Of a stretch of 64,000 nucleotides of DNA, positions 1 to 64,000 are shown piece after piece. The notes beneath the pieces were generated by a model that saw only the letters and a list, made by a program, of their open reading frames with translations, had not been told where the DNA came from and ran no database searches. A program made the translations under genes and the position numbers. The stretch is from Lepus europaeus (taxonomy: Eukaryota; Chordata; Mammalia; Lagomorpha; Leporidae): the NCBI RefSeq assembly GCF_033115175.1, contig NC_084835.1, positions 86,177,948-86,241,947 on the forward strand, in the 5' to 3' direction. How positions within the stretch are numbered: position 1 is the stretch's first letter; each line of letters starts with the position of its first letter.

Positions 1-885
1 TCTCATTCAACAGTTTCTCAAACTGGGTTCATCAAATCTTTTTAATTTAGTTGTTATAAAAATAATTATATTTCTTTACATTCATATTGTATTTGTTTAC
101 ATAGTATTTAATTAAAATAGCCATTGTAAGAAGACCCATGATAAAAATGTGACTCAACATAAACAGGTCTAAGCACGGAACTCATTAGAGGAACAGAAGT
201 AGGCAGGAAATCAGAGAACTGACTCTTCATGGAATGTTTTCAGCATGCACTGGATATATCTGAGGACATAAATTAATCCTGGGTGGGAAGTTAGTGTCGT
301 CTTTTATCCTTTATTGTTCTGACCCTCAGTGAGAATGAGGAGAGCACAATGTCATGACTAATGGGGTTTTGAAGATTCAGGGACCAAACGATGCTGAAAG
401 GTTAAGGGATGATAAGAGCTGAGGTGTGTATATATGTGCATGCATGTTTGTATTTTTTTACAGAAATTTATAACATTTGGAAGGCAATTGCAAGGTAAGT
501 GGTGAAGTAAGTTAGAGACAGTATTTCAATGAACTAAGGAGTGTCCACATGGTGTGACAATTGAGGAAACAGGTGCTAATGGTTCTTACAAGGAACTAAT
601 ACCCAGGTAAAGCAAAATGATTGAATGTTAATAAAGAAGCAAATGCCAATTGCTTATATCTGGAAGTAGTGAGCTATTAGAAAGTGAAATGGAAAGATGA
701 AGAGGAAATAAGATATCGTGAGGTGGTAGAAAAGATGTGCTACCAAAAATCAATGGAAGTTCTAGAAACGTCTGTCCTTTAGAGGATCTGTGGAAGCTCT
801 TCTGGGACAAAGGCAGGAGTGTGTAAAACATTAAGATAGAATTCTCCAACCTTTCCAAGAAGAGAGTCTATGTAACAGATTTATA
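1..885. other. AT-rich stretch, nothing recognised
   Basis: AT-rich intergenic sequence. I see no coding signal, no clear repeat and no tandem array beyond a short alternating TG/TA run near 427-448. It may hold very old decayed repeats that cannot be recognised by eye. Confidence 0.5.
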
Positions 886-898
886 GTGGTAAATTCTT

Positions 899-1254
899 TT
901 TTCTTTGTTTTTAAATATTTATTTATTTATTTATTTGAAAGTCAGATTTACACGGAGAGAGGAGAGGCAGGGAGAAAGAGAGGTCTTCCATCTGGTGGTT
1001 CACTCCCCAGGTGGCTGCAATGGCTGGAGCTGAACTGATCTGAAGCCTGGAGCCAGAAGCTTCTTCTGGATCTCCCACGCAGATGCAGGGGCCCAAGGAC
1101 TTGGGCCATCCTCCACTGTACTCCCAGGCCATAGCAGAGGGCTGCCCTGGAAGAGGGGCAACCGGGACAGAATCCGGCACCCCAACTGGGACTAGAACCC
1201 AGGATGCCGGTGCCACAAGGCGGAGGATTAGCCTATTGAGCCGCGGCGCTGGCC
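899..1254 (-). mobile_element. CSINE (young lagomorph SINE)
   Basis: Reverse-complement CSINE. On the plus strand it runs from the TATTTATTTATTT tail through GAGAGGCAGGGAGAAAG and the CCTCCACTG block to the tRNA-like head GAGCCGCGGCGCTGGCC. The flanks GTGGTAAATTCTT (886-898) and GTGGTACATTCTT (1255-1267) form a 13-bp target-site duplication with one mismatch, which sets the ends. Open frames across it on both strands are SINE sequence, not genes. Confidence 0.93.
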
Positions 1255-1267
1255 GTGGTACATTCTT

Positions 1268-1678
1268 AATGCAATGTGGTTAATGGAGATAGTAGACATA
1301 TAGTGATGAAATAAATGAGGAACATATAACTATTTAGGTGGGTCAAGAAAACCTTGCTAGAAAGAAAAGACTGAAATATGTTCTAATATTATTTGAAAAG
1401 GAATTTTCTAGGCAAATGAATTGGGAGGGAATTGTAGGCAGAGGAATACCAGGTGAAATCTCACAGAAATGGACAATGGAGAGTTCTGACTACTGTTTGG
1501 TGTGGCTTCTGTTTGATATTTCTGAATCATCTTAAAGACACATGTAGGACTTAAAGCAAAAAGCAGAGGATCTCTCTTCCATAATTTAGACCTAATGAGA
1601 ATTCTTAAAATCGTTTTTTCATATAGAAAATAAGGTGAAAAGTATGTTCAGGGTTAAAATGTACAGGATCTTTTGTTT
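1268..1678. other. No recognised feature
   Basis: Unique-looking AT-rich sequence between two SINEs. No repeat or gene is recognised. Confidence 0.4.
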
Positions 1679-1736
1679 TAAAAATGTTTACCTCTTTTCA
1701 TGTACTTGAAAGGTAGAGGGAGGGAGTGAAGGAAAG

Positions 1737-1796
<60 letters not shown>

Positions 1797-2067
1797 CTTC
1801 CATGTGCTTGTTCAGTGCCCAAATACCTACAAAATCTAGGGCTGGGTCAGGCCAAAGTCAGGAGCTCACAACTCCATCCAGGTCTCCCATGTGAGTGGCG
1901 AGGCTCCAAGGACTTGAGCTATCATCCACTGTCTCCCAGGGTGCACATTATTGGGGAACTGGATTGGATGCAGAGGTGGAGGTAGGACTTGATCCCAGGC
2001 ACTCCAATAATGGATATGGGTGTCTTAAATGATGGATTAACTTTCTATATCACAACACCTGCCCCTG
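1679..2067 (-). mobile_element. Old CSINE-related element
   Basis: A diverged member of the same SINE group. It keeps the order TACTTGAAAGG, a GA-rich block, CAGGTCTCCCATGTG, CTTGAGCTATCATCCACTG and a head ending in CACAACACCTGCCC. It differs enough from the young copies to be an older subfamily. The simple repeat at 1741-1792 has expanded inside its GA block. Confidence 0.8.
1741..1792. repeat. (AG)26 microsatellite
   Basis: Uninterrupted AG dinucleotide run of 52 bp inside the GA-rich segment of an old CSINE. It was probably seeded by the SINE's own GAGAGA block. Confidence 0.97.
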
Positions 2068-3553
2068 TACTGGCTGTCTTTATGCTCAATAAAGTATTTT
2101 TAATTTACAGAAAGAAGAAATAAAGGGCAAAATTACAAAGAGGCTTCTGTCTGTGATCCCAAGGCAGAGATAAAAAGCTGAAAGAGAGAATAACTATGAG
2201 CTACAGGGAGAGAAGGAGAGCAGCTCTGCTTAACCCAGGCAGGGAAGACTCAGTCCTAAGGAAGGGAGGGGTGGGAAGACTTTCTGAGGCAGGTAGGTCT
2301 GCTATGAGTTTTCTTTCCTTAAAAAAATAATCGACCAGAAAGCTTTGTTGTCTAGGAAAGGGTAAAAGGATGTCTGGCTGAATTGGAATTGACAAAACTA
2401 GGCAACTCAGACAGGGCAGTCTCGGGAGCAGCCTTTAACCACAAAAGAGATATTGAAGGCGATGCAATCGATAGAGCTGGAGCGGACACGGGAGGAAGAT
2501 GATGAAACCCATCAAATTCGATCACTGGGCAGGAGTGGTCAGTGTCAGCTTCCTCAGGAAGGGTCGCTCAGTGTCAGCCTGTATTCAGGGGCTCTCACCT
2601 CCCCTGCTGATTATGTTCTTAGGATCATAAAGTTTTAGTGCAGGGAGGGAAGAAGGGATGCTGCCTGGTCCAAACTTCTTTTGGGGACTGGGCTCTCTTG
2701 CTGTGGCCTGGATGAGATTTCCTGGACTCATGGACTACAAAAACTTCTTACTCAACCACCTAGGTGACTCCATAGGTATTATCTGTCTCCCTAAAGACAC
2801 ATTCAATCATTCATAATTATTTTAGTTATAATTCATTCCGATTCATAGTAGGCTTCAGGAAACGTGGCTACAGATGTTTTGTGTGTCTTATTCTTTAAAA
2901 GAAGTAGAGTCTATTTACTTATACTTAGCTTGTGTTTTAGTCTAACAGATCAGGGAGGATGAGAAACCTGTGGAAAGAGGTCTCAGTGTCCCAGTCTTCT
3001 TGGCTGTATCTGAGTTCAGCTCTGTGTGGCAGCATCAAGCATCACATGGAAATAGAGAAGAGCTCAGCTGAGGCCAGTCCCAAACGCTGACCCACAGAGC
3101 CTTCAGCAAACAAAGGGGTTCAACACAAACATTTTAAACAACTAAGTTTTTTGGCAGTTTATTACATGACAAATGCTAAGTGAAGAAGACTCCAAGTGAA
3201 AGAAATACAATAGTTACTGCTGTTCAGTTTTTCAGGACTGTCAGATGGCATAAAAAAGTTAAAGAGAGATTAACAATCTAAAATCTACCCTAATCAATGA
3301 TCCATGCACATCAAGAATTAATCATGACATTCAGGCAAACGCCTGGATCAATTTTGGTTGCACTTATAAAATGTCCATCCAAATGATTTCATTGTAAATT
3401 GGAAACCATGGTTTGCAGAAGCAATGGAAAGACAATGTTTTCTGTCACTAGAGGGGGAAATGCAGAGTATGCTGTATCATCTCTTTTTTGTAAAACAGAA
3501 TAAAAATTTAAATCATTACTTAAGTCAATGGCTTGAAATGTTTTTGTTGTTTC
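2068..3553. other. No gene; mostly unique sequence
   Basis: About 1.5 kb without a clear interspersed repeat. The 2400-2700 part is less AT-rich and contains a few CpGs. I found no exon-like frame that I recognise. Confidence 0.4.
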
Positions 3554-3884
3554 TTAAAAAAATTATTTATTTATTTGAAAGGCAGAGTTAACAGAGAGAG
3601 AGAGGGAAGAGACAGGTATATATCTTCTTTCCACTGGTTCACTCCCCAAATGACCACAAACAGCTGGGGCCAGGCCAGGATGAAGCCAGGAGCCAGTAGA
3701 TTCTTTCAGGTCTCCTATGTTGGTTTAGGAGCCGAAGCACTTGAGCCTTCCTCTGTAGCTTTGCAGGCAATTATTAGAGAGCTGTATTGGAAGTGGAGCA
3801 GCCAAGACATGAACTGGCATCCATATGGGATTCCAGCATCACATAAGGAAGCTTTAACCGCTATGCCACAGCACCAGCACCTGT
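3554..3884 (-). mobile_element. CSINE
   Basis: Reverse-complement CSINE of intermediate age: TTATTTATTTATTTGAAAGGCAGAG start, GACCACAAACAGCTGGGGCC middle and CTATGCCACAGCACCAGCACC head. No clean duplication is seen, so the ends are approximate. Confidence 0.88.
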
Positions 3885-4334
3885 AGCATCTCTTGAATGC
3901 TGAGTATGTGCTTTTAGTAGAGGATGAGGCATCTGGCAATGAACTTGATTATACGATTGAGGTCACCAACATTCTCTCCTTGCTTGATGTCCCTATCATC
4001 AAACAATGCTTGGGTTATAATTTGGCTTCCTCTATATACTTGTCTGCAAAGAGAGAACATGCTTATGCATGAACAATGATGTTCCATGTACTTAATAGCT
4101 GTATTTCTCATTGTAAATTAATGAATTGGGCTTCTGTGTTTTATAGATTGTCTCTGTAAGCTTGGTGAATGCAGCTGATATGCTACAGACCTAGGTTACA
4201 GTGTATTCACCAAACATACCCTGTCTTCTCAAATGCCAGCCAGGCCCTGCAATTGGTGATACATACATCTCACTTGTACCTTTTCTTTAAACTATAAGAA
4301 AGTCTAGGAGGGCAGTGCTTACTTTCTTTCTCTA

Positions 4335-4600
4335 TTTAGTTAATTGTAATACTTGCTAATGTTTTTTGGGGGGCTTATCAGGTACCAGACATTGCTCTAA
4401 TGCCTTTATATGGTTCCCTCATCCAAACTTTACAATGGCTCTAAGGGTAAATGTTTCTAATTTTACAAATGAGGAAAAACAATAGGAAAAATTTAGTAAC
4501 TTTCTCAAGGTCACATAGGTGGTAGCAACTGAGCTGGAATCCCAAATCTCTGATTCAGAAAACTTGTCTATGACCACCAAGCTACTTGCTTGTCCAAGCA
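4335..4600 (+). mobile_element. MIR (ancient mammalian SINE)
   Basis: Diverged MIR. It shows the recognisable order ACCAGACATTGCTCTAATGC, ACAAATGAGGAAA, AGGTCACATAGGTGGTAGC and GCTGGAATCCCAAATC, matching the family's '...gatgaggaaactgaggc...aaggtcacacagctagtaagtgg' core. Confidence 0.8.
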
Positions 4601-4702
4601 GACAAAGTGCTTTTTTCCTACCACATCTCTTTAAAAAGAAATCCAGAATATCACCTAACATCCATAAGACTAAGTCCAAAGTCCTCTATATGCTTTTATT
4701 TT

Positions 4703-5016
4703 TTAAAAAATATTTATTTATTTACTTGAATGTCAGAGTTACCAGAGAGAAAAGGAGAGGCAGAGAGAGAGGGGTGGGGGGGAGGTCATGCATCTGCTGG
4801 CTAAATTCCCAATTGGCTGCAAAAGCTGGAGCTGTGCCGATCCAGAGCCAGGAGCCAGGAGCCAGGAGCTTACTCCAACGGGTCTCCCACGTAGGTGCAA
4901 GGCCATCTTCTATTGCCTTACTGGGCCATAGCAGAGAGCTGGATCAGAAGTGGAGCAATATGGGATGCTGGCCCTGCAGGTGGCAGCTTTACCCACTATG
5001 CCACAGCACCAGCCCC
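4703..5016 (-). mobile_element. CSINE
   Basis: Reverse-complement CSINE with TATTTATTTATTTACTTGAATGTCAGAG at the tail side and CTATGCCACAGCACCAGCCCC at the head. A short in-place duplication (CAGGAGCCAGGAGC) lies in the middle. Confidence 0.88.
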
Positions 5017-6195
5017 CTCTTTATGCCTTTCAAGACCCTCTCTAATCTGATATCCACCTGTTGCTGTAACTTCAACTCCCATGTTTCATTTAACTTTAAC
5101 TAGCAATTACTTGGAATGTTTTATATGCTAGACACCAAACTCTGTGCTGACAATCAAATATGAATAAAAGATTTTGTAACCAAATAACAGATGAAACAGA
5201 GATCTGTGAAGTACAGCTAGCAAAATTATGAATAAAGTAAATTATACTGTGCACATTTATAGAAGAATAAACTCAGTTCTGAACTGTGGACATTGGTGAC
5301 ATGAGAGAGGAAACAGGCTATCAGGACACTGAGGGTTGTGCTAGATGGAAAGGAAGGACAAAAAAATTCATTACAGATAAGAAGAACAATATAAGTAAAG
5401 ATAAGATCTTAAAAGAGCCATGGTCATTATGAGAACAGAAAATGGATAAGTGTGATAAGAGTAAGGAATATGATTGCAAATTAATTTGAAAAATAGATTG
5501 CAACTAAGTTGTGGACAGGCTAAGAGATTTATACTTGAAGTGTCAGATCTGATCAAAGAGAAATTGTGTATTATAATTTTAACACATTCACAATGAGCTG
5601 ATTGTTGATGTCCTGAGAACTGAGAGAACATTCAATGTAGACTAGTAAAAGCAATTAAAGCAGAGAGGACTAAACCATCATCTCCCTCTCCCTCTCTGGC
5701 ATTCTGTTGGGCCTGAGAGATTAGTGTGATGTCATAGGCACGTAGACCTATGTGTATATCCAAGGTACATTCCATGTTTCAGTACTCACTTGAAATTTGT
5801 TTTAATTGATGATTCCCAGGGTCACATATGTTTGCAAGAGGCACAATATATTCCTCTTTTTAATGCCTGCAAATATTAACAAGGTGTTAAATGCTCATAA
5901 AAAGTCTGCAGCAAAAAGTGTTTAGTTCTGTTCAACTTGATTTCTTAAGCTAATTGTTATAGAATTTTCCTTGTTTCTTTTAACTATAATTATTATCACA
6001 TTCCTTTCTGTTGAAGCTTTGGGGATCTTCTATCGAAGTTATAGCTTTCATTAAATGAATGCTGGAATGTATTTTCTCCTTCCACTTGGGTATGATAGAG
6101 CACAGAATTATCAGTGGGGCAGTTGAGCTCTGATTCTCCGGATTGACCAATGGTGTGACTCTGAATGAGTAGTAGAGCTGAGAAACTGATATGTG
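5017..6195. other. No recognised feature
   Basis: About 1.2 kb of AT-rich sequence with no gene or certain repeat identified. Confidence 0.35.
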
Positions 6196-6290
6196 TCTTT
6201 CTGGTACTGGCTTATTTTACTTAGCATAATGACCTCCTGTTCCATCCATTTTATTGGAAATGCTCTCTTTTTGTAAGATGTGGAAGTTGT
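6196..6290 (-). mobile_element. L1 fragment, antisense
   Basis: The string CTTATTTTACTTAGCATAATGACCTCC followed by GTTCCATCCATTTT is the reverse complement of a well-known segment near the end of mammalian L1. Only about 95 bp are recognisable before a microsatellite begins. Confidence 0.6.
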
Positions 6291-6298
6291 GGAAGTAT

Positions 6299-6339
<41 letters not shown>

Positions 6340-6340
6340 C
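6299..6340. repeat. (CA)n(TA)n compound microsatellite
   Basis: About 21 bp of CA repeats followed by about 19 bp of AT repeats, directly upstream of an L1 target site. Confidence 0.95.
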
Positions 6341-6362
6341 ACTATAAAAATTGGGTTGATTT

Positions 6363-7245
6363 AGCCCTTAAGGCATTCGGAACTGGCTGAAGAGCCCATG
6401 AGAGTATTGTAGGCATGGAAAGCCAAGACACCCCAGAAAAGAAAAAAAAAAAAAAAAGAAGACCTAAATGAAAGATCTCTGCGAGTGAGATCCCAAGGAA
6501 AGAACAGGGCCGTCAAAGATGGAGGTACCTTTCTCTGAATGGAGAAGAGAACTTCCACTTTGACTATGACCCTATCGGAATAAGATCAAAGTTGGCGAAC
6601 CCTAAAGGCTTCCATAGCCTTGGCAACTCATGACTAGAGCCTAGGGAGATTACTGATGCCATAAACAAGAGTGTCAAATTGTTAAGTCAACAACAGGAGT
6701 CACTGTGTACTTACGTCTCATGTGGGATCTGTCCTTAATGTGTTGTCTAATGTGAAGTGATGCTATAACTAGTACTGAAACAGTATTTTTACACTTTGTG
6801 TGTCTGTGTGGGTGCAAACTGATGAAATCTTTACTTAGTATATACAGAATCGATCTTCTGTATATAAAGATAATTGAAAATGAAAAAAAAAACTGATGTT
6901 AAATTGGAAATTGCATAGAAAATTAATTAGTTTTTAAAAAATATCATGTAGGATCTCTGTCTTTAATGTGCTGTACACTGTTATTTAATGCTATAACTAG
7001 TACTCCAACAGTATTTTTTCACTTTGTGTTGCTATGTGGGTGCAAACTGTTGAAATCTTTACTTAATATATACTAAACTGATCTTCTGTATATAAAGAGA
7101 ATTGAAAATGAATCTTGATGTGAATGGAAGGGGAGAGGGTTGTGGGAAAGGGGAGGGTTGTGGATGGGAGGGAAGTTATGGGTGGGGAAGCCATTGTAAT
7201 CCATAAGCTGTACTTTGGAAATTTATATTCATTAAATAAAAGTTT
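6363..7245 (+). mobile_element. 5'-truncated L1 3' end with TSD
   Basis: Rabbit-type L1 3' UTR ending in ATTCATTAAATAAAAGTTTAAAAAA. The flanks AAAAATTGGGTTGATTT (6346-6362) and AAATTAGGTTGATTTT (about 7249-7264) form the target-site duplication with one mismatch. The start AGCCCTTAAGGCATTCGG matches the interior of the longer L1 at 59.6-60.6 kb, so this copy is 5' truncated. The UTR contains two tandem related units of roughly 228 bp, from about 6716 and about 6943. Confidence 0.93.
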
Positions 7246-7264
7246 AAAAAAATTAGGTTGATTT

Positions 7265-8716
7265 TATATCATTTGACATTTAGCTAGAAATGTCATCTCA
7301 TTGACTCATGCAATGTACATGACAATATACCCCTATTTCCCTAAAGTATGAACATTACAATGAATCCCTTACTTTGTGACATTAGTATTTCTGTTTCCAA
7401 GAACAATTATATATGTGTGTATTTGTATAATGTCTGCACATGAAGTGAATATAGCAAAATGGTAAAAATTGTTAAATTTTAAAGCTAAAGTACTTATAAA
7501 ATTAGTAAAGCTGAGTTAACAATTTCTCATTGGTTGAAAAGGTTGACAACTTCTGGTTTCTCTCCTGAAAGCATCATGAGAAAATCTGCCTTCTAGTTCT
7601 TGAGACCTGGAAAGAAGGGAAATCATCTGGCTGGTCCAGATTACCAAGTATTCACACCCTTGCTTCAGAGCCCAAAAGAAAGGAAAACAAGAACTGTTTC
7701 TGTCAACTCAAATGGAGTGTTCACAACTTCTTTAAGTTCTCTTTTTCTTTCTTTTTTTCTGTATAAATTACCAATAGGCAAATTTTTGAGGAGTTTGGAG
7801 GGGAAGTAGAAAAGTGGTATTACAAAAAGCAGAGGGAATAGATCTATAAAGAAAAGCATTTAGGGGAGGATCTGGTTAGCAAAAATGTGTGCAGCCTAAG
7901 ATATGCAGCACATCTTTTATGCTATATTGCTGCTTCACTGGGACTGAGAAACTGAGAAATCTGCTCCTGGAGTTGGCAGTGAGATAGTCAACCAACTTCA
8001 GGAATGCCAATATGTCAAAAGCAAACCTTTTCCCTCCAGCAAATAAAATATTAAGAGGGCTACGAAAGCCAGTGGGAAGTGGCCTGGAGAAGGAGATGAA
8101 AAATTAATTTTAATGCATGGGAGACTAAGTAATTCACTTATTTCACAACCTCAATCAATTTTAATATTTTAGTATTTAATGTGAATGTGGTGCTTCTCCA
8201 ATAACATTTTAAAAGTTGTGTTTCTCCTTTTTTTGGCTTTTATTCTATGAGTCTTTTTTATTTTTCAGCTACTCTTAGTTTTGATAGGGAGATTTCCATG
8301 GGTTTCACCCTACTCAAGGCTGTAATCTATTCTCTTCTATCTGTACCAGTTTTAAAAGTTATACAATTATTAAATAGAGAGCACAGGCAATGGAGAAGAC
8401 CCCAAGCCCACTTTTAGGCAGACTGATTTTGGGAGAGGCCCCTGAGAGACTCTCGACAGACCATTGTGTGGAGAGCAAAGTGGAGTCATTTAGTCATTAG
8501 TTTCTCAGATATCAGCCAAAGAGGGGAAGCTGTCTGCCTTTCTCTACAATTTAGACACTTATCTTACAAATTCACCAAGCTCGGTGATTTCTGAACAATG
8601 CCAGCTGTTAGGGAGCCATTTCCCTGGCATTTTCCCCATAATTTGATTTGAAAGGAAAAGATTAAACTCAGTTCGACCCAGAACTGTCAGCCCAATGCCC
8701 TCAAAGAGTTTGACAG

Positions 8717-8751
<35 letters not shown>

Positions 8752-8905
8752 CAAGGAAGAAACCTTGCAGACAAGTTCAGATGAAGAAATCACCTTTACC
8801 TGAGTTTTAAGGAAAGACAATAAGGTAAGATCCTGGTGGATGTAGATAGGACCAACCAAGCAGATTTCTCCTCCTAGAAAGATGGACTGAAGTGAAGGCT
8901 AAACT
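7265..8905. other. No gene; short A-rich simple repeat
   Basis: About 1.6 kb with no identifiable gene. A pure-A run grading into (GAAAA)n lies at 8716-8751. The remainder is unclassified AT-rich sequence. Confidence 0.4.
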
Positions 8906-8918
8906 CATAGTCCTTCTT

Positions 8919-9276
8919 TTTTTTTATTTAGTTTTATTTTTTATTTTTTGACAGGCAGAGTGGACAGTGAGAGAGAGAGAGACAGAGAGATAGGTCTTCC
9001 TTTGCCATTGGTTCACCCTCCAATGGCCGCTGTACATGGCTGTGGCCAGTGCACCACGCTGATCCGAAGTCAGGAGCCAGGTGCTTCTCCTGGTCTCCCA
9101 TGCGGGTGCAGGGCCCAAGCACTTGGGCCATCCTCCACTGCACTCCCTGGCCACAGCAGAGAGCTGGCCTGGAAGAGGGGCAACCGGGACAGAATCTGGT
9201 GCCCCAACCGGGACTAGAACCCGGTGTGCTGGCGCTGCAAGGTGGAGGATTAGCCAATTGAGCCGCGGCGCTGGCC
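8919..9276 (-). mobile_element. Young CSINE with perfect TSD
   Basis: Complete reverse-complement CSINE: tail, TTTTTTGACAGGCAGAGTGG, the CCGGGACAGAATC block and the head GAGCCGCGGCGCTGGCC. It is flanked by identical 13-bp duplications CATAGTCCTTCTT at 8906-8918 and 9277-9289. The low divergence and perfect duplication mark it as one of the younger insertions in the window. Several frames of around 100 codons run through it and should not be called genes. Confidence 0.97.
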
Positions 9277-9289
9277 CATAGTCCTTCTT

Positions 9290-9766
9290 AATGACCAACT
9301 TTCAGGTAATATTAATTTTAGGAATAAAGGTTTGGTTGTTAGGTAAGTGGTGATTGACTAGTATGAATTACTATTTTAATTATAATTACAATAAGTTTTG
9401 TAGGATGTAGTGGTACCTATTATAATACAATAATAAACATTCTGCTTATTCCTCCACATGTGGGTAAATTTTAACATCAGAATGCTTATATTTTATTAAG
9501 TGTATATTTTACTTAATCGCCATCTCATAAAAATGATTAAAATGTTACCTTTGTCTCTTTGTTCAAGTCATTGATTCCTAGAAAGATGAATGTGGCCAAT
9601 TTGAAACAGATGAGAAGTGCTAGAGCTAGGTTTTGGTCTGGCGCCTTTTCTCATCTTCAAATCATGGAACCTGGGTCACTGTGAATGTTCCATCTAAAAG
9701 GTGATAGAGAAATGTGTTATAAAAATGATAATCCAGTAGTATGGATTTTTACTTATGCTAGCATTC
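9290..9766. other. AT-rich spacer, possible MIR remnant
   Basis: Mostly unrecognised. Around 9575-9665 the string GAAACAGATGAGAAGTGCTAGAGC resembles the 3' half of a MIR, but too weakly to set ends. Confidence 0.3.
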
Positions 9767-9777
9767 ACATTTCTTTT

Positions 9778-10121
9778 TATTTTTATTTTTGACAGGCAGA
9801 GTGGACAGTGAAAGAGAGAGACAGAGAGAAAGGTCTTCCTTTAGCCTTTGGTTCACCCTCCAATGGCCGCCATGGCCAGCGTACTACGGTCAGAGCATCA
9901 CGCTAATCTGAAGCCAGGAGCCAGGTGCTTCTCCTGGTCTCCCATGTGGGTGCAGGGCCCAAGGACTTGGGCCATCCTCCACTGCACTCCCAGTCCACAG
10001 CAGAGAGCTGGCCTTGAAGAGGGGCAACCGGGACAGAATCTGGCACCCCGACGGGGACTAGAACCCGGTGTGCTGGCGCTGCAAGGTGGAGGATTAGCCT
10101 ATTGAGCCGCAGTACCGGCCT
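9778..10121 (-). mobile_element. Young CSINE with TSD
   Basis: Reverse-complement CSINE of the same subfamily as the copy about 500 bp upstream. The flanks ACATTTCTTTT at 9767-9777 and 10122-10132 are an identical 11-bp target-site duplication. Confidence 0.95.
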
Positions 10122-10132
10122 ACATTTCTTTT

Positions 10133-10467
10133 AAAAAAAAAGTGTTTTATTTATTTGAAAGGGAAAAATTTAAAGGTATTGGGAGAGGGAGAGAGAGAGA
10201 TACCTCCCATGGTACCTCCCCAAATACCCTCAAGAGGCAGGGTTAGGTCCAACCAAAGCCAGGAGCCTACAATTCAATCCAAGTCTCTCATGTGTGTGAG
10301 AGTGACCCAAATACTTGAGCCATCACCTGCTGCCTTCGGCCATGTTAGGAGGAAGCTGGAATACAAAGTGGAGCCAGGACTCGAATGAAAGCACATGAAA
10401 TACAAAGTATATGAGATACAGGTGTCTGAAATAGGGGCTTAACCTGCTGCTACAAATTCCTGCCCCT
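10133..10467 (-). mobile_element. Old CSINE-related element
   Basis: Diverged reverse-complement SINE directly abutting the young copy. It has TGTTTTATTTATTTGAAAGG at the tail side, then CCAGGAGCCTACAATTCAATCC and GAGCCATCACCTGCTGCC. The head ends near ACAAATTCCTGCCCC. The younger SINE inserted in or beside its A-rich tail. Confidence 0.75.
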
Positions 10468-10689
10468 GTCACTCATGTTTTTAGATGATAAGCTCTTTAA
10501 AATATCCTTCTTTGAGCTTGATCTCATTGCCCTTCTGCCTTGTTCTTTGTCTTAGTTGATTGAGGGACACTCTTGGGAGACTACACCTTCCTCTGTCAAT
10601 CCATCCTCTTAACTTAGGAGCAACTTCCCAATACTTCTAATTTCCTTTGATAAATAAGTCATTTAATGTCTAGAAATGTATTTTCACAA

Positions 10690-10850
10690 TAAAATATTCT
10701 TTCAGGTTGCAAATAATCAATTCCATTATTTTCACAGATGAAGAAAGATCTAAAAGCTAACATTCTCAGAGTCACAAAACTGGTTGGTGACCAGTCAGAG
10801 CAGGATCCTGCATTCCTACTCCCTACCCTCATGTTCTGCCATTTCAATGG
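10690..10850 (+). mobile_element. MIR fragment
   Basis: Diverged MIR core: ATTTTCACAGATGAAGAAA, then AGAGTCACAAAACTGGTTGGTGACC and GCAGGATCCTGCATTC. Confidence 0.6.
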
Positions 10851-11670
10851 CATTGATATACTTTAATTTTATACCACTTCTTAGAGAAATGAGGTCAGTA
10901 TACAAAAATATATATTTCTATGTGTATTTAAATATGTAAAATTAACATGCACATTCACACTTTCATTCTCTCCTAATTACACATTTTTATGCAACATTTC
11001 ATTTATCTTCCATGTTTTTGTCAATTAGACCTTAAAGTTTCCCTGTTTTTAAATTCACAACTGTGCCTAGGACAGTTCTGACAGAACATTAAGTCCTCAT
11101 TAATTATTTAATGATTGATTAATCATCTTTGAGATGAATTTCCATGGATTTATGATTTTAAATTCCTCAGTATGTCATTTTTATTATTTCCTATTTATTT
11201 TTTATTGAAAGACTCCTATTAAACTCAGAGGTCATCTTATGGTGCTGAGATACTGCAACCCAAATTCCAAGAGCAACCAAGACACCACAAAATTTGCTTA
11301 TGTTAAAAGCTCATTTGACACTGTTGAAAGTTACTCAACCTAAATTTCAAAAACCAGGATGCTTCCAATGATAAAAAAAATAGTTAAGTTGCAGGAAATA
11401 ACAGAAATGTTGGGGTTGCAACCCTGGCGGGGGGCAAGATTTTGTGCTGAGTCTTCTCATGTGATGGAGTGAAGACTTGGTGGGAAGAGAAAGATGCTCA
11501 CGAAGTAGGTGCTAAGAAAGAACTAGAGAGAGGCCATCTGCAAGAAAAGTGTAGTAGAGATGAACTACAGATTTACAGATTTCCATGGGGACTTACATTT
11601 TCTTGGGTTTCTTATTTTTTATTTTTATTTTTTTAATTAAGCAATGTGTAAAGATGGAATTTTGCTTTCA
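10851..11670. other. AT-rich spacer
   Basis: No gene or clear repeat recognised in about 800 bp. Confidence 0.35.
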
Positions 11671-11683
11671 AGAATTCCAGAGG

Positions 11684-12011
11684 CTGGCCGGCACTGTGGC
11701 TTAACAGGCTAATCCTCCGCCTTGCGGCGCCGGCACACCGGGTTCTAGTCCCGGTTGGGGCGCCGGATTCTATCCCGGTTGCCACTCTTCCAGGCCAGCC
11801 CTCTGCTATGGCCCAGGAAGGCAGTGGAGGATGGCCCAAGTGCTTGGGCCCTGCACCCGCCTGGGAGACCAGGAGAAGCACCTGGCTCCTGGCTTCGGAT
11901 CAGCACCGTGCGCTGGTGGCATTGGGGGTGAACCAATGGAAAAAAGGAAGACCTTTCTCTCTGTCTCTCTCTCTCTCATTATCCACTCTGCCTGTCAAAA
12001 AAAAAAAAAAA
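11684..12011 (+). mobile_element. Young CSINE with TSD
   Basis: Plus-oriented CSINE: head GGCTGGCCGGCACTGTGGCTTAACAGG (A-box-like region), B box GGTTCTAGTCC, 3' CTCTGCCTGTC plus an A tail. The flanks AGAATTCCAGAGGCT (11671-11685) and AGATTTCTAGAGGCT (12012-12026) are an imperfect target-site duplication. Confidence 0.94.
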
Positions 12012-12156
12012 AGATTTCTAGAGGCTGAGGGTCAGGTTAGCCACTTTATGACTACACTGTGCAAATTATTTCACCTAGGGAGAAATAGTCACACAGAAAA
12101 GCATACTCACTTCTTTGTGTGTCTGGTGTGTTTCACATAAATAATTTTCATTTTTT

Positions 12157-12221
12157 AAAACTTATTTACTTATTTATTTGAAAGTCAGAGTTGCAGAGAG
12201 AGAGTGAGGAGAGAGAGAGAG

Positions 12222-12260
<39 letters not shown>

Positions 12261-12517
12261 CTTCCATCTGCTAGTTGCTTCTTTAGATAGCTGCAATAAC
12301 CACGGCTGGGCCAGGCAGAAGCCAGGAACCAATAGCTTCATCTGATTCTCCTATGAAGGTGGCAGGGTCCCAAATACTTGAGCCATCTTCTCTGGCTTTC
12401 CCCAGGACATTTGCAGACAACTAGATTAGAAGTGAAGCAACCAGGGTATGGACCAGTGCTCGCTTGAGATGCCAGCATCACAGGTGGTGGCTTTCTCACT
12501 TAGGCCACCATGCCAGT
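12157..12517 (-). mobile_element. CSINE with expanded GA tract
   Basis: Reverse-complement, moderately diverged CSINE: TATTTACTTATTTATTTGAAAGTCAGAG start and CACTTAGGCCACCATGCCAGTCC head. Its GA block (about 12195-12258) has expanded to roughly 60 bp with few interruptions. Confidence 0.88.
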
Positions 12518-15392
12518 CCACAGTCTTTTAATCCAGTTAACTTCCTTGTACTTGAAAGAAGATGGGAGGCTTAAAGAGATTCATAAACTACAACAATATA
12601 TGGTATGAAGAGTAGATAAGAAAGAAAGAATAAGCAAATAGACAATAGAAGTGATTTAAAATAAAGACAAGAAAGAAGCATATACAAAATACATATCATA
12701 TAGCAAGGATATATTTGATCCTAAGAAAGCAATAGGACTAGTAGAATGCTAGTGTTGTGATATTTGCTAGCCATATAACTATGTGTAAGTCTTTTTGTGC
12801 ATTTGTACAAAATTTCTTACGTGCTGTATTTTCAGTTACTTACAAAATGTCCCTGTTCCATAGGAACTGGCAGACTAGTGGGAAAATGAGATCCAACAGA
12901 AGCTATTAAAATGCACTCTTGAAAATATAAGTTCACACAAGCTCTTTCACACTTGAACCTCAATCTTTTTCTCTTTGCTTCTGGTCCATCCACTCTGCTG
13001 CCTCTGTTTTCTTCCTAGCTCATCTTGTGAAAGGTCTCCAGTGGCAAGTGTGTTCTGTCTCTTTCCTTTGCACAAGAGGAATTCCTTTGGATGAACAGAA
13101 GCTTCAAGGAATCTGTGTACCATCACTGATTTGAGAGTGTCTATACAATGTTTTCTTGTCAGTGACTGTCTTTTTACTGTATTATTTTTTCTGTTATTTT
13201 AATCTTAACTAAAGTACTAGCCTGTCTTAGACTATTCCCTCTCCAGGATCCTACATCCCTCTACATCATCTAGTGTTCTCCATTGCACATTCCTATATTA
13301 TATGCAGCTTTTGCCATTTCTATCTCAATAGTTGCATTTGCTCCTACCTCCTGGAGTTTTACTCTTACTTAACTTTGACACATGTCTTCATTATCTCCCT
13401 GAGAGGAACTCCAGGGGCCTACGAAAAACTGCTGGAAGTGGTTCACACAGTTTCCCAGTGGCAGTAACAATTGGGTGATGTGAATTTTACAGGGAGGAGA
13501 GTTTTTGCAACTTGTGTGAGCACATCTGTGTGTTACTGTTGATACTCACTAATAAAAAGGAAATGAGTGCTGGGGTAGACAAGATGTGGGAAAAGCTGAA
13601 TTGACCCTAGGGTCCCAAGTGGCCTAGTTTCCCAAACCCAAATTGGAGTTTGAATCCCAGGACATCACATCCAGGGGGATAAAGCTATTGGAATTTACTA
13701 AAAGGGGTTGGATTCCAGGTATCACACATTGACAATGCAATGATGAATGCAGGGAAGATTAGAATTAGGGAGATTTCAGAGGGTCTTGGTCAGGCTCTAT
13801 TTAAATGGCTATACACAAGAATACTGGTTTTGTGAACCTTCTGGCAATAAAGCTGGGTTCTAATGCTAGATGTGTTCTTGACTTAAAAATTTAGATAACA
13901 AGTTTATAAAATGTATAAAGAATATTTTAGCTTTTTGAGGCAACACTATGTATAAATTTTATCCAGTTTCTCAAAGTCACCATAACAAATCTACATTATT
14001 TTATATTTTTAATTTTGTTGTATGATTTGTAGTTTTAAAGGTAAGTAGGGTTCTCTGCCTATACTATAAATCAAGTCAAATTATAATGATTCTTAGCTTT
14101 TAGTTGTTTGTTGATATATTTATCTTTCTGTCTCACTAACACCATACATGTTTATGTGTGTGTATGAGTATATATAATATACAGTGACATACACACTTTT
14201 ACTGCCTTCTTAAATTTATAAAAATAGATGTGCCCATAATTATGAGCCTTTAAATCTTCCAATGTGCATGTGCTTTTTATGTTATAATTTTCAGCAAGTT
14301 ATAATTTTAGTCAAAATAAATGTTTTGAATATCTTACTGGTCAAGATACGTTGAGATCATTTGATTGCACGGAGTTCAGGTGAGGTTTCTACCCGAGAAG
14401 CATTTTCCTTGTCAACAGGCAAATATGGATGCAGAATTTGCTCCCAGTCTTTGGAAAAATAGAGACAGATGGGGAGAAATGTTGCTTTCTTTAATCTGAA
14501 GATGATACTGATTATAACTTAAGCCAACTGATCCTGTACCTTGACATGGTGATGACTTTTCCAAAGACCATAGATATACATGCTGTAATGATCCCAGTCT
14601 ATGCCTCCTTGAGCATGGCTTGGCCTTAAGATGTGGGGTAAAAACAATTGCTCTGGTGTCTCAACTTCATGTTTTCCCTGGGATCAAACATTAAGAATCA
14701 GAGACCTCCTGAGAGAGAAATCACTTAACCAAAAGAGTGTTTGTTGTTGTTGTTTTGCTTGTACTCAAACTGAGATGGGAATTGGATGTCTGGAGTTAGC
14801 AGTGAAGCAGGAACAGATAAACATACAGAATTTGAGTGGCAAGAGTAGAGTGAAGAGTCATGCCAAGAATAAATGCTGGCTGTCTAAAAAGAGGATGCTA
14901 AAAGCCAAGTGGAAAAGTACCAAAATCTGAATCAGGAAATATGAGGCTAAATCAGGAAGCTGGAGAGAACACAAGACCCAAAAAGTTAAGAGGAATCAAT
15001 GTAGGGTTTCCTGAGCCTGATAATTGGGCAACTGTCTCTAAATGATCTCCTTTTCCACCCATGACATCTGTCCTCGCTGAGCCTGGACATGTGGGTTCCT
15101 TAAACACCAATAAATAGCAGACTTTCCTGGAAGCCTTGTTAATAAGACTAATGCCTGTGTTCAAACCTGATATGCTGGTTTAGAGCAGGAACTGGTGAAT
15201 GTTTTGTGTAAAAGGCCAATGTCATTGTTAAGCCATATGTTCTCTGCTGAAACATTTTATCTCTTCTAGCACTTAGGCCAGCAGTATGCAATCTGTAATA
15301 AATTAATGTGACTTGATCACTAGAGCAAAGCTTTTATCAAACAGGTAGCACAACAGATTTGGCCAAGGATTGTGGTTGTTTTTTCTTTTTTC
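12518..15392. other. Long stretch without a gene; doubtful LTR-like segment
   Basis: Nearly 2.9 kb with no recognised gene or young repeat. The part 13490-13870 has CTATTTAAATGG followed about 50 bp later by AATAAAGC, the spacing of a TATA box and poly(A) signal in an LTR. I could not find matching ends or a target duplication, so I do not call an LTR there. Confidence 0.35.
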
Positions 15393-15727
15393 CTTTTTAA
15401 AGATTTATTTATTTATTTATTTGAGAGGTGGAGTTCCAAGAGGGAGAGGCAGAGACCGCAGAGATAGAAGTCTTCCATCTGCTGGTTCATTGCCCAAATG
15501 GCCACAAAAGCCAGGGCTGGGCCAGGCTGAAGACAGCAGCCAGGAGCTTCACCCCGGTCTCCCAGGTAGGTGTAGGGGCCCAAAGATATAGGCCATCTAC
15601 TTATGTTGTCCCAGACACATTAGCAGGGAGCTGGACTGGAATTGGAGCAATGAGGACTTGAACTGGCACCCATGTGAGATGCCGGCAATGTAGGCAGCAG
15701 TTTAACCCGCTATGCCACAGTGCCAGC
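15393..15727 (-). mobile_element. CSINE
   Basis: Reverse-complement CSINE with TTATTTATTTATTTATTTGAGAGG at the tail side, GGTCTCCCAGGTAGGTG in the middle and CGCTATGCCACAGTGCCAGC at the head. Confidence 0.88.
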
Positions 15728-17105
15728 TAGAGGATTGACCCCTAGTTTAACAACCCGATTTCTGTCTCCAACATTGTAGCCTAAAGCATCCTGAAGAGGA
15801 AGTAGGAAGACTCAAGTCTTCAAAATAGAAAGACAGATGTTTGTTTTAATCACCTACAGTTTTGCAGATAATGTTATGATAAATGCTCAGTATCCCTGTG
15901 CTTAATGGTTGCTGAGAGATGAGTATATATAATTGTGCAAATATGGTTCACTTGGGAGCTGAAGCAAAAATATCCTGGTTCCCAAGTAACTCACTCACTT
16001 GCTTGCTCTCATGTTAGAATTCTACCATTGCCAGGTCGAGTCTATTCATAACAAAATTGTTTCCTGATATATTTATAAAAATGTGTTTACACATATGTAT
16101 TCAAATTAAAGAAGAGAATGATTGTTCTTATGCTCATGTAGTGAGAAGAGAAAATTGACTTTTAGCTTTTTTAATACTTCTGGAAAGGTAAGCAATACAC
16201 ATCAAGAGGAAAAATGGGTTAAATGGGTTGAAGGTAAACCAATATCAACAGCTGATTGCTTTTTTTTTTTTTTTAATGAAATCCTTCCTAGTGTGACAGG
16301 AGTTTGTTGGATTGGTTGCTGGGTGGGTTGGGGGAAGAATGAGGATTTAATGTTTACATTGTGTAGGCTTTCTCTCTTTCCATCTCTCTCTGTTGAATAA
16401 GACATGGTTGTGAAGGCAATACTGAAATGTATTTTAAACAATGGGGTGACATTAAAATGAGACATTTCTGAGGGCACATTAGTCAAACCTGGCTCCTATT
16501 TTAGGGAACAGTTCATCTTTCACCTCCCAATGGGGTGTAATCTTGATTAGCATTTGCAGGTACAAGGACTTAAAGTTGCTTCTAGTTGGTTCTCCCATGG
16601 AAACACTAATCTCTGTGCTCTGAGGAAAACTTGACTCCCTATAGCTGCCTGGCAGCCTCTGGGAGCCCTACACTCCTGCAGACACACCACATCAATAGTA
16701 GAAGAGAGATAAAGCTGATGTCTGTTTGCAGGGGCCTCTTAAGTATAGTTTTCTGACCCTCTCAAAGTTCTCATAGTTCTTTTTGACACATTGTTCCAAG
16801 AATGTATTTCACAAATTCAGCCCTTTCTTGAGTTACTATTTATTTATTTTATCAGATTTAAACTCAGTTTATCTTCCATAGGAGGGTATCATGTCTTAGA
16901 TGAGACCTGACTTCTGGGAACAACCCATTTCATGAACCAGTTGAAGATAATATCTTTTTAAGTTATTTGAATATTTTTCAGTTAAGGTACTTGAATTTTA
17001 TTGACAGTTTTATTTCCTTTTCTCACAAGAATTTACTGATTGAAAATTTCATTAGGAGATGATCTTAACCACTTCTTTCAGCTGTCACACTTGGAAAAGG
17101 GTTAG
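15728..17105. other. No recognised feature
   Basis: About 1.4 kb of unique-looking sequence with a T run at 16260-16274. No gene identified. Confidence 0.35.
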
Positions 17106-17114
17106 ATTGGAATG

Positions 17115-17255
17115 CTACAGTTAATTGAATGCCAGTAGACTGGGTTTTGGTCCTGTCTCAAATTTCTGAGTTAGCTGTAAAATCGTATTCTCATTATGAC
17201 TCTCAGTTTTCTTGTTCTATAAAATTATAGTTTAGAATTACATGATTACTGCCTA
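17115..17255 (-). mobile_element. MIR fragment, antisense
   Basis: Diverged reverse MIR. GAGTTAGCTGTAAAATCGTATTCTC followed by CTCAGTTTTCTTGTTCTATAAAAT resembles the family's 'ctgtgtgacct...ctcagtttcctcatctgtaaaat'. Confidence 0.5.
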
Positions 17256-17704
17256 AAACTCCAAGGTAAGCTAATTTACACTAACGTATTAATGACTGAC
17301 AGTGGCTTAATTTGCTAGTTATACAGGTACAGTGGAATTTTGAAAGCTTTAGATCTGAAAGGTTCTGCAGAATTCTCACTTTAGGTACCATTGACAATGC
17401 AGAGATCTTCCTAGTTTCCTTAAAATCATATCATTTCTGCAATTGTAATTGAAGGAGATACAAAAATGGCCCAAGTTGTTTTTGTTAAGGAAGCCACTTG
17501 CTATAATTTCAGTGAGGATTTTGAGTAGGGAAGAACCTTGAATGATTGGGGTAATTGGATGTTTTACATGATGAGATTTGGAAGGGGTGGTTTTTTTGAG
17601 TGTAAACATCCCAAAAGTTTTTAAGACACAGAAACTTTTATGCATTCGGTTTTTGTACATGGGTGTTGCCACTCTGAACATGCATTCTATTTTTTTCTTC
17701 CTTC

Positions 17705-17830
17705 AATTTTTGGGAGGACTTTTTTTTTTTAAATTTTTTGTTTATATACAGTGAGCAAATTTCATGTATTTCATATATGATTTATGTGCATAGTGATACT
17801 CTCCCACCTTCCTTCCCACTAATACTATTA
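17705..17830 (-). mobile_element. L1 3' tail fragment, antisense
   Basis: AAATTTTTTGTTTATATACAGTGAGCAAATTTCATG followed by a pyrimidine-rich block matches the starts of the antisense L1-like tails at 25.66 and 29.14 kb. The three share the order T-rich, 'gtgaaNaaatttcat', pyrimidine block. Only the terminal part is recognisable here. Confidence 0.5.
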
Positions 17831-18139
17831 GACATTCTCCTTTCTCCTGCTCCACAACACTGTAAGTCCTGTGTCACTCAAAATATATTATTAGGTAAAA
17901 ACAATCATAGTTATCTATAGTGCAAGATGCAGACTGAGAATGATCACCAGAGTCCTGTGTTCATTCAGCCCTTTTCTCCTGTCACTTAAACTGCTTACCT
18001 TCTGAGGGCAGTAACGGTTTTCTCTTTTTTCATTTTTGTATACAGTGTCAGGTTGTAAATCTTAAATGTTTGGTAGATTCACTTGCTCAGATGACTTTTC
18101 ATTTTCTCTTAGATAAAAGTATATTTCTTACTGTGTCAT

Positions 18140-18450
18140 TCAGACCAGTATATTCATTCAACAGATAGTGGCAACATGCTGTTATAGGCACTGTGTGGAA
18201 GTCAGAGCTAGTGAACATAATGAAATCCCTGTCCTCAATGAGTATGCATTCTTAAAGAGACAAGCAAACAAGTAACAAAACATTGCACATGTGAGATCCT
18301 GAAAGTGAGATCTGTAGAATAAAATGTGGGAAATAATGGTGAGCAAAGAATCAGATGTGGATGCTGTTCTGATGGGGAGCTAGAGAACACCGCTCTGAAC
18401 AGGGGAGCTAAAGGAATTGGTGGAGCGTTGCACAGGACCTGGGCTGAGAG
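18140..18450 (+). mobile_element. L2 fragment
   Basis: Diverged L2 3' region: TATAGGCACTGTGTGGAAGTCAG, CTAGTGAACATAATGAAATCCCTGTCCTC, then AGACAAGCAAACAAGTAAC. This follows the familiar 'gtgaacaagacagac...ccctgcc...' order. Confidence 0.55.
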
Positions 18451-19459
18451 GGTTCCTGGCAGGTAGGATTTGTTCCTATACCCTGTCCGGATCATGAATT
18501 ATCTTCTTCCCTGTGCTTTTCTTGCTTCGACTCCCTTCTCTCCTTACACATTTGGAGCGGTACCTTCATCTTTCCAAGAAGCCTCCTTAGTATTTCCAGT
18601 TTCTTTTCATTATTGAAGACTTCATTTTTTGCAAATTCACCCACTTACTTAAATTATTTGCAATTCCCAAATGAACACTCATGGCGTGTGGCTGGCCATG
18701 ACTGGATATGTGCAAATACAGAGTAGAGAAACTTGTAAGTCACCTGTGGCCATGGTATCATCTGAGACTGAGGAAAGCAATATTCTGATGTCTTGTTTCA
18801 GCTGTGAGCACCTACTCATTTTGTTATCTACTCAGTGCCATATTTTCCACAATTTTGGCTTTTTATGGTTTTTGTTTGCAATGAAGCTGTTTAAAAATGG
18901 CCTCCACACACAGGGTTGAATTGCTGAGTAGTATTTCTGTCTGAGCTGAACAAGAAATGCCTTATTGAGAAAATGTATGTGTTAGACAAACTTTACTTAG
19001 GTGTGAGTTATTATAGTGTTTTTTGTGTATGAATTGATGATATGCTCCTATATTAATGCAAATGACACAAATATGGACTGATCTGGTCACAGCAACATTG
19101 GGACTAAAAGCTCACAGGAACCTAATACTATTTTTTTCTCTAGGAACAGTGATTGTGGTTTTGCTAATTCAGTGCCAGTGCAGTGTTCCTGGTCACATTA
19201 GAGAACTTTATACAATGGCGAATAATGAGACTCAATTGCACCTTCAAGGTTTTTGTGGGTAAAATGGTTTATTTTGGGGTTACCCCCTATTTTCATACTA
19301 ATTATATTACAATTAATGCTGCACTGTATTTGCTTTCAAGCTCTCCTCTAACTGTTCTATGCATCTCTTTGTCCATCATTTTGGCCAGCTCACAGTCATC
19401 TGCTATGCGCTCAAAATGGGTTTGGGATTTTCATTGTGTTGACCCTGAGAAGTAAGTAT

Positions 19460-19600
19460 TTAGAGACCCAGTTTGTAAATTGAAAGCCTGAGGTATGAAT
19501 CTGTGTGGTTTGCCCAAGGTCATAGTGCAAATAAAGCTGAGGAGCCAGCATTTGCTCCCAGCTCTGCCTGACTCTGAACCTTTCATGTGTTACACAGTTC
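19460..19600 (+). mobile_element. MIR fragment
   Basis: GCCCAAGGTCATAGTGCAAATAAAGCTGAGGAGCCAGCATTTGCTCCCAGCTCTG is a diverged MIR 3' half. Confidence 0.65.
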
Positions 19601-21155
19601 TGGGTGCCTGATAGAAACTCAGTGAGCTAAACTGAGTGCTACACAAAGAAGACAAAAGGAGGGAGAGGAAGTCAAGGGCAATTCATGCTTTGTGTTGGTT
19701 GGTAGCAAAGCTATTTTTCTCTCTGGAAGAAAGAGATGAAAGTTCTGATATTCAAATGCTCACCCACCAGGCACCCTTCAGAATTCCCATCCATCAGCAG
19801 GCAAATGGACACATTTTAACGAGCACAATCGCAACCAAGCAAGTTCTGGCAACAAAATATGCCTCCACTAATGATATTCAATTGTTCTAAGAAGACAAAA
19901 TGGTCTGAAGTGTAATGAGATGCCAAACACACAAGCGCACAAAACAGGCTGCTCATATTTAAGTCCTTATGTTTCTTGAAGTGAAAACTCATTTTAAGAA
20001 GATTATGGTGCATATATTATAGAATGGGATGATATTCCACATTCATGCCCTACTGGGGCCTTGACTGTATTAAAAAAATGAAAACAAAACCACCAACAAC
20101 ATTGTGTTCCCACACAAGCACTTTGCTAATAGGACATGTGACGTAGTAGTCATTTGTTTGGGTTACTTTTATTGCAAGTTTTTTTGGACGCATTCAGTCT
20201 TTTGATATGCAGAATATTCAGGGAATTTTTCAGCCAGGATTCTGAGTTTGAGAATACTCTAGACATCAGGGGCAGAGGGCCAGAAACATGGAATACAATT
20301 GTAATTGAAGACGTGAAATAAGAAGAATGGAAGGGAGGAAGCTTGGGTTCAGTGTTGACTTCCCTTCACCTAGGGCAGTAGCCAGATTTTTATGCTTGAC
20401 CAAGTTCTATTCAACATATTTATCAGTGGCAAAGGTACATGATTCTAAACATTATAATGTAAAGCAAAGCTCGTGTTCTGATGAAATCTCTTCAAGAAAT
20501 AAAAGATACAAAATAAATATGGCTTAGGTGAACAAGGTATTTTCTGAACAACTTAGATCCTCTTTTTGTTCCTTTTTTTTCTTCACTCGAACCCTGAGGG
20601 GGCTTCTAGAAACCTCCAAGATTTGAAGAAACGACATAAAATTCATTGATTCCAGTGAAGGGAGATATTTATATGTCCAGGCAAGATGGAAAGAATGGGA
20701 AAAGGAGGGATATGTTTGTCAGAGAAATGAAAACACCTTACTTGTGTCAAGGAGACAAAAGGCAGAGAAAATGAGGATGGGCTGGTAACTCAGAACCGAT
20801 AAATAAACAAGACGGCTAGCAATCCAGAGGCTGGTGGAAGTAAAGGGCAGCAGTAGTCTTAGTACTGAATAAAGGCCACATAGTTAGTCCTGGGACCATT
20901 AAGGGGGCTTCATGGGTGAAACCAGGTTTGCAGACACTCTTTGAAATGCCTTAGAGATTGAGAAAATGCAAGAATGAAGTGTTGCTTTGTCCTGCTCCTG
21001 TTCTGACTCCAAACACACCCCCTGGTTAAGCACTACAGGAAGCTTGATCAAAGACAGACTCCTGGCCCTGGCATTCCAGAACAGAGTGACAGGCAGGTAG
21101 GAAATTCACAGGCAGTAGGTCAATAGCTGTCCCATTTAGTAGGCAAGTCAGCATC
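19601..21155. other. No recognised feature
   Basis: About 1.5 kb with no identifiable gene or repeat. Confidence 0.35.
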
Positions 21156-21170
21156 AATCAGTCCCCTTCT

Positions 21171-21205
21171 TTCTTTCTTTCTTTATTTATTTGACAGGAA
21201 GAGTG

Positions 21206-21247
<42 letters not shown>

Positions 21248-21839
21248 TCATGTAGTGGAATGAGAAGGCCATGCCAAGGTGGCCACTGGCAAGCGAGTGT
21301 CAGTTACTCAGGAATGGCTTTGAAACCCACCTGGCAACGGAGCCTGCCTGGCAACAGGCTGTGATTGGTTGGGGCATAGACCGCCCCTTGACCAGATTGG
21401 CTGGTCTTGGCTATATAAGATGTTGTTCCAACTGTAATAAATGAGTCTGCGGGCTACTCGCCTCAAGCCTGCTTTCACCTGACTCCTGGGGTCTGTGTGG
21501 TGACTCTGCGCCTCTTGCCCCCACCATGCTACTCCTCTCAGAAAAGAATCCACTGCAACATTGTTGAGAAATCAACGGCAACATCTTCACCCCCTAATGG
21601 CTACTGCGGCCGGTGCACCACGCTGATCTGAAGCCAGGAGCCAGGTGCTTCTCCTAGTCTCCCATGTGGGTGCAGGGCCCAAGCACTTGGGCCATCCTCC
21701 ACTGTACTCCCAGGCCACAGCAGAGAGCTGGACTGGAAGAGAAGCAACAGGGACATAATTCGGCGCCCCGACTGGGACTAGAATCCGGGCTGCTGACACC
21801 ACAGGCGGAGGATTAGCCTATTGAACCACGGTGCCAACT
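21171..21839 (-). mobile_element. CSINE split by an LTR
   Basis: A reverse-complement young CSINE occupies 21171-21250 (tail, GACAGG, GA block) and 21584-21839 (from TCTTCACCCCCTAATGGC to the head). The intervening sequence is a solo LTR. The outer flanks AATCAGTCCCCTTCT (21156-21170) and AATCTGTTCCCTTCT (21840-21854) are the SINE's own target-site duplication with two mismatches. Confidence 0.9.
21251..21583 (+). mobile_element. Solo LTR of an endogenous retrovirus (333 bp)
   Basis: Begins TGTAGTGG and ends CGGCAACA, the TG...CA form of retroviral LTRs. Inside are two inverted CCAAT motifs, a TATA box (TATATAA, 21413-21419) and a poly(A) signal AATAAA (21437-21442), so U3, R and U5 are all short. 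No gag, pol or env sequence adjoins it, so it is a solo LTR, the usual product of recombination between two LTRs. The flanks GGTTCA and TCTTCA agree at four of six bases, suggesting but not proving a 6-bp duplication. It lies inside a young CSINE, so it inserted after that SINE. Confidence 0.8.
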
Positions 21840-21854
21840 AATCTGTTCCCTTCT

Positions 21855-22786
21855 ATTCAATGGTAATTTTGTGATTCTGCTTAATAAAATCCAGTTTTCC
21901 CAGGTGCCTAGGAAGATGCTTATACTCCCTTTGGGCAATACTCTAAAGGCAAGGTTTCATGTTCCATTGATAAGTCTCTGCCTCTCTACCTGAAAGATTT
22001 TGGTTTCTTTTTACTTCCTTTCTAAGCTCATCTGGTATCTTGTAGTTTAAAGACCAAATTTAAAGTGGATTGCTCATCCACACTTTCTTTAAATTAAGAG
22101 AGAGTAAGAGGATACTTTGAGTGTATGTGTTTGTGCGGTATGTGTGTGTGTGTGTTGGTGGGCTTGGGTGTGTGAGCATATGTCTAGAAGGGAAGAAGAA
22201 TATCTATTTTATTGTAGTAGTTGCTTTTCTATCTTGTAACACAAGTTTTTCCCTTTGCCTTTAGCTAGTGGAGTACTTTACCTACTGGAGTGATGCAAAG
22301 GCAATGGCTTTGTCCTCAGTGGTTTTACCAATATTGGATTACTTTAGTCTTTGATGATATTTTTTTCAGTTGATTTGGAATTTCTGGGAGGCACCTCAGG
22401 GAATCCCCTGGGTTCCAGACATAGTCCTCCCAGCCTTCATTGTAAAACAGTCCAATTTCCTTTAGATAATCATAACTGAGTAACAACCAGTAACCCTGCC
22501 CTTGACTTTCAAGTTTATGGCCTAAGAAGCCAAAGATGCCATGAGAAGCTCAATTTCCAGTTCAAAGGGACTATTGTTATGCCCTTTACTGGAAGCATTT
22601 CCTCTGGTATTGAGGACTCTAAATCAGCATGGTCCAAAGTTTCTGGAATAGGAAATATGATTCTGTGAAAGATTTATTAGGTGTAATAGTGAGAGGAACA
22701 GTCCCACTGCTACGTCTTCATTTCCAAACTCATGTGTTATGGCTATGGAAGAAATACTCACAATCCCAAATATTGATAATTAGTTC
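21855..22786. other. Unique sequence with a TG repeat
   Basis: No gene recognised. An imperfect TG-rich run lies at about 22123-22175. Confidence 0.4.
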
Positions 22787-22800
22787 AAAGCACATATCAC

Positions 22801-23028
22801 TGTTGAAACCTTTATACTAAATTGATCTTCTGTATATAAAGAGAATTGAAAATGAATCTTGATGCAAATGGAAGGGGAGAGGGAGCGGGAGAGGGGAGGG
22901 TTGCGGGTGGGAGGGAAGTTATGGGAGGGGAAAGCCACTGTAATCCATAAGCTGTACACTGGAAATTTATATTCATTAAATAAAAGTTTAAAAAAAAAAG
23001 TAATAAAAAAAAAAAGAAAAAAAAAAAA
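22801..23028 (+). mobile_element. Short L1 3' tail with perfect TSD
   Basis: Only the last ~200 bp of the rabbit-type L1 plus a long impure A tail. It shares TCTTCTGTATATAAAGAGAATTG and the G-rich GGGAGAGGGAG block with the other copies. The flanks AAAGCACATATCAC at 22787-22800 and 23029-23042 are an identical 14-bp target-site duplication. This is a severely 5'-truncated, fairly recent insertion. Confidence 0.96.
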
Positions 23029-23249
23029 AAAGCACATATCACATTCCGAAGGTGAGTTTTCAGTGGTCCTGTCACCACTTTATATTGCCCAAGCTCATCT
23101 GGAGGAAAGAATACATGGCATAAAATGAATGAACACCAAGGAACTAGTCTATTGCTGTACTTTCATATTAAAATTAGTTGTTTGATTAGAATCTCTTGAG
23201 TGGTGTTCTGTAATGGTAAAGAAGTCATTTCATTGATCTATGGATGGTG

Positions 23250-24420
23250 GTACTAGGAGAAACAATTTGAAAAAGGAAGAAAATCCTAATCAGAGTACAT
23301 TTCTGTGATGCTGGGGGCATGCCACTCTTCCCAATATTGCAGAAAAGGATATAATACAATCAAACTGCCATCAGGTGGCTGGAATGGTCCCCTGGAGAGC
23401 TGTTGATGCACCAGAGTCTGTTGAATGAGTATGCAGTCAGCAGTGACAGGAGTAAGTGTTTCAAGTGAGGGGAAAGCTGATGTTGCAGATTTGTACATAA
23501 CTTTGCATTCCCACTTCCATAATATTTCAATGTAAATCCAATAAATAAAGCCAGGTTGGTAGGGAAACAAGGTATCTTAATATCTACAGGAAGAATCATC
23601 TTGTCTACCTAATATTTAAGAACTACCTTTGCTTTTAGTAGCCTTCAGTAACCTGTAACAGCAGAAATGTGAAGTTGGTAGTGGGCTGTATAAAGGGAAG
23701 CCCCATTGGTCTCCTAAGAATGTCACCAAGGTGTCAGGTCCATATATGTATATTTGTGGGGGGTTCTCTCCCAACCTATGGAACACTTGAATGTTATTAA
23801 CACATCAAAGTTTGGTGCCACTTTCTACTCTTCAATCCCAACCAGCATGATTCCATCAGGGTAGCAGACACTCATGATGTTCTATGAGGCTACAATATGA
23901 TCAAGGACCCTGCAAACCAAGTGATAGCAGAGATCAACAAAGTACAGAGAATTTTGGGCATATTAGTTGAAAGTATTGATACCCTGTGAGACGAAAGTTT
24001 TCTGTCTCATGTAGTCTTTAGAAACTGATATGTAGAGGGAAAACTTGATATATAAATAGTTGCATGCTAAGTGTTAGAGGATTTTGCCCTGTTCAAGGAA
24101 GACACCTTTCCAGGAATATCGGCTGCAATATGAGCCACTATCTGCTTTATTTTGTAGCAATTCACAATCACTTCCCAAGATCTAGTTTTGTTCCACATAG
24201 TGAAAGAGGCGAGTTAAATGACAGCATGATAGAACTCACAACTTCTGCAAATATCAAGCCTCTAGGTACCAAATATTCTATTAATCAAGATCCAATAAAG
24301 ATCATCGAAGAGGCATGTACACTTTCAAAGATGCTGCCAGAAGCTGAGGGAGATCTCTAACTAATGCCTCCTTTGGGAAAAACTAATAGGAAACTGGTTG
24401 GCAAAGGAAACTGGGAAATT
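23250..24420. pseudogene. Unidentified degenerate coding-like stretch
   Basis: This 1.2 kb does not look like SINE or L1 and has protein-like pieces on both strands. On the plus strand, 23880-24360 contains GYNMIKDPANQVIAEINK followed by VQRILGILVESIDTL before a stop, and later a 98-codon frame (24064-24360) ending in acidic residues. On the minus strand a 94-codon frame (23286-23570) includes QYWEEWHAPSITEMYSD. The mixture of longish frames and stops suggests a decayed retroviral internal region or processed pseudogene. I do not recognise the parent and give no function. Confidence 0.3.
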
Positions 24421-24926
24421 TAATTTATTGACACCTAGCCTGAGCATTGCAGAGAGGAGAGAAACATCAATGTGAAACTGTGAGGCACTAGGTAAGTGCA
24501 TAATGAATTGATGTCTGGAACAGACCTTATGAGAGAGTTCCATGACTTATAAGGGTCTCTACTTTTCCTGTTAACATGATACACAGAGAAAGAGGATAGT
24601 AAAAATAATGAAATGTGCCTCTGAAAATTATGGTGCAATGGAAAGTCTATAAAGCAAGTCCTGGGGACTTTGAATATTTCCTGAAATTCAGCTGGCTAGA
24701 ACCAAACTAGATTAAAATAAATTGGGGTTAATAACACTTAGTGGAATGATGGATAAGATGAATAAGATTACATACGTGGGACTAGAGAAGGATGGAGATG
24801 GTATAAGAAGTCATGGATTGGCATCAGTTCATTTAAAACACAATACGTTTTAGGTTGTTGCCTACCTAACAGAATCATCAGGATCTGTGGCTTAATGTAG
24901 AAGTCATTCAGACAGACTATGTGAGA

Positions 24927-25090
24927 GGGCTTCAAGAAATTTATGGAAAAGTGCAGTTAAAAGTTAAATTTATTTGGGCGCAAATTTTTTTTTTTTAATC
25001 TAAGCATGTGTGGGGTTTTCAAAAAGGTAATGAAAAATGTGCATTAATCTATGCTTTCATTTCAAATTTTTACATCAATATAAACATATC
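24927..25090 (+). mobile_element. Hairpin DNA-transposon-like fragment
   Basis: GAGGGCTTCAAGAAATTTATGGAAAAGTGCAGTTAAAAG is a diverged match to the element with terminal sequence GAGGGTACTTCAAAAA seen at 40.3 kb. The right end is too decayed to place. Confidence 0.5.
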
Positions 25091-25654
25091 TTTAAGTTCT
25101 GCTTTTGAAGTCGTCTTGTATTTGTGAAGTAGAATTTTTGTATTACATAAGTTGGATTAGATCTGTTATATCTTACTCAGTAGTGAGCTTTTGCCTTTAA
25201 GAAATTTACAAGTATAACCCAGGGATATCACGGGAATAGTGAAAAACCTAGACATAATCTAAAGACCTACATAGCCTATGATGAAAGGTATTTAGTTGAC
25301 GGAAGACTGGGGCCATATATATTTATGCACATGCTTACCCTTTTCATTAATCTTCATTCCGTCCAGTTTTGAGTTTTTCTCTAATAATTTTAGTTCTCTA
25401 GAATACTCTATAATAGATTCTTTAGTGCAGGTGTTCATTACCAATTCTCTCAGTTTTTGTTTGATTAGACATCTCACTTTTTTACTTTCCCTTTTGAAGG
25501 ACATTTTCATTTGATTTAGAGTTTTATGTTGGCAGGTGTTTTCTTTTGGCACTTCAAGGATATCATTATGTTATTATCTGGTTTCTATATATTCTTGGGA
25601 GAAGTCTGTTCACTCTTATTTTCTCATTTGCAGATAATGCACTTCTCTGGCTGG

Positions 25655-25920
25655 TTTTCTTAAAATTTTTTATTTATATAAGGTGAATAAATTTCATATG
25701 TATGGAGTTTAGAGCATAATGGAAATGCCCACCCTACCCTGTCTCCTGCTCATGCTCCCACACTCCCCCTCCTTCCTTTATTATTCTTTCTTTTAATTTT
25801 TACAATGACATACTGTCAGTTTATTTTATAACCATAAGCTTAACTCTCCACTAGTTAAGAATTCAACATGTAGTTAAGTAGAAAAACCACTGTTCTTCAG
25901 GCTGTTTTTTAATTTTTCAT
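25655..25920 (-). mobile_element. L1 3' end, antisense
   Basis: T-rich start, GGTGAATAAATTTCATATG, a long CCCTCCTTCC pyrimidine block, then AATGACATACTGTCAGTTTATTTTATAACC and AAGTAGAAAAACCACTGTTCTTCAGGCTG. The same order occurs at 29.14-29.42 kb, so this is an older lagomorph L1 3' UTR in reverse orientation. Confidence 0.65.
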
Positions 25921-26022
25921 TTTTAATCTTTGGTTTTAGAACCTTTACTTTGACATATGTGGGTGTATTTTCTTCATCATTTCCTTGCTTAGAGTTTTGT
26001 AGAGCTTATGAATCTGCAGCTT

Positions 26023-26310
26023 TGGCCAGCGCTGCGGCTCACTTGGCTAATCCTCTACCTGCAGCACCGGCACCCCGGGTTCTAGTCCTGGTCGGGGTGC
26101 CAGATTCTGTCCAGGGTGCTCTTCTTCCAGGCCAGCTCTCTGCTGTGGCCCAGGAGTGCAGTGGAGGATGGCCCAAGTCCTTGGGCCCTGCACCTGCATG
26201 GGAGACCACGAAGAAGCACCTGGCTACTGGCTTCGGATTGGTGCAGTGGGCCGGCCGCAGCACACTGGCCGTAGTGGCCATTTGGGGGGGTGAACCAACG
26301 GAAAGGAAGA

Positions 26311-26341
<31 letters not shown>

Positions 26342-26366
26342 TTGTCTAATTCTGCCTGTCAAGAAA
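26023..26366 (+). mobile_element. Young CSINE with TSD
   Basis: Plus-oriented full CSINE: head TGGCCAGCGCTGCGGCTC, B-box region GGTTCTAGTCC, (CT)n block, CTGCCTGTC and a short A tail. The flanks AATCTGCAGCTT (26011-26022) and AATCTGTGGCTT are the duplication with two mismatches. Confidence 0.94.
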
Positions 26367-26491
26367 AAATCTGTGGCTTCAAGATTTTTGTAGTTTTCAG
26401 AAAAATCTTGGAAGTTATCTCTTTATATATATTTTTTTATTTCATGGGTTACCATTACCCATATATTGTACCTTTACATCATGACAGATTT

Positions 26492-26833
26492 CTTTTTTTT
26501 TTTTAAGATTTATTGATTTACTTGAAAGAGTTACATTGAGAGAGAAGGAGAGGCAGACAGATAGGGAGAGAAGGAGGTCTTCCATCCACTTGTTCACTTT
26601 CCAGATGGCTGCAATGGCCAGAACTGTGCTGATCCGAAGCCAGGATCCAGGAGTTTCTTTGGGTCCCCCTTGAAGGTGCAGGGCCCCAAGGACTTGGGAC
26701 ATCTTGTACTGCTTTCCCAGGTTGTAGCAGAGAGCTGGATAGGAAGTGGAGCAGCCGAGACTGGAACAGGCACCCGTATGGGATGCCAGCACTGCAGGCG
26801 GCAGCTTTACCCACTATGCCACAGCGCAGGCCC
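26492..26833 (-). mobile_element. CSINE with TSD
   Basis: Reverse-complement CSINE starting at a T run and ending CTATGCCACAGCGCAGGCCC. The flanks CATGACAGATTT (26480-26491) and CATGACAAATTT (26834-26845) form a 12-bp duplication with one mismatch. Confidence 0.94.
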
Positions 26834-26845
26834 CATGACAAATTT

Positions 26846-28218
26846 ATTTAACTCATTTTACTATTTTCCATTCACTTTTTTCTTTGCTCCAATTGTTTTC
26901 TGATCTTTCACTTCATTTCCAGTGGCTATTAATCTCATCTATTCTTTTGTCTTTTTCTTTCAAAATATTTCAGTCAATACAGAAAAGGTATAAAGAAAAG
27001 TTCATTGAGCATACATAGATTTGACAATTGTTAATGTTTTACCATATTTGCTTATTTTCCATATTTACTTATTTAATGTGTGCCATTTCTTAGAATGCAT
27101 GATAATTTTTGATTGAACAATGGACTTCTTTTTATTTAGATAATATCATCTCCCTCCAGATAGGAAGGACCTTATTCCTTGGCAGGCAGGAAGAATGGGA
27201 GCTCATTACCTCAATACAAAACCAGCTGAGCTGAGTAAAAGCTGAATTTCAGACTTTTTAATTCTCACCATATCTCTCAGATGCTCCCCACTCCTACTTG
27301 TCATTTTCTAGAATTTGCCGGTGAGATACTCAGGTGATTGCCAGGGAACGTTTTGGGAAGATTATAAACTTGTTTTCCTTTACAAAGCTATGAAATTACT
27401 GGGGGCTGTCACATTTTCAGCTACTGACTTCTCTTCCTTTTTGAAGCATAGGATGCCAGTCTAGACTTCTCCATCTTGCTTTTCTCAAGGATCCTGGTTC
27501 TCTCAGTAGCTTCATAGGCTTATGTCCAGTGTTGGTCTTTTCTAGCTCTTCGAATTGGTGGAAGCTTTGCTGGCTTCTCTGTGCCTCTTAAAGACAAAAT
27601 ATTATTTCATCTTCAGGCTCCCACCCATCACAACTTAGAGCATAGTAAATTCCCTTAGCTTTTTTTCTAAGACGCTGGCCCCTCACGTCTTGGCTGTCTC
27701 AGAAATTCTCTAAAGAGTTTGAATAGGCATGATTTGTAAACATTTTACCCAGATGTTTTGGTTGTTTTCAGGAAAAAAAAAACAAAAAACAAAAAACAAA
27801 AAAACAAAAACCAAAATCCTGTTCTCTTGCAAGCTGCCCTGTCAGGGGCAGATATGGAAGATTATGTGAGATTCTGAATCAATGCTTAGGAGGAGTGGTG
27901 ACTTAGGTATAAGACTCTGAGTTACCAGGTTTATCTCTTGGGCAATAGACAAAACCAATCTTTGGATTTATTTGTGTTTTTCTATCTTCCACTCCATTGA
28001 GTTAAAACAATTCTTTGCTGATATGTTTGAAGAATCAGACCTCTGACCTAAGGTCATTAAAAGGAAAATATGATTGTGCAAAGCCATATGCTTTTGGGAA
28101 TTGTAGTTGTTCTTTGAAACTGATTGACTTTTGTGATGACTTGGGTCATTATGATATTTCTAATATTTGTTAGTACTTGAGAGATATGTATGCTTATAAT
28201 TGTCACTGTAAAAACTCT
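26846..28218. other. Unique sequence with an A-rich simple repeat
   Basis: No gene recognised. An (AAAAAC)n run lies at about 27772-27812. Confidence 0.4.
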
Positions 28219-28436
28219 ATAGAAGGGGCCAGCATTTTGGCGCAGTGGGTTAAGCCATGGCCTGCAGTGTAGGCATCCCATATAGGCTGCTCCACTTCTA
28301 ATCCAGCCCCTGCTAGTGTGCCTGAGAAAACATTGGAAGATTGCCCAAGTCCCTGGACCCATACACCCACTTGGGAGATCTGGAAGAATCTCCTGGCTCC
28401 TGGCATCAGCTTGGCACATGCCTGGCCAATTAATTA
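28219..28436 (+). mobile_element. 3'-truncated old CSINE
   Basis: GGGGCCAGCATTTTGGCGCAGTGGGTTAAGCC is the CSINE head, followed by CCTGCAGTGTAGGCATCCCATAT and ending near GCCTGGCCAATTAATTATC. The 3' quarter and A tail are missing. Confidence 0.8.
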
Positions 28437-28439
28437 TCT

Positions 28440-28985
28440 AGTTTTTCTTTCTTAAAAGTATTTAAAAGCAAGATTTATTAGAGTCAGGGAACTCTAGCAA
28501 GGAGAGGGTGGGCTCTAAGAGAGGAAAAACTTGAAGGGGCTGGTGGTACTGAGGTTTTTAAGCACAATTTTAGGGAAGAGAAAAACTTACTAGCTTGACA
28601 TTCAGTTACAAGGCAGGGACAAAACCCATCAAAAGACCTGATCTGCAACCTTTTTACCATGTCTGGCTTGCTTATAATAAAACAAAAGAGCAATCAGAAG
28701 GATGGGATACCTAATTTGTTTTACAGTAAATTGGGAGCTCAGAAGGGTGGAGTCATCACTCCCTTGTTATTTTCATGATAAGACTGGAACCTCCTAAGGA
28801 ATGGGACAGGCAGTTTTGGCCTTACTGAAGGTAACTTTTGGAGAAAGCAAGCATTTTGCACCCTAAATTTCCACTGAGACCAACCTGACTACCTGTTAAC
28901 CTGTCTGACTTCTCTCCCCCAGAAGAATGGACCCTAACTTCTGATAGGGGAACTGGGCAGTGATCACTCTAATTTTGATTTCTTG
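28440..28985 (-). mobile_element. Possible ancient LTR, antisense (uncertain)
   Basis: AGATTTATTAGAGTCAGGG near the left end would give AATAAA on the reverse strand, and the block is less AT-rich with ERV-LTR-like composition. I could not find terminal TG/CA pairs with a target duplication. It could equally be unrelated unique sequence. Confidence 0.3.
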
Positions 28986-29085
28986 TTTTAGTTATCTACC
29001 TGTTGTGTCAAAAATTGAGATGTGTATGGGGGAAATGTTATCATTTTCATGTATTTTATCATGCTATTCATTATTTATATGTATT

Positions 29086-29114
29086 ATTTTTTATTTTTTT
29101 ATTTTTTGACAGGG
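29086..29114 (-). mobile_element. 29-bp CSINE tail insertion with 14-bp TSD
   Basis: Read in reverse, the insert is CCCTGTC followed by A-rich sequence, i.e. only the last few bases of a CSINE plus its tail. Identical flanks TATTTATATGTATT at 29072-29085 and 29115-29128 show that it is a retrotransposition event truncated almost to nothing. Confidence 0.85.
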
Positions 29115-29134
29115 TATTTATATGTATTTTTAAT

Positions 29135-29425
29135 AATTTATTTACTTTTAAATTTTTATTAATATAAAGAAAACAAATTTCATACATTCCATAGATACAA
29201 TTCTAAGATGCATTCTTTCCTCCCTCTCTCCCTCCCTCAACCCCCTCTTCCTTCCTTTCTTTTTTTCCTTTTAATTATTGCAATAACATACTTTTAATTT
29301 ACTTTATAATCACAGGTTTAATGTACCACTGATCATAATGTTCAACAAGTAAAAAGTAGAAAGACCATTGTTCCACAGGATGTATAGACAAAGATTAAAA
29401 ACAGTAATAAAATCATAAGATGTCA
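29135..29425 (-). mobile_element. L1 3' end, antisense
   Basis: Same arrangement as at 25.66 kb: AAATTTTTATTAATATAAAG, AAATTTCATACATTCC, a CCCTCCCTC block, AACATACTTTTAATTTACTTTATAATCAC, then AAGTAGAAAGACCATTGTTCCACAGG. Confidence 0.65.
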
Positions 29426-29459
29426 GTTTTATTTTTTTAAAATGTTTATTTATTTAATT

Positions 29460-29622
29460 GATGTGGAAGACCTAGACGGAGTTCTGGGCTCCTGGCTTTT
29501 GCCTGGCCCAACTACAGCTGTTGTGGCCATTTGAGGAATGAAGCAGTGGATGAACAATCTCTCACTCAATCTCTCTGTCAACTCTGCCTTTAACATAAAA
29601 TAAATCTTTAAAATATAAAAAA
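29460..29622 (+). mobile_element. CSINE 3' half
   Basis: TGTGGAAGACCTAGACGGAGTTCTGGGCTCCTGGC through CAACTCTGCCTTTAACATAAAATAAATC is the 3' half of a plus-oriented older CSINE. A TTATTTATTTAATTG segment just before it looks like an opposite-strand tail, so this may be two abutting fragments. Confidence 0.75.
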
Positions 29623-29681
29623 ATAACTTTCCCACAGACACTGGTATCTAGTTTACTCTAAAAAATCATTTTTAAGGGTTT

Positions 29682-30486
29682 GCGACAAGATGGCGGAATA
29701 GGAAGGGAGCACACTATTAGTCCGGGCGAGAGACAGGTTAATTAAAGTGGAGATACTGCAGGGTCAAGGAAGAGTAGGGGAAAAAAAACAGCAGAGGAAA
29801 CTCTTCTGGAACTAGTGATTCACTGTGGACCTGCGTGGAGAGCGTGGGAGCCCAAGTTCGGGACACCAGCGGCAGACTCAACACACCAGCGCTGGAACGC
29901 GAGGTGAGCCGAACCTCAATAGCCCGAAACACCAGCGGGCAAGTGGAAAGAGGAGACGAGAGGGAATGAGGCTTGAAACTCCGTGGGGAAAAGTTCACCA
30001 GGCTAACTAGAAGAGAGAGAGGAAAAAAAAAAAGTGACCGATACGGACACGAGTTTCTCTCTCTCTGCTCACCCCTCAAAGGCAAGCAAGACAAAGAGCA
30101 GGTGCCATTTTGGTCATACGTCATAAGCAAGGCGACCTCAGGTCTGCACCAGCCCTGAGCCTAGCAGAAAAACCTGACTCTGGGGGGAGGGGTGAAATAA
30201 CAGGAGATTAGCATCTAACTTGACAACCCAGTGGGAGACTGCAGGAGAATTGGAGCCCACACTGAGGGCAGCACAGATTTTCCTGTGTGGTCCTTGGGAA
30301 AGAGCTTCCAATCTCTGGCTACTGTGGGTATATCATTTGCCTAACTACCTCCAATTACGTTCAGCTGTGCGGAATTACTTCCCTTTTGAATCAAAAAAAA
30401 GAAAGAAAGAAAGAGAGATTTACCACACCTAACCTGGGAGTGTCATCTTTGACACACCCTCAACCCTGAGGAACCAAACACAGAGG
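29682..30486 (+). mobile_element. L1 5' UTR fragment
   Basis: Starts GCGACAAGATGGCGGAATAGG, matching the conserved start of mammalian L1 promoters where the CAAGATGGC motif binds YY1. It continues with a CpG-containing leader (CAGCGGCAGACTC, GGAACGCGAGGTGAGCCG) and later TCTTTGACACACCCTCAACC. An L1 5' end without any ORF1/ORF2 or 3' end is unusual, since L1 normally loses its 5' end. No target duplication was found. The right boundary with the retroviral remnant is approximate. Confidence 0.75.
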
Positions 30487-30489
30487 ACC

Positions 30490-31330
30490 ATCAGTACACA
30501 CAGGTTGGGAGTAGAGCCATTGGTGGTAGAGTAGAGGTTATCATTACACAGGAATGAGGCCCAAGTGCACTAGACAGGGTCTAGAACAAAGGACAGAGTC
30601 ATTATTAGAGGAGCTCAGAAAGGTGCTGTCTAAGCTACAATTAAGTTTTCTGATTGAGAGGCAAATAGAACCTGACAGAAGGGGCTTGATAATAATCTGG
30701 TGGGCTTTAGGCCTTGTAAGTTAAGAGGCCCAGACCTATCTATCTCTTCACGTGGGGTACATCCTAAGGGAGGTGTGAACCTCCTAGGGGAAGGCACTCT
30801 GTTGACTTTCATTACTTGGCTGGCCTAGGAGGAGAGCTGGCCAGGTAAAGGCAGGTGGTATCTCTAACAAGAAATTTACAGTTCTGCCTGCAATGTTGCT
30901 GACCCTACTTGGCTGTCCCCTCAGCTGCAGTGGTCACTTTGGAAGTTGGGCTGAGTGAAGGGCTTTTCAGCTTAGAGCCAATAAGATCTGTGGCTCTGAC
31001 CTGGGCATCCTTCGATTCCAGGGCAGGTCCATTTCCAGTGATCCAACTCTTGGCAGAGCTGCCAGGGCTCTTCACAAGCTGACTTCTGCTGAAGCCCAGG
31101 CTTACCACTTTGAAAGCCACTGCAGTGGACTGGCCTGTTGGGTCTCCTTGAGGGCAGATCACTGTACAGATCAGCCATTAATAGGCCTGTCACCCATTGC
31201 TTCTGATGCCGAGCTTTCTTTTCCTCCTGGTTTGTGTTAAAGCAGACCAGAGGATGCAAGTCAAGGGAGTGCCCGTGTCCCATCTCTAATCTTCGGTGGC
31301 CTGAACTACAAGTCTATAGTCACAGGCATG
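30490..31330 (-). pseudogene. Decayed gammaretrovirus-like gag-protease remnant
   Basis: On the reverse strand around 31050-31010 a frame reads QLCQELDHWKWTCP. This has the C-x4-H-x4-C half of a nucleocapsid CCHC zinc knuckle, with the expected first cysteine replaced by tryptophan. About 110 bp further on, in another frame, VSNIAGRTVNFLLEI precedes the place where a retroviral aspartic protease carries its Asp-Thr-Gly triad; that triad is lost. Stops and frame changes occur throughout, so nothing functional remains. The order (knuckle, then protease) and spacing fit a class I (ERV1) endogenous retrovirus. The reverse transcriptase expected next (to the left) is absent and L1 5' UTR lies there instead. 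Family assignment is inference. Confidence 0.55.
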
Positions 31331-31407
31331 AGAGAAAGGGGTGGGGAAATCTGTTGGTTCATTTCCCTAAATGTTCTCTTTTGTTCATTTTTCTAAATGT
31401 ACTCTAA

Positions 31408-31645
31408 CAACAGGGGTTGGACCTGGCTGAATCCAGGAGTTGGGGACTCAATCTGGATCTCCTACAGGGATGGCAGGGATCCAACCACATAAACCTTCAC
31501 CTACTGCTTCCAAGGGTGTGCATTAACAAGATTCTAGAATCCAGAGATGAGCTTGGGACATGAACTCAGCACTTGGTTATGGATATGGGTATCTCAAATG
31601 GCATCTTAATTGCTAGGCCTAATATTCAGCCCTAATTTCTTTTTG
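31408..31645 (-). mobile_element. Old CSINE-related fragment
   Basis: AATCCAGGAGTTGGGGACTCAATCTGGATCTCC, CACCTACTGCTTCCAAGGGTGTGCATTA and a head ending near AATATTCAGCCC follow the same order as the old SINE at 1.7-2.07 kb. The tail side is missing. Confidence 0.7.
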
Positions 31646-32193
31646 TAAAAATGATATCTATATCTCCTAATGCGTAAGACAGACACTTCAGTATGCTTTC
31701 AGATCTCTCGATCTCCCTACTTCAAATTCTATCATATGGAACTTATCCAGGCTTTTAATTCTAGGTTGCTATGGATGTATTTTTCTTTACTGTGCCTTAT
31801 TTATTTCTAAAAGGAACAACCTTCAATACAAAAATATTTGATATATTATATATATTACATTGTATTGCTATATCATATACATACATAAATTTTTTTATGT
31901 TACATGTGTCACATATAGTGCAAATGAGTGTGTAAGTATGTGTGCACTATGAATCTGGATTAGTCTTATTTGCTAAATTATTCATCCAAACTATTTTCCA
32001 TATGGCCCATTGTGAAGAAGAGCTTCTGCTACATTATATGCCTAACAATATCTTTATAGCACTTATATTTGAATGGTAGATTGAGTGGATAAAAATGTTG
32101 AGTTTAAAATTCTTGGCAGGAAGAAATTAGTATACAGTAATATTAATATAAATAAAATATAATATTCATGTGCAAGTTGAAATTTCTTGAAGA

Positions 32194-32291
32194 ATTCAGA
32201 CAATTGTTGCTTTAAAAAGATTTATTTATCTATTTGCAAGTCATTCAGACAATTGTTGCTTTAAAAAGATTTATTTATCTATTTGCAAGTC
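32194..32291. repeat. Perfect 49-bp tandem duplication
   Basis: The 49 bp beginning ATTCAGACAATTGTTGC at 32194 are repeated without mismatch from 32243. The unit covers the junction between unique flank and the tail side of a CSINE, so it arose after the SINE inserted. Confidence 0.97.
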
Positions 32292-32437
32292 ATAATTACA
32301 GAAGGAGAGAGATAGACAGAGAGAGAGATCTTCCATCTACTGGTTCAAATGGAGCAACCAAGACATGGACCAGTTCCCAATATGGGATGCCAACATTGCA
32401 GGTGACAGCTTTTTCCATTGTGTCACAGTGTAGCCCC
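32215..32437 (-). mobile_element. Internally deleted CSINE
   Basis: Starts AAAGATTTATTTATCTATTTGCAAG, continues with GAGAGAGATCTTCCATCTACTGG, then jumps to GGAGCAACCAAGACATGGACC and ends GTGTCACAGTGTAGCCCC. The middle third is missing and the left end carries a 49-bp duplication. Confidence 0.82.
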
Positions 32438-32599
32438 AGTTGTTGTTTTTTATAGGAGCTAAGACTTATTCAGATGTACATATCACAAAATTAAAATAAT
32501 AATTTTATTAAATGAATTTTATCTGCCTATCTATTGGCAAATCTCTATCACCTGTAGATCAACATTCTGCTTTCATGAAGTCACTTAAGCATCAGAGAA

Positions 32600-33425
32600 G
32601 CAAGTTGCAGGCTAAAAGATTCAAAATGCTTATATTTAAAAATGTGCGTAAGACCAGAATATAAAAATAATTGAAATAATGTAAAAATACCAATAACTCA
32701 ACTAAAGATGTGTAGAGAGTTTGAAAACACATTTTGCAAAAGAAGATATAAATGGCTGATAAGCACACAAAATGATGTTTAACATCCCTACTCATCAGGG
32801 AAGTGAAAACTTATACTACAAGAGATAGCACTTAAACTCATTAGAATATGATGCTAATATTTTTGAAAAAGTCTGGTAAAACCAAGCTTTGGGGAAGATG
32901 AAGAACAATTGAAACTCTCATACATTGGAGATGAAAGTATAAAATGATGTAGCCATTCTGGACAACAATTCAACAGTTTCATACAAAGTTATACATTTGC
33001 CTTGTGACATAATAATTTTACTATTGATATTTTTCCTAAGAATTGAAAACATATATGTATCCTTGTATACTTGTACATGTATGTTCATAGCATCTTTATG
33101 CATTAGAACTTATGAATGGGTAAATGGATAAGTACATTTTGGTATATTCATTCTAATATGTAATAAAAATAATTGGAATAATGATGCAACAGCATGTATA
33201 AATCTCAAAAATTCTGCTGAGCAAAAGAACCCACTCATAAAAACGAAATCTAAGTTTTAGTGATAGAAAGCAGATCAGTGGTAGCCTGGGGCCAATGGTG
33301 GAAGATAAGAGTGGGATGTGATACAAGAAAACTTTTAGGGTTATGGAAATTCTGTGTCTTAATGTAATGGAAGTCGTATGGACAAATAAATTTGATAAAA
33401 TTCAGTGCATTTAGTATTATTTGAT
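32600..33425 (+). mobile_element. Ancient L1 (L1M-type) 3' region
   Basis: Diverged plus-oriented end of ORF2 and start of the 3' UTR. Landmarks include TTTGCAAAAGAAGATATAAATGGC, CATCAGGGAAGTGAAAAC, CTCTCATACATTGG, ATGTAGCCATTCTGGACAACA, GTATGTTCATAGCATC, AATGGGTAAATGGATAAGTAC and AGCAGATCAGTGGTAGCCTGGGG. Frames are broken throughout. Confidence 0.88.
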
Positions 33426-33659
33426 TTTATTTTGATATAACTAATTTAAATAAATATACTAATTGTGTTTTTGTAATTTTTTCTTAAAAAAGTAATTAGA
33501 ACACTGTATAATAATATATATGAAACCTGATTCATATAAGTCCAAAAACAACATGATTAATAATAATGGATTATTTCAGTAAGTTTGATGCATCTATAAA
33601 CTATAGTCATTAAAAGTGATGTAGATATCAACTAATATGCAAACAAAAAATTTTACTTC

Positions 33660-33790
33660 AGCCTTGTAATAATAGCATGCACTTCTAAGTAAGCTATAGC
33701 TTTGAGTGAGAAAGTGACTTGTCCAAGGACATATAGATGCTAATTGGATTGAGAGAGTTCTGTACCATGCTGTCTCTTGTTACCCCAATC
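33660..33790 (+). mobile_element. MIR fragment
   Basis: GAAAGTGACTTGTCCAAGGACATATAGATGCTAATTGG is a diverged MIR core. Confidence 0.55.
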
Positions 33791-35410
33791 AGCTACATTT
33801 GTCATGTTCCAATCTGATCTGTTTCTTTGAAGAGACAAAGTGCTGACAGAGAGCAATGCAGAAGAGATCTTACTCATGGTAGTTGAAAGCACTAGATTCT
33901 ATTCATCACTGTGGAGACACAGTCTGCAATAGAAACCAGATAAGAAAAGTGATACAAAACTAATAATACATACAAATAACAGCATAAATGACACACATTA
34001 AGTCATAAGTCTGAGTCGAATGTGTTTTCCCTCTCCAGTTTGATACCATCGCCCTTCGGAGAATTTAGGGGCCAAAGGAGTTCTCTAGAGGACTTACCGT
34101 GGTGGTGTTTGTCAGGTCAGACTTTACCCTCATATCATCTTTCCTCCATCAGTTACCTTTGTTCTTACCTACATCTTCACTATCAAATACATAATCCACT
34201 GTCCTCATACTTTTTAAGACTTTACAGTCAAAGTGTGTGTGTGTGTGTATGTATGTGTTTGTGTGTGTGTGTGTTTGAGAGAGAGAAAGGGGGAGGAAGG
34301 CTGAAGATACATGTCATTTCTCTAGTTAAACATCAGTGTAGGTCAGGGATGCTTGACTGAGCCCACTGAATTTCTGCATTGTGATGTAGACTCACAATCT
34401 TTGATCTGAAAATCTTGGGATCAAATAATTTTCAGTTCTTAGAAAGATAATGCAGTATACACAGTGGAGACTGGAGCACAAATTATAGACAAAGACAGAA
34501 TTATCCTAGAGTGAAGCCTCTGAATATCCATACTAAGTATAACTATTATGAATTGATCTTAGCCATTATTGAGAGGAGGCTCCATCCATCTTTGGGAGAA
34601 GGCAGAGTTGTCCTCCAAAGCAGCTGAATGCTGAGGTGACAGGTGATGGTCCATTCCTTGGAAATTTCCCAAGTTCTTTATATAAACTATTTATGAACTC
34701 AAGCAGGATGGGGACTCAGATTGTTGTTAAATGAATATTAATGGACTGTCCAAATCTAGGAGAGCTCAGGAGTTGGGAAATGGGAAAAACCTGTATACTC
34801 TACATGATTGCCCCCAGAGGAAGTATTTATGCTGCCCTTCTTGAAATGAACAGTACTTAGAATTGACTAATCCAGCAAAAGATTTGAGATAAACTGGCAC
34901 ACACAATATAAATGGCTTTCCACATTCTCTGGTACTCATGACTTATAGGGTGAGTTTGTTTTGTGTGTAAATGTAACTTGGACATGGATACAGTTATAGA
35001 TTCAGTTTTTTGAGCTGCCATGGAAAATTTCTTTCTCCATCTCCAACACACTTATCTTTATTGAGAGCAGGAAGAAAGTGACTTATATCTTCACCTGCAG
35101 CCTTTTGGTTCCTGAAGTATGGTGTTGGCACTAGTTAGGATGAGTATATTCTTTTTGGTTAAATGCCTCCAAGACTCCCACTCCACTTGCCAATATCTGA
35201 CATAAAATTTTAACTAGTATTAATTGTTCTGAAAGGAATTTCTTATACCAGACATGTAGGAGCTTCTGCAGCATTGTGAATAATACTTCTCAGATATCAT
35301 GATACTCAGCACCTGGGTTCCTACCTAGCGGGCAGGGTTCAGAGTACTGTGGCTCATAAAGGAGGAATTCCTTATCTCTGTTCAGGCTTCAGTTTCCCCT
35401 CTCCTAGGTT
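33791..35410. other. Unique sequence with a TG repeat
   Basis: No gene recognised in 1.6 kb. A (TG)n run with TATG interruptions lies at 34233-34275, followed by a short GA tract. Confidence 0.4.
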
Positions 35411-35416
35411 ATTCCC

Positions 35417-36250
35417 TGCCGCGGACCGGCTCTCGCGGAGTCTCAGACCGAGGGAGAACGAGGGAACGAAGAGCCAGGAGAGTCAGAAATCGGCGGGGAA
35501 ATGACAGACAGACACACACACGTTATGTGTATGTTACTGCTGCGATTTATTGTAGTAAGGCTTGGGTTTATATAGTAAAGAGCAATGCTGCAGGCAAATG
35601 AAAAAACTTTTATCACAAAGGTTGACAAAATGAGTTAAAACAATGATGTCATATGAGTGGTTTAGTGGGGACATAGTTTTTAGACAATTTACGGAGGATG
35701 AGAATTGACCTTTGGCTTAGTTTTCGTTTACTGAGGATGAGAATTGACCTTTGACTTAGTTTTACTTACTGAGGATGAGAATTGACCTTTGACTTAGTTT
35801 CACTTACTGAACTGTTTAGGGGAATAACTGTCCAAGGTTTTGCTTGCCCTCTAGGTACCTGGAGATAACCTCTGAGTAACCTTAACATTTTTTTGTTACT
35901 ACAATGGGAACCTAATGATATGTTTTGACTTGCATTCCTGGCTTACGGGAAACTTCTTTTTTTTGATTTTTTAGTTTTTGAGAATTATGAGGGTAAGCAG
36001 TAAAGTGTAAACACAGCTGGTAGATAATGCATAATGAGATCATCAGCAGAGCAGAGACACGGTGTCCCCAAAATTAGCAAGGACAGTCTTGGCTTCCATT
36101 ACTGTGAGTCGGGGGTCGTTACAACCGTGGACTGCACAGGAATCGCCTGGGGCTCCGCTCCAACAAAGCACTGAGCCCAAAACCCTGCAGCTTCAGACTC
36201 CCGACGTAGCAACATCTTGCCACGCGGGTATCACAGCTGTGGGCGTGGCA
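35417..36250 (-). mobile_element. Solo LTR, class II-like, exact 6-bp TSD (834 bp)
   Basis: The element starts TGCCGCGG and ends GCGTGGCA on the plus strand, a short inverted terminal repeat with TG...CA ends. It is flanked by identical ATTCCC hexamers at 35411-35416 and 36251-36256; a 6-bp duplication is characteristic of betaretrovirus-like (ERVK, class II) integrases. Read in reverse it has a long U3, a TATA box (TATATAAA, 35567-35574), a poly(A) signal AATAAA (35546-35551) and a CpG-rich U5. No internal retroviral genes adjoin it. U3 contains a threefold 38/39-bp repeat. CpG-rich ends suggest moderate youth. Confidence 0.9.
35694..35808. promoter_or_regulatory. Three 38/39-bp U3 repeats with DR1-like sites
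   Basis: Three tandem units begin GAGGATGAGAATTGACC at 35694, 35733 and 35771 (39, 38 and 38 bp). Each carries TGACCTTTGACTT or TGACCTTTGGCTT (35706-35718, 35745-35757, 35783-35795). Read in the LTR's orientation, two copies are AAGTCAAAGGTCA, one base from a perfect direct repeat of AGGTCA with one-base spacing. That DR1 site is used by HNF4, PPAR/RXR and COUP-TF nuclear receptors. Reiterated U3 blocks are typical of retroviral enhancers. Binding is inferred, not shown. Confidence 0.6.
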
Positions 36251-36256
36251 ATTCCC

Positions 36257-37084
36257 CATTCATCTTCCAGTCTGTCTTGTCTGCCTCCAGTGGACTATGT
36301 TCCTCATCTGGACTGTGTAATGTTATTTTAGGTACCAAGGATAATCAATCTGAATCTCCTGAGTATTCTATATTCTTTCCCATGGATATATTCAGAAGAA
36401 TGATGTTCTTCAGGTGTCTGCTACTGAGCTTGTTGAGAGCTCCCATTGAGCTCTCTGAGGGAATCCTACCCATTACCTGACAAAATAGAGAGGATTGGAA
36501 CAGAGAGGAAGATGGAGATAATGCTTTAGAGACTGGAGAGAGTGCTCATGTGGGCATGGAGAAGGAAGTTACCTTATGCTCTGCCACCAGGAATCCTGGC
36601 AACATGCCCCTAGCTAATGCTTAAGATGGGACTGTCATGGTTTCATACTGCCTTTTGATTTCTAATCTTGCTCTTTTTCATATATGCACTTATTCAATCA
36701 TCAGAAATGTATTAAAGTACTTTATTCATAATGGTCTGTATCCAATGCAAAAAAAAAATATTTTGACCAAGAAGGTCTCACAGCCAAATGAGAAATGAGC
36801 TTTTCATATTTATAAATAAAAGTTACAATAATACATGACAGGAGTTTTCTTATCAACGGAAAGGCAAAACATACAAAAATTAATTCTCTTTGAAGAAATT
36901 GGGACAGGCTTCTGAGTTGCGATTTAAAGAACAGGTAGAAGTTTTCTAAGTGAATAGAGACAGTGAAGGTATGCAGAGGGAAGCCATTTTAGGCAGAGGG
37001 AGCAAACAGTTACCAGGATAATAAGACAATAGGCATCCTGCTAACTTAGTACAATGGTGTGCTGCACATTTTGATAACTGGTAT
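36257..37084. other. No recognised feature
   Basis: About 830 bp of unique-looking sequence right of the solo LTR. No gene or repeat identified. Confidence 0.35.
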
Positions 37085-37545
37085 CATGGTTATCAAAAAG
37101 AAATGTGAGGGTCAATTTTGTGTGTCAGTTTGATCAGAGTGTTCAGTTATTTGGCTAAACAGTATTCTGAGTGTGTCCATGAGGTTGTTTCTAGGTGAAA
37201 TTATATTTAGATAGGTCAAGCAAGTTTCTCTTCCCAATATGAATGGCTTCATCATATCTGCTGGAGGCCTGAGTAGAATAAAAAGGCTGAGTAAGGGAGA
37301 ATTCTCTCTCTGCCTAATTATCTTTGACTAAGACATTGGTTGTCTCCTGCCTTTGGACTCAGAATCAAACAGGAACTATACCATTAACTTTCTTTGGTCT
37401 CTAATTAGCCAACTCCAGATTTCGGACTTCTCAGCTACTATAGCCACTATAGCTATCATCTATCTATCTATCTATCTATCTATCTAAATATCTATCTCAT
37501 ATTTCTATCTCTTATTGTTCCTGTTTCCCTAATACGATGAGGATC
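37085..37545 (+). mobile_element. Ancient mammalian LTR-like repeat
   Basis: AATTTTGTGTGTCAGTTTGATC, TCTGAGTGTGTCCATGAGG, GCCTGAGTAGAATAAAAAGGCTGAG, CTGCCTTTGGACTCAGAATC, GGACTTCTCAGC and finally TGTTCCTGTTTCCCTAATACGA. I recognise this order from a common old mammalian interspersed repeat but am not sure of its formal name. A TATC microsatellite has expanded inside it. Confidence 0.6.
37458..37486. repeat. (ATCT)n microsatellite
   Basis: About seven uninterrupted tetranucleotide units inside an older repeat. Confidence 0.95.
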
Positions 37546-38285
37546 TTAGTCTGTTCAGGCTGCTGTAGACTAGATGGCTTAAAAAATTTAATTTTCTCAC
37601 AGTTCTGTAGGCTGAGAAGTCTAAGATCAATATACCTACAAATTATACCTCTGATGAGGGTTTCTTCGTGGCTTGTAAATGGTCACCTTTGCACTTTATA
37701 GCCACATAAATTTTCCTTGATGTATTTGCATGGGGGTGGGAAAGTCGGGAGAAAGAGAGAGAAAGAGTAGGAGATCAAGAAAGTGTCTCTTCATATAAAG
37801 AGAATAATGCAATCTCTTCTTATAAAGAGACCAGGACTTTACTTTTATGACCTTATTTAAAATTCATTGCTGAGGTCGGCACTGTGGGTAAAACCACTAC
37901 CTAAGGTGCCGGCATTCCATATGGGTGACTGTACATGTTCCAGCTGCTTGGTTTCTGATGCAGCTCCCTGCTAATGGCCTGGGAAAAGCAGAAAAACATG
38001 GCCCAAGTGACTGGGTCCCTGTCATCCATGTGGGGGATGTGGAAGAAGTTCGTTGCTCCTGGCTTCAATCTGGCCCAGTTCTGGCCATTGGGGCCATCTG
38101 GGATGTGAACCAGCAGATGGAAGACCTCTCTCTCTTTTTCTCTCTCTGCGTAATTCTGACTTTCAAATAAATAAATACTTAGAATTGATTACTCATTTAG
38201 AGGTGCCATTTGCAATTAGAGCCACATTTGGCTTTAGGACTTCAACATAAAAAATGGGAAGAGGGTATAATTCAATCCATAACAC
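37546..38285 (-). mobile_element. Ancient LTR-like repeat split by a CSINE
   Basis: The left part has TTAGTCTGTTCAGGCTGCTG, TTCTCACAGTTCTGTAGGCTGAGAAGTC and TAAAGAGACCAGG. The right part has AGGTGCCATTTGC, GGCTTTAGGACTTCAACATA and TCAATCCATAACAC. Together they form one old mammalian repeat interrupted at about 37873-38176 by a SINE. Orientation and family name are uncertain. Confidence 0.55.
37873..38176 (+). mobile_element. CSINE nested in an older repeat
   Basis: Plus-oriented: GAGGTCGGCACTGTGGGTAAAACC head, GTGCCGGCATTCCATATGGG, CCAGCAGATGGAAGACC, a TCTCTC block, then TCTGACTTTCAAATAAATAAATAC. The sequences on each side join into a single older element, confirming the insertion. Confidence 0.9.
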
Positions 38286-38289
38286 TGGA

Positions 38290-39925
38290 TATAGGTAGTG
38301 GGAGAAGAGTCTGGCAAAGCAGGTCCAGCACAGAATGAGAAAGACTTGAGCCTCATACTAAGAATTCTTCATGTTTATTCTGCCAATGATGAGAAGTTAT
38401 TGAAGGAAACTGTGAAAAAGAGATGATAAAATTTATGTGAGACAGCTTAGTCTAATTTCTGGTTAAATGAACCTTGAATAGCCATCCTTGGAATATTCTG
38501 TGCACATTTGCCAGTGGAAATTTTATGACAAATTAAGAACTGAGTACTCATAACCTCTGAAAGAACTAAAGCAGAGAGAAAGCCATTGCCAGAATCTTGG
38601 AGATATTTCAACATTTATATAGTCCATGCATTTGGGCTGAGAAAAACATTCTGTGTCCCTTTCATGTAACCTTATACTAATGTCTTGATGATGTTCATGC
38701 ACCTGCTCTGAGGTCTTCTTCCTAGAACTGATGCTTACTGTCAATAGTGCCTATGTTAGGCATAGCAGTTGGAGATAAATCTCAACCCACTCTACTGCTG
38801 CAGAATTTCACAGTGCAGTTTTGTTCCTTTTCATCTTTACAAAGCAAGACAGGAGTGGGGATAAGATACGGGCACAGACATAATTGGCTTTTTGACATTT
38901 GGAATGTTGTTTGGTAAATCCCACATATACAGTATTCTTGATGGTGTCAGAGATAGGAAAATGCTAACAGTGCACATGGGGAATAATTTATTTTTTCTTG
39001 TTTATTAAATGTTTGTTATGACATCAGTTATAGAAGTCAGGTATTAGAATGAGATATCAGGAATCTCCATTGAGCCATGTAGCTTTGGATTGGTTAGCTT
39101 GCATGTCAATTACTGTCCAATTGAAGATTTGAGATGATTTTCTTTTTGTTGCTCTTTTTTTTTGTTTTGTTTTGTTTTTTGACAAGCACTGGATGAATAG
39201 TAACAGTAAAGAATATTTGTGCATCATGTATCTTGAAAAAATTTGAATTGAAATAGATCATTACTCAATCAAGTATAGAATAGCCAAAGAGAGCATTAAA
39301 TGCCTGTATTGAACTGATATGCATAAATCTCATTATTTGAGGCTGCACAATCATAGGAGAAACATACTAGAACTTAAGGCAAAAATACCAAAGGCAAGAG
39401 AATAGAAAATATTACCCTGAACATTAATAGAAAGCTAATAATTTTGAAAATAATTTACTAAAATAACCAGAAAAAGAATTTCAGAGAACTCCATATCATA
39501 TTTAATAACATATAAGACATAGCTCATCTGAAATATGAAAGAAAATCCCTAAGGGCTGAAAAGCTAAAATCAAACTGCAGTGTGATGAAATAAATAATAA
39601 CATGGATTGGAGGATAATCTGCATACAAAAAGAAATAATGGCAAGTGAATGAGAAACTGCAGTAGAATAAACAAAGTCCTAACTAATGGCAATAAAATGA
39701 AAGATTGGAACTTTTTTAATTATGAATTTACAAAGCTTTACCAAAATGGAGATCGTCCTGTTTTGACTTCTATCCTGGAGGCCGTTTCTAAAAGGAACAA
39801 GCAAACACATACTTTACTAGATTATGTGGATAAATGCACTTTATAATATCAGACCTTTTCATAATGACATGAGGAGATCATTAAGCTTATTATTTAGGAC
39901 AATGATTCAAAAATGTGATTCTTGA
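38290..39925. other. AT-rich stretch, nothing identified
   Basis: About 1.6 kb, very A-rich from 39240. A 65-codon frame at 39649-39846 has no recognised homology, so I treat it as chance. Confidence 0.35.
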
Positions 39926-39929
39926 AGTA

Positions 39930-40055
39930 TTAGAATCAGTACCACCTAAAAACTTATTAGAAAGGTAAGTTTTCAGGCCCCATCTCAATGTATTGAAGCA
40001 GAATCACCTGTGCATGATTCTGATGTAGCTCCTATTTGAAAACTACTAGGGTAGG
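39930..40055 (+). mobile_element. MER-type hAT-like MITE fragment
   Basis: TTAGAATCAGTACCACCTAAAAAC, TTTTCAGGCCCCATCTC, GAAGCAGAATCACCTG and TTTGAAAACTACTAGGG resemble a common old non-autonomous hAT element. The assignment is from memory. Confidence 0.45.
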
Positions 40056-40295
40056 AGAACAACTTGCTTGCTGTAATGAGAGGTATGTATGTATGTATGT
40101 AATGTAAGGTAGCTCCCAAGAAGCTACCTTAGCTACCTCAAGTATTCCTCGCCTATCAGTTCCCCAAACACACAAAATTTAGACAAGATTGCAGAGGTGA
40201 GGTCACTTTAGATGCTTCACCACAAATAAGGGAAAAGCAACACAAATAACTGATTTTCTCAAAGTAGAACATCAAAGCAATGTCAAATGCAATAT

Positions 40296-40429
40296 CTGAG
40301 GGTACTTCAAAAAAGATTGTGGAAAATGGAATTAAATGTTTATGTTGGTTCAAAAAGCTTTTGAAATTCATGCAGTTTTTCATAATGTACGTGTCCCATG
40401 AACTTTTTGAAGTGCCTCTGTATAAAAGC
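40296..40429. mobile_element. Hairpin MITE with 15-bp inverted ends
   Basis: Left end GAGGGTACTTCAAAAA and right end TTTTTGAAGTGCCTC are near-perfect inverted repeats about 130 bp apart, with partly self-complementary sequence between them (TGGAAAATGG against CATAATGTACGTGTCCCATG). No transposase can fit, so this is a non-autonomous DNA element. A diverged relative lies at 24.93 kb. Confidence 0.7.
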
Positions 40430-40527
40430 AAATTAAACAACAGCAACAAAAACATTTCCTATTTGAAGTGTCCCTGTATAAAAGCAAATTAAACAACATC
40501 ATCATCAACAACAAACATTTCCTAATG
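40404..40527. repeat. Imperfect ~60-bp tandem duplication
   Basis: TTGAAGTGCCTCTGTATAAAAGC followed by AAATTAAACAACAGC and CATTTCCTA recurs as TTGAAGTGTCCCTGTATAAAAGC, AAATTAAACAACATC, CATTTCCTA. The second unit is longer because of an extra (ATC)n run. The first unit includes the right end of the adjacent MITE. Confidence 0.85.
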
Positions 40528-41435
40528 TGAAAGAGGAGCTGTGTATGCAGGTTGAAAGTTCTTACTGAAATACAGGTAAAGTCAACAATAAGATTTGCAG
40601 ATGATTAATTTGGGGATTGGGGGGATTGATACTATAGCAAGAACAGACACACATAAAGGAATGAAGGAAGGAAGAAAAGAAATTAAAGAAAGACAAAAGA
40701 AAGCAAATCTGCCTCTAAGATTAAAATTCATTGCAGGATAGTCATATTTGAGTCATAGTGGAAAATTAGATTTACATAGGAAGATGGGGACTTCTCCTTC
40801 TAAGGCTATTAAGAAGGAAGCATAATATTATGTGGAAATGTTGGAAACTTGAAAAAGATTAAAAGTTTGTAAATTCCCATGAGGGATTTCCTGGTTTTTG
40901 GTTTGTTCTCAGTGACAGCACTTGCCCTTTATCACAGCACAAGTACATGAACAGTGAAGAGTTGACTCCTTCCTAGATGGTATCACACCCCAGGGCCAAG
41001 AGTCTAGGCCACTATCAAATGTTTACCATGCAGAACAAAGACAAGATCTGAGAACAAGCCCCAGTAAGATAGTAAATGAAGAGGAACATTAAGAGCATAG
41101 TGGTGTGGGACATTTTATGTAACTGAATATGTGTTTGGGGATGGTGGCTGTTGGGACATCAGAAGACATGGGCAAAAAAGAATGTAAAACAAAGGGATAG
41201 GGTTATTCAAGATTTAAAAGTGCTTCAAATATATTCTGAGTGCAACTCCATTGTAGAAAAAGACATCCAACACACATTAGATATGACAGTGTGCACCTAT
41301 TACCCATCTCTTCTCTGTTAGAGGAAGGCAATGAAGCAAACCTGAACTCTCCTGTCCTCCAAGGTTGGGATGCAATGGATGAGAAATTATGTTGCTTAGA
41401 CAGTACTGCTGTCACAGACCAATGAGGACTCACAT
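40528..41435. other. No recognised feature
   Basis: About 900 bp with no gene or clear repeat. Confidence 0.35.
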
Positions 41436-41439
41436 TCTT

Positions 41440-41960
41440 TCTTCCAATATGGTTAGTCATGAACAATAGACTTTTATTATGTATGATCTCTGCTTTCAAG
41501 GATTATGAAATCTAGTCAGGGAGACAAACACACATCTGAGAAGTTAATAACCACTCAAAATCTTAAAAAAATACCCAATACATACAATGTTATTAGAGTA
41601 GATGTGCTAAGTGAAATGTGAATTACAGAAAGATGGCTCTATAGAACAATTGTTGGCCAGAATGCCAGGAGATTATGCAGAGAAGGAGGAAAAAAAAAAA
41701 AACAAACTAGGACAACAGAAACACAAATCAAGCAGGTGAGCAGAGCATTGGTTCTACTACTGCAGGATGAGGGAATAATGTGAGGCTCAAAAACAGGGAA
41801 TTAGGAGATGGAATAAGTAGGTACTTTTGAAAGAATAGGGATTAAATTTGGGCACTGATATTGAATTTAAAATGATAATATTTGGGGCTTTGCAGTTTAT
41901 CCTATGGGCAATACAGAACCAGAGAAATATGAAGATGTCCTTCACAAAATGCGTTTCCAA
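41440..41960 (+). mobile_element. L2 fragment
   Basis: TGATCTCTGCTTTCAAGGATTATGAAATCTAGTCAGGGAGAC, ACACACATCTGAGAAG, GTGCTAAGTGAAATGTGAATTAC and TTATCCTATGGGCAATACAGAACC follow the order of an L2 3' region. Confidence 0.5.
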
Positions 41961-42370
41961 AGATGGAATAGCACCTTAACTAGGTTTTTTAATCAAATGG
42001 TAGTTTCCTTTATAGCAACCTACATTTGAATATCACACACTCAGCAAGACATGCTTATATTTTTGCTAGTTCTGAAAGTTGTACAATTACTGGATATTTT
42101 TATACTATTAAATGTGGAAAAAAATCTACTTTTCTTTCTTTTCTCCTTCTTGGGTTGCTTTTAGCAATCTGCAAATCAGCTTTCATTTTGACTGTTGCTT
42201 AACAGAATTTGATTCTAAAAAATAAACTAATTACAATGGAAATGCAGTCCTGTGGAAAAAAAAACACATTATTTTGTTTTAGGGTTCAGTTACTATACAT
42301 ACATTTATCATCTTTTTAAGTGATGTTAATGTGATGATGAATAGGCTCTGGCCTTGAATAAGAAAATGTA

Positions 42371-42372
42371 AA

Positions 42373-42459
<87 letters not shown>

Positions 42460-42518
42460 TCTCTCTTTCTCTCTCTCTCTCTTTCTCTCTTTCTTTCTTT
42501 TCTTCTTTCTTTCTACAA
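42371..42518. repeat. Long (CTTT)n/(CT)n pyrimidine tract
   Basis: Roughly 60 bp of pure CTTT units, followed by mixed CT and CTTTCT units, then more CTTT, about 145 bp in all. The GAAAG strand gives a Lys/Glu/Arg-only 105-codon frame that is an artefact. Confidence 0.96.
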
Positions 42519-45500
42519 ATAATGAATATTAGTAAATTTGAAGCTATCTGATGTGCCAAGAACTCAACAATGATGTATTGTAATGAAAGCAAGTCAAACA
42601 CTACACATCTGTTAGTCTGAAGTAGGGAGAACTCCTGGTTCAAGGATACAGAACATGATCAATAGAGAGCTGTGTCTCATGATTGGGCTGGCTGGTTTGG
42701 AGGACCAACTGTAAGGTGTCTCCTGCTCTGCTGTTGCTCTTTGAGCCTCTCTTATGACAAATAGCTTTTGCCCTGAGAAAAGAAGATAATGAGTTCCTTA
42801 AACCTGCCTTCATCTGGATCTTTCAGCCAGAGAGCTTTTCTCTCTCCTCTTCCCCATCCAAAAAGTATTTGTCGTTTAAAGGGTTGCTTACTTTTCAGCC
42901 TCATTGTTAAAGTCTTCCTTGATTGCCTCCCACCAAAATCAAGTCTATTTAGAATGCTACAGATACTTAAAATGGCATGGGAAATAAGGTGGCTTTACAA
43001 ATAAGGGGCTCAATGTTCAGGAGGGACATAACTTTTAATGTTTGGGAAAGTGATAGGAAATGGGAAAGCACATTCCCGATAAAATCAGAAAAAGGGTGTC
43101 AGTTGTTGACCATGGATGAAGGGAGACCAACTCTTGATGGTGATTATTATATATATGAAGCAGAAAAGAGCCTGAGAGAGACGGAACTTGGGATGCACAC
43201 CTCAGGGTAAATAAATCTTAAGTTTACATTAATATTTAGTGTAGAAAAACAAATCTAAGTTGAAAGAAAATAGCGATATGAATGTTGGCTTTATTGGTGC
43301 GGAAAGTTATGCATATTCATTTCCATTTTCAGGGATTTTGCAATGTTTACATTAACTGGAATGTAGAATGTTTAAGTTATTTGCATGTATTCTGCAAATT
43401 AAATTAAAATCAGCAATTTACTTACATTTGGGTGGCATTTATGGGTAAAGACATTATCCATAGACACCATTCATAGATCAAGTTATATTTACATCATTAA
43501 TTCCTATATTCTTCATAAATTATATCAATTTTATATTTATGCTGTGATTTTATACATTTCCTGTTTTCTCTTTTGGAAACAAAACTAAACTATGTCTACT
43601 CATCATAGCACAAGGAGAATATTCGTGTTTTTATATCATTAATTTTTGCTCTTCTCACTATCTTTCCTTTTGGTTGCTTTTATTATACTCTCTTTCTGAC
43701 TGTTGAGGCAATGATTAGGCACGTTGGAACTGGCAAAATAAGTAAAGTGAAGGGAATATGAAATTCTGTCACTTTAAAATGTAGCCCATTTCCACCAACA
43801 TATTACAAGTTTAAATATTTCATTGTCTGGGCACAATCTCATTTTTATTGCCCCAATCACAGCTCATTGACTAGGATATGCTGGGCAAAAGAGTGAGCTG
43901 GTCAGTTAATGGCCTCCCTGCTGCTAAAATTAACTAATTGTTAAAGTAATAACTATGGACCCTCCTGGACTATTTTAAAGTCAATGGAAATCTGGGAAAT
44001 TATTTTGCTGCCTTCATTTCAGTAAGTTCTTCTATTGGCCATTTGCACCCTCTTCATCCACTTAAATGTCCTCTTGATGAGAACTACTTCAATGGGAATC
44101 TGCAGGGTGCTCTGACCAGTCTCCACAAATTGCAGTTGTAATCCATTGTTTCTCTTGTGAATAGGGGAAGAACTCTACAGATCTGTATATTGGGGCATGT
44201 GGAGGTGGCCATTTATCTAATGTACCGAACTTCCTTTCCAATCTGATCTCTCCTCTGTAAAATGTGTCTTTCACATTTTGTTTCATATCTTGCTATGTAC
44301 TGTCCACGCACTGGCCATGATGATGTCTCTCCTTGTGGTGGAAAATCCTTCAAGAATCTCCAGCCATTCAATATCTACAATGAATGGTTAATTAGAGACT
44401 GACTTACTAAAAATCTCATTTCCATAATTTTCAGCGTTGACTTCTTCCATGAAGTTTTTGCTATCTAGCCTATTGTTATAGCACATTTTACCATGGCTTT
44501 GAATTTCACATTCTTTTGTGTCTGATTATTTATTGGTTCATGTTTACACCTTCTTTATTCTTATCAATTTATCCAAAAATATTTTGTAATATCTCTTCCA
44601 TCTCTCAGTACCAGGAACCACGTTGAATATATTACAGATGTTTAGCAAACATGTACCCTGTGTTGGTGTCTTAAATCTTTCATACACTCATATGAAAAGG
44701 TGAATTCTAGGGTTCTTTCACTGATGCTAAATATTGATGAATTTTTCATTAAAATATCACTAATGTAGATTCCATAAATTATAAATTCCTTGAGGTAAAA
44801 TTTTTGAAAGAATTCAGATAAAGACATAGTAAAACTTTGCATTGAAGGAACCTATATCCTGAAGAAGATGAAACAAGACAGAACTGTAGTGTGAACAAAT
44901 TTGAAAGCAGAGTTGGAAGGTTTTAGCTAGCTTATTTGAGAGGTTCACTTGCAAGACCTGCACTAACTACTCATGTTTGTGATGTATTCACTGGCACAAA
45001 GTGTAAGGCCTCTATGAGATTAGATACCACAAAGTATTTTTAAATAAAGCCTCATATCTATTTGATGTAGCCAATAATTTGGACTTTACAAAACTCCATG
45101 CGGCTTTTCTCATTGTGTTATTGTGACAGCATTTCATTTTTTGTTTGTTAGTACATGATTATTGGAAGTTTTCATGTATATTAATAAAAGTATTTTGTTG
45201 ATACTAACTTCTGAATTATTTTAATTTGAAAAAGTCAAGACTGAAATCAATCTATCAATTTAGGATTTCATGCCAGTCACGTCTGTTCTGTTGAGGCATG
45301 GAAAGTTTCATGAATCATCTATTTTTATACTTTGAGTTGACTATAATTAACCCATGGAATAGTCACATTCTAGATTAAGGGCATATTCTAGTTTAGGTTG
45401 GTGCAACCACATTAAAAAGTCCAGACACCTTTAATTGTTGTATTTTCACATTCACGAGGATTTCCAACTCACCTACTAAATATGAGTTTAATTAAAAGAA

Positions 45501-46075
45501 TCTTCTTGCAGATTTAGCAGTCCAGAATATATGATCCCCGTTTCTGTGAGGAAACCTTTGTAGTCCTGAAGATCAAATTAACATTTGGATTAGATTTTAG
45601 ACAACATTTTTGGAAAAATCTTCTCAAAAATCATGGTGAGGACTCAGACTAAGATGTGTTTTCTGACTTCTACACTTGCTAGCATCATTTCCTTTGGAAT
45701 ATAACTAGATAAAATGTGCAAATTTTACTTTACTTACAGGTGAAAATAGGAATAACTAATCTTTCTGATAGCCTCTGGTAGGGGATAGGAGTAAAGATGA
45801 TGATTATTTGTAAAAGAAGATTCAATAATCACGGAATGATTTTTTAGGAGTCAAAGGTAACTCCATTAGTAGATGGAAATTTTTATACCTGATTTGATTG
45901 TACACATGCCTTTTTTCTTAACTTCAAGTTTTCATGTATGTTAAAAATAGTTGAGATAGAAGAACACTTCTCTATATATTCTGTTTTGTCTTCTCTTTTG
46001 GGTTCACATAAGGGGATAGAGATTTATCATCTTGAAATTTTTAGCAACCTCTCAAAACCTGATGTTACTTGTAGT
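42519..46075. other. Low-copy AT-rich sequence, no gene
   Basis: More than 3.5 kb with no SINE, L1 tail or LTR that I can recognise, a noticeably repeat-poor interval for this window. Short open frames show no family features. Confidence 0.4.
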
Positions 46076-46079
46076 AAAC

Positions 46080-46220
46080 ATGAGGATACCAGATATATGT
46101 ATTCCCTAGGGCTGCAATGGGGATTCCATGAAGTAATACTAAAATACATTTATCAGAGTGCACTGCACACAATGACAATAGGTGCTTAATTAATGCTAGA
46201 TATTATTCTCATATTATTAG
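46080..46220 (-). mobile_element. MIR fragment, antisense
   Basis: GGGGATTCCATGAAGTAATACTAAAATACATTTATCAGAGTGCACTGCACAC followed by AATAGGTGCTTAATTAATGCTAG is the reverse orientation of the MIR 5' half. Confidence 0.65.
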
Positions 46221-47090
46221 TATGAACTATTCAAATGGATGTCACTTCGGCACATAACAGGCACACAAAAGAGAATCTGTGCAGTCAGGCCATGCCATCC
46301 TGAAAGACCACATCAGGCATTCACATGGCATCAGGACTTGGAGAAAGGAGAAAAGCTGCCTCCTGCCAGGGGCTGTGACAATGAGCAGACATTCTCCAGA
46401 GACAGTGGCACCTTGCCCTCCTCCAGGAGCCTCAGATCCCTGGGGGAGCCTGGATGGGGCAGGAAGTGAAGGGTCCTTGAGGCTCAGGGATTTAGAAGTG
46501 CACTAGGGAACGAAGTCCCATGAAGGAAACCCAAGTTCTTTGTGTCCAAGAATAAGATCTTATGCTGCAGAAGGGTACAAAAACCACAGACAGCTGACTC
46601 TAAGACACTTTCACTGTGGAACAAGTAAACAGTGAACCAAGCAAACTCCAAATCAAACTCCTCCCCAGCATCTAGAACCTTGAGGAAAGTCAAATAGTAC
46701 TCCTATAGTCAAGGAGTATAGGCCAGCATCTCCAGGTCAAATGAGATTTTTAGATTAGTTAAAAAGCCAATCAGATATGTCTCTGCACACATGCGTGGGT
46801 GTGCTACATTCATCCTTTGAGACTTCACTCAGACCTTTCTTCCTCCATGAGTTCCCAGTAGATTGTTCTGTCTGATCCACAAATTCCTATAATAATGATA
46901 ATCTGTTTGTTGGCATCTGATCCATTTCTAGTAGAGCTGAGTAGAGTTGTTATTTTTAAGACCCTATTTTTTTTTTTCTCACCTCGAAGATAGGTGTCCT
47001 GAAAACATAGCCTGATGCCCTTCCCTCTTGGGTCCACTCATAGATGGCCATCTCAACTACCCAGCACTTAGCCAAGCAATGGATCCTTAG
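46221..47090. other. Unique sequence, GC-richer patch
   Basis: 46250-46500 is richer in G and C than its surroundings but has no CpG cluster and no recognised exon. Confidence 0.35.
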
Positions 47091-48465
47091 TGTGTGCTCA
47101 TTTTAGCACATGGGAGATTGCTTAAAACAAGTAAACAAACCAAAAAAGGAAATCTTGTGAAGTATGTGCCAAACCATGCATGGTGTTTTCTCCTCGGTGA
47201 AGGTAAAGCTAACTTTGGGAGTTGCGGGGGAAGGTGGGCCATCTGGTCCTGTGACATTTTTCTGGAAATATCATCAAAATGGAAGTGAGAAATGCGTGAC
47301 ACGAACTGAACAATCATGATCCCCTCACACATCGGAAGGGAAGGTTGCGAGAGTAATGAGCATAAATCAGAGTTGGGCTTGTCCTTCCCAAATGGAGGCA
47401 AAACAGGTTTTTCTTTTTAAAAACATCTGCCATCAGCGGATTTAAATCGGTTACTCCTGTTTTTAGAAAAATCTCTATTTCCTTACAGGATGTTGGCTTT
47501 GATCACTAATGCCTGGAAAATGTTTTAGGACCTACTCCAATTGGCAGAAGTGCCAGAGAGTGGGCGTGGGCAGGTGGAGGAAAAGAAGTGTGTGTGGAGG
47601 GGAGACTCTTTCCTGAGTTAACACATTATTTTTAAAATAAAAAGACAGCCCCCAGAGCTCTTGGCTCCGATGATTGCCTTTGAGTTTTCCTGCAGGACAG
47701 CCTAGAAACACTTTCAGCAAATGCTTCTTCTGCAGGTCAGCATTTTCCCTGTTTGCCCCACTCCCCGGCCAATGGCATCAGTGTGCGTGTGTCAATATGG
47801 AATTTTATTTGCCGCATAGCAGCCTAGAGAGGGAAGCACATCGTGTTGCATTTTCCGTGCCTCTCAAACTGAAGTTCCTGCTTCTCCCCAGCTTTGTGTT
47901 GTCAGCAAAACATAACACGTTTACAATCGGTCTCTTGATCTAAGGTAATTACTTCTAGGAGAAAGAGTGAGGGTAAGAACCTAACAAGAGAAGCCTCGTG
48001 TCGGCTGGTGGTGGGCTGCTGTCCTGAAAGTGTATCAGACTTGTCAAATTGGTTCAAATTAAATTGACACGGTGCTCTTCCAGGCATCACCACGTTATTA
48101 TACATCTCAGAGCCCTTTTGGGCAGTAAATGCCTTCAGAGTTAAAAAGAAATGTACAAAGGAAAAGGACTCAATGGAGTCAGAACAAGGACAGTGAGGGT
48201 CTCCAGGAGGACACGTTAAGCCTGGTGGAAGGTTATGTTATTGCTGGAGCGTGGTTTTGGTCTGCACTCAGCAATTTCTAATCCCTGCCACTGTGGCTAT
48301 GGTGTTCCCAGATCTTAGCAATGAGGCCTAGGAAGATTTTTTTTTTACAGCCTCTAGCTTCATTTATTTATTTATGGTATCATTTATGAGAACTGTTCAG
48401 GAAAGCTGCTGGATCCAACATCAGCCCCAGCCTGAAGGAAGACAGAGATTGCTAATCCTATCCTT
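47091..48465. other. Repeat-free block, candidate conserved non-coding DNA
   Basis: About 1.4 kb free of recognisable transposable elements and less AT-rich than the surroundings, with scattered CpGs. Repeat exclusion of this kind can mark regulatory DNA. Conservation cannot be judged from one genome, so this is only a pointer. Confidence 0.3.
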
Positions 48466-48469
48466 CCCC

Positions 48470-48665
48470 TGATGGTTCTGGTGACCTTGGCCGAGTCATT
48501 TAACCTTAACACACAGAGGCTGTCATTTATAACCGAGCAGGGGAGTGAATGAGGCCTGGATCACCTCGCCAGGGTGTCAGGAGGAATAACTAATTAATGG
48601 TGGTAAAGCACTTTGCAAACAGAAAGTGCAGTACAAAATGCTTAATATTAATAATAAAATGCATT
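48470..48665 (-). mobile_element. MIR, antisense
   Basis: GTGACCTTGGCCGAGTCATTTAACCTTAAC, CTGTCATTTATAACC, GAATAACTAATTAATGG and AAAGCACTTTGCAAACAGAAAGTGC match the reverse MIR order over nearly its full length. Confidence 0.78.
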
Positions 48666-48979
48666 CACTGCAAGCCTCTAGGCGTATGTACAGAAATAAC
48701 GACAGCAATTAAAGCAACATGCTAACAAAACTCATTAACCCTCAAACCTCCTTCTGACTGTACTTGGCTGTGGTAGCTTTGTAGCTTTCTTACAACTGCC
48801 AGGGGGCACAAGGAAGAAGGCTGTAGCTGAGGGCATTGCACTAGGTCTCTCCTTACTGTCTCAGCAGAAGAGCATGTTTCCTGTTCTGAAAACCAGTAAC
48901 CCTGACACCCCCACCTCTCAATGAAGCCCTTTGTGCCATCTACCGAAGAGGGCTAGCTCCTTCTTTCCATGTTCAGAAT

Positions 48980-49265
48980 CTACTGTTCTGTACTCACCCT
49001 AAATCACTGTCTCAGTTTGTCCTCCTGTGTTACTTCAACAGAATGCATGGGGCTGGACATCTTATAAAGAAAATAAGTTTATTTGACTTATAATTCTGGG
49101 GCTTCGAAACTCCAAACAATAAGGCTATTGTGTCCAGTGGGGGCCCCCTGAGAGCATCACAGTGTTGTAGATAAGCTGTACATGCAGAAGGAGCACGTGT
49201 CAGAGAGCAGAAGCAAGGGAGTGAGCTAAGATATAGCACCCCACATGCAAAACATACCCTAATAT
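48980..49265. mobile_element. Ancient LTR-like fragment
   Basis: CTCAGTTTGTCCTCCTGTG, AAGAAAATAAGTTTATTTGACTTATAATTCTGGGGC and CCAGTGGGGGCCCCCTGAGAGCATCAC share an order with old mammalian LTR/MER repeats of the type at 37.5 kb. Family and strand are not certain. Confidence 0.45.
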
Positions 49266-50395
49266 ATCCAAACCGTAGCAGTGAATGTTTTCTACTTTGT
49301 ATTCTTTCTTTCCTTCCATGTATATATGACTTTTCTCTGCCTCAGGGAACTGTCAGTTCCTTGAGGTCAATTTCCTTTGTGCTAAAATCTCCTCATTCCT
49401 AAAGCACGGTGTAACAGGTATACAGACAGGTGGTCCAAGAACCAAGACAGCACAGATGTGATGCCTGCACAGCTGAGTGACTAGACCAAGAGGTAGAGTG
49501 TTATTTTAAATAGGCCACCCACACTGATGTCATCTCCTTGCTAGCAAGCCAGCAACAACCGCTAAAAAGGTCCAGCAGGTAGGTAAAGATCTGCCATAGT
49601 GATGAGGTTGGAAGAAGGCAGAAAGGGCTTTTGACTCAGGTTTCAGAAAACCTATGGCATTAAAGTTGGGGTGAAATCAGAGTTTGGGGATGCAGCTTCA
49701 GAGGATGAAGGGAGAGATTGGCATGATGCTCACTGAATAAGCCGAAGGAATAGCAAGGCTTGATGTGAAGGTATCACAGCTAACAACAGACAAAGTGTAG
49801 GAATGGCATGCAGGGCTGGAGGCCTCCAAGGATTGAGAAGAACACGCGGGGCTTTGTGAAGACAGCCTGGGTGCCTTGTAAAAGATAATATCTTTCTATT
49901 TTCTCTCTCTAATAATGAATGGCTAACTTTAAAAATCTCTCTCCTTAGCTCCCTTCTCTTTTTCTTTAATAAGACACAGCTTTGTTTTCTGTTTCTCTTT
50001 AACTTTTAAATTTCCTATCTCACCTTGCCTAGAGTGCTGGCTCTTGTCAGAATTTTTGTGCTGCAATAGCATATTTTACAGAAAATAAAAGCCGTATGCA
50101 AACCATATTCCTGAGGCTTCGTGAGTCAAAATTTAATCTGATTCTGCCTTGAGTATAATATTGTAATACAGGGTTGTGATACAGACCCCTCAATGGATAA
50201 TCCAAATAGTTTTATAAAAACTAACCACATATACTATAAGGAATGCATTCCAAATTGTACGTCAGAATAGTATAATATTTACTATGTATTATATAAAGCA
50301 AATAAGCAGAAAAGAAAAAGTCAGATATCCTATTTAATTTTTCAAAAGAGATTTCCTGGAAAGAAAGGAGCTTTTTAGCCTTGAGTCTTAGAATA
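49266..50395. other. No recognised feature
   Basis: About 1.1 kb with no gene or certain repeat. Confidence 0.35.
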
Positions 50396-50399
50396 AATT

Positions 50400-50640
50400 G
50401 TTTACAGCCCTTGTCTCTACTGTTGAGGAACAGTGTTATTTTCTGCTTACTATTTATTGAATTCTGTGCTTACTGTAGGGTTAACCTTATGAGTATAAAA
50501 TAAACTGGAAGCCGATCATTGTAAAAATTAAAAGAAAGAATAAGAAAGAAGGGGGAATGGCAGTGTGTGCGGTGGTGGGAGGGTGTCAGGTGCTAAGTAT
50601 CACTATGCTCCTAAATCTGTATATATGATATTTGTTCACT
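50400..50640 (+). mobile_element. Older L1 3' UTR fragment
   Basis: CAGCCCTTGTCTCTACTGTTGAGGAACAGTG is close to the start of the L1 copy at 59.57 kb (CAGCCCTTGTCCTCACTATTGATGAACAAC). The remainder (CCTTATGAGTATAAAATAAACTGG, GGGAATGGCAG) differs, suggesting another L1 subfamily. Confidence 0.6.
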
Positions 50641-51299
50641 TTAAAAACTAACCAGAGTAATTAATTTTTTAAAAAGAAAGAGCCCAGCAGCTTCTGGGCA
50701 GGGTGCAGTCATGGGAGTCTGTAAAGTCAAGGACTGTAGAGGAAGAATTTGCTGTGTAAAGCCTGGAGCCAGATGGGATTTGGTGCCTCGAAGTAGAAGT
50801 GTCTGCCTAAGGGGCAGAGGAAGTGAAGAAGGAATAAGGAGGGAGGGGGTGAAGGCAGAATCAGACTGCACACAGATGCAATGCTGAGTGACACTCATGT
50901 GTCCGGGGAAAGACGTGGTCAGAATCCAAACGAGCAGTGAAGAGTGGGAAAGTGCAACTGGATCTCCATCCGGCAGAGGTGTGATGTGAAGAGCACTCTT
51001 GATTTTGGCAGCCACTCCACAGATGATTCCCTCCTGTGGAGAGCACAGAGTGATTGTGGACAAGCAGTTGGGGAGATTACAGGTCTGGAGATGACTTTGG
51101 GGAAAAAATCCTAAAATTATAAGAAAAAAAGCCCAGAAATGATATTGAAGGAGCATAAGCCTCTATTTCACGGCCAAATCAAAAAATCCTCTGACTAGGA
51201 AATTGATATTCTGCCTCTAAGAGTCTTTCCTGAAGGCTGGGCACAGCTCACAGGGTGAACGCAGGAGTGGAAGGACATCAGAACACATTCTAGGATCCA

Positions 51300-51440
51300 G
51301 TCATGCCACCAACCAATGGTGTGACCTTGAGAGAGTCACTTCAGTCTGGTTTTTATCTGCAAAGCAGGCATTTGAGTTGGACAATCTGTGAAATCCTGCC
51401 TACCTCCCACAGTTGATGAATTCCACAATGTTGAGTGTCC
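51300..51440 (-). mobile_element. MIR fragment, antisense
   Basis: GGTGTGACCTTGAGAGAGTCACTTCAGTCTGG followed by TTATCTGCAAAGCAGG is the reverse MIR core. Confidence 0.7.
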
Positions 51441-51634
51441 AAAAGGTATTTTACGTATTAGATTAATACGAAGGAAAAAAAAAAAACCTGAATTGGGTGA
51501 CAATACCATTTTCTTGAGGCCATTATGAATTTACAAAAGTAAACTTCATAATGTCATCATAAACTTTACAAAAGTCAACTTCAGAGTCTCATGCTAATGG
51601 CTCATCCCAGAGCCCTCAGTGAAAACCCATTCAG

Positions 51635-51735
51635 CTACTTCTGTATGCCCAGCTGTTGTTAAGCACCAAGAGGGTAACCCTCCCCAGGATCTCATAGTCC
51701 AACTGGGAAGTCTCACAAAGATAATGAAAGATAAG
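51635..51735 (-). mobile_element. L2-like fragment
   Basis: TGTTAAGCACCAAGAGGG followed by GATCTCATAGTCCAACTGGGAAG has L2 3'-end features. It is short and diverged. Confidence 0.4.
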
Positions 51736-51972
51736 AGAAGTTACTAGACCCCTGCCAAATATCAGATATCGCCAAATAACAGATATAGGCAAAGACTGCT
51801 TTTTGTTAAATGGGAATGTATTTTCTGTGGGCTGAATGGCAAGCTGTGCCGAATAGGTTGGAGCTGGATTGGAGTAGGTGTGAGCTGGATCTTGAAGAAT
51901 GAATATTCTGTTTATCCCAACAGTCCTTCCTACATTCTGCATTCTGATTCCTGCAGGGTTATGGCTATACAA

Positions 51973-52052
51973 TCTCTCTCTCTCTCTTTTTCCTCTCTCA
52001 TCTCTCTCCTCTCTCTCTCCTCTCTCTCCACACACACACACACACACACACA
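51973..52052. repeat. (CT)n(CA)n compound microsatellite
   Basis: CT-rich pyrimidine tract followed by about 12 CA units. Confidence 0.95.
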
Positions 52053-52204
52053 TTCCTAGCTGAGATTCACACCATGACAAGTAGTGCACCTTTGTTAACA
52101 CAGTGGAGAAAAAGTATGGGAGGGGAAGCCACCATTTTAATGGATTACAGGCTGGAAGAGCTCACCTAAGGTAAGCACTCATAAATTGTTAGAACAACTA
52201 CTAA

Positions 52205-52330
52205 ACCTGAGGTCTAGAGTATTAGGTCCAAATCCTCATTCTGTCATTTACCAGAACTGTGAATTTGGATGAGTCCCTCACACTATTTTATATTTGAGTT
52301 AGATCCAAGGATTTTTCACTATATTCTGGT
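52205..52330 (-). mobile_element. MIR fragment, antisense
   Basis: TCCAAATCCTCATTCTGTCATTTACCAGAACTGTGAATTTGGATGAGTCCC is a diverged reverse MIR. Confidence 0.6.
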
Positions 52331-52776
52331 AGACTATGGTCAGGTTGTAAGTAGAAAAGTTGGAGGTAGAGTAGGAAAGGTAGGGATCAACATGGAGATT
52401 CTGTGCATATGGGGAATACTTGGAAGAAGTTAAAGATGATGTTAGCAAGGGCAGGCATTGGGTTAGGGTATGTGGATTGCTTTGCTCTACAATTCAGACT
52501 ACAGTTGAGATTTCTGAAATGTTCTTCCCGTTCCTATGAGGATTTGGTTTCTTCACCTTTGTGCTCTCTATTTTTTCAGAAAGCATATTTCATTAGCAAT
52601 TCTAATTAAACTGTACATAAGTGCTAGCCTGATGATGACCATATAATTTGTGGCTTAAGTTAGGAAAATGCTGAGAGTAAAGAGTGCTGCTAATAATTAT
52701 AGTGGACAGTAGTTGGAACTCAACCATGTCTTGGGGAATCTGGTGCTTTGATCATCCTTACCATAACATATTCTTT

Positions 52777-53120
52777 GGCTGGCACCGTGGCTTAACAGGC
52801 TAATCCTCCGCCTTGTGGCGCTGGCACACTGGGTTCTAGTCCCGGTCGGGGCACCGGATTCTGTCCCGGTTACCCCTCTTCCAGGCTAGCTCTCTGCTGT
52901 GGCCAGGGAGTGCAGTGGAGGATGGCCCAAGTGCTTGGGCCTTGCACCCACATGGGAGACCAGGAGAAGCACCTGGCTCTTGCCTTCGGATCAGCGTGGT
53001 GCGCCGGCCACAGCGCGCCAGCCACGGTGGCCATTGGAAGGTGAACCAACAGCAAAGGAAGACCTTTCTCTCCGTCTCTCTCTCTCTCACTGTCCACTCT
53101 GCCTGTCAAAAAAAAAAAAA
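52777..53120 (+). mobile_element. Young CSINE with TSD
   Basis: Full-length plus copy: GGCTGGCACCGTGGCTTAACAGG head, GGTTCTAGTCC B box, CGCCGGCCACAGCGCGCC CpG-rich middle, TGTCCACTCTGCCTGTC plus an A12 tail. The flanks are ATAACATATTCTTT (52763-52776) and TAACATATCATTCTTT (53121-53136). It is among the least diverged copies here. Confidence 0.97.
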
Positions 53121-53136
53121 TAACATATCATTCTTT

Positions 53137-54840
53137 CTCCTCAATCATCATCAAGTCTTCTTTCCAGATTAGGAAGCTGCATACATGTTCCTTCATCAGA
53201 CATTGAAGATTAAACAATCACACAGGCCAACAAACAAAAATCTATCTTTTAGGAAACAAATAATCCATAGGAAATAGTAAAAAAAAGTTAATTGTCAAGA
53301 AATTGAAACTTGAAAGAGGAAGAGGGGAAAGAGAGGATAAATGTATAAGAAACTATGCAGGAAGGACAATTTGTGCAGAAACATGCCTTTTTTTCTAACC
53401 TAAAATCTAAAATTAGGTGATCTTAAAGTGTGGTCATCCTGTGCTCAATCACAATCCTGTGTGTGCATAAAAATGTGAATCTCTTGGTTGCTAAGGCAAT
53501 GCAATTCTTGGATTACAGACAGAAAGAAAGAGAGAGAGAAAGCACTGCAGAGGAGGGGGTGAGGAGGAGAGATGGAGATGCATACGTAATTTAAAATTAT
53601 AACCCAGCAAATGCAAAACAGGAAAGGAACAGCATTTTAAAGAGGCCAGTAGATAGCATCAGCTCATTAGTGGTTCCATTACAGTGTACATTGGTTTGCT
53701 TTCTCTGCTAGCACACACACAAAAAGTGATATATGTGCATGTGGGTATGCAGGAAGTAAATTAAATAAACATAGCTCAAGTTATTTTAGGGTATTCTGAG
53801 CATTAACTCTCATCCTTGAAGGTAGTGGTAAGAATTATGAAATGCTTCAGTCTTTGAAATTAGCTATTGCACTTCAAATATAATTGGATTCCCAAAGCAT
53901 CCCTTCAATAGGTGAGGAGTGGGGAAGGGTCACAAGGAAAGGAGTAGAGCTCTTTCCATCAGTTGGATGGGATGACAGGAGAATCTATTCAGCTGACACA
54001 GCACGGCTGTCAGCGATCGGAGAACTTTGTTTCCATTTGGAAATGATTAAGGTCTTATTGCTCCTGTCTTAGATATGAAAGACTTGAAATGCATCCATTT
54101 GTTGCAACTAAGGTTGAATGACAATTTTATGCATGTGGTTAGCAAAGTTCATTGAGAAGGAGAGAAGAGCACTGAATTTCAGGAAAGTTGAACCATAAGA
54201 ATTGAGTATCTTGATTGAATATGATAGGTCTTAATGGGAAACTGTACTGAACTGGCAAAAAATTGCAATGTGATTTGGCGAAAAGGATCAAACTCAAATT
54301 TGGTTTTAAAAAATCTTCAGCATTAATCTTGCCCATTTTATGCAGTTAATAGTTAAAATTATTTTACATGGGGAAAGGCAATGTCAGAGATAGCAAGGTG
54401 GAATTGTAGAGGTGGAATTAGAATGGGGCAACAGGAGAAAGCTAATTTTCTTTTCCACTTCAAAATATCCTCGGAAATGATGTTTCAGAGTATATTTGGC
54501 TCTTTTTCATGAATGAGGGGACAGGATAGTCTACAGATGATTTTTTGGTGCAGCTTAGCTCAGAGCCACTAAATGGAGCAATCAGGAGGGAAAATGGGCT
54601 CTGATATTCAAATGTCCATGTTGTTAGATTGGATAGTGGAAAGAAGGCTCCTGTGCCATGAGGAGCAGGCAGGCTGATAGTGTCATGGGTCCTTTAAAGA
54701 ATGTGGATCGGACAAGAAAAATGAAGCAATGGCAGCTGATACACAGATGGAGCAATCTTTTTGTGTACAATTATCTTACACTTTGCTTGCTGGCCCATGA
54801 GCTTATGGGAACGGCAACCAGAGAATAGCTCTTGGGCCCC
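53137..54840. other. No gene recognised
   Basis: About 1.7 kb of low-copy sequence with a short GA-rich patch at 53520-53545. No exon identified. Confidence 0.35.
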
Positions 54841-55119
54841 TTAGTCTTGTCCTGTTCCTGACTTCTCAGTAGGTTGGTTTTTAAACTTAATATATTTAAC
54901 TAAGACATCCATTCTGTAGATTGCAGCAGCTACCACAGCCCCTATTGTCAGCTCACGGCCATGCTTCATTAGCTGTCTGATTCTGAATCTCTCGTTAGGC
55001 TTTGTGCAGTAAAGTCTCACTGCTTGGCTGATGAAAATGCCCCCACAGAACTCTTCTCCACACTTCATCCATGAGGATTTTCTGAGAAGCAAGAGGGGCA
55101 AAGGCCCAGAGTGATTCAC
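54841..55119 (-). other. 92-codon open frame, unidentified
   Basis: A reverse-strand frame in otherwise repeat-free DNA. The protein would carry a hydrophobic stretch (GAVVAAAIYRMDVLV) after a basic segment and end in polar residues. I do not recognise it. An Alu/SINE-type origin is excluded because no repeat overlaps it. It could be a chance frame, an exon or a retro-pseudogene piece. No poly(A) tract or target duplication was seen around it. Confidence 0.2.
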
Positions 55120-55213
55120 TGAAGGTGCATATGGTATTCATTCTGCAGAGAACAAATATGGAACAAGAGAAAAAGTGACAGTCGCACCATTTGCATTTGG
55201 TATGTAAATTCAA

Positions 55214-56350
55214 GATACATATTGATTTACATGTATAATTTAGTAACCAAAAGAAAAAAAAGAGAAAGAATCCCAGATAGCTAAATAAACATGAGTACCC
55301 ACCCTAAGCTAAAGGCTGGGCTCATGGTACTGTTTGTAAATGGCACTGTGTGGTAGCACATCTTGGCATGCAAATGTGTATAAACTTAAAACGGTTGCTA
55401 GGTTAAACAACACCTTTCCCAGGGAGCACAACTGATTTAGCAGCCTGTGCTTTATGCATTGGTCTCCAGGGCAGAAGGCCCTTTTCCTCACCTCATAACA
55501 AGAGCAAGAAACAAGATTTGTCCCTATTCTTTCCTTGCTGACATCTACCATCCTGCTGATACAGCCTAGTGTCTTTAAATGGCTTTTTCCTTTTGTTGTT
55601 TGCATTCATGAATAACTTGAACATGTATTTCACCATCTTTCAGGAAGGCATCTAAGTGCCCTCATTGACTCCTTATGTATCCAAATTTAGTTCTTATTCT
55701 CACCAAGCTTGCCATTAATTTGAACCCCTGGCTAGTCCCTCCAGAAAGAATTCTTCACTATCCTGTAGACACATGAATATGCCCACCACACACTTTTGCT
55801 AAGAACACCTTCCTTATCTATCAAATACCATTCGCATCTCAAACCCAGCTGGGGCTCGATCACCTCTCCGAAACCTTCACAAAAGCTATAGCTACACTCA
55901 ATTCTCCTTTCAAGGCCCAGTGAGGGACTCATGTTCTCAGGTTTTGTTCTCAATCCTGGTCACACACAGTTGTATGAAGTTCCCTAAGTGTTACTCTTGG
56001 TTTCTCAGCTTAAGAAGATGCTCTCTAACGGAAGGAATCCTTTCTCCTTTCTACAACATATTCTATTTGGTGCCAAGATGGGTGTGCTGATGATGCCAGC
56101 ACCTAGTGCTGGACTGAATTGACAACATTGCACCAGTGTTCACTGCTTGTTTACCACAGCATGATTTAAAGTCTGCAATAGGAAATCTTAATCATTAATA
56201 ATAGTTGACAAAAAGGTTCCAGAGGGATGCTGAAAGTATTAGAAGTCCACTAGGGGATGGATTCAGGACTTTCTTTTTGTTCCTACTCTGTGATACCGGT
56301 TTTCCTGAAGACATCTTGTTCTTAATAAATGGCAACTGGTGACTATTGTA
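55214..56350. other. No gene recognised
   Basis: About 1.1 kb; 55720-56010 has L2-like pyrimidine-rich composition but no reliable match. Confidence 0.35.
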
Positions 56351-56354
56351 ATCC

Positions 56355-56580
56355 ATGGTTCCTGAACATTGACATTGTTAACACTCTGGGCAGGAAATTC
56401 TCCACTATGTGGGAACTGCATTGTGTATTTCAGGATGACTAGAAGCTTCCCTAGTCTCTATCCACTAGATGACAGTGCTTCCCTTTGCCCCATGCTTCTA
56501 CCCCACAAATGTGACAACTAAATATGTTTCTAAACATTGAGAAATGTCCCTGGAGGGTGAAATCTTCATCATTCCCTCCA
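56355..56580 (-). mobile_element. MER5A-type hAT-Charlie MITE
   Basis: CCTGAACATTGACATTG, CTGCATTGTGTATTTCAGGATG, CCCTAGTCTCTATCCACTAGATG and TGTGACAACTAAATATGTTTCTAAACATTG followed by AAATGTCCCTGGAGGG match the reverse of MER5A with about the expected length. Confidence 0.8.
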
Positions 56581-57084
56581 TCTATCCCCATTGAGATAGA
56601 TTCTTATAACACAAGTCCTAAAATTCTTAAAATATTTGCATCTCTCTGTGAGTTAACCAAACAAAGCCCTTTGATACCTTAATACTTGGAAAATTTTGCT
56701 TTTATCCACATTTAGAATTGATTTTTATTCATGGTTAACATATACTTACGTATTAATTCTATGTTCAATTCTCACTTTTTCAAATTCTTTACCAGTTCAA
56801 CTTATATACTCATTAAATATGTACTATAAAAATTACAACTTTATTTTTTTTCCATTTGAAAATAATTTATTGCTTTTCTTTCCAAAGCGGTATGAATTTA
56901 GTTCAGACTGAGTGGCAGAGGTGAGAAGCGGTGCTCGGCGGCAGGGGCTGGGCACGGACCTTTAGAAACCAGCTCCCGGCACACTGCCTTCTGGGATACT
57001 GTCTCCCGGGACCTGGGACAGAGGATTTTTTGGGGTTGGGGGGCTTTTTTCTTGCCTTCCTCCTATAAAAATTAAGTTTTCAGT

Positions 57085-57480
57085 TCATTTCTGAAAAATA
57101 AATTGGTCAATAAACTCATTTTGCTCAGCTTCTACTTTACACAAAGCTTCGTATTCAACTCGATACCTTGCCAGCTGCATCTTCTCCGCGACGAGCGCCT
57201 GCAGCTGCTGCTGCTGGGCCTCCCGCTGCTTCGCTATGGACTTGAGCAAGTTCCGAGCACCAGTGGCCTTCATCTTCTCGTTTTCTGCTTCCTTTGCAAG
57301 TTGGTCAACGAGTTCAATTAAACCACCAACTATTTTCTGGAACTGGCCAATCTTGTCCACAAAGTCCTTGCACTTTTCCTTGAGCTCTATGATCTGTTGG
57401 GTGACCTCTGGGTCCAACACTCGCAGCTTGTTCAGCTCATCAAAGTGCAGCCCTGCTTCCCCCAGGATGTCCTTGGCCAT
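57085..57480 (-). CDS. IFT20: IFT20 retrocopy, intact 131-codon open frame
   Basis: The translation matches intraflagellar transport protein 20 almost throughout, from [19 protein letters not shown] to [18 protein letters not shown]20 is a small coiled-coil subunit of the IFT-B complex that also sits at the Golgi and helps route membrane proteins to the primary cilium. The parent is a multi-exon gene. Here the whole reading frame is uninterrupted, with 5' UTR (57481-57600), 3' UTR, an AATAAA signal (56866-56871, reverse) and A8 fourteen bases later, so it is a processed copy. The length is 131 against the usual 132 residues: one lysine of the AEKKMQ segment is missing in frame. Other differences from the human protein as I recall it include QIIELKEK for QTIELKEE and MKATGARN for MKAIGARN. 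No promoter is evident and expression is unknown, so it may be a young processed pseudogene whose frame has not yet broken. Confidence 0.9.
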
Positions 57481-57614
57481 AGCTGCCCACCCGTAGCGGT
57501 GGTGCGCTGCGGCCCAGGCTGATGTTGACAGGCAGCTCCTCTCGGCGGTGGGCAGCAGCCGGTGCCTGGCCGGCTGGCCTCTCCTCAGCCGCTGCCACGG
57601 CTACTTACTTACTT

Positions 57615-58197
57615 ACTGTGTACTTACATCTCATGTGGGATCTGTCCTTAATGTGTTGTCTAATGTGCAGTGATGCTATAACTAGTACTGAAACAGTATT
57701 TTTACACTTTGTGTTTCTGCGTGGGTACAAACTGATGAGATCTTTACTAATTATATACTGAATCGATCTTCTGTATATAAAGATAATTGGAAATGAAAAA
57801 AAAAACCTGGTGTTAAGTTGGAAATGGCATAGAAAATTAATTAATTTTTAAAAAAATATTATATAGGATCTCTGTCTTTAATGTGCTGTACACTCTTATT
57901 TAATGCTATAACTAGTACTCCAACAGTATTTTTTTTTCACTTTGTGTTGCTATATGGGGGCAAACTGTTGAAATCTTTACCTAATATATACTAAACTGAT
58001 CTTCTGTATATAAAGAGAATTGAAAATGAATCGTGATGTGATTGGAAGGGGAGAGGGAGTGGGAAAGGGGAGGGTTGTGGGTGGGAGAGAAGTTTTGGGA
58101 GGGGGAAGCCATTGTAACCCATAAGCTGTACTTTGGAAATTTATATTCAATAAATAAAAGTTTAATAAAAAAATTTAAAAAAATAAAAACTAAAAAA
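57615..58197 (+). mobile_element. 5'-truncated L1 3' UTR
   Basis: From ACTGTGTACTTACATCTCATG it follows the L1 copy at 6.69-7.25 kb base for base with minor changes, including the two ~229-bp related units (from about 57629 and about 57857), the G-rich block GGGGAGAGGGAGTGGG and the tail CAATAAATAAAAGTTTAATAAAA. The A-rich tail runs directly into the target-site duplication. Confidence 0.93.
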
Positions 58198-58335
58198 AAA
58201 TTACAACTTTATAAATGGGAAGTTGAGGCTGAGGAGTCAAGATGTTTATAGGTGGTCACACAGCTAGGAAATGGTAGATCTGGGGTCCCATCCTAGGTAC
58301 TTTGGCTCTGAAGTCTGTGTTTTCAACCAGTGAGA

Positions 58336-59550
58336 CTTTCATAAAGACAGAAGTTGTTCTTCTCAAGGTCAATTCTCAAATTTTGTGCAAGTATTTTTGT
58401 TAGTTCATAGGTGCTGAACTTAGAGATTAACCATAACCCCAGGGCATTAAAAATACACAACTTCTTTTCTTTTTAACAACATGTTCCTTAGCAAGTCTTT
58501 CCTCATGTCTTAGACTTGGACATAACCCTGTACTGGGTACAGGGTTATACAGGGGGCTGTGCAGCAAAGATCTGGGTATACTTTAGCGACTGTGGAAAAT
58601 ATTCAGTCTGTCATACCTGAGTTAATCCCTCAGTTCTCTGTACCTATGGGAAAGCCCCAAACTGATTGCTGTTTTGTATTTTCAGCTGTTTTATATTGTC
58701 AGGCTATTCCCAACTCAAAATCTCTAGTGAGTCTTATACTTCCACCCTCACTGAGTCTAAACTCCTTTGAAAAAAATGTTAAGGCTTTTCATTGATCCCT
58801 CTGTTCTCCACTTGGTTTATCTACCTTGTATGGGTCCACATCCTCACTTTCTGCCCTGACTTCCACTTATCTAGATATCCCATCTGGACATAGCACAAGT
58901 TCAACTGATTCTGTGAGCTTCTATAGAAGCCTTCAGCTAGCTTTTTTCTGAGCTTCTTTAGTATTTGTTTTCTACACTGTCCAAGTCCACTCATGAAGAT
59001 AAAATCTTACATTCTCTGTTATTTTTCATATGCTTTATATTCATCTTCTGAGTCTAAAACTTTCAGCTTCAACATTAGGCAAAGGACAGGTATTCAGTAA
59101 ACATGTTGGTCCATTGGTCATTCAATATTTGCCTCTAGTCCCCTTTCAACATAAAGGGGCCATGCATTTTTGTTATCACTTTGGTGGAAACTAAACTATA
59201 CTGCAAAGCCCTCTGCTGATGAGTTGTAGCTCTCTTGGTGGTCAGCTTCAGGACACCAATTACCAGTCTCCAAGAAAATACAGTTTTGGGGAGAAGGTAA
59301 CAGGGTGTCATATCCAATTAGCATCATGCAATGGCTTACTTTGGAAAAGGGCTAAAAATTACAAATACGCTGCTATTATGAAAAACACTAGTAATAAAAA
59401 CCAATAGCTTCACTTTGGTATGGGTAGCATTGTGTGCATAGCCATGTCAGAGATATGTGTACACATGTCATTAGGATAAGGTAGACTTAGGTTTCTGCCA
59501 GGCATCTAGCACCAGGAGTAACAAGTGTGAAAGTGATATATGTATTTTTT
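58336..59550. other. No gene recognised
   Basis: About 1.2 kb. The string CCCTGTACTGGGTACAGGGTTATACAGGG at 58527-58555 is a small palindrome. No exon or clear repeat is seen. Confidence 0.35.
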
Positions 59551-59566
59551 AAAAAATTTGTGTGCT

Positions 59567-60645
59567 CAGCCCTTGTCCTCACTATTGATGAACAACTTAA
59601 TACTTTATCCCTTTTAGTATTTTTTTTTGTTCTACTTAATACAATTGGTTGAACTCTTTAATTAACACACAATTATTCTTAGGTGTTTAAATTTAACTGA
59701 AAAGTGATCCCTGTTAAATATAAGAGTGGGGATAAGAGAGGGAGGAGATGTACAATACGGAACACGATTGATTGGGCTTGCTCCAATTGGAAATGTGCCA
59801 GGGGATTCCAATTCAATCCCATCAAGGTGGCATGTACCAATGCCATCTCACTAGCCAAAGTGATCTCAGTTCACAATTGATCATAATGATAGGATTAAAA
59901 GTCAAAGGGATCACATAAACAAGACTAGTGTCTGCTAATACTAACTGATATAACTAAAAAGGAGAGACTGATCCAACACGGGAAGCGGGATACACAGCAA
60001 ACTCATAGAATGGGAGATGTCCTAAACAGCACTCTGGCCTCAGAATCAGCCCTTAAGGCATTCGGATCTGGCTGAAGAGCCTAAGAGAGTATTCTATGCA
60101 TGGAAAGCCAAGACACTCTGGCAAAAACAAACAAACAAAAAAACCCTAAATGAAAAATCTCTGCAAGTGAGATCTCAGTTGAAAGAATGGGTCATCAAAG
60201 AAAGAGGTACCTTTCTCTGAAGGGAGGAGAGAACTTCCACTTTGACTATGACCTTGTCTAAATAAGATCAAAGTCAGCGAACTCAAAAGGCTTCCATAGC
60301 CTTGGCACTCATGACAAGAACCTATGGTAATTACTGATGCCATAAAAAAGAGTGTCAATTGTTAAGTCAACAACAGGAGTCACTGTGCACTTACTCCCCA
60401 TGTAGGATCTCTGTCCTTAATGTGTTGTCCAATGTGAATTAATGCTATAACTAGCACTCAAACAGTACTTTACATTTTGTGTTTCTGTGTGGGTGCAAAC
60501 TGTTGAAATCTTTACTTAATATATATTAATCTTGATATGAATGGAATGGGAGAGAGAGCGGGAGATGGGAGGCTTGCAGGTGGGGGAGAAGCCATTGTAA
60601 TCCACAGGCTGTATTTTGGAAATTTATATTTATTAAATAAAAGTT
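59567..60645 (+). mobile_element. L1 3' end with TSD (~1.1 kb)
   Basis: The longest L1 3' end in the window. It starts CAGCCCTTGTCCTCACTATTG, passes through AGCCCTTAAGGCATTCGG and ends TTATTAAATAAAAGTT. The flanks AAAAAATTTGTGTGCT (59551-59566) and AAAAAAATTTGTCTGCT (ending 60662) are the duplication with one mismatch. Unlike the copies at 6.4 and 57.6 kb it has only one of the two ~228-bp 3' UTR units and lacks part of the sequence before the G-rich block. Confidence 0.94.
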
Positions 60646-60681
60646 AAAAAAATTTGTCTGCTTTAGGTTGTATATTTCCTG

Positions 60682-60712
<31 letters not shown>
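60682..60712. repeat. (GAT)n microsatellite
   Basis: About ten GAT units just after an L1 target site. Confidence 0.96.
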
Positions 60713-60713
<1 letters not shown>

Positions 60714-60928
60714 GCAATGATACTTTCAGATTCCATAGTATTCGGAATGTTTTCAATGCTTTCACGATACTATGTCTTTTCATCAAAATATAACTATAAT
60801 ATATACTGAACATGAGTTATTACTTAAGATTTATAAAAACTTCTGGAGTACGTTGTGGTTAAAAGGATTTATGTAAACAAATATCAAGACCTTTTTAAAT
60901 TACTTAAGTCTTCCTACATGCCCTTTGC

Positions 60929-61240
60929 TGTGGTCTGACTTTGTTCTTAAAGTATGAATGTGTTGGGAGCCTGGTCCTCAGAGTGAGGATGTTGGGAGGT
61001 GGTTGGCCTTTAAGAGGTAGACCTATTTGGTGCTGTGCTCCTCTTTTTGCATGTATGTCCCTGTAGTGGTGTCATTTACCATGAGGTGATGGAGCCAAGG
61101 GAGCTCCTGCTACAGATGATGCTATGCATTCTTGAATTTCAGCTTCCAAAACTGTGAGCTACATCAGCATCTTTTCTTTAGAAATAGTCAGCCTCTGAAG
61201 TTTCATTATAGTAACAAGAAAAGAATACACTAATACACTG
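60929..61240 (+). mobile_element. MLT1/MST-type MaLR LTR
   Basis: TGCTGTGGTCTGACTTTG, TTGGGAGGTGGTTGGCCTTTAAGAGGTAG, CTTGAATTTCAGCTTCCAAAACTGTGAGC and a 3' end near AAGAATACACTAATAC follow the order of mammalian MaLR LTRs. It is diverged and has no internal sequence. Confidence 0.8.
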
Positions 61241-62175
61241 CTTTATTCATTTAGGTTTTAGAATTCACATGGGGCAGGTGAGAGGTAACCCCAAATGCTA
61301 TAACACACTCAAGTTTATAGAATTGACATGAATTATTCATTGAAAACTTAAAAATTAAACTGGATTTCCTTGTCTTAAAAAAAACTGATAAATTAGTAAA
61401 TAGAAAAATTATTGAATATATTTGCATGAAAAGGGATATAGCATCTTACAAAAATATTAGTAATATTGATTTAATTTTAAAAATCAAGTGGAAATTTTTA
61501 TTTACAGGTTAATTCTAAAGAACAACTACATAGCCAAGTGTGTATTATTCTTCTGTTGTTTTTATTGGCTTTTTTGTATTTTATGAATGCATACTTCAGT
61601 ATTGCTTATTTTTATTTTGCATTTCTCTCAGGAGTGGTGGAGGTCACGTATCTTCTGATAGCATTGCCTCATTCATTATTCTAGCCCCATATTGGTATCC
61701 TTCTGAAAAACCCCAGTTTTCTGTGCATTACAATCTCTTACCTGCTTTAGTTACAACTGATCTATCTCAACCTATCCTCAACCTACAATGACATTTTAAT
61801 TAGCAAATAGTCTTTGTTGATGAGTTTGGACTCATCATTAGCATCACTTATCATTCATACCATTTTTTTTTATTAACCCAACTTCCTAGGATTTTCTGAA
61901 TCCCAAATATGTTGTTTTCAGGCAAATCCAATGAGGTGAGTTAGACCTATCTCTCTTCCTCTAATGTATCATCATTGGATTCCCCATCCATTCTCCTGGG
62001 AAGTTGATTTTTCTGTTAAGTCTATGGGAGGATATTTGTGCTAACACTTGGGGCTGGAAAGATATCACTTACTTATTTTTGGGAAGAAATTCACATTAAC
62101 TTACAGTAGTCACACTTTGATCAGATGCTCTATGAAAATTTCTTCTAAGAAGAGAGTCCATGCAAGAAAAAGTAA
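61241..62175. other. AT-rich stretch, no gene
   Basis: About 900 bp with no recognised gene or repeat. Confidence 0.35.
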
Positions 62176-62179
62176 TTTG

Positions 62180-62480
62180 AGGATGGCAGTAAGGTGTAGT
62201 AGGATAAGTCACTGTTTACAACATCAGCATCTGATGTCAGAGTGCTGGCTTGAGTCTTGGCTGCTCTATTTTCAATCTAACTCCTGCTAATGTTCCTGGG
62301 AATGCAGTGGAAGATGGCCCTAGTATTTGGACCCCTGTCACCCATGTGGGTGACCCAAACAGAGCTCCAAATTCCTGGTTTCAGTCTAGTTAATTTGGAG
62401 AGGGAAACTGTGGATGAAGATCTCTCTTTCTTTCTCTTGTCCTTCAAATCAATCAATCAATCAATCAATAACTATTAAAA
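62180..62480 (+). mobile_element. CSINE with (AATC)n tail
   Basis: AGGATGGCAGTAAGGTGTAGTAGG head, ATCAGCATCTGATGTCAGAGTGC, CCTGGGAATGCAGTGGAAGATGGCCC, then CTCTTGTCCTTCAAATCAATCAATCAATC. The A-rich tail has become an AATC microsatellite. Confidence 0.88.
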
Positions 62481-63160
62481 ATAAAGCTAAAGCAGAGCAC
62501 TTTGTGTTCTATCCCTGCTTGCATGACATTTCCTCATGGAGAACTCAACATGCATGTGGCCATTATTGTGAATTTGGCAGCCATAGTCATGTTAGCTTTG
62601 GAGCAGTTAAATGATACAGAATCTAACATATTAAAATGCTCCTGCTTGACTCTTGGTTCCTACCCCATCATCAATACATCATTTTTTGAGTTGAAAGAAA
62701 ATGTAACAAAATTTTCATTCATTGATCATCAAATTCAAAATAACACATGTGAAAAAGGTGTCTAGGGAAAGGAACTATTTTTAATTCCAAGCCAAAGCCA
62801 CCAGAAAACTTTTGAACTAACAGCCCAAGTTACATGATTATAAATCTTAGAGGTACAGATTCAGGATTGGAGGGAAATGTCTGAATCAGGGTCATTGTTA
62901 AGCAGTGCTTTGGAGAGGACTGATAAATGACAACGCATGGGCTTGTTTGTACTTCACTCCATGTGAATTATGTGGGATTCATGTTTGTGTATTATTATTC
63001 ACAACAAAAGATGAGAGTAGGAGGCCAACATTTACTACCATGGGGCCATCAATATACTTGCAATGGTTAATGTTTTTCATGTGTGCTGTCTGCCTTTTCT
63101 CAGTTATATTTTTGAATAGATATTGTTTCTACATTCTGTGGAAAATATGACTTTAAAAAA
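62481..63160. other. No recognised feature
   Basis: About 680 bp between SINEs. No gene identified. Confidence 0.35.
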
Positions 63161-63162
63161 TA

Positions 63163-63445
63163 TCTTCCGTTGGGGTGGTATTTTGGCACAGCAGGGGAAG
63201 CTACCACAGCAGGGGCAGTCGGCATCCCATATCAGAGCACTGATTTAAATCTCAGCTGCTCTGCTTCTGAATCAGCTCTCTGATAATTTGCTAGGAAAGC
63301 AGTAGAAGATGTCCCAAATACTTAAGCCCATGCCATCCACAGAGGAGACAAGGATGAGGTTCCTGGTTCCTGGCTTCAGTTTGGCCCAGACTTGGCCATT
63401 CTCTTTCTCTCTCTAACCCTGCTTTTAAAATAAATAAATACATAT
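63163..63445 (+). mobile_element. CSINE
   Basis: TTGGGGTGGTATTTTGGCACAGCAGG head, GTCGGCATCCCATATCAGAGCAC, TTCCTGGCTTCAGTTTGGCCC, then a TCTCTC block and AAAATAAATAAATAC tail. Confidence 0.88.
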
Positions 63446-63550
63446 TTACATATGAGGACAATAGTTGATTAAATTTAAGATATTAGGAGTCTGAGAGACT
63501 ACATAGAGTATATGGACTACATAAATCCTTACAAGAACAGTTTCTTGGGG

Positions 63551-63642
63551 GCTTGCATTTGGTATAGCAGTTAAAATACTTGTTGGGATGCCCACATACT
63601 ATATCAGAGTATCTGGTTCAAATTCTGGCTCTTCCACTTCTT
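63551..63642 (+). mobile_element. CSINE 5' part, interrupted
   Basis: GGGCTTGCATTTGGTATAGCAGTTAAAATAC through GGTTCAAATTCTGGCTCTTCCACTTC is the first third of a plus-oriented older CSINE. It is cut by the T-rich tail side of the next SINE. Its continuation would lie beyond the window. Confidence 0.75.
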
Positions 63643-64000
63643 TTTTTTTTTAATTTCTTTTTTAATTTTTTTTTATTTTTTATTTTTTGACAGGCAGAGT
63701 GGACAGTGAGAGAGAGAGACAGAGAGAAAGGTCTTCCTTTGCTTGCCGTTGGTTCACCCTCCAATGGACGCCGCGGTTGGTGCGCTGCGGCTGGCGCACC
63801 GCGCTGATCAGATGGCAGGAGTCAGGTGCTTATCCTGGTCTCCCATGGGGTGCAGGGCCCAAGCACTTGGGCCATCCTCCACTGCACTCCCTGGCCACAG
63901 CAGAGAGCTGGCCTGGAAGAGGGGCAACCGGGACAGAATCGGTGCCCCGACCGGGACTAGAACCTGGTGTGCCAGCGCCGCAAGGCGGAGGATTACCCTG
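63643..64000 (-). mobile_element. Young CSINE, cut by window end
   Basis: Reverse-complement young CSINE: T-rich tail, TTTTTTGACAGGCAGAGTGG, a CpG-rich middle (GACGCCGCGGTTGG, GCGCACCGCGCTGATC) and GCCGCAAGGCGGAGGATTA at the last bases. The head and right-hand duplication lie outside. It inserted into an older CSINE. Confidence 0.95.

Follow-up and report, generated by a model that had tools for sequence, protein, structure and literature searches.

A spliced IFT20 copy and a truncated L1 placed head-to-head within one target-site duplication: a probable case of dual priming

Inversion of the 5' part of L1 insertions was reportedly explained through twin priming by Ostertag and Kazazian in 2001. 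In the 2015 study of small nuclear RNA/L1 chimeras by Doucet et al. (PMC4476161), inverted chimeras of U1, U2, U5 and U6 are explained by top-strand priming on another RNA. In Meyer et al. 2010 (PMC2837659), the term "dual priming" stands for a process in which two different mRNAs prime both nicks, the second one via its poly(A) tail; 39 loci with a poly(T) stretch beside a truncated L1 are described there, twin and dual priming being indistinguishable in those data, and the authors hoped that later studies would validate dual priming. For human, Law & Burns 2026 (PMC13174262) report that 15 of 17 mRNA or lncRNA chimeras with L1 are in the sense orientation and 2 of 17 in the opposite one, the antisense ones being without the first exon. 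In the same study, tRNA and 5S chimeras are mostly antisense, with twin priming suggested, and the sense share of the Alu/L1 chimeras is given as both 83.2% and 88.5%. Second-strand cleavage and the attachment of the L1 5' end are so far poorly understood. A literature search for "dual priming" in retrotransposition found no paper beyond PMC2837659 in the library searched, and the titles and beginnings of abstracts that were searched did not mention any complete mRNA that had been primed at its poly(A) and faces an L1.

The window analyzed here is a stretch of 64,000 nucleotides on contig C11, and all whole-genome searches were made in its own 2.93-Gb assembly. The 3' UTR sequence of its L1s suggests a lagomorph genome. 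An earlier note on this DNA had set the layout of the locus apart from that of known chimeras. This claim did not stand, given that opposite-orientation RNA/L1 chimeras appear in two publications (PMC4476161, PMC13174262) and that dual priming was named in 2010 (PMC2837659); the layout is not new in kind and the concept was proposed in that year. The block consists of a minus-strand IFT20 cDNA and the plus-strand 3' end of a 5'-truncated L1, placed head-to-head and enclosed by one duplication of 17 bp. Its features and those of the host site are given below.

56737..56844, minus strand: left part of the host MIR, with the left copy of the duplication included (from the MIR alignment of the joined flanks)
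56828..56844, plus strand: left target-site duplication AAAAATTACAACTTTAT; TTTTT/ATAG is the bottom-strand nick context at its left end
56845..56851, minus strand: seven T beyond the duplication, forming the untemplated poly(A) tail of IFT20 (from the parent genomic DNA)
56852..57604, minus strand: IFT20 processed retrocopy of 753 bases, five exons joined, from 5' UTR to 3' UTR (from the comparison with the parent exons)
56866..56871, minus strand: AATAAA polyadenylation signal of IFT20 (read from the sequence; also present in the last exon of the parent)
57085..57480, minus strand: uninterrupted IFT20 reading frame of 131 amino acids, with five replacements and one residue lost relative to the parent
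57605..57614, no strand assigned: filler at the junction, TTACTTAC(TT), made up of two TTAC units (57605-57612 with an L1 start at T57613)
57613..58195, plus strand: 5'-truncated L1, 3' UTR and A-rich tail, matching other copies at 95-98%
58196..58212, plus strand: right target-site duplication; CTTTAT/AAAT is the top-strand nick context at its right end
58213..58331, minus strand: right part of the host MIR (from the MIR alignment of the joined flanks)

The direct repeat AAAAATTACAACTTTAT was identical at 17 of 17 bases between 56828-56844 and 58196-58212, which agrees with the single shared duplication outside both pieces that had been noticed earlier. Its length is typical of L1-mediated target-primed insertion, with an unambiguous minimum of 13 bp (ATTACAACTTTAT) because the leading As merge with the L1 tail. 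When two 40-bp windows were placed at random 20000 times at the spacing of the duplication, a shared 13-mer was found in 11 placements, all 11 of which fell on the real site and none elsewhere. According to the earlier note, a second duplication around either piece alone would point to two separate insertions; no third copy was seen in the sequence between the IFT20 and L1 pieces. The bottom-strand nick, TTTTT/ATAG, is an endonuclease site of the TTTT/A type, as in L1-mediated target-primed insertion. The top-strand nick, CTTTAT/AAAT, lies 17 bases from it, and CTTTAT/A is a weaker endonuclease site than that of the bottom strand.

The flanks were aligned with a presumed MIR consensus. Joined with one copy of the duplication, they gave a continuous alignment with a score of 347 against this consensus, as compared with 124 for the left flank alone, 249 for the right flank alone (from 58196) and 267 for the occupied site, and the earlier statement that the host MIR reads continuously once the block is removed was thereby borne out. 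None of 300 random pieces of the window attained 347 when joined to the right flank. The top random score, 346, came from the piece at 4366-4609, which represents a different MIR and reaches 346 even without the right flank; the second-best piece overlaps it, and the third best scored 317. These alignments support a single insertion site inside a MIR, chiefly through the exact duplication. As a separate observation, the top-scoring random piece revealed a further MIR within the window, at 4366-4609.

The left part of the block had been read as a reverse-strand IFT20 cDNA with an AATAAA signal, and this reading was confirmed by the signal on the minus strand of 56866-56871 and by the match of the encoded protein to the Pfam IFT20 family (E 3.2e-45); a PDB search confirmed the identity of IFT20 and yielded nothing beyond it. 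The parent gene, with five exons, is located at C22:43451798-43460273 of the same genome, and when spliced it encodes a protein of 132 residues that matches the mammalian IFT20 consensus. All four introns are missing from the retrocopy. Two of the four exon junctions are present as exact 20-mers, and the other two differ solely by substitutions beside the joint. The search of the genome with IFT20 gave eight matches, namely the retrocopy, the five parent exons and two older copies (one on C24 at 74% and a fragment on C2 at 90%), and no recent copy other than that of the window was found among these eight.

Since the parent DNA continues with TTTGACC after the last matching base, the A run of the retrocopy is untemplated. 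The run is short (7-8): the T run at the left edge is 8 long, as had been said of an A8 tail, but its first T (56844) doubles as the last base of the duplication, and seven T lie outside. At its other end, the retrocopy starts with GTAGCC of parent exon 1. Immediately upstream of this point the parent DNA carries AAACAGGTTTT and, further up, CCGGAAGTGACG, which we take to be a promoter element. The start of the retrocopy lies downstream of CCGGAAGTGACG, and therefore the copy probably reaches near the cap site.

Retrocopy and parent differ by 18 substitutions in 753 bases and by one 3-base deletion. The seven coding changes, classified by hand, comprise five replacements and two third-position changes; judged by its sequence, the retrocopy is probably young and unconstrained, and its open frame is probably due to youth, with no sign of constraint. 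At about codon 73, the old IFT20 retrocopy on C24 (L010) and that of the window both read ACT and the parent gene reads ATC; a parallel change from ancestral ATT is one explanation.

The right part of the block is the 3' end of a young L1 in the forward orientation, as the earlier note had it, and its A-rich tail directly adjoins the right copy of the duplication. When the whole block was used as the query, 40 of 2883 candidates were scored; one of these is the window, and the 39 others match the L1 part alone, at 95-98%. The comparison set consisted of 27 of these 39 copies (7 and 20 loci), to which 10 of the 39 from the search with the junction were added later. As the L1 sequence continues upstream of 57615 in all 27 fetched copies, the start of the piece, which is A57615 or, if the source was a GTTACTG copy, T57613, marks the place of truncation. 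Set against the majority sequence, the piece shows 7 differences in 534 sites, three of them private among 28 rows; with 37 copies (two aligned in part) there are 8 differing sites, two of them private. These counts are biased low because the compared copies are best hits. A scan of viral contigs with an exact 35-base L1 pattern gave no match.

Several other L1 structures were observed in the window. The 3' UTR of the L1 piece contains a diverged tandem duplication (57641-57797 and 57871-58030, about 230 bases spacing, 79% identical), which is also present in other copies, e.g., at 6702-7252. In the matching L1 copy at 60382-60655 the 3' UTR is shorter, and a short GAT repeat (60680-60713) is located a little beyond the end of this copy near 60655. 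By eye, a truncated L1 having a direct repeat of its own, AAAGCACATATCAC (22787-22800 and 23029-23042), was recognized as an ordinary single-template insertion.

The two 5' ends had been placed near 57600, with a CTTA filler at 57601-57614. The head-to-head junction and a short filler of the TTAC type were found as described, but the boundary on the IFT20 side was off by four bases: IFT20 runs to 57604, because CTAC at 57601-57604 is parent exon 1. The TTAC units occupy 8-10 nt between GGCTAC at the end of IFT20 and TTACTGTG or ACTGTG at the start of the L1. Because TACTTAC recurs within the L1 itself (57621-57627), iterative copying at microhomology during joining is a natural reading, and polymerase theta may have been the joining activity. 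Among 40 scored of 219 candidates, the match spanning the junction was that of the window's own locus alone, the other 39 matching the L1 side; no second IFT20-L1 locus was found in searches of the own assembly.

A search for other divergent retrocopy-L1 pairs, as had been proposed in the earlier note, was made with cyclophilin-family (PF00160) matches of the same assembly, and no such pair was found among the 30 fetched of 69 matches with their 1500-base flanks. The L1 sequences compared with the flanks were restricted to 3' pieces present in the window, so that longer L1s could be missed. As gene exons may account for many of the 30 and the set of L1 pieces is small, the scan sets no useful rate. 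Three loci carry an L1 on the 3' side (L051, L052 and L056). The candidate L064 (C11:111141537-111144800), which has L1 close by on the 5' side, was rejected as a divergent pair; there, a truncated cyclophilin-like copy ending in a 3' A run sits inside an older L1 that extends to either side of it.

Both outer edges of the block are poly(A) edges, the untemplated A run of IFT20 on the left and the tail of the L1 on the right. In its anatomy, the locus presents what dual priming calls for, that is, two different polyadenylated RNAs, each joined by its own poly(A) to one nick. Probably, the block is best explained as a single insertion by the L1 machinery with two templates. The L1 endonuclease would have nicked the bottom strand at TTTTT/ATAG, and the 3' end so formed would have annealed to the poly(A) tail of an L1 RNA and been extended into a short L1 cDNA with a truncated 5' end. 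A nick in the top strand 17 bases off, at CTTTAT/AAAT, would have provided another 3' end, which would have started synthesis at the poly(A) tail of an IFT20 mRNA; this mRNA was presumably copied almost up to its 5' end. Both cDNA ends would then have met and been joined via the short TTAC iteration, and fill-in would have yielded one duplication outside both pieces. Priming of the second strand on the IFT20 poly(A), as suggested in the earlier note, is thus retained as the best reading of the parent gene, the spliced copy, the untemplated tail, the single duplication and the compatible ages; from this anatomy we infer that the two syntheses were simultaneous, as well as the order of the nicks. 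The shortness of the A run, the weaker endonuclease site of the top strand and the lack of another such pair among the 30 fetched cyclophilin-family matches weigh against this reading.

The ages of the two pieces bear on whether they arrived together. Polarization of the 18 IFT20 substitutions by a script, with the two old retrocopies, assigned 6 to the retrocopy, 8 to the parent and left 4 unclear, in a tally that uses L012 beyond 487-686, the stretch of its true alignment; on this evidence some of the 18 differences appear to lie on the parent branch. The range of 9-14 changes on the retrocopy branch is a hand judgement from this tally and from protein conservation, not a computed value. The retrocopy has 53% GC and 58 CpG bases and the L1 piece 34% GC and 6 CpG bases, and the expected ratio of changes per site is 1.78 under human mutation rates, which the composition weighting assumes. 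With this weighting, one age for both pieces gave p values of 0.18-1.0 (9-14 changes in 753 bases of IFT20 vs 3-7 in 536 of the L1). Unweighted, the same ranges gave 0.05 to 1.0; the IFT20 piece appears older when 16 changes are set against 3 (p 0.03, up to 0.033) or the full difference count of 18 against 3 (p 0.013; 0.012 by Fisher). These counts are compatible with one event and do not tightly constrain the ages, with the extreme unweighted ones leaning to an older IFT20.

That lean (18 vs 3, p 0.012-0.013) would suit two successive insertions, in which the antisense IFT20 came first with its 17-bp duplication and the L1 landed later, precisely where the 5' end of IFT20 meets the right duplication, at a TTTTT/G site and without a duplication of its own. 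This boundary offers an A run compatible with the endonuclease, and short duplications are in excess among 5'-truncated L1s (PMC2912911). However, with weighting the two ages show no difference, and the second break would need to lie no more than about 1 base from the boundary, as IFT20 retains the start of exon 1 up to 57604 and no remnant of a third copy of the duplication was seen. With two coincidences needed, the exact landing at the boundary and the lack of a duplication, we consider this course of events unlikely. If the L1 had come first, the sequence indicates that a TTAT/AC or TTAT/TT site would be needed, again without a duplication.

A single L1 tail and a single duplication enclosing the two pieces would likewise result from 5' transduction, i.e., from a single copying of one long RNA out of a source locus that already held the antisense IFT20 beside an L1. 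The start of such an RNA would have to coincide exactly with the T run that represents the IFT20 tail, and in the searches of the assembled sequence neither a source locus nor another recent IFT20 copy was found, the junction occurring once among the 40 scored matches; this explanation is highly improbable. Still less credit can be given to a switch of template from L1 RNA to antisense IFT20 RNA within one cDNA synthesis. Chimeras of one orientation, such as U6/L1, usually arise by template switching (PMC4476161), but the IFT20 template was a sense mRNA, because the piece has AATAAA and an untemplated A run, and a switch to sense mRNA gives pieces of the same orientation; the present layout would need a transcribed antisense copy bearing an A run, and the IFT20 genome search contained none. 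An assembly artefact that joined two unrelated pieces of a sequence known from one assembly can practically be dismissed, given that the duplication and the MIR match across the block are hardly expected from an artificial join and, as a weak point, that an identical protein is found in the protein database on a contig whose length, 125776599 bases, is near to the 125767647 here without matching it.

For dual priming as the preferred reading, it seems to us evenly balanced whether this locus is its first clear germline case, in which opposite nicks served at the same time to copy an L1 RNA and an almost complete cellular mRNA, each from its poly(A), so that the second nick would be able to recruit an unrelated polyadenylated RNA through ordinary priming at the tail as well as through internal annealing. 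If true, a single target can engage two RNA templates, and the second nick is able to act like the first. Two halves that stem from two polyadenylated RNAs reveal the RNA used at each nick, which same-RNA inversions and bare poly(T) loci cannot. The frequency of such events could be sought genome-wide by a searchable signature, namely an antisense spliced cDNA with a terminal T run, a truncated L1 and one outer duplication.

Compared with known systems, the IFT20 copy resembles an ordinary processed pseudogene in being spliced, in its poly(A) and in the L1-type duplication, but the duplication is not directly outside both of its ends, as it would be for a standalone one, since the L1 fragment intervenes on the 5' side. 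Like the twin-primed 5'-inverted L1s (PMC2912911, PMC12016303), the locus has two opposed cDNAs and one duplication; unlike them, with both cDNAs made from the same RNA and the second primed internally, its opposed pieces are IFT20 and L1. A non-L1 RNA lies antisense to L1 within one duplication here, as in the opposite-orientation RNA/L1 chimeras. In the inverted snRNA/L1 chimeras (PMC4476161), the RNAs are 3'-truncated and primed internally, whereas the IFT20 mRNA was primed, in our reading, at its poly(A) tail. The antisense mRNA/L1 chimeras of Law & Burns (PMC13174262) share the opposite orientation and are attributed to twin priming, but the IFT20 copy of the window spans exon 1 through poly(A). 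With the dual priming of Meyer et al. 2010 (PMC2837659), the locus shares opposite orientations inside one duplication; those loci support a proposal only, whereas here the second RNA is identified and was copied almost completely. What is unusual here, and beyond the reach of the 2010 loci, is that both RNAs are identifiable and polyadenylated and that each was primed at its own tail. The locus is real, clean and instructive, and the mechanism is likely, resting on anatomy, and the value of the locus lies in the discriminating structure that it supplies.
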